A stretch of 64,000 bases of DNA. Origin: a bacterium. Its GTDB lineage: Bacteria; Bacteroidota; Ignavibacteria; SZUA-365. The stretch lies in assembly GCA_020444325.1 (NCBI GenBank), contig JAHLLD010000001.1:310001-374000 (forward strand), read 5' to 3'. The notes under the pieces were generated by a model. That model did no database searches, had not been told where the DNA came from, and saw nothing but the letters and a program-made list of their open reading frames with translations. The number at the start of each line of letters is the position of its first letter. The stretch's first letter is position 1. The translations under genes and the position numbers were made by a program. Of the stretch, positions 1 through 64,000 are shown piece after piece.

Positions 1-547
1 CGTGAATACTGCCGAGCATTTCCTGCGCTTCTTCCTTCTGAATATCCTCGAGGTGTTCGCGCAGTAAATGGGAGAGCCCGAGAATGGAATTCAGGGGTGT
101 GAGGAATTCATGGGGGAGGGAAAGACTGATGGAATCCCGCATCTGGTCCATCACACCACGCAGCGAACTCTCCACAGATTGCCGCTTGTCCAGCCGCACT
201 TCCACAGCATTGAGCAGTTCCTCTTTCGTAAACGGCTTGGTCAAATAGTCGTCAGCACCGGACAGCATTCCCTTGCGCAGATCCGTTTTGTCCGACAGCG
301 CGGAAAGAAAAATGAATGGGATGAGGGAAATCTGCGGATCCTTGCGCACGTATTCCAGCACGCCGAAACCACCGAGATTCGGCATCATGATGTCACAGAG
401 TACCAGATCCGGCTGCTGATCACGGATGAGCTCAATCCCCAGCATGCCATTTTCCGCGGAAACCACCTGGTGTCCGGCCTCGGAAAGTCGCTCGATGATG
501 GTCTCCCGCACGATCGCTTCATCTTCGATAACCGCAATCTTTGCCAT
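1..547 (-). CDS. Response regulator-histidine kinase fusion (partial, cut by window edge)
   Basis: Reading the minus strand from ATG at 547 gives 182 codons that run off the left edge. Residues 1-120 are a receiver domain: acidic pocket E8/D9, phospho-acceptor D52 in LVLCDIMMPN, and conserved K104 in TKPF. From about residue 125 a HisKA dimerisation region follows, with the likely phospho-acceptor H146 in SLPHEFLTPLN. The missing part is expected to be an HATPase domain. A receiver placed before a kinase core is typical of soluble hybrid kinases that take phosphate from another kinase; the large hybrid kinase at 1636-6039 is a possible partner, but that is inference. GGAGG lies just upstream of the ATG. 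Only the N-terminal part is visible, so the full domain set is unknown. Confidence 0.9.
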   Translation of the reverse strand, partial: MAKIAVIEDEAIVRETIIERLSEAGHQVVSAENGMLGIELIRDQQPDLVLCDIMMPNLGGFGVLEYVRKDPQISLIPFIFLSALSDKTDLRKGMLSGADDYLTKPFTKEELLNAVEVRLDKRQSVESSLRGVMDQMRDSISLSLPHEFLTPLNSILGLSHLLREHLEDIQKEEAQEMLGSIH

Positions 548-574
548 GCATCCTCCATTACTCAGTGACGCAAC

Positions 575-603
575 AATGTATCAATCTCCCCCAAACAGTA
601 CAA
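575..603 (-). promoter_or_regulatory. Candidate sigma70-type promoter for the REC-kinase gene
   Basis: On the minus strand TTGTAC and TACATT are separated by exactly 17 bases, about 28 bases upstream of the ATG at 547. Two hexamers with near-consensus letters and ideal spacing support a promoter, but no start site is known. Confidence 0.4.
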
Positions 604-632
604 CATGAGCACACCCATCCCCACATTTCTCC

Positions 633-661
633 TTGCACATTAATGAGCATATGCCTATAAT
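633..661 (+). promoter_or_regulatory. Strong sigma70-like promoter, probably giving a leaderless mRNA
   Basis: TTGCAC (633-638), a 17-base spacer and a perfect TATAAT (656-661). The usual start distance places +1 at about 667-669, on the ATG at 668. No Shine-Dalgarno sequence lies before that ATG, which fits a leaderless transcript. Confidence 0.65.
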
Positions 662-667
662 TGAATC

Positions 668-1150
668 ATGAACAAGCGCCGAGGAAGACCACATCGTTGC
701 CGCCATATCGGACTGGAAGCAGAGTTCCGTCATTTTCGTCCCGCGGATGCAGAGACGGGAGAGGCGGAGCAGCTCGTCCTGTCACTCGATGAGCTTGAAG
801 CCCTGCGGCTCGCGGATTATGAAGGGTTGTATCACTGCGATGCGGCCCGGCACATGCAGGTGAGCAGGCAGACGTTTGGCCGCATACTCGCATCCGCTCA
901 TCGCACGGTCGCGGCGGCGCTGCTCGGTGGCAAGGAAATCCTCGTACAAGGAGGCAGTGTCATGCAGACATCACAGAACATGGGCCACGACGGGAATTGC
1001 ATTTGCGTTTCCTGCGGCCACAAAAAAGCACATGAGGCCGGGCACCCCTGCAGGGAAGAACGTTGTCCTTCCTGCGGCAAGGCAATGCTGCGCGAGGGGT
1101 CGGCCCATCACAAGGCATTTCTCGAAAAACAACAAGGAAAACAAAAATGA
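668..1150 (+). CDS. DUF134-family DNA-binding protein with C-terminal zinc-ribbon-like cysteines
   Basis: 160 residues. The N-terminal two thirds match the DUF134 family: an RRGRPHRCR start, then LSLDELEALRLADYEGLY and a helix-turn-helix around residues 50-80 (AARHMQVSRQTFGRIL). The tail has six cysteines (C111, C113, C116, C128, C133, C136), including two CxxC pairs, likely a small metal site. DUF134 proteins are predicted DNA-binding proteins, often beside dinitrogenase iron-molybdenum cofactor (NifX/NifB-like) proteins, as here: the next ORF overlaps its stop by ATGA. The pair is probably co-translated. The promoter at 633-661 implies a leaderless message. The regulatory target is unknown. 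Confidence 0.85.
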   Translation: MNKRRGRPHRCRHIGLEAEFRHFRPADAETGEAEQLVLSLDELEALRLADYEGLYHCDAARHMQVSRQTFGRILASAHRTVAAALLGGKEILVQGGSVMQTSQNMGHDGNCICVSCGHKKAHEAGHPCREERCPSCGKAMLREGSAHHKAFLEKQQGKQK

Positions 1151-1575
1151 ACATCGCCATCGCATCAGACGACGGCACGTATGTGTCTCAGCATTTCGGC
1201 AGGACACGAGGTTTCGTCATTTTCACGCAGGACGACAGCGGAGAAAAACAGCGCTACGTGCGCAACGATTTCACACAGCACGCCCGCGGCGAACATCAAC
1301 ACCATGAAGGCGCACATCAACACCATGAAGGCGCACATCAGCAGCACGACCATCATCAGCATGGGGGACATCAGCACAGCCATGAAGGCATACTCGCTGC
1401 GCTCGAGGGCTGCGATATCGTCGTTGCAGGTGGAATGGGGAGACGTCTCCGTGAGGATTTGCATCACGCAGGTATTGAAGCCATCGTGACGGATCAGCAG
1501 ACGGTGGAGGGTGTGATAGAGGAAGCGCGCGGCGGCATGCTGGTGCATCAGGCCGACAGGCACTGCGCACATTAG
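1147..1575 (+). CDS. NifX/dinitrogenase iron-molybdenum cofactor family protein with a histidine-rich insert
   Basis: The start ATG at 1147 overlaps the stop of the DUF134 gene. 142 residues. The opening MNIAIASDDGTYVSQHFGR and the end, GCDIVVAGGMGRRLRE with GIEAIVTD, are the two halves of the small alpha/beta fold of the NifX/NafY/DiNase family, which binds iron-sulfur or FeMo-type clusters. Between them, at roughly residues 49-78, is an insert made almost wholly of His, Gln, Glu and Gly with two exact HQHHEGA units, encoded by a 21-bp direct repeat at 1294-1335. Such a stretch would bind transition metals. No nitrogenase genes are visible, so a role in general Fe/Mo or other metal handling is more likely than nitrogen fixation. 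Confidence 0.85.
   Translation: MNIAIASDDGTYVSQHFGRTRGFVIFTQDDSGEKQRYVRNDFTQHARGEHQHHEGAHQHHEGAHQQHDHHQHGGHQHSHEGILAALEGCDIVVAGGMGRRLREDLHHAGIEAIVTDQQTVEGVIEEARGGMLVHQADRHCAH
1294..1335 (+). repeat. 21-bp tandem repeat (2 units) coding His-rich heptapeptides
   Basis: Two identical 21-base units (1294-1314 and 1315-1335) encode HQHHEGA twice inside the NifX-like gene; a diverged third unit follows. Confidence 0.85.
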
Positions 1576-1635
1576 ATGTAAGCGCAGACACGGGCAATCG
1601 CAGCGAGCCTTGATGATTGCGATCACCTTTGTGAA

Positions 1636-4600
1636 TTACAGCGAGCCGGCTGAACCCAGATACGTTTCGCGAAGTGCGGGGATCGTTTCGGTGAACACGC
1701 GGCGGGCCTGTTCCAGATGCGCAGGCACTTCAGCAAGCGTATCCTGATCCGCCGCCAGTTCGATGCGATACCAGGCATGGGCAAGTCCCTGTGCACCGAG
1801 ATTCAGCGCTGAACCTTTGAGCGTATGCGCCGCGCGTCTGACGACCGCGGCGTCGCCTTTTTCCAGTGCCGCGGCGATTTCATCGAGCAGATCGCCACTC
1901 TGGGATTCGAGAATATCAATCAGTTCTTTCAGCAGTTCCTCGCCGTCAGATTGCACGAGCATCTGCAGTGACTCCACGGTGTTTTCATCGAGCAGCGGCA
2001 CATCCTCGTATTCCTCCTCTGCCTGCGCTGCGGCAGCAACAGAATTTTCAGCTGCCTGGGGAGCGGCGGCGGCATCAGGTACATCGTGTTTCACGTCCTG
2101 CGCCGCATTCCCCGTGCCGGATTCGTGCAATTCCCTTCGCCGCTGCACTTCGTCCTGCCAGTGCTCGATTGTTTTCTGAATCATATCGATGCGGATGGGT
2201 TTGCTGATGTAATCCTGCATCCCTGCGTCGAGGCAGCGCTGCCTGTCCCCATCGAGCGCATTCGCCGTCACCGCCACGATCACCGGCTGACGCTCGGAAC
2301 CAAAGTGCTCTACGATACGCCGGGTCGCTTCGAGGCCGTCCATTTCCGGCATCTGAACGTCCATAAACACCATGTCGTACCGCTGCCGCTGCAACGCGTC
2401 GAGCACTTCGATGCCATTGGCTGCAACGTCGACCCTATAGCCCATCTGCGTAAACAGACGCACGACGAGCTTCTGATTCACCACGTTGTCTTCAGCTATG
2501 AGCACGTGCAGCGGGATACGGTCGGCAAGTTTTGTATCGAGCCGACGTTGCTTCTCGGGTGCCTGCTCTTTGCTGGCGCTGCGCAGCATGGTGGTGGCAA
2601 GTACATTGCGCAGCTGGGATTCCTTGACGGGTTTGGTGAGAACGGACTGAAACACCTCGGCACCGGCGATACGTTCATCATGCTTGCTCAGTGAACTGAG
2701 CAGGATGAGAGGAAATGGCGCGTGTCCCGTCTGCTTGCGAATGGCATGCGCGAGTTGATGTCCGTCCATTTCCGGCATGAGCATGTCGATGATCGCCACA
2801 TCGAAACGCATGCCGGATTCGAGAACGCGCAGCGCTTCGGCGCCCGATGGGAGACAGAGGCAGTCCATTCCCCAGCTGACACATTGCAGATTGAGAATGC
2901 GCCGGTTGGTCTGATTGTCGTCAACCACGAGGATGCGTTTTCCCTGGAGGGCGTTGCCGTCATGTGCTTCATCCTTCTCGCTTTCGACAGCGGAAAACCC
3001 GAGCTGAAGGGTGAAGAAAAAGGAACTGCCCTTTCCTTCTTCACTTTCCACCCAGACTTCGCCACCCATCATACTGACCAGTCGTGCGGTGATGGCGAGA
3101 CCGAGTCCCGTACCACCGTACTTGCGCGTGGTTGAGGAATCGATCTGCGTGAACGAGCGGAAGAGGAGTTCGCGTTTGGCTTCAGGGATACCGATACCGG
3201 TGTCGCGCACCTCGAACTGCAGCATACAGTTGTCTTCCTCCCTCCCTTTCAGCGAAACCTCGACGAACACTTCGCCTTTGTCCGTGAATTTGATGGCGTT
3301 GCCAACGAGGTTGACCAGCACCTGCCGCAGACGCGTGACATCACCAATGACATGCGCGGGCACATCCTTGTTTATCAGGTACAGCATTTCGAGCTGTTTG
3401 TTTTCCGTATTGGGAAGCAGCAGATCAAACACTTCCTCGATGCACGGCCGCAGTTCAAAGGGATGGGTTTCGATATTCATGCGACCGGATTCGATTTTCG
3501 AGAAATCGAGAATGTCGTTGATGATGGTCAGCAGACTTTCACCACTGCTGCGAATTGTTTCGACATACTCGGTCTGATCTTCAGAAAGCGCGGTTTCCAT
3601 CAGCAGTCCGGTCATGCCGATGACACCGTTCATTGGCGTACGGATCTCGTGACTCATTGAAGCCAGGAATTCGCTTTTCGCGTGATCGGCCGCTTCGGCC
3701 TGTTCTTTTGCGGTGAGCAATTCCGCGGCGGTGCGTTGACGTTCCTCCTCGACCTGTTCCTCGTCGAGAAAATGTCCGATACTGCGTGCGAGCAATTCTA
3801 TGGCTTCGCTGTCGCTCGGACGAAAGGCATTCTGTCGCGGGTGCGGAGAGGAAAAACACAGGGTGCCGTACACCTCGCCGCGCACATGAATGGGTGTGCC
3901 GAGGTACGATTGCACCTGCAGTGTACCGCAGAGCATGACATCGGGATACTCGTCATCCTCCGTCGTGTCGTTTACGGCAATCGTCTGATGCTTGTCCGCA
4001 ACCACCGAGCAGTAGGAACATGCGAGATCAAAATACTGACCGGGCTGCATCTCCTCAGACGGTGAACGAACGGCGTGAATTTCGTAGCCGCTGCCGGCGA
4101 GACGCGTGATCAATCCGTTTTCCATGCCGAGCATTTCGGAACCCGTGCGAAGATAGTCCTCGAACAGATCTTCGAAACGGCTGTACTGTGAAGTATTGAG
4201 GCGGTGAATCTGCTTGAGCTGTTCACTGAACAGCAGCAGCTGCTGCTCCGCCGTCTTGCGGTCTTCGATGTCGTGGGAAATGGCAATCATGCCTACTTCC
4301 TCTCCCTTATCCATCAGCATGGCTGTGGTCAGGTACACCCAGAATTCCGTCCCGTTGCTGGTGATGTTGATCAGGTCTCCCTTCCATCCACCGCTGCGCG
4401 TCTGACGGAACAGCTCCGTCCCGAGGTTGGATGGATTGTGCGGCGAAAGAAACACCTCTGCCTGCTGACCGATGAGCTCGTCTTCTTCATAACCGAAGCG
4501 ACGCAGCACGGCGTTGTTGACGTAAGTGATGCGGCCCTTCTTGTCGGTGATGACAATGAATTCGTTGATGGACTCGATAACATGCGCGAGCCGGGCAATC

Positions 4601-6039
4601 TGCGCACTGATGCGTTTGCGCTCGGAAATGTCGCGCGTGGTGACGACGATGCCCTGTATCGACGGCACGTGCATGTAATTTTTCGCGATGGCCTCGAGGG
4701 AGAGCCAGCGACCGTTGACATGCATGTGACGGAATTCCACTTTCTCTTCGTGTTCCGGATGGGCGAGTACGCGCTTGGAGACATCCTTCACCATCTGTAC
4801 GTCATCCGGATGGAGGAATTCGAAAATGGATTTCCCGATACGCTGCCGGTTGCTGTAACCGCTCATGCGCTCCGCGGCTATGGTTTCGTAGACAATCTCC
4901 CCGCTGCTGTTGAGCACGGTGATGACATCGCTGAGATTCTGTACCAGCGATCGGAAACGCTGTTCACTGGCCTCGAGTGCCAGACGCGCCTGTTCGTGGG
5001 CAACCATACCGCCCAGAGTCCCGGCCATCACGAGGAGAATGGATTCCTCATGCTCGGTCCATTGCCGCGGTGTACGGCAGTCATCGAAACCGATGAAGCC
5101 CCAGAATGTGTCGTGTGAGAAAATGGGGACACAGAGCAGCGCACGAATGTCCTGCGCCTCGAGAATGTCCCTCTCGCCCCTCGGAAAATCGCGCACAAGT
5201 CCGTTCACCGTTTTCCCTTTTGAAAGCAGCGAATTCCAGCGAGTGAACTCCGGCTCGTACGGGAGATTCTGCAGTTCGGGATTATCGATCTGCGTGCTCA
5301 CCGTGCCACGCGTCCATTCGAAGCGCTGACTCATGCAGAGCCGGCCGCTTTCCGCGTCGATCGTGTTCTGGAAAATATAGACGCGGTCGACATTGCTCGC
5401 TTCCCCGAGTGTGAGGAGGGACTGCTGAATTCCCTCCTGCACGGTGGACGCTGTGACCAGCTGTCTGCTGGCGAGCGTAACACCGCGCAGCAGTCTGTCC
5501 CGCTGTTCGAGTGCTTCCATCGTGCGTGTACGTTCAGAAATGTCGCGAAGGAACAGCATGACCTTGTCGTCAATGACAGGGAGGTATGTCCCTTCAAACG
5601 TGATCTGCTGATCCCCCTGTTCGAACAGAAATTCCCGTGTCACGATCTCGAGTGTCGCCCGGGTACTTGCAATGTGTTCCTGCACATCACCGGCTGCGAT
5701 TTCAAAAGGCAGATCGCTGAGCAGTTTTCCAGCGCACTCCACCCCGGCCAGCAACGTATGCAGCTTACTGCCCGAGATTTCAAGAATGCGTCCATCGCTC
5801 TCGAGACGGAAAAACAGGTCGGGAAAGGTCTTGATGATACTGCTGAGCTCGGCGTTTCCATGTGTCAGCTGGCGCGAGGTCGACTGTATCGTAGCGCGCA
5901 GCTCCTCGGCCTCCTGCTGATATGCCCCGTAGGTCTGCGCAATCAGCGTGAGAAAGGCCTGCCATTGCTCATCCGACGGCGGCGCGGCGCCGAAAACGGA
6001 CTGCAGTTGGCTATCAAGTAACGAGGGTAATTCTTTCAT
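1636..6039 (-). CDS. Large hybrid sensor histidine kinase (PAS/GAF, HisKA, HATPase, two receivers, HPt)
   Basis: A cytosolic multi-domain kinase without obvious membrane helices. I start it at ATG 6039 (1467 residues); a TTG at 6087 would add 16. Domain order: PAS (~60-170), GAF (~190-355), PAS (~360-480), PAS (~490-605), a second GAF with [10 protein letters not shown] (~615-775), HisKA with [12 protein letters not shown] (~800), HATPase with [18 protein letters not shown] and [11 protein letters not shown], receiver 1 (phospho-Asp in [14 protein letters not shown]), receiver 2 ([13 protein letters not shown]) and HPt with [10 protein letters not shown] near the end. This is the BarA/ArcB-type phosphorelay layout, so phosphate passes His-Asp-His to an unlinked regulator. 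An Ala/Glu-rich linker separates receiver 2 from HPt. It converges with the NifX-like gene. The signal sensed cannot be read from the sequence. Confidence 0.95.
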
Positions 6040-6225
6040 ACGACGACGGAGGCGATGCGTCCACGAGAGAAGGGTATGCTTTCTCAATATACGAAGCAGA
6101 ACACCAATGTACAGGTCCCGCCTGCGATTCCGCTCCTTTCCCCGGGAATGGAATTTTGGTTTTGCTTCCCGTGTTGTTCATACTACAAGGGTTCAATCAC
6201 ATGTTTCATCAGACCACGAAACCTT

Positions 6226-6909
6226 ATGTCACCTGGCAGTACGGGCCATTCTTTTTCCTTCAAGGACTGTACACTAACGGCAATCGCAACCGGCAAACGC
6301 GCACAGAATTTACGTGAACTGCGCGATCGTCTCAGTACAGTTGATGAAGGCTGCATATACTATCACTTCTGGGGTGGACGACTGCGTCCCCAGTTCGACG
6401 AACCGGAATTCAACAACGACTTCGCCGCATGGTGCAAGCACAGTCTGCGCGACGACGTTGCGGCAGAACGGCTCAGCGTCATCGACCCGATGAACTACGA
6501 CTCACTCGAAGATCTTCGCGCGGAAGTTGTCGAAGTCATCGAACAGCGCATCTCCGAGCGCGAATTCATACCCTGGGCGCAGAATGATCAGCAGTTTTCC
6601 TTCATCCGTTCACAGATCGTCGTGTTCAACACGCCGACAGATATCACGGACGCAGCGGAACTGGCTTCCATCATCCCACGCGTTTCCTCCAGCAGCATTT
6701 TCTACCACTTTATCGACGCACGCCGTCGCACGGATGACGGCAGGGATGATTTCAGCACCTGGATTTCCGGTCTCGATGGTGACTACGAAGAGCTCCTTGC
6801 GCGTCTGGCCGAACTGGATCCGTATTTCGCCTCGCTCAGTGATCTGCGGGATCAGCTCTCGGACCTGTTCCAAAGCTACTTTTCGAATGAAACGAAAGGG
6901 GGAGCCTGA
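6226..6909 (+). CDS. Conserved protein, DUF5752-like, first gene of the trehalose operon
   Basis: 227 residues from ATG 6226. The frame is open farther upstream, but that part is Cys/Phe-rich and does not look coding. The protein seems to hold two related halves: each has a YHFW/YHFID-type segment (CIYYHFWGGRLRP near 40 and IFYHFIDARRRTDDG near 160) followed by an acidic F..W helix, suggesting an internal duplication. From memory this resembles DUF5752, found beside trehalose glycosyltransferases; I cannot verify that here. Its TGA overlaps the treT ATG (TGATG), so it is translationally coupled to TreT. A regulatory or partner role for trehalose synthesis is inference. Confidence 0.75.
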   Translation: MSPGSTGHSFSFKDCTLTAIATGKRAQNLRELRDRLSTVDEGCIYYHFWGGRLRPQFDEPEFNNDFAAWCKHSLRDDVAAERLSVIDPMNYDSLEDLRAEVVEVIEQRISEREFIPWAQNDQQFSFIRSQIVVFNTPTDITDAAELASIIPRVSSSSIFYHFIDARRRTDDGRDDFSTWISGLDGDYEELLARLAELDPYFASLSDLRDQLSDLFQSYFSNETKGGA

Positions 6910-8144
6910 TGCAGCAGATTGATGCTTATGCCCCCATCACGGGCAAAGACGTAATCGAACAGCTCCGCCAGCTGGCGGAGCCTCTCAAGGGAATGAAAGT
7001 CGTGCATGTAAATTCCACTCGCATGGGCGGCGGTGTCGCGGAAATCCTTCACAAGATGGTGCCGCTCATGAATGATCTCGGTCTCGAGACATCGTGGGAG
7101 GTCATCGAGGGAAACGAAGATTTCTACCAGTGCACCAAAAGTTTCCACAACGCGATGCAGGGCAACCAGGTGCACATTCCGGATGACCTGCTGAAAAACT
7201 ATGAAAAGGTCAATGCCGAAAACGCGGAGAAGCTGCGTCCCGCGCTCGAGGATGCGGACGTCGTCATCATCCATGATCCACAGCCGGCGCCGCTCCTGAA
7301 GCATTTCCCCGACCGCAAGGGCATATGGATCTGGCGCTGCCATATCGATGCGAGTCATCCCTACAGGCCCGTGTGGAAATATCTGCGTCCCTTTCTCGAA
7401 GATTATGACGCGAGTATATGGTCGCTCTCCGATTTCGCGCAGCCGCTGCCGCATCCGCAGTACCTTATTCCACCCTCCATCGATCCGCTGAGCGACAAGA
7501 ATATCGATCTGGCTGAAGAGGAGATCGCCGATGTGCGTTCGCGGTTCGGTATCGATCCCGAGCGGGCGCTGATCACGCAGGTCAGCCGCTACGATCGCTT
7601 CAAGGATCCGGTCGGTGTTATTGAAGCCTACAAACTGGCGAAGCGCTTTACGCCCGGACTGCAGCTGGTTCTCGCCGGCGGCAGTGCATCAGACGATCCG
7701 GAAGGCGAAGCGGTACTCAATGATGTATACGCTGCGGCGGATGATGATCCCGACGTAAAAATCCTCCTGCTGCCATCCGACGCCAATCGCACCATCAACG
7801 CGCTGCAGCGCGCGAGTGATATCGTCCTGCAGAAATCCACGCGTGAAGGATTCGGTCTCACTGTGACCGAGGCCATGTGGAAAGCGCGTCCCGTGATCGG
7901 CGGCAACACCGGCGGCATCCGCCTCCAGGTCATCAATCACCACACCGGTTTTCTCGTCTCCACGCCGGAAGGCGCTGCGCTGCGCACACGCTATCTGCTC
8001 AACAAACCGGAGCTTCGTCAGCACATGGGAGAGAAGGCGCAGTCCTTCGTCCGTGACCATTTTCTGCTTACTCGCCACCTCGGAGAGTATCTCACCATCA
8101 TGGTCATTCTAGCGAAAGGACACGGCGACCGCGTGGAGCTGTGA
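6909..8144 (+). CDS. treT: Trehalose glycosyltransferring synthase (TreT-type GT4)
   Basis: 411 residues. GT-B fold glycosyltransferase: the N-terminal VVHVNSTRMGGGVAEILHKMVPLM and LGLETSWEVIEGNEDFY are typical of TreT/trehalose synthase. The C-terminal half carries the GT4 nucleotide-sugar site with the EX7E-like STREGFGLTVTEAMW, then GGNTGGI. Enzymes of this family make trehalose from NDP-glucose and glucose in one reversible step. The gene overlaps the DUF5752-like gene before it (TGATG) and otsB after it (TGATG), giving a tightly coupled operon. The same operon encodes the two-step OtsA/OtsB route, so two ways of making trehalose are co-expressed. Confidence 0.92.
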   Translation: MQQIDAYAPITGKDVIEQLRQLAEPLKGMKVVHVNSTRMGGGVAEILHKMVPLMNDLGLETSWEVIEGNEDFYQCTKSFHNAMQGNQVHIPDDLLKNYEKVNAENAEKLRPALEDADVVIIHDPQPAPLLKHFPDRKGIWIWRCHIDASHPYRPVWKYLRPFLEDYDASIWSLSDFAQPLPHPQYLIPPSIDPLSDKNIDLAEEEIADVRSRFGIDPERALITQVSRYDRFKDPVGVIEAYKLAKRFTPGLQLVLAGGSASDDPEGEAVLNDVYAAADDDPDVKILLLPSDANRTINALQRASDIVLQKSTREGFGLTVTEAMWKARPVIGGNTGGIRLQVINHHTGFLVSTPEGAALRTRYLLNKPELRQHMGEKAQSFVRDHFLLTRHLGEYLTIMVILAKGHGDRVEL

Positions 8145-8959
8145 TGGCAAAGCAGCGGAACATCGACGGCGTATTACGCGCCCTGCAGCCGACCGTGGAT
8201 CTCCGCGGCTTCGAGCATATGCTGCTGCGCAGCAGTCTTCGCATGCTCCTGCTCGATTACGACGGGACCCTGGCACCGTTCGTCACACAGCGTGACCAGG
8301 CCGTCCCGTATCCCGGTATCCGCGAGCTGCTTTCCAGGATCATCGCCGACCCGCGCAATCGTGTCGTGATTATCAGCGGACGTGCGGTCGCGGATCTCAA
8401 ACCTCTGCTCGCCATCGATCCGCTGCCCGAGATCTGGGGCTCCCACGGCTGGGAACGGCTCATGCGTGACGGCAGCTATGAAGCACCTCCGTTTCCCGAC
8501 GCAGTCATCGAGATGTTCGATGAAGAGTGGCAATGGCTGCTCGAACACTTCGACGCTGCCCAGCTCGAAAGAAAACCCGCATCCGTTGCTCTGCACTGGC
8601 GCGGACTCGAGCCTGCCCGTCAGAAAAAACTCGAGCGGGAAGCCCGCAGAAAATGGCGTCCCCTCGGCGAAAGTGAGCAGTTCGAAGTGCATGCCTTCGA
8701 TGGCGGACTGGAATTGCGTGCCGCCGGGCGCAACAAGGGAGATGCCGTACGCACGCTCCTCGGGGAGGTTGGAGAGGATGTGCCCATCGCATACTTTGGG
8801 GATGACCAGACGGACGAGGACGCCTTCAAAGCGCTGAAAGGCCGCGGACTTCGCATCCTTGTACGACCTGAAGTCCGTGACACCGAAGCGGATATTCACT
8901 GCGTCCCGCCCGAAGGTCTCCACACCTTATTACAGCTCTGGAACAGCAGTCATGTTTGA
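8144..8959 (+). CDS. otsB: Trehalose-6-phosphate phosphatase
   Basis: 271 residues from ATG 8144, preferred over the GTG at 8141 because it overlaps the treT stop. HAD-superfamily motifs: LLLDYDGTLAPF (nucleophile Asp and DxD), VVIISGRAV, a lysine-containing middle part, and the Mg-binding GDDQTDEDAFKAL. It removes phosphate from trehalose-6-phosphate made by OtsA, whose gene lies two positions downstream. The MscS-family gene starts inside its last codons (8952), so the pair is translationally coupled. Confidence 0.95.
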   Translation: MAKQRNIDGVLRALQPTVDLRGFEHMLLRSSLRMLLLDYDGTLAPFVTQRDQAVPYPGIRELLSRIIADPRNRVVIISGRAVADLKPLLAIDPLPEIWGSHGWERLMRDGSYEAPPFPDAVIEMFDEEWQWLLEHFDAAQLERKPASVALHWRGLEPARQKKLEREARRKWRPLGESEQFEVHAFDGGLELRAAGRNKGDAVRTLLGEVGEDVPIAYFGDDQTDEDAFKALKGRGLRILVRPEVRDTEADIHCVPPEGLHTLLQLWNSSHV

Positions 8960-10091
8960 CCGCATACCTGACACCATACTGGGTAATACCCCGGTGGACT
9001 GGCTGATCGCCATCGGCATTGCCGTCGTCACCACTACTGTCCTCTTCCTCGCCAAGCGCATCGCAGGCAAGTATTTCATGCGTCTTGCGAAGCGTACGGT
9101 GACGGATCTCGATGACATGTTTGCGGGACTGTTCAGCAAAATCAGTCTCTTCGTGCTCATCGTGGTCGGTTTATACGCCGGATCACTCTGGCTGTCGCTC
9201 CCCGCCAAAGCACATGATATCATCCATCATGCACTGTTCGCTGCGAGCATCATCCAGGCCGCGTTCTGGGGAAACAGCATCATCTACTATCTGATCAACA
9301 AGACGACGCGTCTGCGGGAGTACGAGGATGCCTCGGCGAAAACCACACTGAGCGTGCTGGGCTTCCTCAGCAAACTCGTGCTGTGGTCGGTCGTATTGCT
9401 CATCATTCTCGACAATATCGGCTTCAATATTACCACGCTCATCGCCAGCCTCGGCATCGGTGGCATCGCCGTGGCACTTGCCGCGCAGAGCATACTTGCA
9501 GAACTGTTCGCTTCGCTCTCCATTGCAGTAGACAAACCGTTCGTGATTGGTGATTTCATCATCATTGACAGTTTCCTCGGTATCGTGGAAAAAATCGGTA
9601 TGCGGACCACGCACATCCGCAGCCTCGGTGGCGAACTGATCGTGTTTTCAAACACCGATCTGCTGAGCAGCCGCATTCGCAACTACCAGCGCATGGAGGA
9701 ACGCCGCATCCTGTTCGTGATCGGCGTGGTATACGGCACACCCGCCGATCAGGTCGAAGCCATTCCCTCCATGGTGAGGGAAATCATCGAACAGGACGAA
9801 ATGACGCGCTTCGATCGCGGTCATTTCAAAGAGTACGGTGCATCGTCGCTGAACTTCGAATTCGTCTACTACGTCCTCTCTCGGGAATACAACGTGTTCA
9901 TGGATACGCAGCAGCGCATCAACATGAGCATTTACCGCAAGTTCGAGGAAGAAGGTATCGAGTTCGCCTATCCGACGCAGACCATCCATCTCCGACAGGC
10001 CGCGGCGGACGACAGCGGGAAGACGAAGACCGTCCTGCAGAAGAAAAACGCTGAACAAACGAACACATCGCCTGAACAGACATCATCATGA
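8952..10091 (+). CDS. MscS-family mechanosensitive channel
   Basis: 379 residues from ATG 8952, which lies 8 bases inside otsB; longer starts would run deep into otsB. Three to five hydrophobic segments in the first half are followed by the pore helix and beta domain signature GIAVALAAQSILAELFASLS, then DKPFVIGDFI, the hallmark of MscS proteins. MscS channels open on hypo-osmotic shock and release solutes. Its position between otsB and otsA ties solute release to synthesis of the solute itself. The C-terminal tail (about 40 residues) is polar and rich in Thr, Lys and Glu. Its stop overlaps the otsA start (ATGA). Confidence 0.93.
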   Translation: MFDRIPDTILGNTPVDWLIAIGIAVVTTTVLFLAKRIAGKYFMRLAKRTVTDLDDMFAGLFSKISLFVLIVVGLYAGSLWLSLPAKAHDIIHHALFAASIIQAAFWGNSIIYYLINKTTRLREYEDASAKTTLSVLGFLSKLVLWSVVLLIILDNIGFNITTLIASLGIGGIAVALAAQSILAELFASLSIAVDKPFVIGDFIIIDSFLGIVEKIGMRTTHIRSLGGELIVFSNTDLLSSRIRNYQRMEERRILFVIGVVYGTPADQVEAIPSMVREIIEQDEMTRFDRGHFKEYGASSLNFEFVYYVLSREYNVFMDTQQRINMSIYRKFEEEGIEFAYPTQTIHLRQAAADDSGKTKTVLQKKNAEQTNTSPEQTSS

Positions 10092-11605
10092 ACGAGAAAA
10101 CAGAACAACACGACCAGGTCGAGCGGCTGATTATCGTATCAAACCGCCTGCCCGTGGTATTTCGCAGGGAGGAAGGTGTGCTCAACTGGCGTCCGGGATC
10201 CGGTGGACTCGTGACCGCGCTGGCCCCTGTTCTGCGGGATCGGGGTGGTGTCTGGATAGGCTGGTCAGGGCTGTCTTCCGAAGACCAGGAAGAGGTCAAC
10301 GATGCACTCAGTGAATCCTCTGCCGCCACGGGATATGAGCTCGAGGCGGTTCCGCTCACAGCGGAAGAACTGGAGCTTTACTATCACGGTTTCGCCAATG
10401 AAGTGCTCTGGCCGCTGTTCCACGATCTGCAGTCGCACTGCAACTTCCGTCCCGAGTACTGGCACTCCTTTCAGAAGGTCAACAGCAAGTTCGCGCGGCA
10501 TATTCACCGCGCAACGCGCAGAGGCGACTACATCTGGATTCACGACTATCACCTGATCAACGTCGGCGCCGAGCTGCGAGCGCTCGATGTCCATTCCCCT
10601 CTCGGATTTTTCCTGCACATCCCCTTTCCGCCTCCCGACATTTTCATGAAGATGCCGTGGCGTTTCAACATCCTGCACGCACTGCTCAGTTACGACCTTG
10701 TGGGCTTTCAGACCATGCGTGACAAACGCAATTTCGTGCAATGTGTTCGCCTGCTGCTCAAGGACGTCATCGTACGCAATGCAGGAGGTTTTCATATCTG
10801 CGCCATCGAGCATCGCGAGGTGCGTGTGGGCGTGTTTCCGATCAGCATCGACCACAGGGAATTCGAACGCCGGGCGCGCAGTCAGGAGGTCTCCGAGGCC
10901 GCCTGGTATATTCATGAGGATCTTCCCCATCAGCAGATCATCCTGGGCATCGACAGGCTCGACTACACCAAGGGCATCCCGTACAGGCTCGAGGCTTTTC
11001 GCAACGCCCTGCGGCGTTTCCCCGAACTCATCGAGAGCATGACGCTGGTCCAGGTCGTCGTTCCCAGCCGCACCGACATCCCGAAATACCATGACCTGAA
11101 AGTGGAAATCGAGCGACTCGTCAGTGAGATCAACGGGGAATTCACACGCTCGGGCTGGGTGCCCATTCACTATATCTTCCGGCACCTGACGCGCACGGAA
11201 CTCCTCGCGTATTATCGAACGGCGGAGATCGCACTTATTACGCCGATCAAGGATGGCATGAATCTCGTTGCCAAGGAATTCTGCGCGTCCAACATCGAGG
11301 AGAACGGCGTACTCGTGCTCAGCGAATTCGCCGGTGCCGTGGCACAGCTTCACAAGCAGGCCATCCTGGTCAATCCCTACGACGTGGAAGGAATGGCGGA
11401 AGCACTGCGCGACGCGTTCAGCATGAATTACGAAGAACGCGGCAGACGCATGCGCCTGCTTCGGGCCACCGTGGCACGGTACGATATATACCGCTGGGTC
11501 GAATCCTTCCTCAATGCGGCGTTTTCCCGGCACCTGAACGACTATCCCGTTGTGGCCGAGTACATTCCACCGATGAATGACAACGATTACGGAACGTCCG
11601 TATAG
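10088..11605 (+). CDS. otsA: Trehalose-6-phosphate synthase (GT20)
   Basis: 505 residues. GT20 signatures run throughout: [11 protein letters not shown] near the start, [56 protein letters not shown] and [13 protein letters not shown]. It transfers glucose from a nucleotide sugar to glucose-6-phosphate, feeding OtsB. It is the last gene of the overlapping TreT-OtsB-MscS-OtsA set; a gap of 81 bases precedes dapF. Confidence 0.96.
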
Positions 11606-11686
11606 GACCACGGCAGACGCGGTGTACTCTCTGATGCCGCTAATCTCTGATGGCGCATGAACGGGGAATCCGCTATTTTACAGCCT

Positions 11687-12553
11687 ATGCGCAGCATTCA
11701 TTTCACAAAGGCAGAAGGCGCCCAGAACGATTTCGTGATTGTCGATGATCGCGATGGCATGATCGACGAGGAACTCCGCCGCCGTTTCAGCATCTGGTCA
11801 TCACACCGCCGCAAAGGCGTCGGCTCTGACGGCAGCATTTTCATTGACCGTTCCGCCACGCACGATTTCGTGATGGCGTTCTACAATCCCGATGGATCCG
11901 TCGGCAGCATGTGCGGAAACGGGGGACGCTGTGCAGCCCTGTTCGCTGAGCGAAATGGCATCGCCGGAAACGACATGCGCTTTGAAGTGCTCGGACGCAG
12001 TTATCATGCGGTCGTTGACGGCAGCAACATTCGCCTCGCATTTCCTCCGCCAGAAGAAATTTCCAGGGAAATCACGTTGCAATGGGAAGGGGAAGCGTGC
12101 TCACTCGACTTTATCGATACCGGAGCGCCACACGCGCTGCTCTTTGCTTCAGCACTGCCGTCGGTGCTGCGCCGGTTGCTGCAGGACGTCGACATGCAGC
12201 GTGTCGGAACGGCTCTACGGCATCATGAGCACTTCGCCCCCCGCGGCTGCAACGTGAACGTACTGGAAGCCGGTGAAGACGGTGTGTTTTCCATCCGCAC
12301 GTTTGAAAAAGGTGTGGAGGCGGAAACGGAAGCATGCGGCACTGGTACACTGGCAGCCGGTATGGCTGCACATCTGCGGCTGGGCACCGCTCCACCGATC
12401 CGGCTTCGGACGCACGGCGGGGATGTGCTCACGGTGCATTTTTCACCGGGGGACTGGCCACAGGACGATCCGCGATACTTCGCTGAAGGACTCGTGCTCG
12501 AAGGACCCGCGCACCTCGTCTTCGATGGCTGCGTAACCCTGCCGGACATGTGA
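11687..12553 (+). CDS. dapF: Diaminopimelate epimerase
   Basis: 288 residues from ATG 11687. An in-frame ATG at 11657 would add ten residues that family members usually lack, since they start a few residues before F.K..GA.NDF. Both catalytic cysteines are present: SMCGNGGRCAALF and EACGTGTLAAG. It interconverts LL- and meso-diaminopimelate for lysine and peptidoglycan synthesis. It converges with the GH13 gene, leaving only 8 bases between the stops. Confidence 0.95.
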   Translation: MRSIHFTKAEGAQNDFVIVDDRDGMIDEELRRRFSIWSSHRRKGVGSDGSIFIDRSATHDFVMAFYNPDGSVGSMCGNGGRCAALFAERNGIAGNDMRFEVLGRSYHAVVDGSNIRLAFPPPEEISREITLQWEGEACSLDFIDTGAPHALLFASALPSVLRRLLQDVDMQRVGTALRHHEHFAPRGCNVNVLEAGEDGVFSIRTFEKGVEAETEACGTGTLAAGMAAHLRLGTAPPIRLRTHGGDVLTVHFSPGDWPQDDPRYFAEGLVLEGPAHLVFDGCVTLPDM

Positions 12554-12561
12554 ACATCTGC

Positions 12562-14391
12562 CTACCTGAGAACCACGTATCCCCAGGGCTCCATTTCCCA
12601 CTCTCCTTTCACTTCATCAAGCAGCCTGCAGCCGTCGAGCATGACAGGGACGCCCGCGCAGTTGGCCGGCATCGGCAGGGCGACACGGGCAGCTTCGTCG
12701 GTAAGATTCACCGCTACGACCATGTCGCGTCCCCCGTACGAACGGACGTACGCCACCACCTGCTCATTTCCCACCAGTGCGAGCGGGCGATACTCACCCC
12801 GTCGCAGCACTTCGTGCTCGCGGCGCACACTGGTCAGCTCCGTGTAGAAGGGCCTCAGTCCATGCGCATCTTCCCAATCGATAACCTCCTTCTCGAAGAG
12901 ACCGATCTGACGGTCGTTGCCCACTTCCTGTCCGTTGTAAATCAGCGGCACACCGGGGAGCAGAGACACCAGCACCGCGCAGCTGCGTGATTCTCGCACC
13001 CCGAGCCATGTCACCGCGGGATTGTCTTCCTTATGCTTGTCATGATTGACGATGAAACGCAGATGCAGAGCACCCACGGGATACTGGTAGAATTCGCGCT
13101 GCATGGTGACCGCGAATTGCGAAATGGGAAGCTCACCCTCGAGCATGGGATGCAATATGTCATACGTATTCCAGGCATACGAGATATCGAACGCATTGAC
13201 ATGCAACTGCGGGTTTGCTCCTTCCGCAAGCAGCATGACGGGTTTGACCTCGCGCAGCGCCTCGATGGCCTCACTCCAGAAATCATGCGGGATCATGTCG
13301 GAATAGTCACAGCGAAATCCGTCAACACCGACGTCGCGGACCCAGTACATCATCATTTCCATCATGTATTCACGCAGTGCCTGGTTATTGAAATCCAGCT
13401 GGGCGATATCGTACCAGTCCACATTGGGTGAAACGATTTCCCCTTTGCTGTTGCGTGCGTACCACGCGGGATGTTCGTTGATGAAGGGATGATCCCATGA
13501 GGTATGGTTGATGACCAGGTCGATGATAAGGTGCATCCCCAGTTCATGCGTGCGCGCGAGCAATGAGCGAAAATCCTCCATCGTCCCGTATTCAGGATTG
13601 ATCGCGTAGTAATCCCTGATCGAATACGGGGAACCGAGCGTACCCTTGCGTTTCAGCTCTCCAATGGGATGAATGGGCATGAGCCAGATCACGGTTGCGC
13701 CGAGTTCCTTGATTTCCGGCAGGCGCTGCTCAACTGCGCGAAAACTTCCTTCCTCGGAAAACGCGCGGGGGAAAACCTCGTACAGCACCGCATCCCGGAC
13801 CCAGTCGGCACTTTCCACCGGCTTCCTATGATGGAAGCGGCTTTCCAGCAATTCCCCTTCACGCCTGTATGAACGCAATGCGACGTTCCCCATAATGCCT
13901 CCGGGTCCGCCCAGGTCTTCGACGCGCACAGCAAGAAGGTTCTTTCGCGCTCGCATGGCATTGGTGATATCCACGGTGAATCGCCTGCCATACCCGATAT
14001 GCGAACCCACACGCATGCCATTGAGCCAGATATCCGCGTTGTCATCGACCGCCTCGAATACCAGGGCATAGCGCAAAGTGCTGTCGGCATCAACGTCGAA
14101 ATGGCGGAGATACCAGCCATAGCCGTCGTACTCTGCGAGATCACCGAGCTGATCCCAGAAGCCCGGCACGCGGAGCGTATCGTACGGTGCGTCCGCCGGG
14201 AAACCGTCGAACCAGCGGTTCGAGACACCCACGTCATCCGGATCGACGCGGAAATTCCAGACACCGTTCAACGACTGATAGTAAGGTTCCATATGATCGT
14301 CCTTCCCCGCTGTCCGGTTTTCCTGCAGCGCCGATGTGAGCAGCATAAGCAGGGGCAGTGCAGCGAGCCGCCATACCATTCTTGCATTCAT
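12562..14391 (-). CDS. Exported GH13 alpha-amylase-family enzyme with an N-terminal beta-sandwich domain
   Basis: 609 residues. A hydrophobic start (residues 5-20) looks like a signal peptide. Residues 35-180 resemble the sugar-binding beta-sandwich of GH2 enzymes (SLNGVWNFRVDPDDVG, GYGWYLRHFDV, NADIWLNGMRVGSH). The GH13 barrel starts at about 197 (DAVLYEVFPRAF), with DLVINHTSWDHPF, nucleophile D362 in DGFRCDYSD, acid/base E390 in MLLAEGANP and D451 in FIVNHDKHKEDNP. A C-terminal beta domain follows. It likely hydrolyses alpha-glucans in the periplasm or outside; the exact specificity is open. The GH2-like module in front of a GH13 barrel is an uncommon arrangement. Confidence 0.92.
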   Translation of the reverse strand: MNARMVWRLAALPLLMLLTSALQENRTAGKDDHMEPYYQSLNGVWNFRVDPDDVGVSNRWFDGFPADAPYDTLRVPGFWDQLGDLAEYDGYGWYLRHFDVDADSTLRYALVFEAVDDNADIWLNGMRVGSHIGYGRRFTVDITNAMRARKNLLAVRVEDLGGPGGIMGNVALRSYRREGELLESRFHHRKPVESADWVRDAVLYEVFPRAFSEEGSFRAVEQRLPEIKELGATVIWLMPIHPIGELKRKGTLGSPYSIRDYYAINPEYGTMEDFRSLLARTHELGMHLIIDLVINHTSWDHPFINEHPAWYARNSKGEIVSPNVDWYDIAQLDFNNQALREYMMEMMMYWVRDVGVDGFRCDYSDMIPHDFWSEAIEALREVKPVMLLAEGANPQLHVNAFDISYAWNTYDILHPMLEGELPISQFAVTMQREFYQYPVGALHLRFIVNHDKHKEDNPAVTWLGVRESRSCAVLVSLLPGVPLIYNGQEVGNDRQIGLFEKEVIDWEDAHGLRPFYTELTSVRREHEVLRRGEYRPLALVGNEQVVAYVRSYGGRDMVVAVNLTDEAARVALPMPANCAGVPVMLDGCRLLDEVKGEWEMEPWGYVVLR

Positions 14392-14414
14392 CCGTGTTCT
14401 CGTTCAGTACAGCT

Positions 14415-15098
14415 TCATGAAAAATGCTGCAGGATGTCCTGAAGCGGTTTCTTCTCGATATCGGGCACCTCCGCGTCCTTCGCCGGATACCCCACCGGCA
14501 GCAGCACAAAGGGCTTCTCGTTCAGGGGTCGCTCGAAGATGCGATTGAGGAAGCGCATGGGATTGGGCGTGTGCGTCAGCGTGGCGAGTCCGGCATGGTG
14601 CAGGGCGGCAATGAGAAAGCCCAGCGCGATACCCACAGACTCGGTGACATAATAGTGCTTCTGCCGCCGCGTCGAGCCGTCCCCTTTTCCTGCGTCCACA
14701 TCCTCGTAATTGATCTGGAAAACGACGATGAGATAGGGCACGGTTTCGAGGAATTCCTTGTGCCAGTCCGTCCCCAGCGGCGCGAGTACATCCTTCCATT
14801 CATCCGGGAAGCGATGGGCGTAGTTTTCCTTCTCCTCTTCCTCTGCGGCGATGCGGATGGCGCGTTTGATGTCGGGATTGGAAACCACAACGAAACGCCA
14901 GGGCTGCTGATTCGCGCCCGAAGGTGCGAGTCCCGCTGCACACACGCAGGACTCGATCAGCTCATACGGCACGGGTTCCGGTGAAAATGCGCGCACCGAG
15001 CGCCGGGACTTCATGCGTTCGAGAAAGCGCTGTGCCTCTTCGCGCTGCCGTTCCGGGGCCAGCCGCGTAAAGTCGAGGGGAATGAAGCTCTCGTCCAT
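14415..15098 (-). CDS. Nitroreductase-fold flavoprotein of the iodotyrosine deiodinase type
   Basis: 227 residues. FMN-binding start [14 protein letters not shown], then [15 protein letters not shown] and the C-terminal [21 protein letters not shown]. Compared from memory with vertebrate iodotyrosine deiodinase, the active-site lid has the same spacing and keeps the three residues that grip the amino-acid part of halotyrosine: E89, Y93 and K114 ([11 protein letters not shown] and DWHKEFLET). Plain nitroreductases lack this set. The likely reaction is reductive dehalogenation of iodo- or bromotyrosine, or a related phenol reduction. No membrane anchor is present, unlike the animal enzyme. It lies 26 bases after pfkA on the same strand. 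Confidence 0.88.
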
Positions 15099-15125
15099 TG
15101 TATTCCTTTCCGTGAACTGGCGGTT

Positions 15126-16280
15126 TCAGTCTCCGAAGCAGATGCCGAGGTCGCGAGCGGTGAGCATCGTGTCCGAATCCAGCTGTACCACTTTCATTCT
15201 TTTCGTCGCCTTTTTCAGCGGGACATAGCGTACGGTCGGGGGATCGAGCGCAACCATCATCCCGTTCTGTCCCTCTTCGAGGGCACGTACGGCAGCGGCG
15301 CCGAAACGCAGCGAGAGCAGGCGGTCGAAGGTGGTCGGACTCCCGCCGCGCTGCAGGTGTCCGAGCACGACATGCCGGGCTTCCTGTCCGGTGATTTCCT
15401 GCAATTCCTCGGCGACACGGTCGCCGATCCCACCGAGCCTTTCGGCGCGGCCCACCTCGGTAGAGAGGACGCTTCGCTGACCATCCTTCGGCTTCGCTCC
15501 TTCGGCAACGACGACGATGGAAAATTTCTTCCCTTCACGCACGCGCTGCCGGGTTTTCTCCGCGACGATATCGATGTCGTAGGGGATTTCCGGCAGGAGG
15601 ATCACATCCGCCGTGCCTGACACGCCCGCGTTCAGTGCAATCCAGCCGGCGTAGCGGCCCATAACCTCGACGACCATGATGCGGCGATGTGCTTCGGCGG
15701 TGGAATGCAGCCGGTCGAGGCATTCGGTGGCAAAGGACACGGCTGAATCGAAACCGAAGGTGACGACCGTTTCGCTCAGGTCGTTGTCTATCGTTTTCGG
15801 TACACCGATAATGCGCAGTCCTTTTTCGAACAACGCATTCGCGATGGACAGCGAACCGTCGCCCCCGATGGCGACCACGGCGTCGATCTTGTTCTTTTTG
15901 CAGGCGCGGACGATTTCTCCACTGCGGTCAATCGTCTTGTAGCTGCCGTCTTTCTGCTGGACAGGGTATTCGAGCGGATTCCCCTTGTTGGTGGTGCCGA
16001 GAATCGTCCCACCGAGATGCGTGATCCCACGCACGGCTTCGAGCGTGAGGGGAATAAGTCCTTCGTTCTCGTATTTCTCAGGCATGAGCAGTCCGTTATA
16101 CCCGTCCCTTATCCCGACAACATCCCAACCGCGCTCGATGGCGGAAATAGTAACGGCACGGATCACCGCATTGAGTCCGGGTGCGTCCCCGCCCCCGGTA
16201 TTGATGGCAATACGGCGAATACGTTTCTGACGGGATGCCCGTTTGGGGCCCGTCGATGTTACAGATGCTTTGCGTGGCAT
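15126..16280 (-). CDS. pfkA: 6-phosphofructokinase
   Basis: 384 residues from ATG 16280; the frame is open farther but without coding character. PFK motifs: INTGGGDAPGLNAVIRAV, AIGGDGSLSIAN (G142), GVPKTIDNDL (K162, catalytic D165), MGRYAGWIAL and GHLQRGGSPTTFDR. The residue pair at the phosphoryl-donor site is mixed: Gly in GGDGS is the ATP-type choice, while Lys in PKTIDND is common in PPi-type and group III enzymes. By known rules Gly at the first position favours ATP. The N-terminal 20 residues are basic and probably disordered. It is divergent from the antiporter gene. Confidence 0.93.
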   Translation of the reverse strand: MPRKASVTSTGPKRASRQKRIRRIAINTGGGDAPGLNAVIRAVTISAIERGWDVVGIRDGYNGLLMPEKYENEGLIPLTLEAVRGITHLGGTILGTTNKGNPLEYPVQQKDGSYKTIDRSGEIVRACKKNKIDAVVAIGGDGSLSIANALFEKGLRIIGVPKTIDNDLSETVVTFGFDSAVSFATECLDRLHSTAEAHRRIMVVEVMGRYAGWIALNAGVSGTADVILLPEIPYDIDIVAEKTRQRVREGKKFSIVVVAEGAKPKDGQRSVLSTEVGRAERLGGIGDRVAEELQEITGQEARHVVLGHLQRGGSPTTFDRLLSLRFGAAAVRALEEGQNGMMVALDPPTVRYVPLKKATKRMKVVQLDSDTMLTARDLGICFGD

Positions 16281-16296
16281 GATTGTCCCGTTCTGG

Positions 16297-16325
16297 TTGA
16301 ATCGTACGTGGTGACTGCATATAAT
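16297..16325 (+). promoter_or_regulatory. Candidate sigma70 promoter for the antiporter gene
   Basis: TTGAAT (16297-16302), a 17-base spacer and a perfect TATAAT (16320-16325), about 120 bases before the antiporter ATG, in the divergent gap between pfkA and that gene. Confidence 0.5.
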
Positions 16326-16445
16326 GTACACAGCAATCCAACGTGCAGGCAACACTATCGGGCACAAAGCGGCACCGCACAGTGTTTTAAATCACATCAC
16401 CACCCCATATGTTTGGGTGGAGTTTCACTCACCACCGAGACCTGT

Positions 16446-19400
16446 ATGAACGTCCCCATTTTTTTCGCCCTCATCGGCGGAATCATTCTCGTAGGATTCC
16501 TGGCGAATCTCCTCTTCAAGCTCACGAAGATACCGAGCGTCCTTCTGCTGATGGCCATCGGCGTGTTTCTCGGTCCCGTGACAGGATGGATCGCTTCTGA
16601 CCAGCTCGTCAACATCGCGCCGTATTTCGGCACCATGGCACTGTTGATCATCCTTTTTGAAGGTGGCTTGGAGCTCGACATCATCACAGTGGTGCGGCAG
16701 GCGCCGAAGGCCACGGTACTGGCACTGGGGGTGTTCATCGTCAGTGTGGTCCTGGTGATGCTGTTCGGCATTTATGTGATGGAACTCAGCACGCTCAATA
16801 GTCTGCTGCTCGCTGCCGTTCTGGGTGCGACGAGTCCAGCCATCTGTATCCCCGTGGTGCAGGGACTCAGTGTTAGGGACGAAATCAAGACCATCGTAAA
16901 ACTGGAATCCGCGCTCGGCGACGTGCTGCTCATCGTCTCCGTATTGCTGCTGGTGAATTTCGATCCCAACGGCAACCAGGGTATCGGAAACGTGTTGCTT
17001 AGCTTCGTCACCTCCTTCGGTGTCGCTTTCGTGGTTGCCACCATCGCCGGGGTGCTCTGGTCACGGCTTATCGCGTGGATGGGGAAAGAGCCGCTCGCCT
17101 ATATGCTGACGCTCGGCTTCATGTTCCTCCTCTACTTCATGGTTGAGGAAATGCATGGCAGTGCCGCCATCGCCGTGCTCATGTTCGGTCTTGTGCTCGA
17201 AAACATGCAGGTGATGACCGATCGCATCGGTAAACGAATGCGGAATCTGTTCGGCATTGACATCAAGTCGGAGAAATTCATACTCAACCAGTTCATCAAG
17301 AACATCACCGAAGAGCTGTCCTTTCTCCTTCGTACCTTTTTCTTCGTCTATCTCGGCATGCTGCTGGATTTCAATGAGCTGACGTGGACGATAGGATTGT
17401 TCATCATTGGTATTACCGCGTTGCTGCTGATCAGCCGCTGGGGATTGATGCAGGGTTTTCGCCGCATCGGCAAGGATTTTACAGGAGGAGAGCTACAGGT
17501 TATCATGGCCATGCTGCCTCGTGGTCTCGCCACAGCGGTCATGGCGCTTCTGCCATTTCAGCAGGAACAGATGGTAGGTACAGAGCTCTTTCCTCTGTAC
17601 GCATTCGGCGTCATCGTGCTCACCAACCTGTACATGACCGGCAGTGTAATCTTTGCCGAGCGCAGGCTGCGCAGTGAACGCAAAATGGCTGGACAACCGC
17701 TTGGCGTCGGTTATGCAGGCGAACTTGAACCTGCGATGGCGCCGATGCAGAGTGAAACCGAAGCGACCGCGGACGCCGCTGCGCGTCCCGTAGACATGCC
17801 GCGGGCAGGACAGCGAGACACGGCAGGGGGAAGCGCCCCTCATGGCAAACCATTCGAGGCGGCCGGAGTAGCACCACCCGGCGCGGACGAATTCACACCC
17901 TTCGCCCGTGAGGAACAGGAATCGCCTCAGCAAGCCCGGACAACCGATGAAGAACCCGCACCGCAGAGTTTCACCGACTGGATGGCGAAACTCTTCGGGA
18001 TACGCCGCGGAGACCGTGAGCGCGGGTATCTCGAGGCCTACCGTGCTGCACATATCACCGAACCGCTTTTCTGGGTGCAGGTCATGCTTGCTGCAGCCAT
18101 TACAACGCTCGGACTGATCCTCAACCAGAGCGCCATCATTATAGGCGGCTCTCTGATCATGCCTATCATGTTCGTCGTGCTCTCCGGCGGGCTCTCTCTC
18201 GCGTCGGGTGATATCTACCTGTTGCTGCGTATCACGTTTAAACTCCTGTTGACGGCGCTGTTGACCGCGCTACTGGCTGCCATTCTGTCTGACGTACTTC
18301 CCTTTGACGAAGTGACGTCTGAAATCGCGGCCCGTACTCGTCCCACCGTCATCGATTTCCTGATCGCCCTCTTCGGCGGCATGGCCGGCGCGGCAACGCT
18401 CTCGCAGAAAAACCGCTTCATCCAATTCCTTCCCGGCGCCATTATTTCCATCACACTGTTGCCGCCCCTGGCAGTGGTAGGCTTCGGATTCGCGAACGGT
18501 TATACACCGGAAATCGTCAACGGCGGCATGCTGCTGTTTACGGCGAACGTATTCGCGACCATTCTCGGCGCCATGCTGGTGTTCCTGCTGGTTGGCATGC
18601 CCAAGGCGGCGAATTTCGAGGCCGTGCGCAAATGGAAGGAGCAGGAACTCTCACATCCCGTCATCAGCCTGGTGTTTGAGAAACTGCGCCTCAGTCAGAT
18701 CGTCGGGAAAACAGGCTCCGCCCGCGCGCGTATCATCGTCATCGGCGTCTTCCTCCTCGTGCTGCTCATTCCACTGCAGTCGGCATTGAATCAGCTGACG
18801 ATGGAATTGCGCGTTCGCCGGGCCATTACCCAGGTCTCCAATCTTTTCGATGTGAAATACCGTTCGACCATTATCAACACCTCCTCACGCATCGAGGAAG
18901 ATTTGGTCGAGGTGAAACTGCAGGTCGCAACGAACAGCTTTTTCACCTCCGCGGATATTCAGCGTTTCGAGGAACGGGTCAGTGACCGCACCGGCGTTCC
19001 GACGCGCCTCGACCTGGTGCAGACACTCAGTGACATCGGCGAAGGCAGCACCGTGCGACGCCTGCTCACACCCTCGGGTACGGCACAAGCCCCGATGGGA
19101 CCACGCAGTTTTGCCGAAGCAATTGGCGATTTGCGTTTCCAGGCGCAAAGCATCCTTCGCAGCATGCCGCTCTCCGCACATATGGATATCGTAAGTCTCA
19201 ATGCGGAACTGACGCTCGACACCCTGAGTCCCGCACTGAATTTCGTGTACCTGGCCGACCAGCGGCTCTCGGAAGATGCGTATGACATTCTCGCCACGAT
19301 GATTGCAGGACGGGTATCCATACCCCGCAGCGGCATTCAGTTCAACTGGATTGATCGCACGCATCAACTGTCCCTCGGGAATGGGTCGTCCATCGACGCG

Positions 19401-19685
19401 GCCGGCAAGCTGCAGCTCGGCAATCTCGGGCGCCTGCTCGCGAAATACCCGCAGTTGGCCCTGACACTCCGCATACCGCGATCCGGTACGGGCTTCGACA
19501 GCACTGCCTTCGCGCAGCGTCTCGGTCAGGATGTTCCCGAGCTGAAAGACGCTGCCCGGATTCACCTGGTGGCCTCGCTTGCAGCCGCTGACAGCATCCA
19601 TGCCGCATTGTCGGTCATTGGCAATCTCGACGGTTCCGCTTCGCATGCGGCGGACTCCCTGGCTCACAAAAATCACACGCGTTGA
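16446..19685 (+). CDS. Cation/proton antiporter fused to a DUF389 membrane domain
   Basis: 1079 residues from ATG 16446, where the first transmembrane helix begins; the longer open frame is not membrane-like and overlaps pfkA upstream. Residues 1-390 form a CPA-type Na+(K+)/H+ exchanger with about 12 helices (VLLLMAIGVFLGP, FEGGLELD, GATSPAICIPVV, KLESALGDVLLIVS). A polar linker rich in Ala, Glu and Pro follows (~400-525). Residues ~527-760 match DUF389: YLEAYRAAHITEPLFWVQV, NQSAIIIGGSLIMP and LPGAIISITLLPPLAVVG. The last 300 residues are soluble (FDVKYRSTIINTS and an OmpA-like LRIPRSGTGFDS region). Joining two complete membrane modules in one chain is unusual. Ion specificity is not readable. 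Confidence 0.9.
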   Translation: MNVPIFFALIGGIILVGFLANLLFKLTKIPSVLLLMAIGVFLGPVTGWIASDQLVNIAPYFGTMALLIILFEGGLELDIITVVRQAPKATVLALGVFIVSVVLVMLFGIYVMELSTLNSLLLAAVLGATSPAICIPVVQGLSVRDEIKTIVKLESALGDVLLIVSVLLLVNFDPNGNQGIGNVLLSFVTSFGVAFVVATIAGVLWSRLIAWMGKEPLAYMLTLGFMFLLYFMVEEMHGSAAIAVLMFGLVLENMQVMTDRIGKRMRNLFGIDIKSEKFILNQFIKNITEELSFLLRTFFFVYLGMLLDFNELTWTIGLFIIGITALLLISRWGLMQGFRRIGKDFTGGELQVIMAMLPRGLATAVMALLPFQQEQMVGTELFPLYAFGVIVLTNLYMTGSVIFAERRLRSERKMAGQPLGVGYAGELEPAMAPMQSETEATADAAARPVDMPRAGQRDTAGGSAPHGKPFEAAGVAPPGADEFTPFAREEQESPQQARTTDEEPAPQSFTDWMAKLFGIRRGDRERGYLEAYRAAHITEPLFWVQVMLAAAITTLGLILNQSAIIIGGSLIMPIMFVVLSGGLSLASGDIYLLLRITFKLLLTALLTALLAAILSDVLPFDEVTSEIAARTRPTVIDFLIALFGGMAGAATLSQKNRFIQFLPGAIISITLLPPLAVVGFGFANGYTPEIVNGGMLLFTANVFATILGAMLVFLLVGMPKAANFEAVRKWKEQELSHPVISLVFEKLRLSQIVGKTGSARARIIVIGVFLLVLLIPLQSALNQLTMELRVRRAITQVSNLFDVKYRSTIINTSSRIEEDLVEVKLQVATNSFFTSADIQRFEERVSDRTGVPTRLDLVQTLSDIGEGSTVRRLLTPSGTAQAPMGPRSFAEAIGDLRFQAQSILRSMPLSAHMDIVSLNAELTLDTLSPALNFVYLADQRLSEDAYDILATMIAGRVSIPRSGIQFNWIDRTHQLSLGNGSSIDAAGKLQLGNLGRLLAKYPQLALTLRIPRSGTGFDSTAFAQRLGQDVPELKDAARIHLVASLAAADSIHAALSVIGNLDGSASHAADSLAHKNHTR

Positions 19686-19756
19686 ACTTGCGGAACGCGG
19701 TCCGATTCGATACATTTCACACTTCGAACACAACTTATTCACCCAGCTCAACGACC

Positions 19757-20548
19757 ATGGCGGAATACCAGAAACACCTCTACATGATTGTCTTTCCGAT
19801 CAACGCGCTTGTGGCATCACAGCTCGAACCGGAGGCTTTCGCGCAGCATTACACCATCGGCAGCGCACGTCATTTCCAGGGAAAAGTGATCTTCGCTGAG
19901 ATCGACAGCAATTTCCGTAACCCCTATTTTCAGATCGAAGACTATCTCGAAAAAACCGTGCCGCATCCCGACGGCTCACCGAAGCGCACGAAATTCATTT
20001 CCTCGTACCGCGTACTCGAACATGTACCACTCGACGTCATTCAGCGCCTCTTCCTCGTAACCGTCAACGGACGCGCACTCGAGCTCAAGCCAGCACCGTA
20101 CACGGCCGAGAACGTTCCGGGGCTCATTCGCATTTTCCAGGAAGTGGAACCTGTTTCGAATCTCATCGCCTCGCGTCTCGACCAGCGCTCGTTCGGCAAC
20201 TACATCACCTCCGATGCTGCCAAGGGCGCCTCACGGGTATGCTTCACACAAATCGACCTGAACATCGAAGAGTTCATGGAGTCGAGCAAGAACCGCGAAA
20301 TCATTGTCTCGCCTATCCCTGACAGCAACCCCTATCATCTGCTCGACTGCCTGACGGAGCTGCAGCAGGTGAAAGACAAGGCGGTGAAGACCATCAGCCT
20401 GTCTTCGGTACTGCACAGTATCAGCTACCGCGTCCTGCGTCACGGCTTCTGGTTCTTCGGACCCGATGATAACATGCTGTTTTTCCCCATTCCCAGTCTG
20501 CACGAACTGGAGACCACGTATTACGAATGGTGGCGAAACGCACGCTGA
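19757..20548 (+). CDS. Soluble protein of unknown function
   Basis: 263 residues from ATG 19757 (MAEYQKHLYMIVFPINALVA). I do not recognise the family. No signal peptide or membrane span. Composition is that of a folded alpha/beta protein, with a Tyr/Phe/Trp-rich end (RHGFWFFGPDDNMLFFPIP, TTYYEWWRN). It has its own terminator at 20568-20594 and sits between the antiporter fusion and aconitase, neither of which suggests a role. Base composition resembles its neighbours. Confidence 0.8.
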   Translation: MAEYQKHLYMIVFPINALVASQLEPEAFAQHYTIGSARHFQGKVIFAEIDSNFRNPYFQIEDYLEKTVPHPDGSPKRTKFISSYRVLEHVPLDVIQRLFLVTVNGRALELKPAPYTAENVPGLIRIFQEVEPVSNLIASRLDQRSFGNYITSDAAKGASRVCFTQIDLNIEEFMESSKNREIIVSPIPDSNPYHLLDCLTELQQVKDKAVKTISLSSVLHSISYRVLRHGFWFFGPDDNMLFFPIPSLHELETTYYEWWRNAR

Positions 20549-20567
20549 TCCCCATTGTTCTTTCGTC

Positions 20568-20594
20568 AAAAGTCCCGCAAATGCGGGACTTTTT
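20568..20594 (+). terminator. Intrinsic terminator after the unknown gene
   Basis: Perfect 12-bp stem (AAAAGTCCCGCA pairing with TGCGGGACTTTT) with a 2-base gap at the apex, followed by T-rich sequence, 20 bases past the stop at 20548. Confidence 0.9.
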
Positions 20595-20710
20595 CATATC
20601 CCCCCGAAAAAAACGTGAACAGCGGAGGGTTCATCCGCATCCATCCGTTTCCCGTGGCATCCAATTTTGTATATTATATGGATATCCATGAACTCCACGG
20701 AGATTGTCCC

Positions 20711-22969
20711 ATGACCATGAATTTTGACATGATTCAGCGTGTCTACAGCGCCATGCCTGCCAAAATCGAGGCGGCGCGCAACATGTTGAATCGTCCCCTT
20801 ACGTACGCAGAGAAGGTGCTTTACTCCCACCTCTGGGAGACACCCGACGCCCCGAAGGCACGAGGGAAGGATTACGCGAACTTCGGACCCGACCGCATCG
20901 CCATGCAGGACGCGACCGCACAGATGGCCCTGCTGCAGTTTATGAGCGCGGGCATTCCGCAGGTCGCCGTGCCGTCTACCGTGCATTGCGATCACCTCAT
21001 CCTCGCCGAACACGGAGCCAAGACTGATCTCGCGTCGTCGCTCGATACGAACCGTGAGGTCTTCGACTTCCTCGCCTCGGTATCGAAGAAATACGGCATC
21101 GGCTTCTGGAAGCCGGGTGCCGGTATCATCCACCAGGTCGTGCTGGAGAACTACGCGTTTCCCGGCGGCATGATGATCGGTACCGATTCGCATACGCCGA
21201 ATGCAGGCGGACTCGGCATGATTGCCATTGGTGTCGGTGGCGCCGACGCGGTGGATGTCATGGCGGGTATGCCCTGGGAGCTGAAATTCCCGAAGCTGAT
21301 CGGTGTCAAGCTCACCGGCAGCCTCAAGGGCTGGACCTCCCCGAAAGACATCATCCTGAAACTCGCCGGAATCCTCACTGTCAAGGGCGGCACTGGGGCG
21401 ATCGTGGAATACTTTGGCGATGGCTGCGCCTCACTTTCCGCGACCGGCAAAGGCACAATCTGCAACATGGGCGCGGAAATCGGTGCCACGACTTCACTCT
21501 TCCCGTATGACGAGAAGAGCGGCGCATATCTGCACAGCACAGGACGGCAGGATGTGGCCGACCTGGCAAACGGTATCGCGGAACATCTGCGCGCCGACGA
21601 CGGCGTCGCGGAAAACCCGGAAGCATACTATGACCAGGTCATTCACATCGATCTCGACACCCTTGAGCCGCATGTGAACGGTCCTTTCACCCCCGACCGT
21701 GCGCATCCGATCTCGGAATTTGCCAAAGCGGTTGAAGAGAACAACTGGCCGGAAGAACTGCGTGTCGCGCTGATTGGCTCCTGCACCAATTCGAGCTATG
21801 AAGACATTGACCGCGTTGCCGCCATCGCCCGCCAGGCGAAAGAGAAAAACCTCAAGGCCAAATCGGAATTCACCATCACACCGGGATCCGAGCAGGTGCG
21901 CGCGACTATCGAGCGTGATGGACAGCTGGCACTTCTCGAGGATATTGGCGGCGTGGTTCTGGCCAACGCCTGTGGTCCCTGCATCGGACAGTGGAAACGG
22001 CATGATGTGGAAAAGGGCGACCGTAACTCCATCATTACGTCGTTCAACCGCAACTTCACCGGACGCAACGACGGCAATCCCGACACGCATGCGTTTGTCG
22101 CCAGTCCTGAAACCGTCGCCGCACTTGCGCTGGCGGGTACGCTGAAATTCGACTTCACCCATGATACCCTCAAAAACGAGAGCGGTGAAGATGTGATGCT
22201 TGATCCTCCCTCGGGCGAGGAACTCCCGGCTGAAGGCTTCGTCCCCGATCCCGCAGGCTTCATCCCTCCCGCGGATGACGGTTCCGGCATCGACGTACAG
22301 GTGGATCCCGACAGCAAGCGCCTCCAGCTGCTTACCCCGTTCGCGGCGCCGAAAGAAGGCGATTATGACAAACTGCATCTGCTGCTGAAAGTACGCGGCA
22401 AATGTACCACCGACCATATCTCCATGGCGGGACCCTGGCTGCGTTTCCGCGGACATCTCGATAACATCTCGAACAATATGTTCATCGGCGCCATCAACGA
22501 GTACAACGGCGTCGCGAACAAGGTGAAGAACCAGAATACCGGAGCGTATGACGAAGTCCCGAACGTCGCCCGCGCATACAAGGCGGCAAGCGAAGGCTGG
22601 GTCGTGATCGGTGATGAAAACTATGGCGAGGGGTCGAGCCGTGAACATGCGGCCATGGAACCGCGCCATCTCGGCGGCAAGGCCATCGTCGTCAAGTCCT
22701 TCGCCCGCATTCACGAAACCAATCTCAAGAAGCAGGGATTGCTTCCGCTGACCTTCGCCGACCCGAGCGACTACGACAAGATTCTCGAGGACGACAGGAT
22801 CAGCTTCGACGTCAGCGCCCTGGCACCTGGTCAGCAGGTCACCATGACGATTCATCACAGCGACGGAAGCACCGACACCGCCATGCTGAATCACACCATG
22901 AATGCACAGCAGATCGACTGGTGGCGCGCGGGCAGTGCTCTGAACCTCATCGCGAGCAAAAACGCCTGA
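20711..22969 (+). CDS. acnA: Aconitate hydratase
   Basis: 752 residues from ATG 20711, preceded by GGAG at 20699-20702; an in-frame ATG at 20678 lies too close to the candidate -10 (TATATT, 20670-20675). Aconitase signatures: [21 protein letters not shown], and the three [4Fe-4S] cysteines in [13 protein letters not shown] (~357) and [14 protein letters not shown] (~419 and 422). The swivel domain follows with DHISMAGPW and [15 protein letters not shown]. It converts citrate to isocitrate in the TCA cycle. The bacterioferritin gene downstream may link iron supply with this Fe-S enzyme, but a terminator separates them. Confidence 0.97.
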
Positions 22970-22975
22970 TACACA

Positions 22976-23026
22976 GCGTTTCCTGATCCTACGCGTTGCC
23001 TGATCCTACGCGTTGCCTGATCTCAC
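22976..23026 (+). repeat. 17-bp tandem repeat, three units, just past aconitase
   Basis: Three consecutive 17-base units (22976, 22993, 23010) of GCGTTGCCTGATCCTAC; unit 1 has one change and unit 3 two. They start 7 bases after the stop codon and end before the terminator. Confidence 0.9.
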
Positions 23027-23044
23027 GCGTAGATTAATCACTGC

Positions 23045-23080
23045 GGGACTGCCTCCTTACGGGGCAGTCCCTCTTTTTTT
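23045..23080 (+). terminator. Intrinsic terminator after aconitase
   Basis: GGGACTGCC pairs with GGCAGTCCC around a 9-base loop and is followed by CTTTTTTT. Confidence 0.9.
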
Positions 23081-23095
23081 GCGCAATTCGTTCTT

Positions 23096-23112
23096 TATGC
23101 AGAAATTGCATA
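23096..23112. repeat. 17-bp palindrome copy upstream of bacterioferritin
   Basis: TATGCAGAAATTGCATA, one base from the family form TATGCAGAAACTGCATA. It lies 69 bases before the bfr ATG, between the aconitase terminator and bfr. Confidence 0.8.
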
Positions 23113-23180
23113 TTCGAAACGCATTGAGTTGCGTCGACGATGAGAACGAGCTGAATTCAAGAGTAATGTGGAGACACTGT

Positions 23181-23678
23181 ATGCATGAAAAGAGTATCGA
23201 ACTGCTGAACAAGGCGATAGCGGACGAACTTCTCGCCGTTCACCAGTACATGTATTTCCATTTTCACTGTGACGACCAGGGTTTTGAACTGCTGAGCAAC
23301 CTTTTCCGCCGGACGGCCATCGAAGAAATGATGCATGTCGAACTGCTTGCCGAGCGCATCCTTTTCCTCAAGGGCGAGGTGGAGATGAAGGCTGGCGGAG
23401 ACATTCAGAAGCTGCATTCCGTCGAGGAAATGCTCAGACTGGCAACGTCCATGGAAGAGAGCAGTGCCAGGGATTACAATCTCTGGGCCAATGAATGTGC
23501 CGCAAATGCGGACTCAAAAACCAAGAAGCTCTTCGAGCAGCTGGTTGAAGACGAAGAGCGACATTTCGACCAGTATGATACGGAAATCGGGAATCTCGAA
23601 CAGTTCGGCGCGCAGTATCTCGCGCTGCAATCCATTGAGCGCAGCAAGAATCTTGCGAGCGGAGCTCCCACCGCGTAA
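23181..23678 (+). CDS. bfr: Bacterioferritin
   Basis: 165 residues from ATG 23181, which has GGAG at 23170-23173. Four-helix bundle with the ferroxidase ligands in place: IADELLAVHQYMYF (helix A), RRTAIEEMMHVELLAERILFL (helix B, with E and H ligands) and VEDEERHFDQYD (helix D). M50 in EEMMH aligns with the haem-binding Met of E. coli bacterioferritin, so haem binding is likely. It stores iron as a ferric mineral in the cytosol. A bidirectional terminator follows. Confidence 0.93.
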   Translation: MHEKSIELLNKAIADELLAVHQYMYFHFHCDDQGFELLSNLFRRTAIEEMMHVELLAERILFLKGEVEMKAGGDIQKLHSVEEMLRLATSMEESSARDYNLWANECAANADSKTKKLFEQLVEDEERHFDQYDTEIGNLEQFGAQYLALQSIERSKNLASGAPTA

Positions 23679-23700
23679 CCCGTTTTCCACCCCTCCACAA

Positions 23701-23745
23701 AACGCAGCGAGGCGGCCTTTCATGGGCCGCCTCGTTGCGTTTCCG
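23701..23745. terminator. Bidirectional terminator between bfr and the convergent lipoprotein gene
   Basis: AACGCAGCGAGGCGGCC pairs with GGCCGCCTCGTTGCGTT, nearly perfectly (one G-T step). It sits between two converging stops (23678 and 23760). Confidence 0.85.
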
Positions 23746-23759
23746 AGTGGAATGAAAAT

Positions 23760-25058
23760 CTATTTGACGCCCATCGAAATCGTGTACGCCGCGCTCCCGC
23801 TTCCTTTTGCATCGCTGCGGCGATAGACAACGATATGGTAATCGTCGTAGCGCGGCAGCGTCCCGCTCCAGGCTCTGCGCTGACCGCTGATGTCGCCATC
23901 ATGCAGAAAGACGCGGAAAAATACCTGTGGGTCATCCGACTGAAGGGTGACGGTCATCTTCTGTCCGCGGTTGGCGCGCAGCACATATTCCTTGTGCTTG
24001 CCCTTGCTCACACCTGCGCTCAACGATGCACCTGTATTCCCCTTCTGGAAACGAATGCGATGGCTGCTGAGTGTGCCCGGCAGCATGGCATGCGTGTGCG
24101 GATCGATGAGAATCTCATCTGCCGGCACTATCGCGGGCGGCGGCATGGGAGGCGGAGTCTTTTCCACCGGAGGAGGAGGTGCTGCAGCCTTTGACTCCCG
24201 CTTCCGAGAGGTCGTCTTCGTGGAGGTGGATGATGCATTGCGTTCCCGGCTTTCCATCCGTTTTTTTTCAGCGGCTGCCTTTTCAGTCCTGATCTCATCT
24301 TCGCGCAGCATGGTCTCATCTTCCTGCAGTGCCGCTGCATCTTCGGCCAGCGCTGCTTCATCCCCGGCCAGCGCTGCTTCATCCTCGGTCAATGCGGCTT
24401 CATCCTCGCTGCGTGCGGCTTCATCCTCAGCCAGGGGCGTCTCGTTCTGCGAAGGAAGTGAAATGGCAGTATACAGAAGGTCATTGAAACTGGCGGTGTC
24501 GATAATGCCGGAAGCGGCCGTCCGTTTCAGATCCTGCAGAGCCGCGGCACGGCGCATGGTATTCGGCACCTCACTGCCTTCCATGTCGATTTCCGAACCA
24601 TCCACCGTCTTTTCACTGTAGAAGAGATTCCCCTTGTCATTGAAGTACATGCGTGTGCGGATATCCGCGGTCATCGGCGGCTGCTCGCCGGGATTGAGCC
24701 GTTTCTTTGCCTGCCCGTAGAAATGGAACAGACTGCCCATCGCAAAATAATAGCGGTTACGCTCTGTGGAACCGTCGTCGTGACGCAGGCGCTCATCGAT
24801 ATGCCGCAGTTCACCGTCCTGTGAATAGAGCGCGATGCGCAGTTCACTTCCGTCGAGACGGAATGTCGGGATATCCACTCTGTCGAGTGATTCAATCGCG
24901 CCCTGGATGACGGTTGCGCGTTTTCTGACTTCGAGCAGCTGCCGTTCGAGGGGTGAGGCCGTTTCGACAGGTGTCTCCTTCGTTTCCCAGAAACGCAGGT
25001 TGTCACAGGAAGTCAGTACGAGCAGGGCCGCGGTGAGCAGAAGCATCCTGCCTGTCAT
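23760..25058 (-). CDS. Lipoprotein of unknown function with acidic heptad repeats
   Basis: 432 residues from ATG 25058 (MTGRMLLLTAALLVLTSCDN), a clear lipoprotein signal with lipobox LTSC. Residues ~35-200 form a globular part. Then comes a run of seven-residue units of the type EDEAALx (EDEAALT, EDEAALA and variants, about eight in a row) that should form a charged coiled coil, a basic Ser/Thr/Arg linker, and a proline run (PPPPVEKTPPPMPPP). The C-terminal 100 residues look like a beta domain (YVLRANRGQKMTVTLQSDDPQVFFRVF), similar to domains that bind cell-surface material. Probably outer-membrane anchored. I do not recognise a family. Confidence 0.85.
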   Translation of the reverse strand: MTGRMLLLTAALLVLTSCDNLRFWETKETPVETASPLERQLLEVRKRATVIQGAIESLDRVDIPTFRLDGSELRIALYSQDGELRHIDERLRHDDGSTERNRYYFAMGSLFHFYGQAKKRLNPGEQPPMTADIRTRMYFNDKGNLFYSEKTVDGSEIDMEGSEVPNTMRRAAALQDLKRTAASGIIDTASFNDLLYTAISLPSQNETPLAEDEAARSEDEAALTEDEAALAGDEAALAEDAAALQEDETMLREDEIRTEKAAAEKKRMESRERNASSTSTKTTSRKRESKAAAPPPPVEKTPPPMPPPAIVPADEILIDPHTHAMLPGTLSSHRIRFQKGNTGASLSAGVSKGKHKEYVLRANRGQKMTVTLQSDDPQVFFRVFLHDGDISGQRRAWSGTLPRYDDYHIVVYRRSDAKGSGSAAYTISMGVK

Positions 25059-25150
25059 CGTGCGCGCGCGGGAGAGGTGGCGCTTGCTGAAGATATCCGC
25101 TGTTTGCATATGCGATCCGATAACTGATGCAATAGTCCGCAATAATCTAC

Positions 25151-25190
25151 AAAAAAAAGACAGGCGATGGCACCTGCTATCGCCTGTCTT
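25151..25190 (-). terminator. Intrinsic terminator of the ribonucleotide reductase gene
   Basis: Read on the minus strand, AAGACAGGCGAT pairs with ATCGCCTGTCTT, followed by eight T. It lies 22 bases past the stop of the reductase gene at 25212. Confidence 0.9.
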
Positions 25191-25211
25191 TCCATGTCAT
25201 CGCGCGGTCTG

Positions 25212-28200
25212 TCAGGAGCAGCCGCTGGTACTTCCGCAGTCTTCACACACGGTGCAGGCACCATTCCGCTTCACGCGGGAGGAACCGCAGGATCCGCACA
25301 TTTCACCGGTGTAACCCTGTGTACGTGCAATCATGATGGTGTCGCTGTTTTTCTGCGTACTGCGCTTTTCGGCGGAGACCGTTTCGGGCACGGGACGTGC
25401 GGCGTCACCATTTTCACGCTTCTTTCCGAGTGTCGGAGGTGAATTGAAGCTCGCCAGGGGCTGTTCGGCCGTTTCGTCGACGGACTTGACATGCACGAAG
25501 TCCGTGCGTCCGAGATACTCATAGCCAAGCACGCGGAACACATAATCGAGAATGGAAGTCGAATTTTTAATTGCGTCATGTCCGATAACGACACCGGCAG
25601 GTTCGAAACGCGTGAAGGTGAAGGAATCGACCAGTTCCTCGAGGGGAACACCGTACTGCAGCGCCTTCGATGTGAGCACGGCGAAGCAATTGAGCAGGCC
25701 CTTGAACGATGCACCTTCCTTGTACATATCGATGAAGATTTCCCCGAGACCGCCGTCATCATATTCACCCGTGCGGAGGAACACCTTGTGTCCGCCCACC
25801 ACCGCTTCTCGCACGAAACCGTGGCGCTTGGCGGGCAGTTTCCGGCGTTCGACGCGGTAGACGATTTTCTCCTGCACTTCTTTCGGACCGATCTGCTCGT
25901 CGAAGTCGAACTCGTCACCCATCTCCGAAAGCGCCTCGGCTTCGGGATCACTGATGGTGTTGAGAGGCTGTGAGAGCTTGCTGCCATCGCGATACAGCGC
26001 GTTGGCCTTGAGCATGAGACGCCATGACATTTCATAGGCATGCTGCACGTCGGCGATGGTGGCATCGGCGGGCATGTTGATGGTCTTCGAAATCGCACCG
26101 GAGATGAACGACTGCGCGGCCGCCATCATGCGGATATGTCCCTCATACGCGATATAGCGCGTTCCACGCTTCCCGCACTTGTTCGCCGTATCGAACACGG
26201 GCAGATCGCTTTTCTTGACATGCGGCGCGCCCTCGATCATCATCGTACCGCAGACGAATTCGTTGGCCTTGTCGATCTGCGCCATGGTGAAGCCCAGGGC
26301 TTTGAGCATGTCGAAGGAGGGATCGGCCAGCTGCTCTTCGGTGAAACCGAGACGGCGGCAGAACTGCTCACCGAGCACGAAACGATTGAACGCCATGCGG
26401 ATTTCAAAAACCGAATCGAGCTGCTTTTCGATCTTATCGATTGCTTCACCGCTGAAGCCCTTTTCCATGAGGCTGTTGCGGTTGATTTCAGGACAGCCTG
26501 CGAGCGTGCCGTGACCCTTGATGTATTTCTCGATATCGTCGATCTGTTCCGGCGTGTAGCTGAGGAATTCCAGCGCCTTGGGAACGGACTGATTGACGAT
26601 TTTGAAATAGCCACCGCCTGCGAGTTTCTTGAATTTGACAATTGCGAAGTCGGGTTCGATCCCCGTGGTGTCGCAATCCATGACAAGCCCGATCGTCCCC
26701 GTCGGCGCAAGGACGGATACCTGCGCATTGCGATAGCCGTGTTCTTCTCCCAGTGCCAGTGCAGTGTCCCAGCTCTCACGGGCAGCGCGGAGAAGATTTG
26801 CAGGACACAGTTTTTCGTCCACCGGCATCGGCTTGATGGTCAATCCTTCATACTCATTGTCCGGCGCATGATACGCGGCGCGGCGATGGTTGCGAATGAC
26901 ACGTAGCATATGGTCGCGGTTGGGCGCAAAACGCGGGAAGGCACCGAGATCGCGGGCGATTTCCGCCGAAGCGGCATAGGACTCACCTGTCATCAACGCG
27001 GTGATGCCACCAGCGAGTGCGCGTCCCTTGTCGCTGTCATACGGAACGCCGGCAACCATGAGCAGGGAACCGAGATTGGCGTATCCGAGGCCCAGCGTTC
27101 GGAACTGATAGCTCTTCAACGCAACCGACTGGCTCGGGAACTGCGCCATCAGCACCGAGATTTCCAGCGTCAGCGTCCACATGCGTACCGCGTGACGGAA
27201 ATCATCGACATTGAACGAGTGCTTCTCCTCATCCCAGAAATGCTTGAGGTTGAAGGATGCGAGATTGCAGGCGGTATCGTCAAGGAACATGTATTCGGAG
27301 CAGGGATTGCTCGCATTGATGCGTCCGTCAACGGGACAGGTGTGCCATTCGTTGATGGTCGTATCGTACTGCAGCCCGGGATCGGCCGAGGCCCACGCAG
27401 CATAGGAAATCTTTTCCCACAGGTCGCGCGCCCGCAGCGTCTTCGCGATCTCACCGGTAGTACGGAAGGTCAGCGACCACTTGCCGTCGTTCTCCACCGC
27501 TTCGAGAAAGCTGTTGGAGACCCGCACGGTGTTGTTGGAATTCTGTCCGCTCACCGTCGCATAAGCTTCATCTTCATAATGCGTGTTGAACTCGGTGATG
27601 TCGAATTCCTTTTCTCCCTGGTCCACCAGCTGCAACGCGCGGTAAATATAATTTTCATGCACACCGGCGCGGCGTGCCTGCACGATGGCGAGTTCGAGAT
27701 CCCGGTTCGTGTTGAAATCCGTGCTCTCATTCTCAATGGCCGCCTTCATGATGCGGTTCAGATGCAGATGGTTGAGCCGGCTTCCCGTCACCAGCGCGGC
27801 GACTTTCTGCTCTTCCTGCACCTTCCAGTCGACAAAGGCTTCGATATCGGGATGATCGACGTTGAGCACCACCATTTTCGCGGCGCGCCGCGTGGTGCCG
27901 CCGGATTTGATCGCGCCGGCTGCGCGATCGTTGATTTTGAGAAACGACATCAGTCCAGAAGACACACCACCGCCGGATAAGCGCTCATTGCGTCCACGCA
28001 GGTTGCTGAAATTGCTGCCCGTACCCGATCCATACTTGAAAATGCGCGCCTCGCGCGTCACCAGGTCAAAAATACCGCCTTCGTTTACCAGATCGTCGCG
28101 CACGGACTGAATAAAGCAGGCATGCGGCTGGGGACGGCTGTAGGCGTCTTCCGATGCCTTGATTTCACCGGACTCGGGATCGGCGTAATAATGCCCCTGC

Positions 28201-28664
28201 GAGTTTCCGGTGATGCCGTATGCAAAATGCAACCCCGTGTTGAACCACTGCGGGGAATTCGGTGCTGCCATCTGACGCAGCAATGTATACGCCATCTCGT
28301 CGTAATAATTCTGCGCGTCATCTTCGGAATCGAAATACCCGTGCTGCTCACCCCAGTCACGCCAGCAGCCGACCATGCGATGCACGACCTGGCGAATACT
28401 GCTTTCACCGCCATACACCGGCTTACCACTTTCATCAAGAAGCGGACTGCCGTCTTCATTCATTTGCGGCACGCCAGCCTTCCGGAAGTATTTCTGTGCG
28501 AGGATGTCTGTGGCCATCTGTGACCAGTGCGACGGAACCTCAATGTCGTGCAGTTCAAACACAACACTTCCATCGGGATTGCGAAGAACAGAAGATCGCT
28601 TCGTGTAGGTGAAGCAATCGTAAGCACTCTGTCCAGGCTGGGTGAAGCGACGGGTGATTTTCAT
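25212..28664 (-). CDS. nrdJ: Class II (adenosylcobalamin-dependent) ribonucleotide reductase
   Basis: 1150 residues. Long NrdJ form: an N-terminal RNR region, the barrel with [21 protein letters not shown] and [22 protein letters not shown], and a C-terminal zinc ribbon ([18 protein letters not shown], then [11 protein letters not shown]). It reduces ribonucleotides with a cobalamin-derived radical, so the cell needs B12 or takes it up; it works with or without oxygen. A consensus promoter lies at 28873-28901 and the transcript begins with a structured leader of about 200 bases. A terminator follows the gene. No small-subunit gene is nearby, as expected for class II. Confidence 0.96.
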
Positions 28665-28866
28665 AGGTCTCAGCTATCTATAACGAAGGGTGGAGATGAC
28701 AATCCCTTTCACCGGGAGGCGTGAAAGGGTATGCTAATACATTCAATTACAACAGGTTAACTCGCCTACCGGGCGCAGAGAATTCCATCCCGATGCTCAA
28801 AAACATCGGCTGAAAACTGCTTCTTACTTCAGAAGAAACATACGCGAAATGCGCTGCCGAATAGTG
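28665..28866 (-). promoter_or_regulatory. Long structured 5' leader of nrdJ
   Basis: The 202 bases between the predicted start and the ATG hold several possible hairpins: CTTCT/AGAAG, CCGATG/CATCGG and, close to the gene, CCCTTTCAC pairing with GTGAAAGGG (28704-28729) around a loop containing CCTCCC. I looked for the B12 box and other cobalamin-riboswitch landmarks and did not find them. The 28747-28932 open frame in this stretch has no coding features. A regulatory role is inference. Confidence 0.45.
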
Positions 28867-28872
28867 GGTTTG

Positions 28873-28901
28873 AATATACACCATGCTCGGATATCTGTCA
28901 A
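28873..28901 (-). promoter_or_regulatory. Consensus sigma70 promoter of nrdJ
   Basis: On the minus strand a perfect TTGACA, a 17-base spacer and TATATT. No better match exists in the gap between nrdJ and anmK. Confidence 0.7.
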
Positions 28902-29057
28902 GAAAAAGTCTTCTGAGGGCTTTAAGTACCAAGTTAAAGTAATTCCATAACCAATTGCAATAGCTTGGTTTAACTTTGAAAAAAATTTAATGTAAAACTT
29001 TAAGAGGGAGGGGTCAGAAAGGGGTGCCGGGAGCCAATGCTCACATAATCCTCATAA
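28902..29057. other. AT-rich non-coding stretch between the nrdJ promoter and anmK
   Basis: About 156 bases much richer in A/T than the genes around it, with a CCAAG...CTTGG inverted pair and an A/T run (28976-29005). I see no gene. It may carry upstream elements for nrdJ and the end of the anmK transcript. Confidence 0.5.
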
Positions 29058-30263
29058 TTATGCCGGAATAGCCAAAACACCGAGTAATGCGGACCTGCGG
29101 GCTCCTGTTGCGAGCGGAAGACCAGCCCGGTTACCCATGAGCCACTCATTGGCGAGAATGGCGAATGCGACGGCTTCCTTGGCGTCGGGGTCAACACCAA
29201 TCGCTGCGCTTGTTTCCACGCGCGCGCGTGGCAGACTGTAGCGCAAGCCGTCAATGAAGAAGCGGTTGTGTGCGCCGCCGCCGCTGACGTAGAGGTGCAC
29301 ATCGTCCCATTCCTCACAGAAAGGACGAAGCTGGGCTGCGATGCTGTACACGGTGATTTCCGCGGCGGTTGCAATGATATCCGGTGGTTCGGTGACGCCA
29401 AGTTCCCTGGCCAGTGTCAGGTAGTTCTGCAGATAGTCTTCCCCGAACAATTCGCGTCCCGCCGACTTCGGCAGACGCTGACGATAGTACGGGTGCTGAC
29501 GCAGCCAGGTGAGCAGGTCGGGATTGACGCTTCCGGAAAGCGCGATGCTGCCCCCCTCATCGAATTCGCGTCCGTAATACTTCCGTGTCAGCGCGTCTAC
29601 GAGCATGTTTCCCGGACCGGTGTCAAACGCCACGACATCTGACGGCGCGCAGCCACGGGGCAAAATACTGCAGTTCGCAATCCCACCGATATTGAGCAGT
29701 ACGCGATGCTCTCGCTCCGAGCGATAGAGCACACCATCGGTGTAGGGCACCAGCGGAGCGCCCTGACCGCCAAGCGCCATGTCGCCGCTGCGGAAGTCGT
29801 ACACGACGGGAATGCGCAGCTGTGTCGCGAGCATCGAGCCGCTGCCGACCTGCAGGGTGGACGATACCTGGTGGCCGCCGATTTCCATCGGCTCCGGCAG
29901 GTGGCGCAGCGTCTGGCCGTGCATGCCGATCAGGTGCACATCCTCGAGATCGAGTCCCGCCTCCGCGACACAGCCCTTCACAGCTGCGGCGTACACGTGG
30001 GCCAGGGCGCTGTGCAGCAGGCAGATGTCGTTGACATTGCTGGACGACACTTCCGCATTGGCGAAAATGCGATTCTGCAGTTCCTCGGCGAACAGGGTTT
30101 CACTGTAGTGCAGCAGTTCCGCCTTCAGCGAACGGCCGCTGCCCCGGAGACGCACGAGCGCCACATCGACCGCGTCGACGGAGGTGCCGGACATGATGCC
30201 GGCAACAATGCGCTCGGAGCGGGTGACGAGGCGTGTCAGGATGTCAAGAGGCGTCTGCGGCAC
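29058..30263 (-). CDS. anmK: Anhydro-N-acetylmuramic acid kinase
   Basis: 401 residues starting at GTG 30263, which has AAGGAG seven bases upstream; the frame is open farther, but that part is not conserved-looking. The family start is clear: IVAGIMSGTSVDAVDVALVRLRG, then IGMHGQTLRHLPEP, VVAFDTGPGNMLVDALTR and LYVSGGGAHNRF. It phosphorylates anhydro-MurNAc released during peptidoglycan turnover and opens the anhydro ring, giving MurNAc-6-P for recycling. It lies downstream of three beta-barrel genes on the same strand. Confidence 0.93.
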   Translation of the reverse strand: MPQTPLDILTRLVTRSERIVAGIMSGTSVDAVDVALVRLRGSGRSLKAELLHYSETLFAEELQNRIFANAEVSSSNVNDICLLHSALAHVYAAAVKGCVAEAGLDLEDVHLIGMHGQTLRHLPEPMEIGGHQVSSTLQVGSGSMLATQLRIPVVYDFRSGDMALGGQGAPLVPYTDGVLYRSEREHRVLLNIGGIANCSILPRGCAPSDVVAFDTGPGNMLVDALTRKYYGREFDEGGSIALSGSVNPDLLTWLRQHPYYRQRLPKSAGRELFGEDYLQNYLTLARELGVTEPPDIIATAAEITVYSIAAQLRPFCEEWDDVHLYVSGGGAHNRFFIDGLRYSLPRARVETSAAIGVDPDAKEAVAFAILANEWLMGNRAGLPLATGARRSALLGVLAIPA

Positions 30264-30324
30264 GGCAGTGCTCCTTGCTGTTGTGCGTATGTGGCAATAT
30301 ACGCAATGAATACGGGAAGTCGTA

Positions 30325-31065
30325 TCAGAACTGTACGAGCAGTGCGCTGCGAATACGCCAGTAGGAAAAATCACGTACGGCGAGCACCGTTTCATCCACC
30401 CCGCGCACAAATGGGTGCATGAAACGCATCCCCAGCTGAAAAGACAATACTGAAGAAAACGGCAGATCGAGCCCTACTTCCGCAACGGCCGCGAGACGCA
30501 TGGCCGTCTGATCGAAGCTCTGCCGGTTTTCCTTCCATCCCTCACGCTCGGAGAAGGAAAAGTAACGCAGTTCGTACGCGTCTTCCGTACTGCCGGCAAG
30601 CATGACCTGCGGTCCGAGTGCCGCGTAAAGGGGAATCACGGGGACGGGGGGACGATACACCACGAGCAGTGGGAAATCGTATGCTTCGTAGAGCCTGCGA
30701 CCCAGGGCGAAACGGAGTTCCCCGGCTCTCTGTGTGTGCCACGACTGCTTCCAGCGCGTCACTTCCGCCATGAGACTCCAGTCTTCGTCGATCGGGAACT
30801 GCAGGACGACACCGACGGCCATACTCTGACTCGCAGTGGCCTGAAATTCTCCGGGATACGGCTGTACCCGGTAGCGCAGCAGATTGGTCTGCACCGAGAC
30901 ATGCACGCCTGCGCGCAGATGCTGCTGCATCGCGGCACTTCCTCCCGCGCGCGCGTCATTCTGCAGTGCAGCAGCGGATTCCCTGTCCTGCGCGCGCGCC
31001 TGCAACACCGGCAGGAACAGTATTGTGCAGAGGAGAAGGAAACGATATGTGACGGTGGATCTCAA
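30325..31065 (-). CDS. Outer-membrane beta-barrel protein
   Basis: 246 residues with a cleavable signal (MRSTVTYRFLLLCTILFLPVLQARAQ). The rest alternates polar and hydrophobic residues, with Gly/Tyr/Phe-rich strands and a final aromatic residue (ALLVQF), the signature of an eight- to ten-strand barrel such as OmpA-like/PorT-like proteins. Third gene of a row of three barrel genes. Function unknown. Confidence 0.8.
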   Translation of the reverse strand: MRSTVTYRFLLLCTILFLPVLQARAQDRESAAALQNDARAGGSAAMQQHLRAGVHVSVQTNLLRYRVQPYPGEFQATASQSMAVGVVLQFPIDEDWSLMAEVTRWKQSWHTQRAGELRFALGRRLYEAYDFPLLVVYRPPVPVIPLYAALGPQVMLAGSTEDAYELRYFSFSEREGWKENRQSFDQTAMRLAAVAEVGLDLPFSSVLSFQLGMRFMHPFVRGVDETVLAVRDFSYWRIRSALLVQF

Positions 31066-31071
31066 TGCAAC

Positions 31072-31788
31072 TCACTGGTCAATGGTGTATAGCAGGGCGA
31101 GACGTACCTGCCAGCTCCAGGGAGACTCCCACGTGAACTTTTCATTTTCCAGCAGTGGTGTCAATTCCTGTTCGTAGCGCAGGCCGAATAGCACGGACCA
31201 GTCAGCGGAAGCCCGAATATCCGTTCCCAGCTCGATGACGCTGCCGGCGAACAGCTGATGCATGAACAGATCTTCCTCTTCGACATGGGATTCGAGGGGT
31301 GGTTCCTCGGAAAAGCGGTATTCAGTAAGCCGCAGGCCGAGATTGCTGAGATTCATACCGAATTCGATGCCGCCCGCCAGATAGGGACGCACAAATGCGC
31401 GCGAAAACGGGGAATAGCGCAGCAACATGGGAATGGCCAGATAATCCACCGTCCCCTGCGTGAACGAATACCTCACGCCGGAACGGTTATCCCATTTCGA
31501 CTGCAGCTGCGCCCGCTGTCCGTAGCGTGGTGAGAACTCCATCTGCCACTGATCGGAGAGGGAATAATCGACGACGATGCCGAAATACCCATTCTGATGA
31601 TGCACATCCGTGGTGGCACCATCGCTGGCGCCCACCCAGCTGTACTGGTTGTTCTGTCCCATCATGCCCAGTTGCACGCCGAAACGAAAAGGCATCTGTC
31701 CCATGGCGGGAGGTGCCGTAAGCAGGAGCAATGCCAGTACAGGAAGAACAAGGCGCAGCAATATGGAGGTCCGTTGTTTCATGATCAT
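31072..31788 (-). CDS. Outer-membrane beta-barrel protein (PorT-like)
   Basis: 238 residues from ATG 31788 (AGGA nearby; ATG 31782 also possible). Signal peptide ending ...PPAMGQ. The mature part has amphipathic strands (FRFGVQLGMMGQNNQYSW, GYFGIVVDYSLSDQWQMEFSPRYGQRAQ, VDYLAIPMLLRYSP, YLAGGIEFG) like Bacteroidota PorT-type barrels. Six bases separate it from the next barrel gene, so they form an operon. Confidence 0.82.
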   Translation of the reverse strand: MIMKQRTSILLRLVLPVLALLLLTAPPAMGQMPFRFGVQLGMMGQNNQYSWVGASDGATTDVHHQNGYFGIVVDYSLSDQWQMEFSPRYGQRAQLQSKWDNRSGVRYSFTQGTVDYLAIPMLLRYSPFSRAFVRPYLAGGIEFGMNLSNLGLRLTEYRFSEEPPLESHVEEEDLFMHQLFAGSVIELGTDIRASADWSVLFGLRYEQELTPLLENEKFTWESPWSWQVRLALLYTIDQ

Positions 31789-31843
31789 GCGGTCCTGCGT
31801 ATTGGACACACAAAGTACGCGAAGGTTACCATGGAAGTCTATG

Positions 31844-32554
31844 CTAAAACGGCTTCTTCGGCGCAAAATGCACCCGGAGCCCGATACGCAGTCCAAAATG
31901 GGCAGGGACACCGACGGACGCCAGTTCGCCACCAATGCTGCTGCCCGTCAGCGAACGATAGCGAAGATCCCCGGTAATTGCCAGTGTCTTCGTTCTCCTC
32001 CATTCGACGCCGATACCCGCCTGTATGGCGAGCTGAGAAAATGGGATTTCATAGGTCACGACACTGCCCTCCTCGATATTCGTACCGGAACGGTAGCGGA
32101 TGGAGGCGTGCGGCGCAAGCAGGATCATCATGTCGAGGCCTGCAATCAGATATCCTGTGAGTGCTTCTTCACTGAAACGCTTCCGCAGCAGCAGTGGCAG
32201 ATGAAGGACATGAAATTTCTCAATGGTGACCTGCCTGTTCGCCCTCCCGGTCTCCGCAATCTGATCGGTTCCTTCATAAAAACTGCCGAACGCGGGCTCG
32301 GTGAGAAGGGAGAGTCCCGCACCTACGCGATACATCGCCTGCAAACCGAACTGCGGCAGCACGGCGCTGCTTTCCTCACGCACCCGGTACTCGTCGTCTT
32401 CTCCAAACTGCAGTTCATGCGTGACGAAATCGAAGCCGACGAGGGGACCGATGGAAAAGGGTCCCACGGGAACATCCTCCTTCTGTCCGAAGGCCTGCTG
32501 CCCCCAGGGTTGGAGAAGGAGAAAAAGAAGCTGAATGTATAGCAGATGTTTCAT
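31844..32554 (-). CDS. Outer-membrane beta-barrel protein (PorT-like)
   Basis: 236 residues from ATG 32554 (MKHLLYIQLLFLLLQPWGQQAFGQ), a good signal peptide; the longer frame upstream is Arg/Ser-rich and not coding-like. Strand pattern and phrases such as LHLPLLLRKRF and YLIAGLDMMILL match the preceding PorT-like barrel more closely than the third one, suggesting duplication. First gene of the barrel operon. Role unknown. Confidence 0.82.
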   Translation of the reverse strand: MKHLLYIQLLFLLLQPWGQQAFGQKEDVPVGPFSIGPLVGFDFVTHELQFGEDDEYRVREESSAVLPQFGLQAMYRVGAGLSLLTEPAFGSFYEGTDQIAETGRANRQVTIEKFHVLHLPLLLRKRFSEEALTGYLIAGLDMMILLAPHASIRYRSGTNIEEGSVVTYEIPFSQLAIQAGIGVEWRRTKTLAITGDLRYRSLTGSSIGGELASVGVPAHFGLRIGLRVHFAPKKPF

Positions 32555-32779
32555 ATGCGCCGCCCGGACAATGCCTGTGCATGATGGCCATGATGAAGAC
32601 AAACTACGACGCAGACTTGAATTCCACCAAAAAATTCGTAGTTTTCGGTGTCCTCTCTCCACAAACCTCACTGTATCGCCACTGCTGTCATTCAGACGGT
32701 GCGTGGGCGGGACCTCCTGCTGTTTTGCGAGGTTCGGATTTCTACGGCTCCAGCCATTTCGTTGATCGGAGGTGTTTCC

Positions 32780-34636
32780 ATGCGTACATCATTTCGCAGT
32801 ACCGCGCGGTACTCAGCTATCCACATCCTGCTGCTTGCGCTGCTCTTCAGCATGGCGGAGGGGAAACAGTTCGTTGTGAAAAGTACCGCAGACGCCGGAG
32901 CGCACTCGTTGCGCTGGGCGTTGCTGCAGGCCAATGCGTCTCCCGGACCCGATGTGATTTCCTTTGAAATCCCCGGAGATGGACCCCATTCCATCGTCCC
33001 CGCCTCTCCCCTGCCCCCGCTGACGGATCCTGCGGGCACGGTGATCGACGGACTCTCTCAACCCGGCAGTACGCTCGGGGACCATCCTCCCGCAACACTG
33101 GAACTGCGTATCGTTCTCGACGGCGTGCACGCCGGTGCCGCTCCAGGACTCTGGCTGCAGTCACCCCAGAATCTCATCCAGGGACTGGTGATCACACGCT
33201 TCGCGAAAGACGGGATTCGCCTGCAGGGAAAAGAAGACGTGCATCACAACACGGTGCGCAACTGCATCGTGGGGCTTGATCCAGCAGGGACGGACGCACG
33301 TGGGAACTGCATGGAGGAGGGCGACATTCGCTGCGCGGGCATCCGTCTTGCCGCCAGTGCGGAGTATCCCGGCAGTCTTCACGACAACAGCATACTGACC
33401 TGCATCGTCTCTGGAAATGCGGGCGATGGGATTCTGCTCAAGGACACCGAAGGTGCACAGGTGCGCAAGAACACCATCAGCGGGAATTTCATCGGGAGTA
33501 CTCGCTCGGGTGACGTGCCACGTGGAAACGATCGCGATGGCATTCAGATCTCTGGCGGCTGTGCCTTGAACACCATAAGCGCAAACCTGATCGGCGGTAA
33601 TGGCAGCGACGGTATCCATATCATCGGCGATGCAACGCGCGGTGCGCTGGCGCATGCGAACAGCATCACACGGAATAATATCGGGGTCACCATCAAGCAC
33701 CACGCCATGGGCAACAAACTGAACGGCGTCAACCTCGGGGGACGTGAATACGGCTCTGAAGGCGGCTTCGCATCGAAGAATATCGTCTCCTCCAATGTCA
33801 TCGCGGCAAACGGCAGGAGCGGCATCGTCGTGCGTGAACACGAATCCTCCGCCAACAATGCAGATGGCAACCGCCTGACACAAAACAGTATTTACATGAA
33901 CGGACGCATCGGTATCGATCTCGGAGACGACGGCGTGACGATGAATGACCTTGCGGATCACGACGTCGGTCCGAATCAGAACCGGAACACCCCGGTGATT
34001 CTGTCGGCCGAAGTCAATGGCGGACTCGCACTGCTGCGCGGAAATGTAGACCTGGGCAGTCTGCCCCGCGAGGCTGTCGTGGAAGTGTACAAGACCCATG
34101 CCGCTCCCATGCTCCGTCAACATGAAACGCTTTATCTCGGTGCGGTCATGCCGGATGCCGACGGCAACTGGGCGTATTCCTGCAACGGGGGAGTGCTGGC
34201 GGGAGACAGTGTTACCGCCATCGTCGTCGATTCCGACGGGAACACGTCAGAATTCGCACGCGCCCGTAAGGTCACGCGGGGTGATGCCGTCGAGGTGGAA
34301 GACAACAAGGAAATAGCCGAGCAGAACCGTATCAAGGAAAATCCGAATGCGACGATTGCATCGATGATGCAGGACAAGGCAAACGGATCTGTGATCTTCA
34401 CCATCGATGTCGAGAAACCCTGCTGGAGCGTCCTCGAGATATACACGGAGAACGATCAGCTCGTGTCGACGGTGCTCAACCGCTGGATGCCCGCCGGCAG
34501 ACATACGATCACGTGGGACGGCAATAACTGGAAAGGCAGCGAAGTTCCGCCTGGCAGCTACACCTGCAAATTCGACGCCGACGGCGTGCGCCAGACAACC
34601 ACGCTGGCACGGCGCCTCAGTGGTGCCTCTCAGTAG
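32780..34636 (+). CDS. Exported right-handed beta-helix protein with a FlgD-like C-terminal domain
   Basis: 618 residues from ATG 32780, with GGAGG at 32768-32772. A signal peptide ends near AEGK. Residues ~30-470 contain parallel beta-helix rungs (HNTVRNCIVGLDP, NTISGNFIGSTRSGD, NTISANLIGGNGSDGI, NSITRNNIGVTIKHH, KNIVSSNVIAANGRSGI), as in NosD/pectate-lyase-like surface proteins. Residues ~530-605 resemble the FlgD Ig-like domain often found at the end of secreted FCB proteins (GRHTITWDGNNWKGSEVPPG). No classic T9SS tail motif is present. The last bases overlap the end of the convergent DUF2721 gene. Likely carbohydrate-related or adhesive; no catalytic residues assigned. Confidence 0.85.
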   Translation: MRTSFRSTARYSAIHILLLALLFSMAEGKQFVVKSTADAGAHSLRWALLQANASPGPDVISFEIPGDGPHSIVPASPLPPLTDPAGTVIDGLSQPGSTLGDHPPATLELRIVLDGVHAGAAPGLWLQSPQNLIQGLVITRFAKDGIRLQGKEDVHHNTVRNCIVGLDPAGTDARGNCMEEGDIRCAGIRLAASAEYPGSLHDNSILTCIVSGNAGDGILLKDTEGAQVRKNTISGNFIGSTRSGDVPRGNDRDGIQISGGCALNTISANLIGGNGSDGIHIIGDATRGALAHANSITRNNIGVTIKHHAMGNKLNGVNLGGREYGSEGGFASKNIVSSNVIAANGRSGIVVREHESSANNADGNRLTQNSIYMNGRIGIDLGDDGVTMNDLADHDVGPNQNRNTPVILSAEVNGGLALLRGNVDLGSLPREAVVEVYKTHAAPMLRQHETLYLGAVMPDADGNWAYSCNGGVLAGDSVTAIVVDSDGNTSEFARARKVTRGDAVEVEDNKEIAEQNRIKENPNATIASMMQDKANGSVIFTIDVEKPCWSVLEIYTENDQLVSTVLNRWMPAGRHTITWDGNNWKGSEVPPGSYTCKFDADGVRQTTTLARRLSGASQ

Positions 34637-35115
34637 ATATCGACTTCAAGCTTCAGTACGCGGAACGCCAGCATGATATCCATCAATGCGAACACCACGC
34701 CGCAGGCTGCCGCGAGTAGTCCGAGAATGAATACCCAGACCGCGAGCGCCGCTGCGCCGAGGTTGAGGAAGAGTGCGGCGCCGAGCAGCAGTGAACACAG
34801 GAGATAGCAGATCACGCCTATCCAGAGAAAAATCAGGGAGCGACGCAGATAATTCGCGCGTGTCAGCAGCGAAGGAATCTGCCGCATGACACTTTCAAAA
34901 CGCAGTGCATCGACATATTCCCGGTCAATCCCTTCCGGGTCCGAGAGTTTTTTTCGTTTCTCATCGTTGAGTCCGCGAATGCGGTTGATTACGATGGCAT
35001 AGCGGTTGTTGAGACCGAGCAGCAGCAGTCCACACGCGCTGATCATCAACGCCGGTGTCAGAATCGCCTGGATGCTCTGCTGTGCGAGGGGAGTAGTAAA
35101 TTCGTGCATGGTCAT
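34630..35115 (-). CDS. DUF2721-family membrane protein
   Basis: 161 residues. Three or four hydrophobic helices (ILTPALMISACGLLLLGLNNRYAIVINRIR at the start, then SLIFLWIGVICYLLCSLLLG and VWVFILGLLAAACGVVFALMDI) with a basic cytosolic loop, the layout of DUF2721 proteins. Two bases after priA on the same strand, so co-transcribed. Function unknown. ATG 35109 is an alternative start. Confidence 0.8.
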   Translation of the reverse strand: MTMHEFTTPLAQQSIQAILTPALMISACGLLLLGLNNRYAIVINRIRGLNDEKRKKLSDPEGIDREYVDALRFESVMRQIPSLLTRANYLRRSLIFLWIGVICYLLCSLLLGAALFLNLGAAALAVWVFILGLLAAACGVVFALMDIMLAFRVLKLEVDIY

Positions 35116-35117
35116 TC

Positions 35118-37604
35118 TTACATCATGTACTGGGGGTCGACGTCCACACTCACGTGAACTGATCGTGTTTTTGCATGCCGCAGGTAATGCTGCTCCGCCG
35201 CGGCGAGGGCGGCTCCGAGTTTGCTGCCGTCACTGTCACGTGTTTTTTCCACGCGCAGCAACAGCTGATAGCGGTAGCGGCGATTGATGCGGCTCAGCAG
35301 CGCAGGCTGCGGGGGATGCATGGAGAAAAAATGTTCCTCCTTCCCGAGGGCACCGTGATAGAGCTTCGCTGCCGCCATCACCGCATCTTCCTTTTCGCCG
35401 GAAAAGGTGATGAGTGCAAGCCGGGAAAACGGGGGATAATACAGCTCGCGCCGGCTCTGCAGTTCCGTCTGCATGAAACCGATATAGTCATTTTCCGCAA
35501 CGTGGTGAAAGACGGGATGCGCAATATTCCGGGCCTGGAGCACAACGGTTCCCTTTCTGCTGCCGCGTCCCGCGCGGCCCGCGACCTGTGTGAGCAACTG
35601 TGCGGTCCGTTCCCCGGCGCGGAAGTCGGGAAGTCGCAGCGACTGGTCGGCCGCCACGACACCGACGAGCGTGACGCGTTCGAAATCCAGTCCCTTGGCC
35701 ACCATCTGCGTGCCGAGCAGCACATCCGTCTGTCCTTCGCTGAACGACGTCAGCATCATGTCATGCGACCCGCGCCGTCGTGTCGTATCCGAATCCATGC
35801 GCAGAATACGTGCTTCCGGGATGGCTTCCTGCAGGTCTTCTTCCACACGCTGTGTGCCGCTGCCGAGCAGATCGAGTTCCGTGCCGCCGCAGCGGGGACA
35901 GATGACGGGCGCCTTCTCCGCCGCCCCGCAGTAGTGACAGCGCAGCAGTCCGCGATCCTTGTGATATGTCAGGGCAATGCTGCAGTTGTCGCATTCGCCC
36001 ACATAACCGCAGTCGCGGCACTCCATCTGCGGCGCGAATCCGCGACGGTTGTGAAACACGATGCTCGCCTCACCCTTCTGCATCCGCGTACGGATTTCAT
36101 CGAGCAGCAGCTCCGAAAAGGCGCCGTGCATGTGCTGCTTCTTTCTTTCCTCCCCGATATCGACGAAGCGGAACGCCGGCAGCGAAGCGCCATCAATGCG
36201 CTGCTTGAGTGTGATATATGCATACTTCCCGCTCGCGGCGTTGTGCCAGCTTTCCGCTGACGGTGTCGCCGAACCCAGGAGTACAGGCGCACCTTCGAAC
36301 CAGCCGCGCATGACGGCCACATCGCGTCCGTGATACCGCGGCGTGGTATCCGACTGCTTGTAGCTGCCCTCCTGCTCCTCATCGACGACTATCAGTCCTA
36401 CGTCCTGCAGTGGAGCGAACACCGCCGAGCGCACTCCGACCACGACGCGGTAATCGCCCGCGAGGGTGTGCCGCCACGCGTCATAGCGTTCGCCGAGGGA
36501 CATGCGGCTGTGCATCACGGTGACGTCGCCGCCGAAGGCCTGCCGGAAACGGTAGACGAACTGCGGCGTGAGTGAAATTTCCGGAACGAGCACGAGCGCG
36601 TTTTTCCCCTTCCGCAACACGTGCTGAATGGCCTCGATATACACCTGCGTCTTGCCGCTCCCCGTGACACCGTACAGCAGCATCGCGCTGTGTTTGTCTG
36701 TGTCCACCGCCGCCGTTACCGCACCCAGCGCAGTGCGCTGCTCCTCCGTCAGCGTGATGGATTTCTTCTTTTCCGCATAACGCAGTTTCCACTCGCGCGT
36801 GACTTCTTCTTCGAAGATTTCAACGATGTCTTTCTCTTCCAGCGCCCGTACCTGCGCGCTGGATGCACGGGCATCGCGTACGACTTCTGACATGGGCACG
36901 GTGTGTGCGCCCGCGCGGTACTGCTTCCAGAGTGTGGCGATCACGTTCACCTGTTTCGGCGCTCGCTTCTCCATGATCTCCATCAGCTCCATGATCTTAT
37001 CCTGCGTGTTCCATGGGGGAAGCAGGCGAACGACCAGTATGGTTTTCGGGCGGACGGCGGGACGCTCGATCACGGATTCCACCTGCACGATGCCTTCCAT
37101 GAACAGCTCGCGCAGCTGCGCCGCAATACTTTTTACATCCGCCCGCTTGCGCAGTTCATCCTCGGTCATGACCTCGCCGGTGCGCAGTGCCTCGACGATG
37201 GATGCTTTCACCTTGGAGCGGCCGATCACGCGGGCTATCTCCTCCTCATCCCCGCTTTGAAGGGACACATGACGCTCACTGTCGACGTCCATGCCCTGCG
37301 GCAGCGCCGCCTTCAGAGCCTCTCCGAGTCCGCACAGGTAATAACGATGCACCCAGTCGCAGAGCGTCATGATATTCGGCGCAATCACCGGCTCGGCATC
37401 GAGAACCTGCTGCACCGCTTTGACAGCGAAATCCGGCATCTGTCCATGCGTGCGGATAACGAAGCCCATGACCAGGCGTCGTCCGAGAGGCACCATGACA
37501 CGCATCCCGGCATGCAGCTGCGGCATGCCGTCGGGCACGGCATACGTCAGCGTATCCTTCGGAACACTGGGGACGGCAATATCGGCGTAGATTCTTTCAG
37601 GCAT
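35118..37604 (-). CDS. priA: Primosomal protein N' (replication-restart helicase PriA)
   Basis: 828 residues. The N-terminal 3'-end-binding domain is followed by superfamily-2 helicase motifs: Walker A in LLYGVTGSGKTQVYIEA, then VVDEEQEGSYKQ, LGSATPS, and VLLGTQMVAKGLDF. A zinc-binding insert has paired cysteines (CRDCGYVGECDNC, RCHYCGAA, CPRCGG). It restarts stalled replication forks. Motif II reads DEEQ rather than the DEEH found in most PriA proteins. It is followed by the DUF2721 gene. Confidence 0.96.
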   Translation of the reverse strand: MPERIYADIAVPSVPKDTLTYAVPDGMPQLHAGMRVMVPLGRRLVMGFVIRTHGQMPDFAVKAVQQVLDAEPVIAPNIMTLCDWVHRYYLCGLGEALKAALPQGMDVDSERHVSLQSGDEEEIARVIGRSKVKASIVEALRTGEVMTEDELRKRADVKSIAAQLRELFMEGIVQVESVIERPAVRPKTILVVRLLPPWNTQDKIMELMEIMEKRAPKQVNVIATLWKQYRAGAHTVPMSEVVRDARASSAQVRALEEKDIVEIFEEEVTREWKLRYAEKKKSITLTEEQRTALGAVTAAVDTDKHSAMLLYGVTGSGKTQVYIEAIQHVLRKGKNALVLVPEISLTPQFVYRFRQAFGGDVTVMHSRMSLGERYDAWRHTLAGDYRVVVGVRSAVFAPLQDVGLIVVDEEQEGSYKQSDTTPRYHGRDVAVMRGWFEGAPVLLGSATPSAESWHNAASGKYAYITLKQRIDGASLPAFRFVDIGEERKKQHMHGAFSELLLDEIRTRMQKGEASIVFHNRRGFAPQMECRDCGYVGECDNCSIALTYHKDRGLLRCHYCGAAEKAPVICPRCGGTELDLLGSGTQRVEEDLQEAIPEARILRMDSDTTRRRGSHDMMLTSFSEGQTDVLLGTQMVAKGLDFERVTLVGVVAADQSLRLPDFRAGERTAQLLTQVAGRAGRGSRKGTVVLQARNIAHPVFHHVAENDYIGFMQTELQSRRELYYPPFSRLALITFSGEKEDAVMAAAKLYHGALGKEEHFFSMHPPQPALLSRINRRYRYQLLLRVEKTRDSDGSKLGAALAAAEQHYLRHAKTRSVHVSVDVDPQYMM

Positions 37605-37847
37605 GAGCGCTGGTCATTCTCCGGGACTAAGATACGAGATTCACCGGTATTCTCTGTGAGCGGACCCGCGGCAGGGATTCGACAATTCTTGCCGGGCAAT
37701 TCGACAAAGCTTGCATCCCATGTCGCCGATGCACGGGAAAAGGGGCTCATTCCACACTGTTTTGAAGGAATCAGGTTCTGGCACGGTTGTGGATACTACT
37801 GATATGACTGACAAAAGACTTCGGCACTACATTTCAGGAGTTTAACC

Positions 37848-38285
37848 ATGAAACGCATTCTATCAATCGCAGCACTTTTTGCCTTTGCACTTACGCTGAC
37901 CGTGATCAATACGCAGGACAGCTATGCGCAGGGCAAACCCGCAAACAAGGGTTTCGTCGACGCCAATGGCGACGGCTACAATGACAACGCACCCGACGCC
38001 GACGGCGACGGTATTCCCAATGGACGCGACGAGGATTACACCGGTCCGAAATCCGGCCGTGGCTTTGTCGATGCAGATGGCGACGGTATCAATGATAACG
38101 CACCCGACGCCGACGGCGACGGCATTCCCAATGGCCAGGATCCGGATTACGTTCCCGGCTCCGGCGCAGGCGCGAAAGCGGGACGCGGTTTCCGCGGTGG
38201 TACGGGCACGGGCGAAGGCACCGGCACGGGTACCGGCGAATGTGACGGTACAGGACCGAAAGGCAATGGCCGCCGTGGAAAATAA
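37848..38285 (+). CDS. Small secreted protein with thrombospondin-type-3-like calcium repeats
   Basis: 145 residues from ATG 37848, with AGGAG at 37836-37840. Signal peptide to about SYAQG. Two tandem units of about 34 residues follow, each built as GFVDA(N/D)GDG..NDNAPDADGDGIPNG; the DxDGDG loops are those of calcium-binding TSP3 repeats. The last 35 residues are Gly/Thr-rich (GTGTGEGTGTGTGE) and end in basic residues. Free-standing, with its own terminator. Likely an exported calcium-binding structural protein; no enzyme motif. Confidence 0.85.
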   Translation: MKRILSIAALFAFALTLTVINTQDSYAQGKPANKGFVDANGDGYNDNAPDADGDGIPNGRDEDYTGPKSGRGFVDADGDGINDNAPDADGDGIPNGQDPDYVPGSGAGAKAGRGFRGGTGTGEGTGTGTGECDGTGPKGNGRRGK

Positions 38286-38335
38286 CATGCATGCTGGAAG
38301 CGTGCAGGCGCGCTTCCGTTAACCTCTCATGCGTG

Positions 38336-38364
38336 AAGGGCACCTCAATGAGGTGCCCTTTTCT
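38336..38364 (+). terminator. Intrinsic terminator after the calcium-repeat gene
   Basis: AAGGGCACCTC and GAGGTGCCCTT form a perfect 11-bp stem around AAT, followed by a T run. It also fits as a terminator for the convergent aldo/keto reductase gene. Confidence 0.88.
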
Positions 38365-38371
38365 GTTGCTG

Positions 38372-39382
38372 TCAGCGATTGCGCCAATCCAGTTCGGCCT
38401 GCGGTTCGTTGTCGAGAACCTCCTCGATGCGCAGCAGGATCTCTTCATCCAGCTTTTCCGCCACCTCGAGTGCTTTCACGTTCTCCTCAACCTGCGCCAC
38501 GCTCGATGCCCCGGTAATCACGGTACTGACATCAGGATTCATCAGACACCATGCGAGTGCGAGCTGCGGCATGGTCGCGCCCATCTCTTCCGCGATTCCG
38601 GTGAGCTGACGCACCGTGGCGACTTTATCGTCCCACTTGTCGTCGATGATACGCTTGCGCAGCCAACCGTACTCCGGCAGCGCCAGGCGGCTGCCTTCGG
38701 GGATACCATCGTTGTACTTGCCGGTGAGCAGTCCGGAGGCCAGGGGACTCCAGATCGTCGTTCCCAGTCCGATATCACTGTACAATCGCTCATACTCCAC
38801 CTCCACGCGCCTGCGCGTCAGCATATTGTACTGGGGCTGTTCCATGACGGGAGGAAGCAGATGCTCACGACGCGCGAAGTCATACGCTTCGCGTATATTC
38901 TCTGCACTCCATTCACTGGTTCCCCAGTACAGCGCTTTCCCCTGCTGTATCAGCAGATTCATGGCCCAGACGGTTTCCTCAATCGGCGTATAGATGTCGG
39001 GACGATGGCAGAACAGCAGATCGACATAATCGGTCTGCAGCCGCTCAAGCGAAGCGTGGGTGCCTTCGAAGATATGCTTGCGGGAGAGTCCCCTGTCGTT
39101 TGGACCCTCTCCTCCCCAGAAAATCTTGGTGGAAAGAACGAGATCCGATCGCTTCCAGCCGAGCTTTTTGATGATATTCCCCATCATGCGCTCGGATTCA
39201 CCGGCGGCATATGCTTCGGCGTTATCAAAAAAATTCACTCCGGCGTCATACGCCGCTTTCATGCAATCAGACGCAACATCTTCATTCACCTGGTCACCGA
39301 AGGTAACCCAGGAACCGAATGACAGCGCGGACAGCTGCAGGCCCGTCATTCCGAGAAAACGGTATTCCATGATATTCTCCAA
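38372..39382 (-). CDS. Aldo/keto reductase (Kv-beta-like, AKR6 type)
   Basis: 336 residues (ATG 39370 is an alternative, four residues in). AKR motifs: the [17 protein letters not shown] segment with the catalytic D/Y pair, [17 protein letters not shown] with the catalytic Lys, [12 protein letters not shown] with the active-site His, and [11 protein letters not shown] in the NADPH-binding end. The [17 protein letters not shown] stretch is typical of the Kv-beta/YghZ branch. It reduces aldehydes or ketones with NADPH. A 17-bp palindrome copy lies in its upstream gap. Confidence 0.92.
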
Positions 39383-39462
39383 TTAATCCAACACGATTCA
39401 GGCTTTTGCCTGGTATTCCCTATCGCCCTTCGCTGGCAAGCAGCCCGCAGGTGCAGAAGAAA

Positions 39463-39479
39463 TATGCAGTTTCTGCATA
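39463..39479. repeat. 17-bp palindrome copy upstream of the aldo/keto reductase
   Basis: TATGCAGTTTCTGCATA, the exact reverse complement of TATGCAGAAACTGCATA, in the gap between the DUF4440-like and aldo/keto reductase genes, 81 bases before the latter's start. Confidence 0.85.
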
Positions 39480-39517
39480 TTTCTCAGGCGAAGCATGTGC
39501 CATCCCTTCAATCAGGA

Positions 39518-39997
39518 TTACAACTCTTCCGGGGGAGACTCGTTTCCGGCATCCAGCACAAATTTCCAGCTGCCGTCTCCCTGCCGCTTCCATACGGTAA
39601 TGTAATATCCGTACGTGGTGGTCCGCCTGCCGTTTTCGTCCACGCTGCTGAAGGTGTAGCGTCCGTGGGTATACCCGAGTTCGCCCGAGGCGGCGACATC
39701 CGCCATCAGCGGTTCCCAGGTCAGGGATGTGCTGCGCTGCTGATCACCCTGCTCCTGCAGCATGCGCGCGAAGTCATCCTTCGAACGCGGGTATCCCTGC
39801 TGCGGCAGAGCCCGGCCATCACCGGCGATATATTCGTGAAACGCAGCGACAGACCCTTCACGTTCCGAGTAGGCAGAAAACGCACTGTCGACAGCCATCA
39901 GTTCCGCTCTGGCTTCTTCGAGGTCCACCGGGCCGTCCTTTCGCTCAGCACATGCCACGACAAGCAGCAGTGCCACGCATACCATGATGTATCGCAT
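39518..39997 (-). CDS. Lipoprotein with a SnoaL/DUF4440-like domain
   Basis: 159 residues from ATG 39997, with GGAGG just upstream. MRYIMVCVALLLVVAC is a lipoprotein signal with lipobox VVAC. The rest fits an NTF2-like fold of the DUF4440/SnoaL kind: LMAVDSAFSAYSEREGSVAAFHEYIAGDG at the front and GYTHGRYTFSSVDENGRR...GYYITVWKRQGDGSWKFVLD at the end. Such domains bind small ligands or act as scaffolds; catalytic residues are not evident. It starts 15 bases after the CoA-binding gene. Confidence 0.83.
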   Translation of the reverse strand: MRYIMVCVALLLVVACAERKDGPVDLEEARAELMAVDSAFSAYSEREGSVAAFHEYIAGDGRALPQQGYPRSKDDFARMLQEQGDQQRSTSLTWEPLMADVAASGELGYTHGRYTFSSVDENGRRTTTYGYYITVWKRQGDGSWKFVLDAGNESPPEEL

Positions 39998-40011
39998 AAT
40001 GCCTCCATACG

Positions 40012-40464
40012 TCAGTGGGGCAGTTTTCCAATGACTTTCCACAACCAGCGATGAAAACCGTGAATGCCCTGCACCGGCTCAGTAAACATGAACACACATT
40101 CGTTGCTAACCACGCCCATGCCCTGCTCACGGCAGTAGCGTTCGGCATCCTCCGATGCGGCGCCCTGCTGCATCCACACGCGGGTGATTCCCGCCTCGCG
40201 AGCTTCGCGCACGAGCCGCTGCGTCACTTCGGGTTTCACAACCAGAATCAGTCCTCCAACCTCCGCTGGCAGCTCTTTGAGGCTGCGCACACAGGCCTGT
40301 CCGTCAATTTCCTCCGCTTCGGGATGCACCGGATACATTTCGTAGCCGCGCGCTTTGAATTCCCGAAGAATGGAGTTCCCGAATTTTTTCCCACTTCGCG
40401 ACACTCCCGCAATGGCGAGCTTACGCTGCGCGAGAAAATCGTCGATGTCGTGCTTTGATGTCAT
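40012..40464 (-). CDS. CoA-binding Rossmann-fold protein (YccU-like)
   Basis: 150 residues. KLAIAGVSRSGKKFGNSILRE at the start and GYEMYPVHPEAEEIDG, DLILVVKP-like and GITRVWMQQGAAS segments define the small CoA-binding domain family related to the N-terminal part of succinyl-CoA synthetase. The domain stands alone; its function in such proteins is poorly known. It forms a pair with the DUF4440-like lipoprotein gene. Confidence 0.88.
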   Translation of the reverse strand: MTSKHDIDDFLAQRKLAIAGVSRSGKKFGNSILREFKARGYEMYPVHPEAEEIDGQACVRSLKELPAEVGGLILVVKPEVTQRLVREAREAGITRVWMQQGAASEDAERYCREQGMGVVSNECVFMFTEPVQGIHGFHRWLWKVIGKLPH

Positions 40465-40496
40465 GTTCGCTCCTGCAGATTGGAGGAAGGTACTTC

Positions 40497-40536
40497 GATG
40501 ATTGAAAAGGAAATATAGAAAAATGGAATGATGGAA
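40497..40536. repeat. Dispersed A/G-rich repeat (RAYT-linked family, copy 1)
   Basis: GATGATTGAAAAGGAAATAT followed by AGAAAAATGGAATGATGGAA. The first part matches the arm of the hairpin element at 49685-49762 (ATGATTGAAAAATGGAAATAT) apart from a two-base gap. It lies right after the stop of the asparagine-synthetase-like gene. Confidence 0.7.
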
Positions 40537-40539
40537 GCA

Positions 40540-42294
40540 TTAGTCCGATTTCATCAGATACGGCAGCAGCTTCATCAGCGTGTAATCCGCTGTCACCGGA
40601 GCCGATGCGGTAAATGCGTCGCGGATGCGAACACGATCGAACGCCTGATCATCGATGTCGAGGAAAGACAGATCCGGGGGGAAACGGAGTGAGGGCCGTA
40701 CGGAAGGCGCGTAGCGGCTCACGGCGTGATAAAGCCGCGGCCAGCGTGAGAGTCCCGCGCGACGGTACAGCCGTTCGAGCGCGACGGGAACGCGCAGCAG
40801 CCAGGGATTGGCAGTTGGCCAGGAAAGCACATCGGAGTAGGCGCGATGCAGGCGGCGCAGCTGCGGTACGTGCGTCTCGATGCTGAGCTGTTGGGGACGC
40901 TGACGCCAGCGCTTCGACGCTTCCATGCGTGCAATCAGCGCGACATACCTGCGGTCGTAGTACGGAGTCACGTAGCGAATATGCTGATTCTGCATAAGTG
41001 CGAGATCGGTCACATGCTGTGGCAGCAGCTGCTGCACGTAGAAACTGTCGGCGCAATATGCAGAATCTGCATAATTCCGCGGATCGGGTATCACCTGCTC
41101 GAGCTGCTCGATCGCGCGCCGCCTCAGGCGGTCTGCATCGCGTGTGAATCCGAGCACGTCTTCCTGCAGCAGCATGCGCGCCGACTCCCGCAGAAAATCG
41201 TCCCGCGTCTTCACGCGTGCGGCGGTGTTGCGCATGAACCAGCGTCCTTCAATTGAGGTGTGATTCCCGTCGAGCAGCATGCTCCCGTATCGGGCGTAGC
41301 GCCGGTGCACCTCGCTCGCATGAATGTTGTTGAAGGAAAGTACCCCGTTGCCAGCCGCGAGGAAGTCATCCTTTTCCTGCATCAGGTCGTAGGTGTCGGG
41401 CAGCCGTTCTTCGTGATGCTGCAGGCCGAGCAGACGGACGGTTTCCCTTGCAACGCCGATATCATGTCCCTCCTGCATGTAATGCGTCACAAAGCTGCAG
41501 TCTCGCCCCTCTGCATGCAGCACCGCCGCGATGGTGCGGCTGTCGAGTCCGCCTGTCAGTGCCGCAATGCTGCCCGTTCCTTCCATGTCATGCAGCGTCA
41601 GCACAGCCTCGCGAAACGCGTCGACGATATCCGCTTCGAGTCCATCATACGGCGCGGGATGTACCTCAACGGTGTCGTAACGGAAATGGGACGATTGTGC
41701 AGCGTCTCCGGTGAGATCAATATCCACCAGCGATGCTCCCGTCATCCGATGAATGCCTGCGTACATGGTTTTCCCACCCAGCGCGAAACCGAAGGCGAGC
41801 AGCTGCGCCATGCCGTCCTCGTCTTGCCGCAATCCCCCGCGCGCCTCTTTCCATCTGCACACCATGCGCAGCGAGGTTGAGAACACCGCGCCCTGTTCCT
41901 GCAAGCTGTAGTAGAGAGGAAGTGAAGCGAAGGGATCGGATACGAGTCGCAGATGCGTCCCGTCACAGCTGGCGGACTGAAACATCCCGTTGCAGTTGCG
42001 GGACAACTGTTCCACAGGCAGCGTGGCGAGCGCATGAGGCTCGCGGGAAAGCACGCTCTCCTCGAACATTACTCCGTCAAACACACCGATACCGGCACCA
42101 TCCGCCGCTTCGGAAAGCAGGGCGGGATACGGATACCGGGCGGATCTGATCACGCCGAGCATCACGCTCCCATCGGCCGATTGCTGCGTCTCGAGCAGCT
42201 GCTCCTCACCGACGTGCAGTTCGACTTCCTTCAACCAGGAATCGATCTCATCCCGCCGACGGGAGCAGATACCGAAGATTCCTGTTGGTAGCAT
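40540..42294 (-). CDS. Asparagine-synthetase-like protein without the catalytic N-terminal cysteine
   Basis: 584 residues. The first ~190 resemble the class II glutamine amidotransferase fold (GVFDGVMFEE, LRLVSDPFASLPLYYS), but the chain begins MLPTGIFGIC rather than Met-Cys-Gly, so the glutaminase nucleophile is missing. Residues ~250-560 are the ATP-pyrophosphatase synthetase domain with the PP-loop SIAALTGGLDSRTIA. It may use free ammonia or another amine, as seen in beta-lactam synthetase and other natural-product relatives; the product is unknown. Two copies of the 17-bp palindrome lie inside the gene and encode part of the protein (NYADSAYCADS, MQNQHI). Confidence 0.85.
   Translation of the reverse strand: MLPTGIFGICSRRRDEIDSWLKEVELHVGEEQLLETQQSADGSVMLGVIRSARYPYPALLSEAADGAGIGVFDGVMFEESVLSREPHALATLPVEQLSRNCNGMFQSASCDGTHLRLVSDPFASLPLYYSLQEQGAVFSTSLRMVCRWKEARGGLRQDEDGMAQLLAFGFALGGKTMYAGIHRMTGASLVDIDLTGDAAQSSHFRYDTVEVHPAPYDGLEADIVDAFREAVLTLHDMEGTGSIAALTGGLDSRTIAAVLHAEGRDCSFVTHYMQEGHDIGVARETVRLLGLQHHEERLPDTYDLMQEKDDFLAAGNGVLSFNNIHASEVHRRYARYGSMLLDGNHTSIEGRWFMRNTAARVKTRDDFLRESARMLLQEDVLGFTRDADRLRRRAIEQLEQVIPDPRNYADSAYCADSFYVQQLLPQHVTDLALMQNQHIRYVTPYYDRRYVALIARMEASKRWRQRPQQLSIETHVPQLRRLHRAYSDVLSWPTANPWLLRVPVALERLYRRAGLSRWPRLYHAVSRYAPSVRPSLRFPPDLSFLDIDDQAFDRVRIRDAFTASAPVTADYTLMKLLPYLMKSD
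40980..40996. repeat. 17-bp palindrome variant inside the asparagine-synthetase-like gene
   Basis: TATGCTGATTCTGCATA; its reverse complement differs at one position from TATGCAGAATCTGCATA. It lies 77 bases from the exact copy at 41057. Confidence 0.5.
41057..41073. repeat. 17-bp palindrome inside the asparagine-synthetase-like gene
   Basis: TATGCAGAATCTGCATA, perfect in both arms, in frame within the gene (encoding NYADSAY on the minus strand). It is identical to the copy at 58092. Confidence 0.85.
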
Positions 42295-42350
42295 AATGTG
42301 GGACCTCTGCGGTGTTAGGAAGAGCGCTTTCTCTGTAGGAGCTGATCAAC

Positions 42351-42384
42351 AATGGAAAGATAGAAAAATGGAAAGATGGAAAGA
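42351..42384. repeat. Dispersed ATGGAAAGA repeat (copy 2)
   Basis: Tandem ATGGAAAGAT-type units between the asparagine-synthetase-like and pcrA genes, of the same A/G-rich kind as 40497-40536 and 49685-49762. Confidence 0.65.
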
Positions 42385-42500
42385 TCATTTTCCGCTGGGT
42401 ACAATGTGCACCCCGAATATCAGTGATTGCTTCCAGGCAGGAGCAAACGGCCCGGTACACACAAAGGGAAGCAATCCCTGCTCCGTGTAAGCTTGTTATC

Positions 42501-42528
42501 TGCAATTTGCAATTTGCGATTTGAAATC
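42501..42528. repeat. 7-bp tandem repeat ending on the pcrA stop codon
   Basis: Four consecutive heptamers: TGCAATT, TGCAATT, TGCGATT, TGAAATC. The last base is part of the pcrA stop (CTA on this strand, TAG in the gene), so the repeat abuts the coding end exactly. Confidence 0.8.
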
Positions 42529-44768
42529 TACGCGGGTTTGAGTCCGGCGAATTTGAGGACGAGGGTTTTCTTTCCGACGGAGTCGAAGAGGACGACGCCG
42601 CGGGCCATGTCGCCGGTACCCTGGATGGAGAGCAGCTTGCCGCGGCCGAACGTGGCGTGGATGACATAGCTGCCGATGGAGATTTCGCCGTCCATCTGCG
42701 AGTATGAATCCGCACTGCCGAGCTGACTGTACTCATTGCGTTTGGGACGGGGCTTGTTGGCGGGTACGCCGGTGCCGCGGCGGCCGCGCTGGCCTCCGCG
42801 ATGACTGCTGCCAAGTCCGTTCCCCGCATATGGTGCCCGGCGGCGCGTGCTTTCGCGCTGCACCACACTCTCGTCGATCTCATCGAGGAAGCGGGAGGAA
42901 ACCTGTTCGAGGCGTTCGCCCCAGCGCACACGGGAACGTGCATGCGTCATATACAGTTTCTGCATCGCACGCGTCATGCCCACATAACACAGACGACGCT
43001 CCTCTTCCACCTCGTCACGTTCGATGGCCATGGAAGAGGGGAAAAGTCCTTCTTCCATACCGACGAGAAAGATGACGGGGAATTCCAATCCTTTCGCGGC
43101 ATGCAGCGTCATCAGCGTTACCGCGTTGCGCGCATCGTCGAGGTTGTCGATATCCGAAACCAGGGAAGCCTGCTCGAGAAAGGCTTCCAGTGTATTCTGC
43201 CCATCCTCGGTCTCAAACTCGGTAACGGCGGAGAGCAGTTCCTGGATGTTGTCGAGGCGCATACGCGCATCGGCCGTGCCTTCGTTTTTGAAGGATGTCA
43301 CCAGTCCCAGTTCATCGATCAGCGAGCTGACCAGTTCCCCGGCACTTATTTCGCCGCGCAGGGTGGTGTATTTCTGCACGAGACGCACGAATTCCTGCAC
43401 GCGCCGCGTCGCCGCGGTGGTGAGACTCGGCACTGTTTCCGCACGCTTGACCGCTTCAAAAAATGAAATGCCCTCTTCCCCGGCGTAGTCCCGGATGCGT
43501 CCCACCGAAGTCGCCCCGATGCCGCGTGTGGGATAATTGATCACGCGCAGTCCCGCTTCGTCGTCGTCGGGATTGACGATAAGACGCAGGTAGGCAAGGA
43601 TATCCTTGATCTCCTTGCGCCGGTAGAATTCCACGCCGCCGACGATGGTATAGGGAATACCGCTGCGGCGCATGGCATCCTCGATCGCACGGCTCTGCGC
43701 ATTGGTGCGATACAGCACCGCGAAATCGTTGAGCTGCAGCTTGCGCTTGCGCGCTTCCTCCTGCATGCACAACACGATTTTGTGTGCTTCCTCTCCCTCA
43801 TCTGCCGTTTCGAGTACGCTGATCATGTCGCCCGCGTCATTCTCCGTCCACAGCGTTTTTGCAATCTGCTTCCTGTTGTGCTTGATGACAGAATCCGCAC
43901 CGGCAAGAATGGACTTGGTCGAGCGGTAATTCTGTTCGAGCCGGAACACCCGTGCGTTTTCAAAATGCCGTTCGAATTCGAGAATGTTGCGGATGTCGGC
44001 GCCGCGGAAGGCATAAATACTCTGCGCATCGTCGCCCACCACGCAGATGTTCTTCGTCTTCCCCGCCAGACGGCGCACGATCTGATACTGCGCCTGATTG
44101 GTATCCTGGTATTCGTCGATGAGAATGAAGCGGAACTGCTTCTGCCAGCTTTCCAGCACGTCGGGATGTTCGTCGAGCAGACGAATGGGGTGCAGAATGA
44201 GGTCGTCGAAATCCATCGCGTTGGAGGACTTGAGCCTCTTCTCATATTCGGTGAACACCTCGGCGACTTTCTGCTCGAAAATGTCGAAGGCTTTGTCCGC
44301 CAGGGCCGCAGGTGTCATCATCTTGTTCTTTGCGGCACTGATGGCATGCCGCACGGCGGAGGGAGAGACCTGCTGCGTGTTGATCCCGAGATCGTTCATG
44401 ATGCTCTTGACCACACCCTGCGAATCTTCAGTGTCGTAAATCGAGAAACTGCGCTGGAAGCCGATGCGTTCAGCATCGCGCCGCAGCAGACGGGCGAAGG
44501 TGGCATGGAACGTCCCCATCCAGATGCGACGGGCTTCGTCGCCCGGGATCACCTGTTCGATACGCTCACGCATTTCGCGCGCGGCCTTGTTCGTAAAAGT
44601 GAGGGCAAGGATGTTGTAGGCCGGGACGCCGGCCTGCAGCAGGTAAGCGATGCGGTAGGTGAGCACGCGGGTTTTCCCGCTTCCGGCGCCCGCGATGATC
44701 ATCACGGGTCCTTCCAGCGTTTGCACCGCTTCTTTCTGGACGGGATTCAGTTCACGAAGAAAGGACAT
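42528..44768 (-). CDS. pcrA: UvrD/PcrA-type DNA helicase
   Basis: 746 residues from ATG 44768 (MSFLRELNPVQKEAVQT), the usual start of the family; the longer frame adds a non-conserved piece. Superfamily-1 motifs: AGAGSGKTRVLTYRIAYLL (Walker A), FILIDEYQDTNQAQY, VGDDAQSIYAFRGAD, LEQNYRST, LMTLHAAKGLEFPVIFLVGMEEGLFP and VGMTRAMQKLY. The C-terminal end (VIHATFGRGKLLSI, then VLKFAGLKPA) is the RNA-polymerase/DNA contact domain found in PcrA. It works in repair, replication restart and transcription-coupled repair. Confidence 0.95.
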   Translation of the reverse strand: MSFLRELNPVQKEAVQTLEGPVMIIAGAGSGKTRVLTYRIAYLLQAGVPAYNILALTFTNKAAREMRERIEQVIPGDEARRIWMGTFHATFARLLRRDAERIGFQRSFSIYDTEDSQGVVKSIMNDLGINTQQVSPSAVRHAISAAKNKMMTPAALADKAFDIFEQKVAEVFTEYEKRLKSSNAMDFDDLILHPIRLLDEHPDVLESWQKQFRFILIDEYQDTNQAQYQIVRRLAGKTKNICVVGDDAQSIYAFRGADIRNILEFERHFENARVFRLEQNYRSTKSILAGADSVIKHNRKQIAKTLWTENDAGDMISVLETADEGEEAHKIVLCMQEEARKRKLQLNDFAVLYRTNAQSRAIEDAMRRSGIPYTIVGGVEFYRRKEIKDILAYLRLIVNPDDDEAGLRVINYPTRGIGATSVGRIRDYAGEEGISFFEAVKRAETVPSLTTAATRRVQEFVRLVQKYTTLRGEISAGELVSSLIDELGLVTSFKNEGTADARMRLDNIQELLSAVTEFETEDGQNTLEAFLEQASLVSDIDNLDDARNAVTLMTLHAAKGLEFPVIFLVGMEEGLFPSSMAIERDEVEEERRLCYVGMTRAMQKLYMTHARSRVRWGERLEQVSSRFLDEIDESVVQRESTRRRAPYAGNGLGSSHRGGQRGRRGTGVPANKPRPKRNEYSQLGSADSYSQMDGEISIGSYVIHATFGRGKLLSIQGTGDMARGVVLFDSVGKKTLVLKFAGLKPA

Positions 44769-44939
44769 CTGAGAGCTATGGTGTAACGGCGGCGGACCGA
44801 TGGTGCGCCCGCATCCGGGATGAGACAATGGGTTTCTGGTGGAAAGCACTCCTCTTCCGCAGCCCTCACTGGCTGCAGTCTGGCTTCCCTGTGTTCAATT
44901 GGGAATTCCGGCTTCCCGATGCCGTGCGTTCGATCGACG

Positions 44940-46451
44940 CTACTTTTCCGGACGCATGGTCGGGAAGAGGATGACATCGCGGATGGATTCCGCACCGGTC
45001 AGCAGCATGGTCAGCCTGTCGATACCGATACCGAGTCCGGCCGTCGGCGGCATGCCGTATTCCAGTGTTTCCACGTAGTCTTCATCGAAGGTCATGGCCT
45101 CGTCGTCACCCCGAGCCCGCAGGCTGGCCTGCTCGACGAAACGTTCCTTCTGATCGATCGGGTCATTGAGTTCGGAGAACGCATTGGCGATCTCCTGTCC
45201 ATTGATATACAGCTCGAAACGCTCGACCAGTCCATCTTCCGTGCGATGTTTCTTGGCCAGCGGCGAAAGTTCGAGCGGGTAGTCGGTAATAAACGTCGGT
45301 TGAATGAGATTATCTTCCACGCGTTCCGAGAAAATCTCATCGATGATTTTTCCCGGACCGTCACTGTCTTCGAGTTCCACGCCGAGACGTTTTGCGGCTT
45401 CGCGCAGACCGGCTTCATCCTTGCCGCGCAGATCCTCGCCCGTATGTTCCTTGATGGAATCGAACATGCTCAGGCGGCGGAACGGCGGCGTGAAGTCGAT
45501 TTCCTCACCACCCACGACAGCGGTATTGCTGTTGTTGACAGCCTTGTTGATGGTGAACAGCATTTCCTCGACAAGCTCCATCATCCACCGGTAGTCCTTG
45601 TACGCCACGTACAATTCCATCATGGTGAATTCCGGGTTGTGATTGCGGTCCATCCCCTCGTTGCGGAAATCCTTGCTGATTTCATACACGCCGTGGAAAC
45701 CGCCCACGATCAGGCGCTTCAGGTACAGCTCGTCGGCAATGCGCAGGTAGAGCGTCATGTCGAGCGCGTTGTGATGGGTGACGAAGGGACGCGCGGCGGC
45801 GCCGCCGTACAGCGGCTGCAGCACGGGTGTTTCGACCTCGAGATATCCGCGTCCGTCGAGAAACGCACGCATGCTGCGAATCAGCTGCGAGCGCTTGACG
45901 AACACATCCTTCACCGAGGGATTCACGATCAGATCCAGTGCCCGCTTGCGGTAGCGCAGTTCCTTGTCGGCGAACTGATCGTAGACAACCTTGTTTCCTT
46001 CCTCGTCCGTTTTCTCTTTCGGCACGGGCAGGGGACGCAGGGATTTCGCGAGCAGAACGATTTCCTTCGCATGCACCGACACCTCGCCGGTACGCGTACG
46101 GAACACGAAACCCTTCACGCCGATCACATCGCCGATGTCGAGCAGCTTGAACATCTTGTAGCTGTCCTCGCCCACATCGTCACGTTTGACGTATATCTGG
46201 ATTTTCCCGGTATGGTCGGTGATATGGGTAAACGACGCTTTGCCCATACGGCGAATCGTCATGATGCGTCCCGCGAGCGCGACATTTCGCTCTTCCGCCT
46301 CATCGGTGAAAGATGCGAGAATGTCCGCCGCTTCAGCGTCCACCGGAAATTCATACGCGTAAGGCTGCACCCCGCGTTCGAGCAGCTCGTGATACTCCTC
46401 CCGCCTGCGGCGCATGAGATCGTTGAGGTCTTCGGTCTGACCGTTCTGCAT
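44940..46451 (-). CDS. lysS: Lysyl-tRNA synthetase, class II
   Basis: 503 residues. An N-terminal OB-fold anticodon domain ([22 protein letters not shown]) is followed by class II motifs: [17 protein letters not shown] (motif 1), [20 protein letters not shown] (motif 2) and [15 protein letters not shown] (motif 3), and ends VILFPTMRP. It charges tRNA-Lys. It is divergent from the toxin-antitoxin pair. Confidence 0.97.
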
Positions 46452-46562
46452 GAATACCTGTCACATTCTGTTTGAGTTCTGTCGGATTCAAAACTTACGG
46501 AGCTTGCGCGGTAAATCCAATTGCCCCGCCGCTTCGGCCGAGGAAAAGCCCCGAGAAATGAC

Positions 46563-46598
46563 TTGCGCTGTGGACCGAATAAAGTCTATATTCAGTCC
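46563..46598 (+). promoter_or_regulatory. Promoter with overlapping operator for the toxin-antitoxin pair
   Basis: TTGCGC (46563-46568), an 18-base spacer and TATATT (46587-46592). Overlapping it is an inverted repeat: GGACCGAATA (46572-46581) and TATTCAGTCC (46589-46598), pairing with one mismatch across a 7-base centre. A palindrome over the -10 is where a Phd/YefM antitoxin would bind to repress its own operon; that binding is inferred. Confidence 0.55.
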
Positions 46599-46617
46599 GA
46601 ACAGAAGGAGACAAAAC

Positions 46618-46893
46618 ATGAAGCTTTCCGAACAGGTCAAACCCGTCAGCTACTTCAAAGCGAATGCTGCGGAGATGCTCCGCTCCGTAGGCGAAGGAGG
46701 CGCCCCGTATATCATTACACAGAACGGGGAGGCAAAAGCCGTGCTGATGGATATCGACAGCTACGAGGAAACGCAGGAGACGCTTGCACTGCTGAAAATC
46801 CTCGCTCTGGGGACGCGCCAGATCGAAGAGAATGATGTGTATCCTGCCGATGAGGTTTTCGACCGCCTCCGTGATGGATTGCGGGAGAAATAA
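46618..46893 (+). CDS. Antitoxin, Phd/YefM family
   Basis: 91 residues from ATG 46618, with AAGGAG at 46605-46610. KLSEQVKPVSYFKANAAEML, then GAPYIITQNGEAKAVLMDIDSYEE is the Phd/YefM DNA-binding fold. The C-terminal 30 residues (ILALGTRQIEENDVYPADEVFDRLRDGL) are the part that would wrap the toxin. It overlaps the toxin start by one base (TAATG) and probably represses the pair through the palindrome at 46572-46598. Confidence 0.92.
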   Translation: MKLSEQVKPVSYFKANAAEMLRSVGEGGAPYIITQNGEAKAVLMDIDSYEETQETLALLKILALGTRQIEENDVYPADEVFDRLRDGLREK

Positions 46894-47219
46894 TGTCCCA
46901 TACCGTTTTTTTTACCAGGGATGCAGTCCGCGACCTGGACGCGATCCGGGATTATCTCCTCGATCATGGCGGAGTGGATGGTGCCATTGAGGAAATAGAC
47001 AGACTGCAGAAGCGCATAAAACGGCTCCATGTCCACCCCGAGCGGGGACATGTACCAAGGGAATTGCACGCGTCGGGATTGCAGGACATCCGGGAAATAA
47101 TCGAGAAACCATACCGCATTCTCTACCGCGTCACTGGAACACAGGTTTTCGTCTTGCTCGTCGCTCATGAACGACGCGACATGCAGACGCTGCTGCAGCG
47201 GCGCCTGCTGCGGGGTTAG
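46893..47219 (+). CDS. Toxin, ParE/RelE superfamily
   Basis: 108 residues. VFFTRDAVRDLDAIRDYLLDHGGVDGAIEEIDRLQKRIKRLHVHPERGHVPREL, then IREIIEKPYRILYRV and VFVLLVAHERRDMQTLL, fit the ParE/RelE fold. The end, with HERRDM in place of the RelE catalytic set, is nearer ParE (gyrase poison) than an mRNA endonuclease. Its mode of action is not shown. Translationally coupled to the antitoxin. Confidence 0.9.
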   Translation: MSHTVFFTRDAVRDLDAIRDYLLDHGGVDGAIEEIDRLQKRIKRLHVHPERGHVPRELHASGLQDIREIIEKPYRILYRVTGTQVFVLLVAHERRDMQTLLQRRLLRG

Positions 47220-47267
47220 CAGGCGAGGACAGCATGCGCGCAGTCGCAGTGATTTTCATTGCTGATA

Positions 47268-47298
47268 TTGATTTTTCCTCACACGCTTACTATATTTG
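47268..47298 (+). promoter_or_regulatory. Promoter of tRNA-Arg
   Basis: TTGATT (47268-47273), 17 bases, TATATT (47291-47296). The same site reads TTG, 20 bases, TATATTTG, which matches the Bacteroidetes TAnnTTTG -7 element. It ends 16 bases before the tRNA. Confidence 0.7.
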
Positions 47299-47313
47299 TT
47301 CTCTGTACTCGCT

Positions 47314-47390
47314 GCGCCTGTAGCTTAATTGGATAGAGCACCTGACTACGGATCAGGAGGTTCGGGGTTCGAGTCCCTGCGGGCGCGCCA
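47314..47390 (+). tRNA. tRNA-Arg (anticodon ACG)
   Basis: 77 nt with encoded CCA. Acceptor GCGCCTG pairs with CGGGCGC; D-arm TAGCTTAATTGGATAGAGC; anticodon stem CTGAC/ATCAG around the anticodon ACG; T-arm GGGGTTCGAGTCCC. ACG reads CGU/CGC/CGA after A-to-I editing. Confidence 0.97.
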
Positions 47391-47395
47391 GCAGC

Positions 47396-47428
47396 AAGTC
47401 CCTCTGCGCGAGGGATTTGTTGTTTTAT
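47396..47428 (+). terminator. Terminator after tRNA-Arg
   Basis: TCCCTC and GAGGGA form a 6-bp stem with a 5-base loop, then TTTGTTGTTTTATTT. The stem is short, so it is a moderate call. Confidence 0.6.
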
Positions 47429-47463
47429 TTCGACAATGATGCGCAAGGAAATGGAGGACAGTG

Positions 47464-48357
47464 ATGCAAGCCCTGGCACAGACCAATTTCGACACGCTTT
47501 CGCTTTTCCGCCGCGGCAAGGTCCGCGACGTATACGAACTCGGCGACAAACTGCTCATCGTGGCAACCGATCGTCTCTCCGCGTTCGACGTGGTGCTTCC
47601 GGATCCCATTCCCATGAAGGGAACGGTGCTCACGCAGATTTCGCGTTTCTGGTTTGACCGCACGACACATATCACGCGCAATCACTGTATCTCCACCGAT
47701 GTGACTGAGTATCCCGAAGAACTCGCCCCCTATGCCGAGGATTTGAAGGGCCGTAGCATGCTTGTGCGCAAAACGCAGCCGCTGGCCATCGAGTGTGTGG
47801 TGCGTGGGTATCTGACCGGCAGCGGACTCAAGGAATACCGCCGCTCGCAGTCCGTCTGCGGCATTCCCCTGGGGGAAGGACTCGTGGACGGCTCCATGCT
47901 GCCCGAGCCCCTGTTTACGCCGTCAACCAAGGCGGATGAGGGACATGACGAAAACATCGATTTCGAAACTGCAGCGGGCATCGTCGGGCGCGAACAGGCC
48001 GAAAAGGCACGCGACCTGAGCATCGCGCTCTACAGCTTCGCGCGTGATTTCGCCCGTGAGCGCGGTATTATCATCGCGGATACGAAGTTCGAGTTCGGCG
48101 TCGACGCCGAGGGCGAGATCATCCTCATCGACGAAGCGCTCACGCCCGATTCCTCCCGCTTCTGGCCAATGGAAGGCTACGCACCGGGACAGTCGCAGCC
48201 GAGCTTCGACAAGCAGTATGTGCGCGACTACCTGGAGTCGGTCAAGTGGGACAAGAATCCGCCGGCCCCTGAGCTTCCCGCCGACGTGATCGCGAAGACT
48301 ACCGAGAAGTATCTCGAGGCCTATCAGCTCGTCACCGGACAGCAGCTGGCGGTCTGA
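47464..48357 (+). CDS. purC: Phosphoribosylaminoimidazole-succinocarboxamide synthase
   Basis: 297 residues from ATG 47464, with GGAGG at 47453-47457 (the preceding GTG is too close to it). SAICAR synthetase signatures: FRRGKVRDVYELGDKLLIVATDRLSAFDVVLPDPIPMKG, VVRGYLTGSGLKEYRR, IIIADTKFEFGVD and LIDEALTPDSSRFWP. It joins CAIR and aspartate with ATP in purine synthesis. Seven bases separate it from the next gene. Confidence 0.96.
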   Translation: MQALAQTNFDTLSLFRRGKVRDVYELGDKLLIVATDRLSAFDVVLPDPIPMKGTVLTQISRFWFDRTTHITRNHCISTDVTEYPEELAPYAEDLKGRSMLVRKTQPLAIECVVRGYLTGSGLKEYRRSQSVCGIPLGEGLVDGSMLPEPLFTPSTKADEGHDENIDFETAAGIVGREQAEKARDLSIALYSFARDFARERGIIIADTKFEFGVDAEGEIILIDEALTPDSSRFWPMEGYAPGQSQPSFDKQYVRDYLESVKWDKNPPAPELPADVIAKTTEKYLEAYQLVTGQQLAV

Positions 48358-48364
48358 TTCGCAG

Positions 48365-48829
48365 ATGAGTATTGCCGTTCCCAAACTGCCCTTCAACGAT
48401 CACAAGCATCCGCCCACGCGGCCTGAGATCGATCTCCAGCTCGGCGTGCTGCCCGCCATCGAGCTCAAGCGCTTCGAGCACAAACTCGAACTCATAGAAC
48501 CGCAGATCAACTGGTCGATGCAGTGGTACGAAAACGAAGCCGGCTGGGGCTATCGCGCCTCTTACCGCTCCCGTGTCGTCTGCGTGCTGCATTTCTACAA
48601 GGGCTTTTTTTCGGTGACACTCTCCGTACCCATCGACGAAACCGATGACTACCTCGCGCTCAAGGAAACGACACCGCTGGTCCGTACCGCCTTCGAGCAT
48701 TTCAAGCTGTCGGCCAAAATGAAGTGGGTGACCTTCAACATCAGTCGCGGTGCTGACGTCGATGCCGTCATCGCCATCGCGAATAAGAAAATGGCGGATC
48801 TGCGAAAGAAAACACGCGGAGCATCCTGA
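48365..48829 (+). CDS. Small conserved protein, DUF3788-like
   Basis: 154 residues. The central GWGYRASYRSRVVCVLHFYKGFFSVTLSVP and the C-terminal KMKWVTFNISRGADVDAVIAIANKKM match what I recall of DUF3788, a small alpha/beta family of unknown function. Seven bases after purC, ending in a strong terminator, so likely co-transcribed with purC. Confidence 0.75.
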   Translation: MSIAVPKLPFNDHKHPPTRPEIDLQLGVLPAIELKRFEHKLELIEPQINWSMQWYENEAGWGYRASYRSRVVCVLHFYKGFFSVTLSVPIDETDDYLALKETTPLVRTAFEHFKLSAKMKWVTFNISRGADVDAVIAIANKKMADLRKKTRGAS

Positions 48830-48904
48830 TCTCTCTTCGCATGGCATGCTGCTGATCAGCGCAGCGTGATTCCGCAGCACAACCATCGAATACGCAGACA
48901 TTGA

Positions 48905-48942
48905 ATCCATGAGGGCATTCCTGACGCCCTCATGGATTTTTC
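48905..48942 (+). terminator. Strong intrinsic terminator after the purC-DUF3788 pair
   Basis: ATCCATGAGGGC and GCCCTCATGGAT form a perfect 12-bp stem around a 9-base loop, followed by TTTTT. Confidence 0.93.
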
Positions 48943-49025
48943 CATTTCATGGGGAAGGGTGAGGGGATAGTTTGTGTTCCTGCGGACCCGATCCGCGGGA
49001 ATTTACATTTTAGGGAGAAACTGTC

Positions 49026-49670
49026 ATGTCAACACTTGAACAGCGTTACTTCCGCGATGACGCGGAGGACGCGACGCATCACATCTACTCGTTCCTGACC
49101 TGCCGCCTCGCGCATTCCATCCCCTTCTCCGCCCGTGAGCAGCTCATGCAGTATCGCAGCAAATGCGAGCAGCAGCTGAGTAGCTCGGCTGACGGACTCG
49201 GCAGCGAAGCCGATATGTCGTCGGAACTGTTCCGCTACTGGGACGGATTGCTGGGCACGTCGCCCGGACCGGAGTGGCTCGGACACCCGGCCATCGCAGA
49301 ATTCACGCAGATGTCCCTTCACGCCATGGAAGGTGTGCTCTGCCGTCTCGAGGGCTACACCATCCTGCCCACGCATGTACACGTCTGCTACAGCCAGGAC
49401 CTCGCGCTGCGCTCGGGTCCCGCACCCACCCACGTCGCCGACGCACTCAAAACGCCTGTCGCACATTTCGCCTCACGCGTCCTCAACCTCCGCGGTCCTT
49501 TCTGGCAGAACGAAGATTACCACCGCATTCTCCGCAGCCGCCGCGAAGTCGACTCCATCCTTCGCTACCTCCGCCGTGACGCCGTCCGCAGCGGTCACGC
49601 CGCCCACCCCGAAGAATGGCCCTGGACCTGGTGCCGGGGTGAGGAGGTCACGGTCAGGATGATACAATAA
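49026..49670 (+). CDS. REP-associated tyrosine transposase-like protein (RAYT, Y1/HUH type)
   Basis: 214 residues. The Y1-transposase fold is seen in ILPTHVHVCYSQ (the two-His metal motif, HVH, near residue 119), then GPFWQNEDYHRILRSRREVDSILRYLRRDAVRSG and PEEWPWTW, the ending typical of RAYT proteins; the Tyr in EDYHRIL fits the nucleophile. The N-terminal third is more diverged. RAYTs are single-copy domesticated relatives of IS200/IS605 transposases that act on REP palindromes. A long inverted repeat lies 15 bases downstream. Catalytic activity is not proven; the His pair and Tyr are present. Confidence 0.85.
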   Translation: MSTLEQRYFRDDAEDATHHIYSFLTCRLAHSIPFSAREQLMQYRSKCEQQLSSSADGLGSEADMSSELFRYWDGLLGTSPGPEWLGHPAIAEFTQMSLHAMEGVLCRLEGYTILPTHVHVCYSQDLALRSGPAPTHVADALKTPVAHFASRVLNLRGPFWQNEDYHRILRSRREVDSILRYLRRDAVRSGHAAHPEEWPWTWCRGEEVTVRMIQ

Positions 49671-49684
49671 TCCCCGTGGAGCAT

Positions 49685-49762
49685 GGAAAGATGGAATGAT
49701 TGAAAAATGGAAATATGACCGTATGCGTCATATTTCCATCATTCCATTATTCAATTGTTCCA
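49685..49762. repeat. REP-like palindromic element next to the RAYT gene
   Basis: The core is a perfect 13-bp stem: ATGGAAATATGAC (49707-49719) with GTCATATTTCCAT (49727-49739) and a 7-base loop. Outer arms (ATGGAATGATTGAAAA left; ATTCCATTATTCAATTGTTCCAT right) extend the symmetry imperfectly. The left arm matches the dispersed repeat at 40497-40536. It may also end transcripts from both sides. Confidence 0.85.
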
Positions 49763-49815
49763 TAGTCCGCGCCCCCGGGGGTAGTGTAGAATCCCGGGTG
49801 AAAACGATCCCGCGT

Positions 49816-50355
49816 TCAGAGCACAAGCCCCACGAAGAAGACCGCCGCGAGGAAGGCGATGAAGTCGGCGAGGAGGCCGGTGGGGAGCGCGTGGCGGGTG
49901 TTGCGGATGCCGACGGCGCCGAAGTAGACGGCGAGGACGTAGAAGGTGGTTTCGGTGCTGCCGTAGAGGGTGGAGACGAGGACGCCGATGAAGCTGTCGG
50001 TGCCATAGGCCTGCATGGTCTCGGTCATGATGCCGAGGGAACCGCTGCCGGACAGAGGACGCATGATGGCCATGGGCAGGGCTTCGGCGGGGATACCGAC
50101 GAGGTCGGTCAGGGGACGCACGATGGTGATGAAGACGTCCATCGCACCGCTGGCGCGGAAGATGGCAATGGACACCAGCATCAGCACGAGATACGGGATG
50201 ATGCGTACGGCGATCTGAAAGCCTTCTTTCGCTCCTTCGACGGCGACTTCGTAGACTTTCACCTTTTTGAAGGCACCGTAGACGAGGAAAAACAGCATCA
50301 GCGCGGGAATGGCTACCGCGGAGATGACCGAGACAAGTGCGCGGAACATATCCAT
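49816..50355 (-). CDS. spmB: SpmB-like nucleoside-recognition (Gate) membrane protein
   Basis: 179 residues with about four to five helices. The IPYLVLMLVSIAIFRASGAMD, PLTDLVGIPAEALPMAIMRPLSGSGSLG and LYGSTETTFYVLAVYFGAVG segments are characteristic of SpmB and the Gate domain. It starts on the last base of the SpmA stop (TGATG), so the two form one translational unit. SpmA/SpmB act in spore maturation in Bacillus, yet are widespread in non-spore-forming Bacteroidota, where they probably transport or form a channel; the substrate is unknown. Confidence 0.88.
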   Translation of the reverse strand: MDMFRALVSVISAVAIPALMLFFLVYGAFKKVKVYEVAVEGAKEGFQIAVRIIPYLVLMLVSIAIFRASGAMDVFITIVRPLTDLVGIPAEALPMAIMRPLSGSGSLGIMTETMQAYGTDSFIGVLVSTLYGSTETTFYVLAVYFGAVGIRNTRHALPTGLLADFIAFLAAVFFVGLVL

Positions 50356-51308
50356 CAGTCTGCCTCCGCCCTGTCAAAACGGAACATGCGCAGGCGCGAA
50401 AGGGTCTTGGCGAGAATCACCGCGAAAATGGTTGCCGTCAGCGAGGCAAGAAAGCTGGTGCCGATGATGAAGGCGGGGTCAGCGGAGCCCGCGGCGGCGC
50501 GCACCGCGATGGCTGTCGCGGGGATGAGTGTGACGCAGGAGGTGTTCAGGGCCAGGAAGGTCACCATGGCGTCGGTGGCAACGCCGGACTTCGGATTGAG
50601 CTTGTCGAGTTCCTCCATGGCCTTGAGTCCGAACGGCGTCGCGGCGTTACCGAGTCCGAGCATGTTCGCCGAGATGTTCATGATCATCGAGCCGACGGCG
50701 GGATGCTCAGCGGGAACGTCGGGAAAGAGCCGCACGGTGATGGGACGCACAAGGCGGGCGAGATGCGTGATGAGTCCGGCTTCCTCGGCCACTTTCATCA
50801 CCCCGAGCCACAGGGCCATGATGCCGATCAGTCCAATGGCGATCTGCACAGCCACACCGGCGATTTCAAATGCTGCATTGGTGATGTTGCGCAGGTACAC
50901 GAGCGACACCTCATCGAGATGCATCGTCCACGAGCCATCCCTGCGCTGCAGCCGCGCGGTCAGCGTACCGCTTTCGCCCAGCGCTTCGGCGATGACGGAG
51001 AAGCGTTCCGGCGCGCCGTTACCGATGGTGATCTGCGCGGTGGTCCTGCCATCCTCATGCGTGCTGATCACGGCCGGCAGGGAGCAGTCGCCGGAGATTT
51101 CGTCGGTGGGGAAATGTCTGCGCAGCTGTGCGGCGGAGATGAGGATGTGCGACTGCACGGAACCCTCGCTTCCGGGATCGGGTCCGTCGAGCTGCACCTG
51201 CCAGGGAATCCCGTTGCCGAAGCTGTTCTGCGTAACGTCATACACATCGCGTCCTGCGGCAGTGAGGATGCCGATAACAATGAGGGCAAGCCAGATATGA
51301 TTGAGCAT
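50355..51308 (-). CDS. spmA: SpmA-like nucleoside-recognition (Gate) membrane protein with an extra domain
   Basis: 317 residues. Residues 130-310 are the SpmA/Gate core (IAIGLIGIMALWLGVMKVAEEAGL, MIMNISANMLGLGNAATPFGLKAMEEL, MVTFLALNTSCVTLIPATAIAVRAAAG). Between the first helix and the core sits an extracytoplasmic segment of about 110 residues with beta-strand character (VQLDGPDPGSEGSVQSHILIS...MHLDEVSLVYL) that Bacillus SpmA lacks. It overlaps SpmB. Confidence 0.88.
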   Translation of the reverse strand: MLNHIWLALIVIGILTAAGRDVYDVTQNSFGNGIPWQVQLDGPDPGSEGSVQSHILISAAQLRRHFPTDEISGDCSLPAVISTHEDGRTTAQITIGNGAPERFSVIAEALGESGTLTARLQRRDGSWTMHLDEVSLVYLRNITNAAFEIAGVAVQIAIGLIGIMALWLGVMKVAEEAGLITHLARLVRPITVRLFPDVPAEHPAVGSMIMNISANMLGLGNAATPFGLKAMEELDKLNPKSGVATDAMVTFLALNTSCVTLIPATAIAVRAAAGSADPAFIIGTSFLASLTATIFAVILAKTLSRLRMFRFDRAEAD

Positions 51309-51365
51309 AGACGCCGTGCTCTGATGTGAATTCTGTTATGCCGCAGTGCGGAGACAGCGGGAATA

Positions 51366-53612
51366 TCAGCGCATGATTTCCGTGCGCACGCCTTTGATTT
51401 TGTAATCGCCTTCGTCAATGACACGCACTTCATCATCTTCCACACTTACACCGACGAAACGGCAGACGCCTTCGTTGTCTGTCATCGTGGTCAGCGCGTG
51501 GTTGAGTTGAACGCGGACGAATGGTGCGGGTTTGCCCGCTGCGTCGTGCACAGTGACTTCGACGAGCTTGGTACCGTCCGTTCCATAGTCCTCACCTGCG
51601 AGAATGCTGGCGTAGACGGCCCAGGCGATATTCCAGCTGAACAGCGGAGCCAGCTGCTGCGCGTACGTGCGCCCCGAAGGCACTGGAAGCGTCACGCTGA
51701 TCTGCTGCCTGTCTTTGATATCTTCGCGCCAGGGAATGCGCAGGACAAAGCGATTGAGTCCGATCCCGGTAAACTGCGGGAAAATACGCTGCATGCGCAC
51801 TCCGAAATTCCTGCTGTCCGATCGCGCATTCGCACGCAGCGTGATCACGCGGTCGCTGCCGTTGACGGCGAACTGGAACAGCGGCGCGTCAGCATAGAGC
51901 TTAAGCGCGTCCTCAAGAGACATGCTTTCATCGCCTGCAGGAACAATCACGCGGGCCCCGCTGGCGGTCAGCAGCTGCTGCACATGACGGAGCGTCATGT
52001 AGTCGACCCGATCGGGCACGGCTTCTGCATCGCCCGCGAGGTCGAGAATGATGGTCTTCCCGCGCAGTACGCCATGTGCGACAGGCGAAAGCAGAACGGG
52101 ATCCTGGATGGGTCCGCCCTTCAGCGCTTCCTCGCGGCCGAAATATCCCTGTGCCGTAAGCACCACCTTCATGCCATCGGTTTCCTTCCCGGCAATGATA
52201 TACACGCCGTCAGCGTTGCTCTTCACAACGCCGCCGCCGGGCAGTTCAATCGTGGCGCCGGACAGTGCCTTTCCGTCAGTACTCATCACAATACCGCGCG
52301 TATAGCGCGCATCGACGGATGTTGTGATCAGTCCTTCGGTTTTTACCGGACCATTGGTCGCCTCGAAGGTCACCCGTTCCGCGCGTCCGGGATACACGTT
52401 CATGCGTGCGACACCGCCTGTCAGCGTGAGCATGGTATCGATACCGTTACTGGTGCGGAAACGGATCGGGAGTCCATCAGGCACCGAGCTTCCCGCACTG
52501 TCGAGCGCCATGATGGTCACCATGCTGAAGGCGCTGCGGTCGGGGGGAATAATCGCGGGCTCGGCGGAGGAACGCAGCTTCACCGGGGGATTCCCCACGG
52601 CGAAATACAGTTCGAAAGGAGCCGAACTGTTCCCGTTGCTGTTGCGCACCTGGGCAGTGAGATGGTGATAGCCCTGCGAAAGTTCGGTGAAAGGACTGAC
52701 GGTGATCTTTCCCGTCTTCCGGTTGAACGTAAAGCCCTGCTCATTCCCGTCGATGTACACGAGAATGCTCTCGTCGAGAATGTCACTGCGGTCGCGCACC
52801 TGCAGTTCGATTTTCGGCGAGCGTTCCTTGAACACACGCGGCGAGCTGTAGGCAAGGTGCGGGATTCCCGCCTCGAAGTATTTCCCGATACCACGGAATA
52901 TGCCCCAGGCCTGGATGTCGTTGAACGCCTGGCGGCGCAGGCGCTGCTCTTCATATTCGGAGGTGAAGAAGGCGCATTCGACAAGCACCGCCGTCATCGT
53001 GGTGTTGCGAAGAACAGCAAAGCCTTTGCCGGGATTCACAAGGTAATCCGACATGGTGCCGTCAAACGACGCGAGGGGACCGGGATTGCCCATCACATAG
53101 GCCAGGTCACGCTGAATGTATTTCGCCAGGTCGTGGCTGGATGGTGCGTAACCCATTTCTCCCGGACGCGAGTGGTAAAACGTGGTCGTATAATTCGTCC
53201 ACTTGTTCCCTGCCGCGTTGTGATGGATGGAAACGAAGATGTCTGCCTGATTGGCATTCGCCTGCTGGGCGCGGGCTTCGAGCGGAACGGTCTTGTCGGT
53301 TTCCCGCGAAAGCATCACGTTGGCACCCGCCTGCTTGAGATAGTCACGCAGGCGCAGGGCGACGCGGAGATTGACATCCGCTTCGACGACATCGCCGGCA
53401 GGACCCACGCCATCACGATCCTCGCCTCCGTGTCCCGGGTCAACAAACACCGTGACGTCTTTCAGCACCTCGCGATACGAGGCAATGGCCGAATCACGCT
53501 TGAACGCATCACGCAGATCGGGCGGTGTGACGAAATACACCGAGGGACCACAGGCCGTGAGTCCGATCAGCAGAAGAAGCGCCGCGATGACAGGCGTAAT
53601 AATTGATTTCAT
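51366..53612 (-). CDS. N-acetylmuramoyl-L-alanine amidase lipoprotein with a large C-terminal region
   Basis: 748 residues from ATG 53612; MKSIITPVIAALLLLIGLTAC is a lipoprotein signal. Residues ~55-260 are Amidase_3: DPGHGGEDRDGVGPAGDVVEADVNL (zinc His and Glu), IFVSIHHNAAG (second zinc His) and AVLVECAFFTSEYEEQRL (catalytic Glu). It cuts the amide bond of the peptide stem. Residues ~290 to the end contain several Ig-like/carboxypeptidase-regulatory beta domains (DESILVYIDGNEQG, GKALSGATIELPGGG, GKPAPFVRVQLNHALTTM), probably for envelope binding. Membrane-anchored in the periplasm. Confidence 0.92.
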   Translation of the reverse strand: MKSIITPVIAALLLLIGLTACGPSVYFVTPPDLRDAFKRDSAIASYREVLKDVTVFVDPGHGGEDRDGVGPAGDVVEADVNLRVALRLRDYLKQAGANVMLSRETDKTVPLEARAQQANANQADIFVSIHHNAAGNKWTNYTTTFYHSRPGEMGYAPSSHDLAKYIQRDLAYVMGNPGPLASFDGTMSDYLVNPGKGFAVLRNTTMTAVLVECAFFTSEYEEQRLRRQAFNDIQAWGIFRGIGKYFEAGIPHLAYSSPRVFKERSPKIELQVRDRSDILDESILVYIDGNEQGFTFNRKTGKITVSPFTELSQGYHHLTAQVRNSNGNSSAPFELYFAVGNPPVKLRSSAEPAIIPPDRSAFSMVTIMALDSAGSSVPDGLPIRFRTSNGIDTMLTLTGGVARMNVYPGRAERVTFEATNGPVKTEGLITTSVDARYTRGIVMSTDGKALSGATIELPGGGVVKSNADGVYIIAGKETDGMKVVLTAQGYFGREEALKGGPIQDPVLLSPVAHGVLRGKTIILDLAGDAEAVPDRVDYMTLRHVQQLLTASGARVIVPAGDESMSLEDALKLYADAPLFQFAVNGSDRVITLRANARSDSRNFGVRMQRIFPQFTGIGLNRFVLRIPWREDIKDRQQISVTLPVPSGRTYAQQLAPLFSWNIAWAVYASILAGEDYGTDGTKLVEVTVHDAAGKPAPFVRVQLNHALTTMTDNEGVCRFVGVSVEDDEVRVIDEGDYKIKGVRTEIMR

Positions 53613-53743
53613 ACGATATGCCGATTTTCCATAATCGTTGAAATATACCCAGAGGCGGGGTGCAGGACAAACATATCGGCAGACACGAACTCCCCCGGAG
53701 GGCTGGGACTTGCGGCGTGACGACGATCTTCGCATGTTATCAC

Positions 53744-54559
53744 ATGCTCCAGGCAGAACAGTTTTATGACGACATCGCCGCTTCGTATGACGCGATGACA
53801 GGGTTCGATACACGTCTCGCCGCGCAGAAGCCGCTGCTGCAGCGCCTCATCGATCGCCTCCCCGCCGAAAGTGTGATCGATATGGGCTGCGGCACGGGCG
53901 TACACGCCATCGCGCTCGCGCAAATGGGTCTGCGCGCTACCGGCGTGGATATCTCCGCCGGCATGCTCGAACGCGCGCAGCGGCATGCCGGGCAGCACTC
54001 GGCCTCCGTGCGTTTCGTACATGGTGATTTCCTGGCCCCACTGACCGATCCCCCCGCCGACCTGCTGCTCTGCCTCGGGAATTCCCTTCCCCATCTCCCC
54101 TCCCGCGCCGCCCTCGCTGCCGTATTCGCGCACTGGCGCTCGCTGCTTGTCCCGGGTGGACACGTGCTCGTTCAGCTGCTCAACTACCGCCGCGTCCTTA
54201 CCCGGAAGGAACGTATCGTCAACATCCGGCGTGACGGTGAGCGCACGATCGTGCGTTTCTATGATTTCCTGGACGACGGCCTGCAGTTCAATATCCTCAC
54301 GATAGATGCCACCGCTTCCGCAGCCAGCGCTTCCGCAGCTGGTGCTTCCGCAGCTGGTGCTTCCGCAACCAGCGCTTCTGCAGCGGGCGCTTCGCCGAAG
54401 CATAGGCTGCAGAGTACACGCCTTCAGCCATTTACCGATACCGATCTCGTCGAAGCGGCGGCGACGGCGGGACTGCGGGAAACCGGTGTATTCGGTGGAC
54501 TTGATTTCTCGTCTTTTCATGCCAACAGCACCGACTGCGTCCTCATCGCAACCCTGTGA
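53744..54559 (+). CDS. SAM-dependent methyltransferase with an Ala/Ser/Gly repeat insert
   Basis: 271 residues from ATG 53744; the frame is open farther, but this start fits the class I fold. SAM motif I in SVIDMGCGTGVHAIALAQMG, then VDISAGMLERAQRHAG, VRFVHGDFLAPL and PGGHVLVQLLNYRRVL. In the C-terminal half, five 15-bp units encode an ASAAG/ASAAS run inserted before the last beta strands (LQSTRLQPFTDTDLVEAAATAGL). The methylated substrate is unknown. Related enzymes are small-molecule methyltransferases of the UbiE/COQ5 type. Confidence 0.88.
   Translation: MLQAEQFYDDIAASYDAMTGFDTRLAAQKPLLQRLIDRLPAESVIDMGCGTGVHAIALAQMGLRATGVDISAGMLERAQRHAGQHSASVRFVHGDFLAPLTDPPADLLLCLGNSLPHLPSRAALAAVFAHWRSLLVPGGHVLVQLLNYRRVLTRKERIVNIRRDGERTIVRFYDFLDDGLQFNILTIDATASAASASAAGASAAGASATSASAAGASPKHRLQSTRLQPFTDTDLVEAAATAGLRETGVFGGLDFSSFHANSTDCVLIATL
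54314..54388 (+). repeat. 15-bp tandem repeat in frame inside the methyltransferase gene
   Basis: Five units of GCTTCCGCAGCTGGT type (start 54314), encoding ASAAS/ASAAG/ASATS runs, with only a few base changes. Confidence 0.9.
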
Positions 54560-54601
54560 TAATCCCTGCCTGAGATATGGACGTGTGGGAGAGAGGCGAG
54601 G

Positions 54602-55675
54602 TCAGCGTCCGAGAGGCTTGATTTCCGGCCGGAGTCCCTTGATACGCTGCCAGAGGATTTCCAGCATTTGCTCGTAGTCCTCCGGTTCGGGGAATTCCCT
54701 GCGTATGGTAATCTGATCTTCTCCCGTCTCAGATCCGCGCAACAATGCGAAGCGGAAGGTGAACGCGAGATCACGTGCGGGACCCAGACCGAAACTGTTT
54801 TCGGGCTCTCCGACATCGATATCGCCAAAACGGAGGTCACGAAAATACAGCGCTCCCTCCGGGGTCTGCTGCACGCTGAACCAGCCTTCGGAAAACCACC
54901 GCAGTGTACGAATCGCACGCTGATCCTCGATGACCGAAAGCAATTGTTCATTGCGCGGAACGTAGGTGAAGGAAATCTCTTTTATCTCGTCGAGAAAACT
55001 GTGATACCCGATGTAATAGCCATCTGCGGTTTCCGCCACGCAGCGCCAGAGTATGCAGTTGAACGGCGTGGGAACGACGATCATGCGCTGCGGTGTGATT
55101 TCCTGCCGCTCGAGTTCGTCGTGAAAGGCGTCGACAGCTGAAAATTTGAAGACCAGGGCGATGATCACGTATGCACTCGCGAAAATAATCCCGATGGAAT
55201 TGCGGAAGAGTTTCGCGCGTACCTCACCCCGAAACAGTGAAAAGATGAGAAACACGAGCAGGGGCAGCGTGAAAAGAGGGTCTATGATGAAGAGGACGTT
55301 CCACGCGAATTGTTCATGCGAGAACGGGGCGAGGATTTGCGTGCCGTACGTGGTGAGCAGATCAATGAGAATATGCGTCCCGATGGCCAGGAAGGTGAAC
55401 AGGGCGGCCTTTTCCACTGTGACTTCCCCGCGGTGGATGCGGGAGATCAGCCAGCCCAGCAGGGGGGTGAGCACGACGAGGAGCAACAGACTGTGCGAGA
55501 TACCGCGATGCCAGGTGAGCTGGGTTACCGGATCGAGCAACGGGTTCGCGAGCACATCGAGATCCGGCAGTGCACCGGCAAGCATACCCCAGAGCACGGC
55601 CTTGTTGCCGAGTTCGCGGTTCATGGTAGCCTGTCCCACCACGCCGCCGAGCGTTACCTGTGTCACGAAATCCAT
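54602..55675 (-). CDS. YdjM-like membrane-bound metal-dependent hydrolase (DUF457)
   Basis: 357 residues from ATG 55675. The opening MDFVTQVTLGGVVGQATMNRELGNKAVLWGMLAGALPDLDVL and LTWHRGISHSLLLLVVL, then IGTHILIDLLTTYGTQILAPFS, match the YdjM family: three His/Asp clusters in and between about four to five helices. A C-terminal soluble part of 200 residues is specific to this group. Probably an inner-membrane hydrolase; its substrate is unknown. Confidence 0.87.
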   Translation of the reverse strand: MDFVTQVTLGGVVGQATMNRELGNKAVLWGMLAGALPDLDVLANPLLDPVTQLTWHRGISHSLLLLVVLTPLLGWLISRIHRGEVTVEKAALFTFLAIGTHILIDLLTTYGTQILAPFSHEQFAWNVLFIIDPLFTLPLLVFLIFSLFRGEVRAKLFRNSIGIIFASAYVIIALVFKFSAVDAFHDELERQEITPQRMIVVPTPFNCILWRCVAETADGYYIGYHSFLDEIKEISFTYVPRNEQLLSVIEDQRAIRTLRWFSEGWFSVQQTPEGALYFRDLRFGDIDVGEPENSFGLGPARDLAFTFRFALLRGSETGEDQITIRREFPEPEDYEQMLEILWQRIKGLRPEIKPLGR

Positions 55676-55845
55676 GTTGAACTGAAATCCCGTTGTGGAA
55701 AAAGTATCCCGCCGCCGCACAACGTGTGCAGTGGAAGGCTTGAATTTTTCAGGGGAAGAAAGCGCCGCCTGTGTGTCAGGAAAACCGCAGCATTACAGGT
55801 TGAGTTCCAGGCAGCATGCCCCGCGTCCTGAGCAAAATACGCAGG

Positions 55846-57087
55846 TTACTCGGCCTGGCGCTTCTGGTTGTTGTTCACATAGCGGTCGAGGACATAGCAG
55901 AACACGCCGAAGGCGCGGACGGCCTGGGACTGCGGGTGCACGGTGCCGATTTCATCCACGCCATAGCCGTCTTCCCCGCCATTGGGATTCCAGCCGTTGC
56001 GGATGCCGTCATCGGACGCGCGATGCAGTGTCACCTTGGCCTGTCCATTATGATTCGTCCATACATGCTCGAGCATGCGTTCGACCTTGGTCGGTATATC
56101 AGGCAATTGATCCGGCGCAATCATGTAGGCGTCGAGAATGAAATGCACAAATGCCCCGTTGCCGTCCATGCGCAGCTGGTAAAAATCCTGCGCATCCACC
56201 CAGCCCGTGGCCGGATCCATGATACGGCGGGCGGTTGCAACAACGATGTCGCGATATTTTTCCTCTTTTGTCACGCGGTACAGTGCGGCGCCGATGGAGC
56301 AGTACGAAGCGCCTTCCCAGGGGAGTTGCTTGCCAAAGGCCGCGGGGCCTCTCGCGCCTTCCCAGCGTCCATCACCCTTGTAGAGCGTCTGTTCGATGCC
56401 CGGGATGCTGCCGTCGCCGTTCCACACTTTGAGCGCGTCGTCAAGGTATTCCTGCTTCCCCGTCGCCTCATACAGCCAGCAGGCGACGGTGACCATCTGA
56501 TTCATATTGCTGTTGGTGAAAATCTGGTCACGGACCTCGGATTCGGGGGGCCAGTTGTACCAGCTCCAGTATCCTTCATGCGAGGAAAGGCGTCCCTGCA
56601 TTTTTGCTTCCACGTAGCGGATTTCAGCGGATTCCACCAGGTTTTCATGTGTTCTGCCCAGGAAATCCCACCAGTACAGCTCGGCCAGCGCAGCCCAGGC
56701 ACGATCATCGACCCAGGTGCCGTTGAAAAGATCCCGCATGGGATGTTCCTGCGTGTGGAAGCGGTACAGCGCACTGTCACCCGTCACGGCAAAAAGATGG
56801 GCGTCCCCTATGGCGCCGTTTGCCCCTTCCCATCCGGCGGTATACACCTTGTGGAACTGCCGGTCGATGGCGTATGCACGTTTCAGCCACGTTCCTTCGG
56901 GCTGATAGCTCGACCCCGTGACGTCCTCGCCGCGCTCCGGCCTGCCATTGCCTTCGAGGAAGGAAAAGGCCCCGAACGCATACAGGATGGCGATGGTGAA
57001 GAGCACGCCACCCGCGATCAGCACCAGGGCACCCATGCCGCCCTGTCGCGGAGCGCCGCCGTTTCCACTGTTGCGTTTCTTTGTCAT
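55846..57087 (-). CDS. GH76-like glycoside hydrolase, membrane-anchored
   Basis: 413 residues. One N-terminal helix (MGALVLIAGGVLFTIAILYAFGAF) anchors it. The rest is an (alpha/alpha)6-type barrel with the GH76 catalytic pair in NGTWVDDRAWAALAELYWWDFL (two Asp side by side) and IFTNSNMNQMVTVACWLYEATGKQEYLDDALKVWNG. GH76 enzymes act on alpha-1,6-mannose chains. Whether this one attacks mannan or another polysaccharide is not shown. Confidence 0.82.
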   Translation of the reverse strand: MTKKRNSGNGGAPRQGGMGALVLIAGGVLFTIAILYAFGAFSFLEGNGRPERGEDVTGSSYQPEGTWLKRAYAIDRQFHKVYTAGWEGANGAIGDAHLFAVTGDSALYRFHTQEHPMRDLFNGTWVDDRAWAALAELYWWDFLGRTHENLVESAEIRYVEAKMQGRLSSHEGYWSWYNWPPESEVRDQIFTNSNMNQMVTVACWLYEATGKQEYLDDALKVWNGDGSIPGIEQTLYKGDGRWEGARGPAAFGKQLPWEGASYCSIGAALYRVTKEEKYRDIVVATARRIMDPATGWVDAQDFYQLRMDGNGAFVHFILDAYMIAPDQLPDIPTKVERMLEHVWTNHNGQAKVTLHRASDDGIRNGWNPNGGEDGYGVDEIGTVHPQSQAVRAFGVFCYVLDRYVNNNQKRQAE

Positions 57088-57170
57088 TGCATTGCTGTGT
57101 CGCTGTTGAGGCTTTCGATTAATATCAGGATTTCTTGGGAGAAAAGCATAGGAAGGGTATTTTCAACCAC

Positions 57171-57208
57171 CGTATTTGCATGACCATTGTGCGTATTTGC
57201 ATGACCAT
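57171..57208 (+). repeat. 21-bp direct repeat at the RlpA start
   Basis: CGTATTTGCATGACCAT at 57171 and again at 57192, exactly 21 bases apart. The second copy contains the ATG at 57201 chosen as start. Confidence 0.8.
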
Positions 57209-57905
57209 CGTGAAGAGTTCCAGGATCAGAATACATACGGCCACCGCGCTCATTTTGTTCGCGGCGTTGAGCGTCTGCGCGCTTCCCCTGGCCGCGCAGC
57301 CCGGCTTTACGCAGACGGGACAGGCCTCCTACTACGGCAAGAAATTCCACGGACGCAAGACCGCCAACGGCGAACGCTTCAATATGTGGGCGCTGACGGC
57401 GGCGCATAAAACCATTCCCTTCGGTTCGCATGTGCGCGTGACCAATCTCGATAACGGGAAATCCATCGACGTGCGCATCAACGACTACGGTCCCTTCCGC
57501 AAGGGACGCATTATTGACCTCTCCCGCGGCGCCGCGGCGAAGATCGGCATGATCAAAACCGGTACGGCGCGCGTGAAACTCGAGGTACTCGGCGACGACG
57601 GGAAAGAGGATCACCAGAAGTCCAAGGGCAATGTCGAGTACTACGCGGTGGATATCCGCCGTGAACAGCTCGCGGGCTGGGCCGTACAGATCGCATCCTT
57701 CGAAAAGATGGAAAACCTCATCCGCTATCTCGACCGTCTGCGCGCACGCGATATCGACAACGTCTTCGTCCAGATGGCCACGGTGAAAGGAAAACTCGTC
57801 CACCGTCTCGTCGTCGGCGCCTATGAAACCGAAGCCGCCGCACGCTGGAAACAGAAGACCATGAAAGAACAGGGCGTGGACGGTTTCGTATTCCGCATCC
57901 CCTGA
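57201..57905 (+). CDS. rlpA: RlpA-type septal ring lytic transglycosylase with SPOR domain
   Basis: 234 residues from ATG 57201; upstream ATGs in frame at 57135 and 57180 are possible. Signal peptide, then the double-psi beta-barrel ([41 protein letters not shown] with the catalytic Asp, [16 protein letters not shown]). Residues ~160-230 are a SPOR domain ([39 protein letters not shown]) that binds denuded glycan at the division septum. RlpA usually reads NDRGPF; here it is NDYGPF. The gene is divergent from the GH76-like gene. Confidence 0.92.
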
Positions 57906-57910
57906 CCGTA

Positions 57911-57960
57911 GTGCGGGACCGAACCTTCGTGCGGGACCGAACTTTCGTGCGGGACCGGAT
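57911..57960 (+). repeat. 18-bp tandem repeat just past rlpA
   Basis: GTGCGGGACCGAACCTTC at 57911, GTGCGGGACCGAACTTTC at 57929 and a partial third unit at 57947. It begins 6 bases after the stop codon. Confidence 0.88.
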
Positions 57961-58058
57961 CGTATGGTGTGACATGTCGGCGTGACAGGAACACCGACGC
58001 CACACGCGGTGTTAGATTTCCACGGTCGCGGTCCCTTAAGCGCAGGATCCGCCGCAAT

Positions 58059-58141
58059 TATGCAGAAACTGCATATTTTTTTACGCGGCATTATGCAGAA
58101 TCTGCATATTTCCCGGGCCGATATTATGCAGAAACTGCATA
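58059..58141. repeat. Three 17-bp palindromes at exact 33-bp spacing
   Basis: TATGCAGAAACTGCATA at 58059 and 58125, and TATGCAGAATCTGCATA at 58092; starts are exactly 33 bases apart. All arms are perfect. The sites fill the gap between rlpA and the TraB/TIKI gene, ending 48 bases before its ATG. Confidence 0.92.
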
Positions 58142-58189
58142 TTTCGGGGCGCAACCGTGTTTTCAACGTCGAATCATACCGGAATTCCC

Positions 58190-59038
58190 ATGAAAAAGCT
58201 GCTTTCCCTGCTTTTCCTCATTTCCCTGTTTCCCCATGCGACTCCAGCGCAGAGCCTGCTCTGGAAAGTCGAGGGAAAGGACCTCAGTGCACCTTCCTAC
58301 CTTTTCGGCACCATTCACGCGCTTTGCGCCAGCGAGGCGGACCTGCCGGATATCGTGGTCGAAGGGGTGAACAGCACGGCGCAGATCGCACTGGAGCTGG
58401 ATCTGGACGATCCGGCGCTGCAGGTGGAAATGGGACATATCTCTTTCATGCCCGGTGACAGCACGCTGAACGATGTGTTCTCGCCCGAGGATTATGCCCG
58501 CCTGTCGCTGTACCTCAAGGATTCGGTCGGCATGTCACTCGATCAGATGAACAAGCTGCGGCCGTTTTTCCTGGTGGGACTGCTCATCACCAAGGTGCTA
58601 CGCTGCAAGGTGACGTCGTTCGAGGAAATGTTCATGGCGTTTGCGCGCACGCAGGACAAGGAAATCGTCGGCATTGAAACACCGGCGGAGCAGCTCGACG
58701 CCTTCAGCAGCATCAGTATGAAGGAGCAGGCCGACATGGTGATGGAGATGGTGGATCATATGGACAGTACGCGCACGGAATTCCGCAAGCTGGCGAAGCT
58801 GTACAAGGAACAGGACCTGGAGGGACTCCGCGAATTCGTCGAGCATTCAAATGTGGAATATGGCCGCTACAGTGCCGCCATGCTGGTGGACAGGAACGAG
58901 CGCTGGGTGCCGCGTATCGAGCGTATCATGCAGGCCAAACCCACGTTTTTTGCCGTCGGTGCGGGACACCTGCCTGGTGAGCACGGTGTGCTTTCCCTGC
59001 TTCGAAAAGCGGGCTACAAGGTGTCGCCGGTTCGCTAA
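58190..59038 (+). CDS. TraB/GumN (TIKI-like) family protein
   Basis: 282 residues from ATG 58190. Signal peptide to about TPAQS. The two signature halves are LWKVEGKDLSAPSYLFGTIHAL and AKPTFFAVGAGHLPGEHGVLSLLRKAGYKV, with the Glu/His pattern of the TIKI/TraB metalloprotease-like fold and DKEIVGIETPAEQLDAF between. The family is exported and its bacterial substrate is unknown. Three spaced palindromes lie upstream. Confidence 0.9.
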   Translation: MKKLLSLLFLISLFPHATPAQSLLWKVEGKDLSAPSYLFGTIHALCASEADLPDIVVEGVNSTAQIALELDLDDPALQVEMGHISFMPGDSTLNDVFSPEDYARLSLYLKDSVGMSLDQMNKLRPFFLVGLLITKVLRCKVTSFEEMFMAFARTQDKEIVGIETPAEQLDAFSSISMKEQADMVMEMVDHMDSTRTEFRKLAKLYKEQDLEGLREFVEHSNVEYGRYSAAMLVDRNERWVPRIERIMQAKPTFFAVGAGHLPGEHGVLSLLRKAGYKVSPVR

Positions 59039-59078
59039 CGATCGATTCCCACAAACAGCATCTGCTTCTCCCTTGACG

Positions 59079-59110
59079 AAGTGAGGATTTTTCCTCACTT
59101 TTTCTTTTTC
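59079..59110 (+). terminator. Intrinsic terminator after the TraB/TIKI gene
   Basis: AAGTGAGG and CCTCACTT form an 8-bp stem around ATTTTT, followed by a T-rich run. Confidence 0.88.
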
Positions 59111-59140
59111 TCGCCCACCGTCCACAATCCGGAATGAATC

Positions 59141-61216
59141 ATGAGAACATTGTTTCTGCTTTCTGTTTTTGTCCTTTTTGCGCTGCTTCCGGCGCAGCAG
59201 GTCGACGCACAGGCCCGCCGTATTGCGTTTTACGAACACTTCACGAATGCAAGCTGCGGTCCCTGCGCATCCCAGAACCCGGTGTTCAAGTCCACCATCA
59301 TGGACAACAACAAGGGGAATTACATCCACATGGCCTATCACACCGTGTGGCCCGGACGTGACCCGATGAATGCGTACAACAAGGATGAAGTCGACACCCG
59401 CGTACGTTTTTACGGCGTCTCCGGCGTACCGACCATGGTACTGCAGGGCGACGAGTATCAGGGGAGTCCCGTCGGCGTGTCGCAGGAAATCATGAACCGC
59501 GTCATCGCGACCTCCAGTCCCCTGCGCATCATCGTCACCGAAGGCTCCGACGGCAGCACGCGTACCGTGCATGCAAAGCTGACCACGGTGGGACAGATGC
59601 CGACCGCCGGACTGCGCGTACGCGCGGCGGTGCTGGAAAAGGAAATCACGTATGCTTCTGCTCCCGGTTCGAACGGGGAAAAGGAATTCCCGAACGTGTT
59701 CCGCAATTTCCTCAACAGCGCAACGGGTGAAGATTTCACTCCCGCGGCGATCGGGGAATCGGTGGATCTGAGCTGGACCTACGATCTCGCCAACGCGGAA
59801 TGGGATACTACGAAAATCGCCGCGGTGGTCTGGGTACAGAACGAAAGCAACAAGGAAGTGTACAATGCCGGCGCCGCCTTCCTGCCCATGGTTGAACTGG
59901 TGATGGACGATCAGACCTTCAAGAAAGGCACACCACAGAACGCAACGACATTCAACGCGAGGATAGAAAATCTCGGCAGCGACGCCGCGGACCTGCATCT
60001 CGCTTTTACCGGCACCTATCCGGCAGACTGGTCCGTGGAATACGAGATGGATGGAAATACGTATACGGATGAGGCCGATATCGCTGTCCCTGGCAACAGC
60101 AGCACGGACATCACGTTCACCGTCACGGTCGGTGACGATCCTGGCATTGGTGATTACATGATGACCATGACCTCGCTCGACGACAGCGAACTCAGTCCCC
60201 AGATGCTTGGCTTCGGCGTCATTTCCGGTGTCACCGACATGGTCATCAACAACGACAACAGCTGGGGCGCCGAAGGCGAGCACACGACGAAGGATTTCGA
60301 GTACGTGTATCTCGATGGACTCGACGCCGCGGGCAGCACCACGCATGCATCCACTTCGCTGAGCACCTTCATGCGCGCCTTCGATGCAGGAATGCTCAAT
60401 GACGTCAGGCATCTGTATTTCAATGTGGGATGGACCTTCCCCGCACTGCCCGACGAATTCTCCCGCGCCATGCTCGGCTTCCTCGGTGAAGGCGGCAACC
60501 TGATGGTCGGCGGACAGGATATCGGCTGGGACGTGTTCGATCCGGACAACGGCCATGGCACATCCGCTGCGCGCGCGTTCTACCGCACGTATATGTTCGC
60601 GAACTGGTCGGCCGACGGCGACGGTTCAAACAGCAGCGTATCGTTCCAGGCGGAAGATCCTCTCTTCGGCAATGTACCTTCCTCCGACCTGGAAAACGTG
60701 TACGGCAAGAGTTCGCAGGGTGTGGAATACTTCTACCCTGACGTCATTCGTCCCACTCCCGAAGGTGTGGTCGTCGCATTCTACAATGGCGACACCGAAA
60801 AGGGCGCTGCCATCCGCGGTGCGAAAAATGATTTCAAGACCGTGTACTTCGGCTTCGCGCTCGAGCAGGTGAAAGATGCAGCTGTGCGCAACGAACTCGT
60901 CAAGCTGACCTGGCAGTGGTTCCACGGCGTCATCTCTTCGGTACAGTATGACGCAGCGGTGGCTTCGCTGTCGCTCGGACAGAATTACCCGAATCCCGCC
61001 AGTGCGCAGACGGTGATACCGCTGACCGCAGGTACGCATGAGCGTCAGCTCCGCGTGTACGATCAGATGGGCCGCCTCGTCGACGCGCGCACAGTGTCCG
61101 CCGGAACGACACAGCTGCAGCTGAATACGACCGGCTATCGTCCGGGAGTGTATTACTATCAGCTCTTCGATGGCAGTCAGCTCACCGGCAGCCGCGTCAT
61201 GCAGGTGCTTCGCTGA
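59141..61216 (+). CDS. Omp28-related exported protein with thioredoxin-like domain and T9SS sorting tail
   Basis: 691 residues with a signal peptide (to about VDAQA). Residues ~25-120 are thioredoxin-like with a CGPC motif (FYEHFTNASCGPCASQNP) and the cis-Pro segment GVSGVPTMVL, the form seen in Omp28-related proteins. The middle contains Ig-like/CARDB-type beta domains. The last ~80 residues (LSLGQNYPNPASAQTVIPL, VYDQMGRLVDARTV, GVYYYQLFDGSQLTGSRVMQVL) are a type IX secretion sorting domain, so it is exported through T9SS to the surface or outside. A redox role is inferred from the CxxC motif. Confidence 0.9.
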   Translation: MRTLFLLSVFVLFALLPAQQVDAQARRIAFYEHFTNASCGPCASQNPVFKSTIMDNNKGNYIHMAYHTVWPGRDPMNAYNKDEVDTRVRFYGVSGVPTMVLQGDEYQGSPVGVSQEIMNRVIATSSPLRIIVTEGSDGSTRTVHAKLTTVGQMPTAGLRVRAAVLEKEITYASAPGSNGEKEFPNVFRNFLNSATGEDFTPAAIGESVDLSWTYDLANAEWDTTKIAAVVWVQNESNKEVYNAGAAFLPMVELVMDDQTFKKGTPQNATTFNARIENLGSDAADLHLAFTGTYPADWSVEYEMDGNTYTDEADIAVPGNSSTDITFTVTVGDDPGIGDYMMTMTSLDDSELSPQMLGFGVISGVTDMVINNDNSWGAEGEHTTKDFEYVYLDGLDAAGSTTHASTSLSTFMRAFDAGMLNDVRHLYFNVGWTFPALPDEFSRAMLGFLGEGGNLMVGGQDIGWDVFDPDNGHGTSAARAFYRTYMFANWSADGDGSNSSVSFQAEDPLFGNVPSSDLENVYGKSSQGVEYFYPDVIRPTPEGVVVAFYNGDTEKGAAIRGAKNDFKTVYFGFALEQVKDAAVRNELVKLTWQWFHGVISSVQYDAAVASLSLGQNYPNPASAQTVIPLTAGTHERQLRVYDQMGRLVDARTVSAGTTQLQLNTTGYRPGVYYYQLFDGSQLTGSRVMQVLR

Positions 61217-61258
61217 CAGGTGCGTCGCTGACCTTCAGCGCAGCAGCGCTTTGATCAT

Positions 61259-61292
61259 CACGGGATCCCCTCACCGGGGATCCCGTTTTGTT
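61259..61292 (+). terminator. Intrinsic terminator after the Omp28/T9SS gene
   Basis: CGGGATCCCC and GGGGATCCCG form a perfect 10-bp stem with a 5-base loop, followed by TTTTGTTTT. Confidence 0.93.
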
Positions 61293-61405
61293 TTCCAGCG
61301 CCTCGAAGCCTGTCTTTGTTACTCTGCCGGGCAATCCGTAATTTCTGACAAGCAGGTCCATTCTGCAGACCTCCCTGCCAAGTCTCATCTCACGGATCCA
61401 AACGT

Positions 61406-63418
61406 ATGGAAATCAAGAACATCGTATTTCTTATCGTTCTCATTGCCGCTTTCGGCATTTTCGGCTACACCGCCCGGAAGGTGTTCGGCTATCTCAAACT
61501 GGGAAAAGCGGAAAACCGCTTCGACCACTGGGACAAACGCATCAGCAACGTGCTGGCCATCGCCTTCGGGCAGAGCAAGATTCTGCGCGATCCCGTCCAG
61601 GGTCCGATCCATGCCGGCATTTTCTGGGGCTTTGTCATCCTGCTGATGGCGGTGCTGGAGAGCATCGGGGAAGGACTCATCCCCGGCTTCTCATTCTCCT
61701 TCCTCGGTCCCCTCTACAACATTATCGCGCTGTTTTCGGATGTGATCGCGTTGGTCGTTCTCGCGGCCGTGCTTTTCGCACTGTTCCGCAGGCATGTGGC
61801 GGGACCGAAGCGTCTGCGTGAGCTCGACAAGCCGTCACAGATGGACGCCACGTTCATCCTGATCACCATTGCGCTGATCATGATATCGATGCTGGTGCAG
61901 AACGGCACGCGCATTGCGCTCGGTGAAGGCGCGCAGTACGCCGGTGCCTGGCGTCCCATCAGCGCCGGCATGGCCGTCTGGTTCTCTCCCGGCAGCGGGA
62001 CGGAAACGCTGTTCGAGATTTCCTGGTGGGTGCATATCGTGCTTGTGCTGGGCTTCCTGAATTTCCTGCCCTACTCCAAGCACTTCCATGTCATCACCTC
62101 CATTCCCAACGTGTTCTTCAGCAACCACGGCATCCACCCCGAAGGCGACGGTGCGCTGAAGCCGCTGGACCTCGAAGACGAAAACGCGGAGAAGTTCGGT
62201 TCCTCCGACATCGAGGATCTGACCTGGAAGCAGCTGTTCGACAGCTACACCTGCACGCACTGCGGGCGCTGCACCTCGGTATGTCCCGCAAACATCACCG
62301 GCAAACTGCTTTCCCCGAAAAAAATCATCGTCGACACCCGCGCGCGTTTCGAAGAAAAAGCACCGCTGATGAGCAATGGCGCAGGCGATGCTCCCGCGCT
62401 GCAGAAGCAGCTGCTGCATGACTTCATCACGCCGCAGGAGCTGTGGGCCTGCACCACCTGCCGCGCCTGCGTGCAGGAATGTCCCGTGATGATCGAGCAT
62501 GTCGATGAAATCGTGGACATGCGCCGCTACCTCGCGCTCACCGAAGGGGAATTTCCCGAGCAGTTGCAGGTGCTGTTCCGCAACCTCGAAAACAATGCCG
62601 CGCCGTGGCAGTTCTCGCCGGAAGATCGCGCCGCCTGGGCCGACGGACTCGAGATCCCGCAGCTGTCCGATCTCGGCAGTGCCGAAGAAATTGATTATCT
62701 GTTCTGGGTGGGCTGCGCGGGCAGTTTCGATGCGCGCTACAAGAAAGTCAGCGTCGCGCTAGCGCATATCATGAAGCAGGCGGGACTCCGTTTTGCCATC
62801 CTGGGCAAGGAAGAAAAGTGCAACGGCGACGCCGCCCGCCGCGCCGGCAACGAGTACCTCGCACAGATGCTGATGGTCGACAACATCGAGAAACTGAATT
62901 TTTACAAGGTCAAGCATATTGTCACCGCCTGTCCCCACTGCTTCCATTCGCTGAAGAATGAGTTCCCGCAGTTCGGCGGCAACTACTCGGTCATCCATCA
63001 CTCGGATCTGATCAATCGGCTTATCGACCAGGGATACATTCATCTCGAGAGTGATGTGCGGCAGAGCGTGACCTTCCACGACAGCTGTTATCTCGGACGC
63101 TACAACGACATTTACGACGAACCACGCTCCTCCCTCCTCCAGGTTCCCGGACTGGAACTGGCGGAGATGGAGCGCAGCCGCGACAAAGGCTTCTGCTGCG
63201 GTGCCGGCGGAGCCCAGATGTTCATGGAGGAAACCGAAGGCAAACGCGTCAATATCGAAAGGACGGAAGAAGCTCTCGCGACCGGAGCGGGCACCATCGC
63301 TTCCGCCTGTCCTTTCTGCATGACCATGATGACTGACGGGGTGAAGGAGAAAGGAAAACAAGAGGAAGTGGAAGTCAAGGACATCGCAGAACTCGTATAC
63401 GAGGCAATGAGGAAATGA
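61406..63418 (+). CDS. Membrane Fe-S oxidoreductase (EMO-like ETF:menaquinone oxidoreductase / Hdr-type)
   Basis: 670 residues. Residues 1-230: about six helices with His residues, a narG-gamma-like cytochrome b module. Then two [4Fe-4S] motifs, CTHCGRCTSVCP and CTTCRACVQECP, and two CCG-type cluster regions: the first degenerate (WVGCAGSF, EEKCNGDAARRAGNE, TACPHCFHSL), the second complete (HDSCYLGRYN, GFCCGAGGAQ, SACPFCMTMM). This is the layout of EMO proteins that pass electrons from electron-transfer flavoprotein to menaquinone in acyl-CoA oxidation, and of HdrDE. No etfAB lies in the window, so the ETF link is by family only. It overlaps the lipoprotein gene (ATGA). Confidence 0.88.
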   Translation: MEIKNIVFLIVLIAAFGIFGYTARKVFGYLKLGKAENRFDHWDKRISNVLAIAFGQSKILRDPVQGPIHAGIFWGFVILLMAVLESIGEGLIPGFSFSFLGPLYNIIALFSDVIALVVLAAVLFALFRRHVAGPKRLRELDKPSQMDATFILITIALIMISMLVQNGTRIALGEGAQYAGAWRPISAGMAVWFSPGSGTETLFEISWWVHIVLVLGFLNFLPYSKHFHVITSIPNVFFSNHGIHPEGDGALKPLDLEDENAEKFGSSDIEDLTWKQLFDSYTCTHCGRCTSVCPANITGKLLSPKKIIVDTRARFEEKAPLMSNGAGDAPALQKQLLHDFITPQELWACTTCRACVQECPVMIEHVDEIVDMRRYLALTEGEFPEQLQVLFRNLENNAAPWQFSPEDRAAWADGLEIPQLSDLGSAEEIDYLFWVGCAGSFDARYKKVSVALAHIMKQAGLRFAILGKEEKCNGDAARRAGNEYLAQMLMVDNIEKLNFYKVKHIVTACPHCFHSLKNEFPQFGGNYSVIHHSDLINRLIDQGYIHLESDVRQSVTFHDSCYLGRYNDIYDEPRSSLLQVPGLELAEMERSRDKGFCCGAGGAQMFMEETEGKRVNIERTEEALATGAGTIASACPFCMTMMTDGVKEKGKQEEVEVKDIAELVYEAMRK

Positions 63419-63975
63419 TCAACAATCGCCTGATGGTCCGCGCCATCGCATTCCCCGCACTCGCGTCTGCGCTCGCAGTCGCGCTTCTGCTCAGTCTCCC
63501 CGCCTGCAGCTCGCAGGAGGAGAAAGGTCCTGTGACCGACACGACAATGACAACGGAAAACGGTGAAATCGACGTTACTCCCGTGCAGCCTGATGAAGGA
63601 CTGCGCGTCGACATCGGCCGCTGGTATGAATCCACCTTAGAGGACTTCGGAAACAAGTACGTTTCCTTCTCCGCCGCGCGTCCCGTGGTGCACAACTACG
63701 GCATCTGCGACTCGGTGGAAGTCTTCTTTCCCGACGAATCCGCCGACGCACTGCCCGAAATTCTGATCTGTCACCTCAACGGCATTTACACCGTGGAAAA
63801 CGCTTTCAGTATGCTCGGTATCGCCACCGGTGCCGTGGCTGACAGCGAGGGACAGTGGATCAGTCTTGAGAGCATGGACGAGCGCTTTGCCGGACTCAAG
63901 TTCCAGGGCCTCGAAGGCTACCCCGACCGCACCACGCAGCTCCTTCTGCAGTTCGATCGAAGCGGAGAGGAATAA
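63415..63975 (+). CDS. Lipoprotein of unknown function coupled to the Fe-S oxidoreductase
   Basis: 186 residues. The signal with lipobox LPAC (LLLSLPACSS) gives a lipoprotein. The mature part has no recognised family; it contains RPVVHNYGICDSVEVFFPDESADALPEIL and FQGLEGYPDRTTQLLLQFDRSG. Its start overlaps the stop of the oxidoreductase (ATGA). It ends 22 bases before a complete stop codon run and the window edge. Confidence 0.85.
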   Translation: MINNRLMVRAIAFPALASALAVALLLSLPACSSQEEKGPVTDTTMTTENGEIDVTPVQPDEGLRVDIGRWYESTLEDFGNKYVSFSAARPVVHNYGICDSVEVFFPDESADALPEILICHLNGIYTVENAFSMLGIATGAVADSEGQWISLESMDERFAGLKFQGLEGYPDRTTQLLLQFDRSGEE

Positions 63976-64000
63976 GTCCAGTCAGATTAGCGGATATGAA

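Follow-up and report, generated by a model that had tools for sequence, protein, structure and literature searches.

We wanted to know whether the palindrome that directly follows the gene for a divergent REP-associated-type HUH/Y1 transposase, here called RAYT-A, belongs to that protein, given that a REP/RAYT system had been predicted from the sequence of this locus. The window (the whole stretch of 64,000 nucleotides that was analyzed) comes from a genome of 4.65 Mb, labeled G000, and its relatives are labeled G005–G015. The gene and its motifs lie as follows.

49026–49670, plus strand: RAYT-A, divergent REP-associated-type HUH/Y1 transposase of 214 amino acids (NF047646, Foldseek, motifs)
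49371–49382, plus strand: HUH motif THVH (residues 116–119, with His-117 and His-119), from the ortholog alignment
49566–49568, plus strand: codon of Tyr-181, the candidate catalytic Tyr, aligned with Tyr-115 of E. coli TnpA-REP

The RAYT/HUH-Y1 identity proposed for this single-copy gene was borne out. Besides HxH and Tyr-181, which sits on the C-terminal helix, the protein carries a WQ pair (Trp-160 and Gln-161), and a Foldseek search with its AlphaFold model (mean pLDDT 75.7) returned as the first-ranked match 4er8, the structure of the E. coli RAYT (E 1.2e-5); the modeled protein combines an IS200-type fold with the HUH motif. The NCBIfam RAYT model NF047646 matched RAYT-A with an E value of 9.8e-9 and 35.2 bits, below its cut-off of 80, and matched all eight sequences of the ortholog alignment; a Pfam search with RAYT-A gave no match. 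Assigned by predicted fold and motifs only, with a score short of the curated family's, RAYT-A is best described as a real but divergent RAYT. Elsewhere in the window, a gene pair at 46450–47219 encodes a Phd/YefM antitoxin (E 6e-18) and a ParE toxin (E 5e-17).

A contig search with the single RAYT-A protein as the query found no matches, and with the RAYT-A alignment as the query it identified MAGs of uncultured Ignavibacteria and Bacteroidetes as the nearest named relatives of G000. Orthologs occur in nine genomes of the family at a matching position, next to purC-DUF3788, the Gate gene, or both, and, because they keep neighbors from the purC-DUF3788-RAYT-Gate order, RAYT-A has been inherited vertically. 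The original prediction had counted loss of the catalytic His or Tyr in orthologs against itself. The HxH motif is invariant across the nine orthologs, and Tyr at position 181 is kept in the genus of G000 (G000 and G005–G008) and in G010; a sister genus, represented by the orthologs of G013, G014, and G015, has Phe instead, a substitution that served as a catalytic mutant in published work on RAYTs (PMC8266576). This loss leaves the G000 gene itself untouched. Within the genus, Trp-160, Gln-161, and a downstream Arg are also kept, which align with the GTAG-contacting residues of E. coli TnpA-REP (PMC6006769). Further, we note that in G007 (C76) and G008 (C5; loci L043, L044, L057, and L056) a second, more canonical RAYT directly follows RAYT-A and that an inverted GGATTGAATTCCC-like pair, single-copy in G007, lies near or between the two genes.

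The palindrome beyond RAYT-A, termed M1, and the related features in the window (none assigned to a strand) are the following.

49683–49763: M1 element, four octamers ATGGAANN (one of them ATTGAAAA), a core, and four inverted octamers, inside larger imperfect arms spanning 49675–49771
49707–49719: left half, ATGGAAATATGAC, of a perfect 13-bp inner stem, with the right half at 49727–49739
40496–40556: half M1 (one arm), E 2e-4
42345–42405: half M1 (one arm), E 1e-4, about 15 bp from the M2 pair
42418–42484: M2 module, inverted pair ATCAGTGATTGCTTCC ... GGAAGCAATCCCTGCTCC, then a CARATNN-type heptamer array that begins at about 42493

The perfect 13-bp hairpin described at the outset is present as stated, within imperfect arms (49675–49719 and 49727–49771) that are 78% complementary, and the related copies proposed at 40.5 and 42.35 kb exist, each as a half M1; the site of the first is occupied by a complete M1 in G007. 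The distance to the gene had to be corrected, as 12 bp and not 15 separate the stop codon from the array, and it had been overlooked that the arms keep a strict 8-bp phase. Calculated as single-stranded DNA, the palindrome folds with −23.4 kcal/mol compared with −9.2 kcal/mol for shuffled sequences (z −5.8). The copy lies between convergent genes and is most likely one ordinary member of a dispersed family.

Genome-wide, BLAST detected 71 pieces of M1 in G000, and a covariance model built from 31 copies placed full elements at no fewer than 39 positions, with none expected by chance; because 150 candidates were scored, this number is a lower bound. In an unbiased 1.124-Mb sample of G000, M1 (complete or half) was found at 20 places compared with 0 in a Markov control, and the genome-wide count proposed as a check thus came out in favor of a dispersed repeat. 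All 20 places lie between genes, with overlaps of at most 23 bp, in a sample that is about 90% coding (gene calls came from a simple, purpose-written hexamer model). Each element consists of convergent arrays of 8-bp units of the form ATnGAAnr that enclose a short core. This core, approximately TATGGCATCGGGGNGCATGT, is richer in GC and weakly conserved (10.0 compared with 8.6 after shuffling, S.D. 0.18, in G000; 12.2 compared with 9.8, S.D. 0.25, in G007). Positions 1, 2, 4, 5, and 6 of the outer octamer are conserved at 84–97% and positions 3, 7, and 8 at 45–65%; the octamers are most conserved beside the core, and the outer ends are ragged. Octamer arrays of another unit (of the GACACNAA type) were seen at C1:7987 and C1:102091 of G000, one of them directly adjoining an M1. 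A literature search, which covered open-access papers, found no description of such octamer palindromes.

The long inverted arms, the stable fold, the intergenic location, and the position of the RAYT-A copy between convergent genes are what would be expected if M1 elements were bidirectional RNA hairpins, either terminators or stabilizers of mRNA 3′ ends, selected at gene ends. However, the two arms of the same copy matched at 23.33 of 30 positions and arms of different copies at 23.10 (swap test, p 0.18), and the covariance model contained practically no covariation term. Because the arms within a copy are no better matched than arms taken from separate copies, it is the motif that is kept and not the hairpin, and we rejected selection on the M1 arms as an RNA or DNA structure. 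Further, 4 of the 20 places lie between divergent genes, the orientation of neighboring genes follows the background without a clear preference, and a terminator scan found none at M1. Overall, RNA hairpins are a very unlikely explanation of the family.

Could M1 then be the substrate of RAYT-A, such that the protein recognizes the single-stranded inner hairpin, cuts beside it with Tyr-181, and has spread the copies? The HUH fold with its Tyr, the conserved counterparts of the GTAG-contacting residues, and the M1 directly behind the gene in G000 are consistent with such a pair, and atypical REPs that lack GTAG are known from subclass 2.6 of Bacteroidetes (PMC6006769). M1 is also nearly confined to genomes with a RAYT-A ortholog: at E ≤ 1e-4, it was detected in six of nine such genomes, G013 and G015 (with Phe) still carry a few M1-like elements, and none of the three family genomes without RAYT-A scored, although one of these (G012) has a single borderline copy. 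Three of the nine genomes with RAYT-A lack M1, however, and, because the genomes are few and related, the co-distribution proves nothing. Against the pair, M1 adjoins RAYT-A in G000 but at none of the eight orthologous loci, the catalytic Tyr has become Phe in three orthologs, and M1 has no GTRG foot: GTAG occurs at 0 of 32 array flanks and GT[AG]G at 2 of 32, with backgrounds of 1.3% and 3.9%. Further, G009, which has no RAYT-A, has convergent 8-mer arrays of other sequence, and a different RAYT of G000 is clearly flanked by its own REP family (see below). The inverted repeats after RAYT-A in G006 and G007 were considered as dispersed equivalents of M1 and rejected, both being single-copy. 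Thus, of the REP/RAYT system originally predicted, a real RAYT and a dispersed hairpin stand, and the functional pairing of the two is no more than a possibility. A link between M1 and RAYT-A may exist, but it is unsupported by the comparison across genomes, and we regard the pair as doubtful. RAYT-A is probably an old and domesticated HUH protein that has been passed on vertically.

The different RAYT, RAYT-B (C7:162216), scores above the RAYT family cut-off and is flanked on both sides by hairpins of a third family, M3 (CGTCCCCACGC..GCGTGGGGACGATG; C7:162198–162731, loci L062 and L285). M3 occurs at about 30 places in G000 and also in three congeners; two of these have RAYT-B, and the assembly of the remaining one is 87% complete. 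Because of this flanking position and distribution, RAYT-B and M3 are the more ordinary REP/RAYT pair of G000. The M3 hairpins beside RAYT-B begin with CGTC, which is paired in the stem. One published study reported that CGTC-tagged REPs flanked no RAYT, and in those REPs the tag is unpaired (PMC3733652); with its different tag pairing, M3 may fall outside that family. A third RAYT-like gene, at C4:174918, matches the RAYT model weakly, and M1, M2, and M3 are all absent from the surrounding 1.4 kb that was read. Of the three RAYT-like genes, two have M1 in a neighboring gap, RAYT-A directly and RAYT-B at about 140 bp with M3 between. We estimate that this would be roughly a 1% coincidence if M1 were placed at random in gaps, and the RAYT-B case is attributable to the clustering of M1 and M3 in mosaics. 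Indeed, 6, 3, and 5 of the 20 M1 places lie within 150 bp of M2, M3, and heptamer arrays, respectively, compared with 3–4% of random intergenic places. We conclude that M1, M2 (with its 7-bp arrays), and M3 are three interleaved families that share intergenic hot spots and form BIME-like mosaics. At four loci on contigs C11, C5, and C1 of G000 (L011, L038, L039, and L041), a half M1 is fused to the CATCGTCCCC end of M3, and the other arm is missing. The locus carries a warning: a repeat that adjoins a RAYT is not thereby its substrate, as a REP family of its own flanks RAYT-B in G000.

For ten M1 sites of G006 and G007, both flanks could be located in the G000 sample; six hold M1 in G000 as well, where well under one would be expected, and the other four hold M3 or M2/heptamer modules. 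The unit at shared sites differs between species, being ATGGAA in G000, ATGGCA in G006, and both ATGGAA and AAGGAA in G007. The counts of units were 76 ATGGAA and 2 ATGGCA in G000, 28 ATGGCA and 3 ATGGAA in G006, and 72 ATGGAA and 42 AAGGAA in G007. The M1 unit is homogenized per species. Drift from one ancestral element with retention could account for part of the M1 pattern, but the uneven conservation among octamer positions is not expected from it; the species-wide change of unit could have come about through gene conversion or through fresh insertions at old hot spots. The position-specific conservation and 8-bp phase of the octamer, the shared sites, and the species-wide unit would also suit arrays that never moved and that a nucleoid or regulatory protein of the host binds. 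However, gain, loss, and replacement of M1 by M2 or M3 at the same spots, together with mosaic junctions such as half an M1 fused to M3, resemble the turnover of elements and not fixed regulation, and we consider never-mobile arrays improbable. In our preferred reading, to which we assign a probability of about 0.6, M1 is REP-like, non-coding, and intergenic, and an inferred factor acting in trans reads the sequence of its units. Such a trans-acting factor would read the M1 unit as an array of sites and keep the units alike throughout the genome; M1, M2, and M3, presumably mobile in the past, would be largely inherited in place, with older M1 insertions persisting or being replaced by neighboring families. 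Because corresponding intergenic sites carry different units in related species, the M1 family provides natural replicates with which to test what recognizes the arrays and by what means short motifs scattered over a genome are kept uniform.

Convergent arrays are found beyond M1. In the G000 sample, an inverted partner within 150 bp accompanied 35 of 51 period-7 arrays and 12 of 23 period-8 arrays (47 of 74 together) but 0 of 36 arrays of period 6, 9, or 12; part of this excess is due to M1 itself. Other family members, including G009, have a few such arrays, with other units, in samples that were small. Convergent 7- or 8-bp arrays with unrelated units were seen at G009:C1:69278 and at G010:C1:20924 and 40404, and one convergent 8-bp array was seen in a Peribacteria contig (L270:5602). 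Tentatively, and with less confidence than in the reading of M1 itself, M1 and the 7-bp arrays might represent a single general type of element, in which convergent 7/8-bp arrays flank a core, the unit is set species-wide in trans, and elements at orthologous sites change unit together. If so, such elements would stand beside REPs and tandem heptamer repeats as a class of bacterial repeat in their own right.

Among known systems, M1 is closest to the REP/REPIN elements and their RAYTs (TnpA-REP; the E. coli REPtron), with which it shares being a high-copy, dispersed intergenic palindrome in a RAYT-bearing genome with one copy adjoining the RAYT (PMC6006769, PMC8266576). Unlike these, M1 is about 81–95 bp long, has octamer-phased convergent arms and no GTRG foot, is not kept beside RAYT orthologs, and conserves a motif and not pairing; lacking the GTAG foot and built from 8-bp unit arrays, it is not a canonical REP. 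As in BIMEs, M1, M2, and M3 modules lie against or within one another at shared intergenic sites, but the G000 mosaics include 7- and 8-bp arrays, and only M3 resembles an ordinary REP pair. The STRRs of cyanobacteria are short tandem repeats of the heptamer-array kind. Tandem heptamers such as the TAACTGA arrays of Beggiatoaceae, Cyanobacteria, and some Bacteroidetes are, like M1, intergenic, dispersed, and of short period, but they are direct repeats (one inverted case in 170 sets, in a Beggiatoaceae genome; PMC4679880), whereas M1 has period 8 and a degenerate phased motif in convergent arms around a core. Finally, the Porphyromonas gingivalis MITE with an internal minisatellite (PMC4596501), as far as its description allows comparison, resembles M1 in placing tandem units inside a small palindromic element of Bacteroidota.

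Follow-up and report, generated by a model that had tools for sequence, protein, structure and literature searches.

Operators of the lambda CI type are 17-bp TAT...ATA palindromes on which dimers cooperate at whole helical turns, and DNA uptake sequences are evenly spaced. A second kind of palindromic site is dispersed along the chromosome and belongs to a single DNA-binding protein, as with Noc in B. subtilis and SlmA in E. coli; systems of this type show depletion at the terminus and a binder of the ParB or TetR family that acts on division. The account in PMC4726725 gives about 70 sites for Noc and 24–52 for SlmA. The DNA uptake sequences (DUS) of Neisseriaceae, as described in PMC3630211, come in species dialects, occur inside genes and are associated with terminators at gene ends, while REP/BIME elements are presented in PMC2817692 and PMC3733652 as many extragenic palindromes that are sometimes regularly spaced. 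A literature search limited in its coverage and terms found no description of arrays such as those reported here.

The window, that is, the whole 64,000-nucleotide stretch that was analysed, contains three exact copies of TATGCAG-WWW-CTGCATA, at 58059, 58092 and 58125 (start-to-start distances 33 and 33 bp), and four further copies with at most one mismatch. The features are as follows.

23096..23112, no strand: single intergenic copy, one mismatch
39463..39479, no strand: single intergenic copy, exact
40980..40996, no strand: in-gene copy, one mismatch, 77 bp from 41057
41057..41073, no strand: in-gene copy, exact, codes for YADSAY on the minus strand
57135..57905, plus strand: RlpA-like gene (DPBB_1 + SPOR) upstream of the array, start uncertain, stop codon 153 bp ahead of copy 1
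58059..58075, no strand: palindrome copy 1, TATGCAGAAACTGCATA, exact
58076..58091, no strand: spacer 1, 16 bp, 7/16 bases match spacer 2
58092..58108, no strand: palindrome copy 2, TATGCAGAATCTGCATA, exact, +33 bp from copy 1
58109..58124, no strand: spacer 2, 16 bp
58125..58141, no strand: palindrome copy 3, TATGCAGAAACTGCATA, exact, +33 bp from copy 2, TraB ATG 48 bp downstream
58190..59038, plus strand: TraB/PrgY/gumN (TIKI) family gene downstream of the array, Pfam PF01963, 1.6e-62

With up to three mismatches allowed, the pattern gave 20 match rows in the window; dinucleotide shuffles predict 0.98, and not one of the 100 made attained that number of 20. The exact 33-bp phasing of the three copies, claimed in the preliminary description, is borne out. 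Its placement of all three on the same face of the helix holds roughly, since 33 bp corresponds to 3.14 turns of 10.5 bp, and the two in-gene copies, 40980 and 41057, are indeed 77 bp apart, a multiple of 11, which nonetheless amounts to 7.3 turns. That description had included neither the copies at 39463 and 23096 nor the genome-wide family. The TraB/TIKI gene begins with ATG and its product has an N-terminus resembling a signal peptide. An 18-bp tandem repeat, ACCGTAGTGCGGGACCGA, occurs three times at 57905–57958, beginning at the RlpA stop codon, and the peptide RICMTIV is repeated at the start of the RlpA-like ORF (57135–57200), whose true start may lie downstream. An Rfam search around the TraB array returned sub-threshold, chance-like matches only.

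The array is one member of a large family. In the genome that contains the window (G000; 4.65 Mb in 25 contigs), TATGCAGAWWCTGCATA gave 106 forward and 105 reverse rows, while its reversed control pattern gave no match. The exact AAA-centred form, TATGCAGAAACTGCATA, accounts for 139 sites and is present on each of contigs C1–C10 among the 100 matches listed. The total is estimated at ~307 sites, from 539 one-mismatch rows calibrated on 853 kb of sampled sequence in which 148 sites gave 260 rows. The sampled stretches hold 166 sites with at most two arm mismatches (98 exact, 56 with one mismatch and 12 with two), which form 86 clusters: 38 single, 19 double, 26 triple and 3 quadruple. Most of these stretches were picked for containing sites, so densities drawn from them are biased. 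The sharp fall from one- to two-mismatch sites suggests maintenance, though many stretches were picked for exact sites. The consensus reads A-W-TATGCAS-WWW-STGCATA-W-T, and the base just outside is never C.

Spacing within the arrays is nearly invariant. Between neighbouring sites less than 130 bp apart in the sampled G000 stretches, 64 of 80 spacings equal 33 bp; the others are 32 (three times), 34 (once), 39 (twice), 41, 42, 43, 51, 65, 73, 74, 75, 77 and 85 bp. A genome-wide search for pairs spaced by 17–47 bp found 86, and 43 of the 50 listed lie at 33 bp. Spacings other than 33 bp weakly favour whole turns (n=12, R=0.51, P~0.05 at 10.5 bp; n=17, P 0.04). Within triples, most spacers are dissimilar (a mean of 7.0/16 bases alike against a background of 5.8, with one clear duplication at 13/16), and the 33-bp pitch therefore reflects more than recent tandem duplication. 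The odd-centred symmetry of the sites, which extends to their flanks, and the constant pitch are in keeping with dimers that touch one another. The arrangement for cooperative binding that had been proposed for the array before TraB thus gains from the recurrence of 33-bp phasing throughout the genome, which is consistent with cooperation; its assignment specifically to TraB is not supported.

The position of the sites relative to genes bears directly on that assignment. Gene calls were made with a custom hexamer gene finder (which missed RlpA in the relative G002), and the context table leaves out 7 of the 86 clusters, which have two-mismatch members only. Although 88% of the sequence is coding, 103 of the 154 sites that are exact or have one mismatch are intergenic, 43 being in genes and 8 partly so. 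Thirty-eight intergenic arrays of at least two sites occupy 19 tandem, 13 convergent and 6 divergent gaps; by base pairs, 5.1 arrays are expected in convergent gaps and 11.5 in divergent ones, so that the former are enriched (P=0.0009) and the latter depleted (P=0.03). Gene 3' ends facing arrays lie 1–90 bp away in 43 of 48 cases, whereas gene 5' ends are at least 25 bp away, the TraB array being closer to its start codon than most. Clusters of exact sites on contigs C1–C3, the three contigs tested, are also more even than random (gap CV 0.65 versus 0.95 simulated, P=0.0006).

The alternative that survives these data best, and which we nevertheless regard as unlikely, is that a global transcription factor binds the arrays as cooperative dimers and that they are operators of the adjacent genes, including TraB. 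Phasing of palindromes is a classic feature of operators, the TraB array ends 48 bp before the ATG, and a palindrome pair in G002 occupies the same RlpA–TraB gap, 53 bp before the ATG. The sites do not, however, gather in front of the promoters of a set of related genes: convergent gaps are favoured over divergent ones, arrays sit close behind stop codons, many sites are in genes, and the genes whose 5' ends face arrays are diverse by sequence, and by Pfam among the ten proteins scanned. No sigma-70-like promoter was found at TraB. An operator specific to TraB/TIKI, the main proposal of the preliminary description, is not supported as the main function: arrays of the same kind adjoin unrelated genes, mostly near stop codons, and over a quarter of sites are in-gene. 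An effect on TraB expression is possible, given the third site 48 bp before the ATG. Off-promoter position, in-gene copies and even spacing together fit a chromosome-wide role better than TraB regulation.

The in-gene sites provide a view of how the family arises. They are read in frame 0 (YAETAY) or frame 2 (MQKLH), with frame 1 used once in 43. In the fumarase, RmlB-like and WecB-like genes the site aligns gap-free to solved homologues, and comparison with relatives gave ungapped sites in an oxidoreductase (G001), the WecB-like gene (G005) and racemase-, dipeptidase- and desaturase-like genes (all G004; these three names were read from the sequence rather than from a database). Overall, seven conserved genes have a site that is gap-free against at least one homologue, WecB-like appearing in both comparisons. 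An AMP-ligase triple falls in a gapped linker when compared with G002, and the remote desaturase match in G008 (28% identity) shows a two-codon gap. The gap-free alignments indicate that the sites of the tested genes were made by base substitution and not by insertion, which may be counted as support for selection or drive. On the coding strand, the centre of in-gene sites is AAA in 24 cases and TTT in 2; this is probably an amino-acid effect, because the sense-strand ratio in tandem gaps is 25:24.

The family is narrowly distributed. The exact site was found in 2 of 41 genomes, namely G000 and, as one site, its sister G004; a collection scan likewise matched one contig of G004, and in a 395-genome sample of the phylum the core pair at 31–35 bp occurred in G000 only, besides two low-complexity coding-like matches. 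No motif was found in the viral contigs scanned. In G004 the palindrome has drifted to approximately TGATGCRGAAACTGCATCA, with spacings of 33, 42, 51 and 31 bp on contigs mostly picked for containing matches, and two in-gene rows resemble tandem duplications. For most relatives, more two-mismatch matches are counted than for the reversed-pattern control (e.g., 28/28 vs 7/5 in G008); such an excess is not evidence by itself, and the case for G004 depends on exact copies and arrays.

G002 has a palindrome of its own, 27 bp long (ATTATT-N2-GYRACWGTYRC-N2-AATAAT), with 8 sites within three mismatches, at which threshold it is absent from 11 other genomes. Its spacings, weaker copies included, are 41, 41, 41, 45, 45, 75, 123 and 133 bp. 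Besides the pair in the RlpA–TraB gap, a 233-aa gene is followed by a site in G002 and by an array in G000, and a third G002 array is one gene away from one of G000. Position could be compared for three of six G002 loci, of which two are in the same place and one in the neighbouring gap, in DNA that favours site-bearing regions. Both motifs keep GC(A) 3–5 bases from the centre and A/T 8–10 bases out, common features which suggest that one evolving specificity may underlie them; a scan of the other genomes with the shared core gave nothing convincing. That spacing might be lost in relatives had been named as a refutation of the original proposal, and this was found in part: the sequence is kept at none of nine TraB orthologues, and the one palindrome pair in that position, in G002, differs in sequence and has a spacing of 41 bp.

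A relaxed palindrome-pair scan recovered the G002 family, which a stricter scan had been too strict to find, and gave no recurrent palindrome family in G001 (600 kb) or G003 (386 kb); its sensitivity is limited, as it did not list the G004 arrays. A role that is essential across the genus is therefore excluded. Isolated repeats in G001 and one pair in G003 look unrelated to the palindromes, as do the TTGAACATGC-like repeated units upstream of TraB in G001 (L034). The G000 clusters differ from CRISPR, a long array of a single repeat with longer unique spacers and adjacent cas genes, in having 1–4 units, 16-bp spacers and 86 separate locations, and they differ in sequence from parS, TGTTTCACGTGAAACA. 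A CRISPR-like array with a period of about 76 bp is present in G008 (L056 2531–3444), and parS-like TGTTTCACGTGAAACA pairs, 44–45 bp apart, occur separately in G002 and G004 (L062 4141; L099 8473).

The dialect-like drift between congeners and the substitution-made in-gene copies recall uptake sequences, which would accumulate through a preference of the competence machinery and diverge into species dialects. The position of the sites at the ends of genes adds to the resemblance to Neisseriaceae DUS (PMC3630211), and their even distribution matches that of uptake sequences in general. We consider this explanation distinctly improbable, as DUS are short and number thousands of copies whereas G000 has about 300, the fixed 33-bp pitch is not among the DUS properties described in the available text of PMC3630211, and a symmetric 17-bp site is better suited to a dimer.

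Copying of REP-like mobile palindromes by a RAYT-type transposase is very unlikely. The G000 sites are many, dispersed, mostly extragenic and near gene ends, and the genome carries other, GC-rich REP-like palindromic repeats with 39-bp, 87-bp and 22-bp periods (L011 699–840, 5397–5520; L014 7589, 10816, 18441; L010 1920). The flanks of the sites themselves, unlike those of REP/BIME elements, show neither a GTAG nor a CGTC tag in their composition, and in the conserved genes tested the sites carry no signature of insertion; the dissimilar spacers within triples also weigh against copying.

The symmetry is maintained at the level of DNA: among the 56 one-mismatch sites, 46 have an identical G>C change in one half-site, and the balanced 25:24 ratio of AAA to TTT centres on the sense strand of tandem gaps also speaks for DNA over RNA. 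Transcribed RNA hairpins that protect or terminate mRNA at 3' ends, consistent with arrays placed behind genes, with single copies that fold at −7 kcal/mol and with the T run that follows copy 1, have the least to recommend them, as the variants break the RNA pair in 53 of 56 sites, two G002 sites are poor hairpins (−1.7 and −4.7 kcal/mol) and an exact 33-bp pitch would be superfluous for RNA. The palindromes are very probably phased protein-binding DNA sites.

We propose a model in which a sequence-specific DNA-binding protein would occupy each palindrome, in double-stranded form, as a single dimer, and neighbouring dimers would touch at a distance of precisely 33 bp, close to three turns, and sometimes at about 42, 51–52 or 73–75 bp, building small, stable nucleoprotein clusters of 1–4 dimers. 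Some 300 such sites, spread along the chromosome more evenly than chance, with a preference for the DNA immediately behind genes and few between divergent ones, may then serve in nucleoid organisation or anchoring, like the dispersed sites of Noc or SlmA. The protein's specificity would shift between species, the sites being remade to match by point mutation. The copy number and the 33-bp rows near gene ends point to a chromosome-wide protein and not to a one-gene switch. Taken as a whole, the reading of chromosome-wide, cooperative phased arrays of a candidate lineage-specific dimeric protein, with a probably architectural role (suggested by position) in place of TraB control, is the one we favour, though we hold it with somewhat less than even confidence.

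No binder was found among Lrp, LexA and BlaI. Lrp was tried because of the 5-3-5 shape of the palindrome core, which is suggestive of Lrp/AsnC sites, together with a first presence pattern. G000 has one Lrp gene, adjoining glnA; the HTH is near-identical in G003 and G008, although both lack the exact palindrome, and the lrp promoter itself carries no site. BlaI and LexA were examined because a triple array lies near blaI and because of dimer binding. A single S24 match, with a different operator-like repeat upstream in place of the palindrome, was found for LexA in each of seven genomes. For BlaI/MecI, present in 8 of 9 relatives, most relatives retain a TACTAA-N4-TTAGTA-like repeat whereas the palindromes are not retained. 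Both proteins are disfavoured as binders, since they occur in nearly all relatives searched and have other operator-like repeats. Repeated AATCCGCGTAATCCGTGGTAAAGC units are present upstream of a BlaI-like gene in G002 (L163). The G000 sites share with lambda-CI-type operators the 17-bp TAT...ATA form; the sole S24-domain protein found in G000, which is LexA-like, has a different operator-like repeat.

The closest working parallel would be the dispersed Noc and SlmA nucleoprotein sites, with which the G000 family shares dispersal along the chromosome; it differs in its roughly 300 sites and in its 33-bp arrays, which the available text of PMC4726725 does not describe for Noc or SlmA. The dialects, the in-gene copies and the placement at gene ends resemble DUS, and the full definition of neither system applies. 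It is possible, and we put it forward tentatively, that this is a lineage-specific chromosome-marking system consisting of one protein and about 300 phased, fairly even sites, whose dialect and pitch change between congeners, which is rewritten by point mutation even in conserved enzymes, and in which some positions are kept while their sequence is replaced. These observations caution against taking such palindromes for private operators of the adjacent gene. If the sites are bound as we infer, the congeners form a natural series (33 bp; 33, 42 and 51 bp; 41 bp; apparently absent) in which to follow how a protein and its sites, numbering in the hundreds, shift their specificity in step, and to learn what advantage regularly distributed nucleoprotein clusters behind genes give to a bacterial chromosome.
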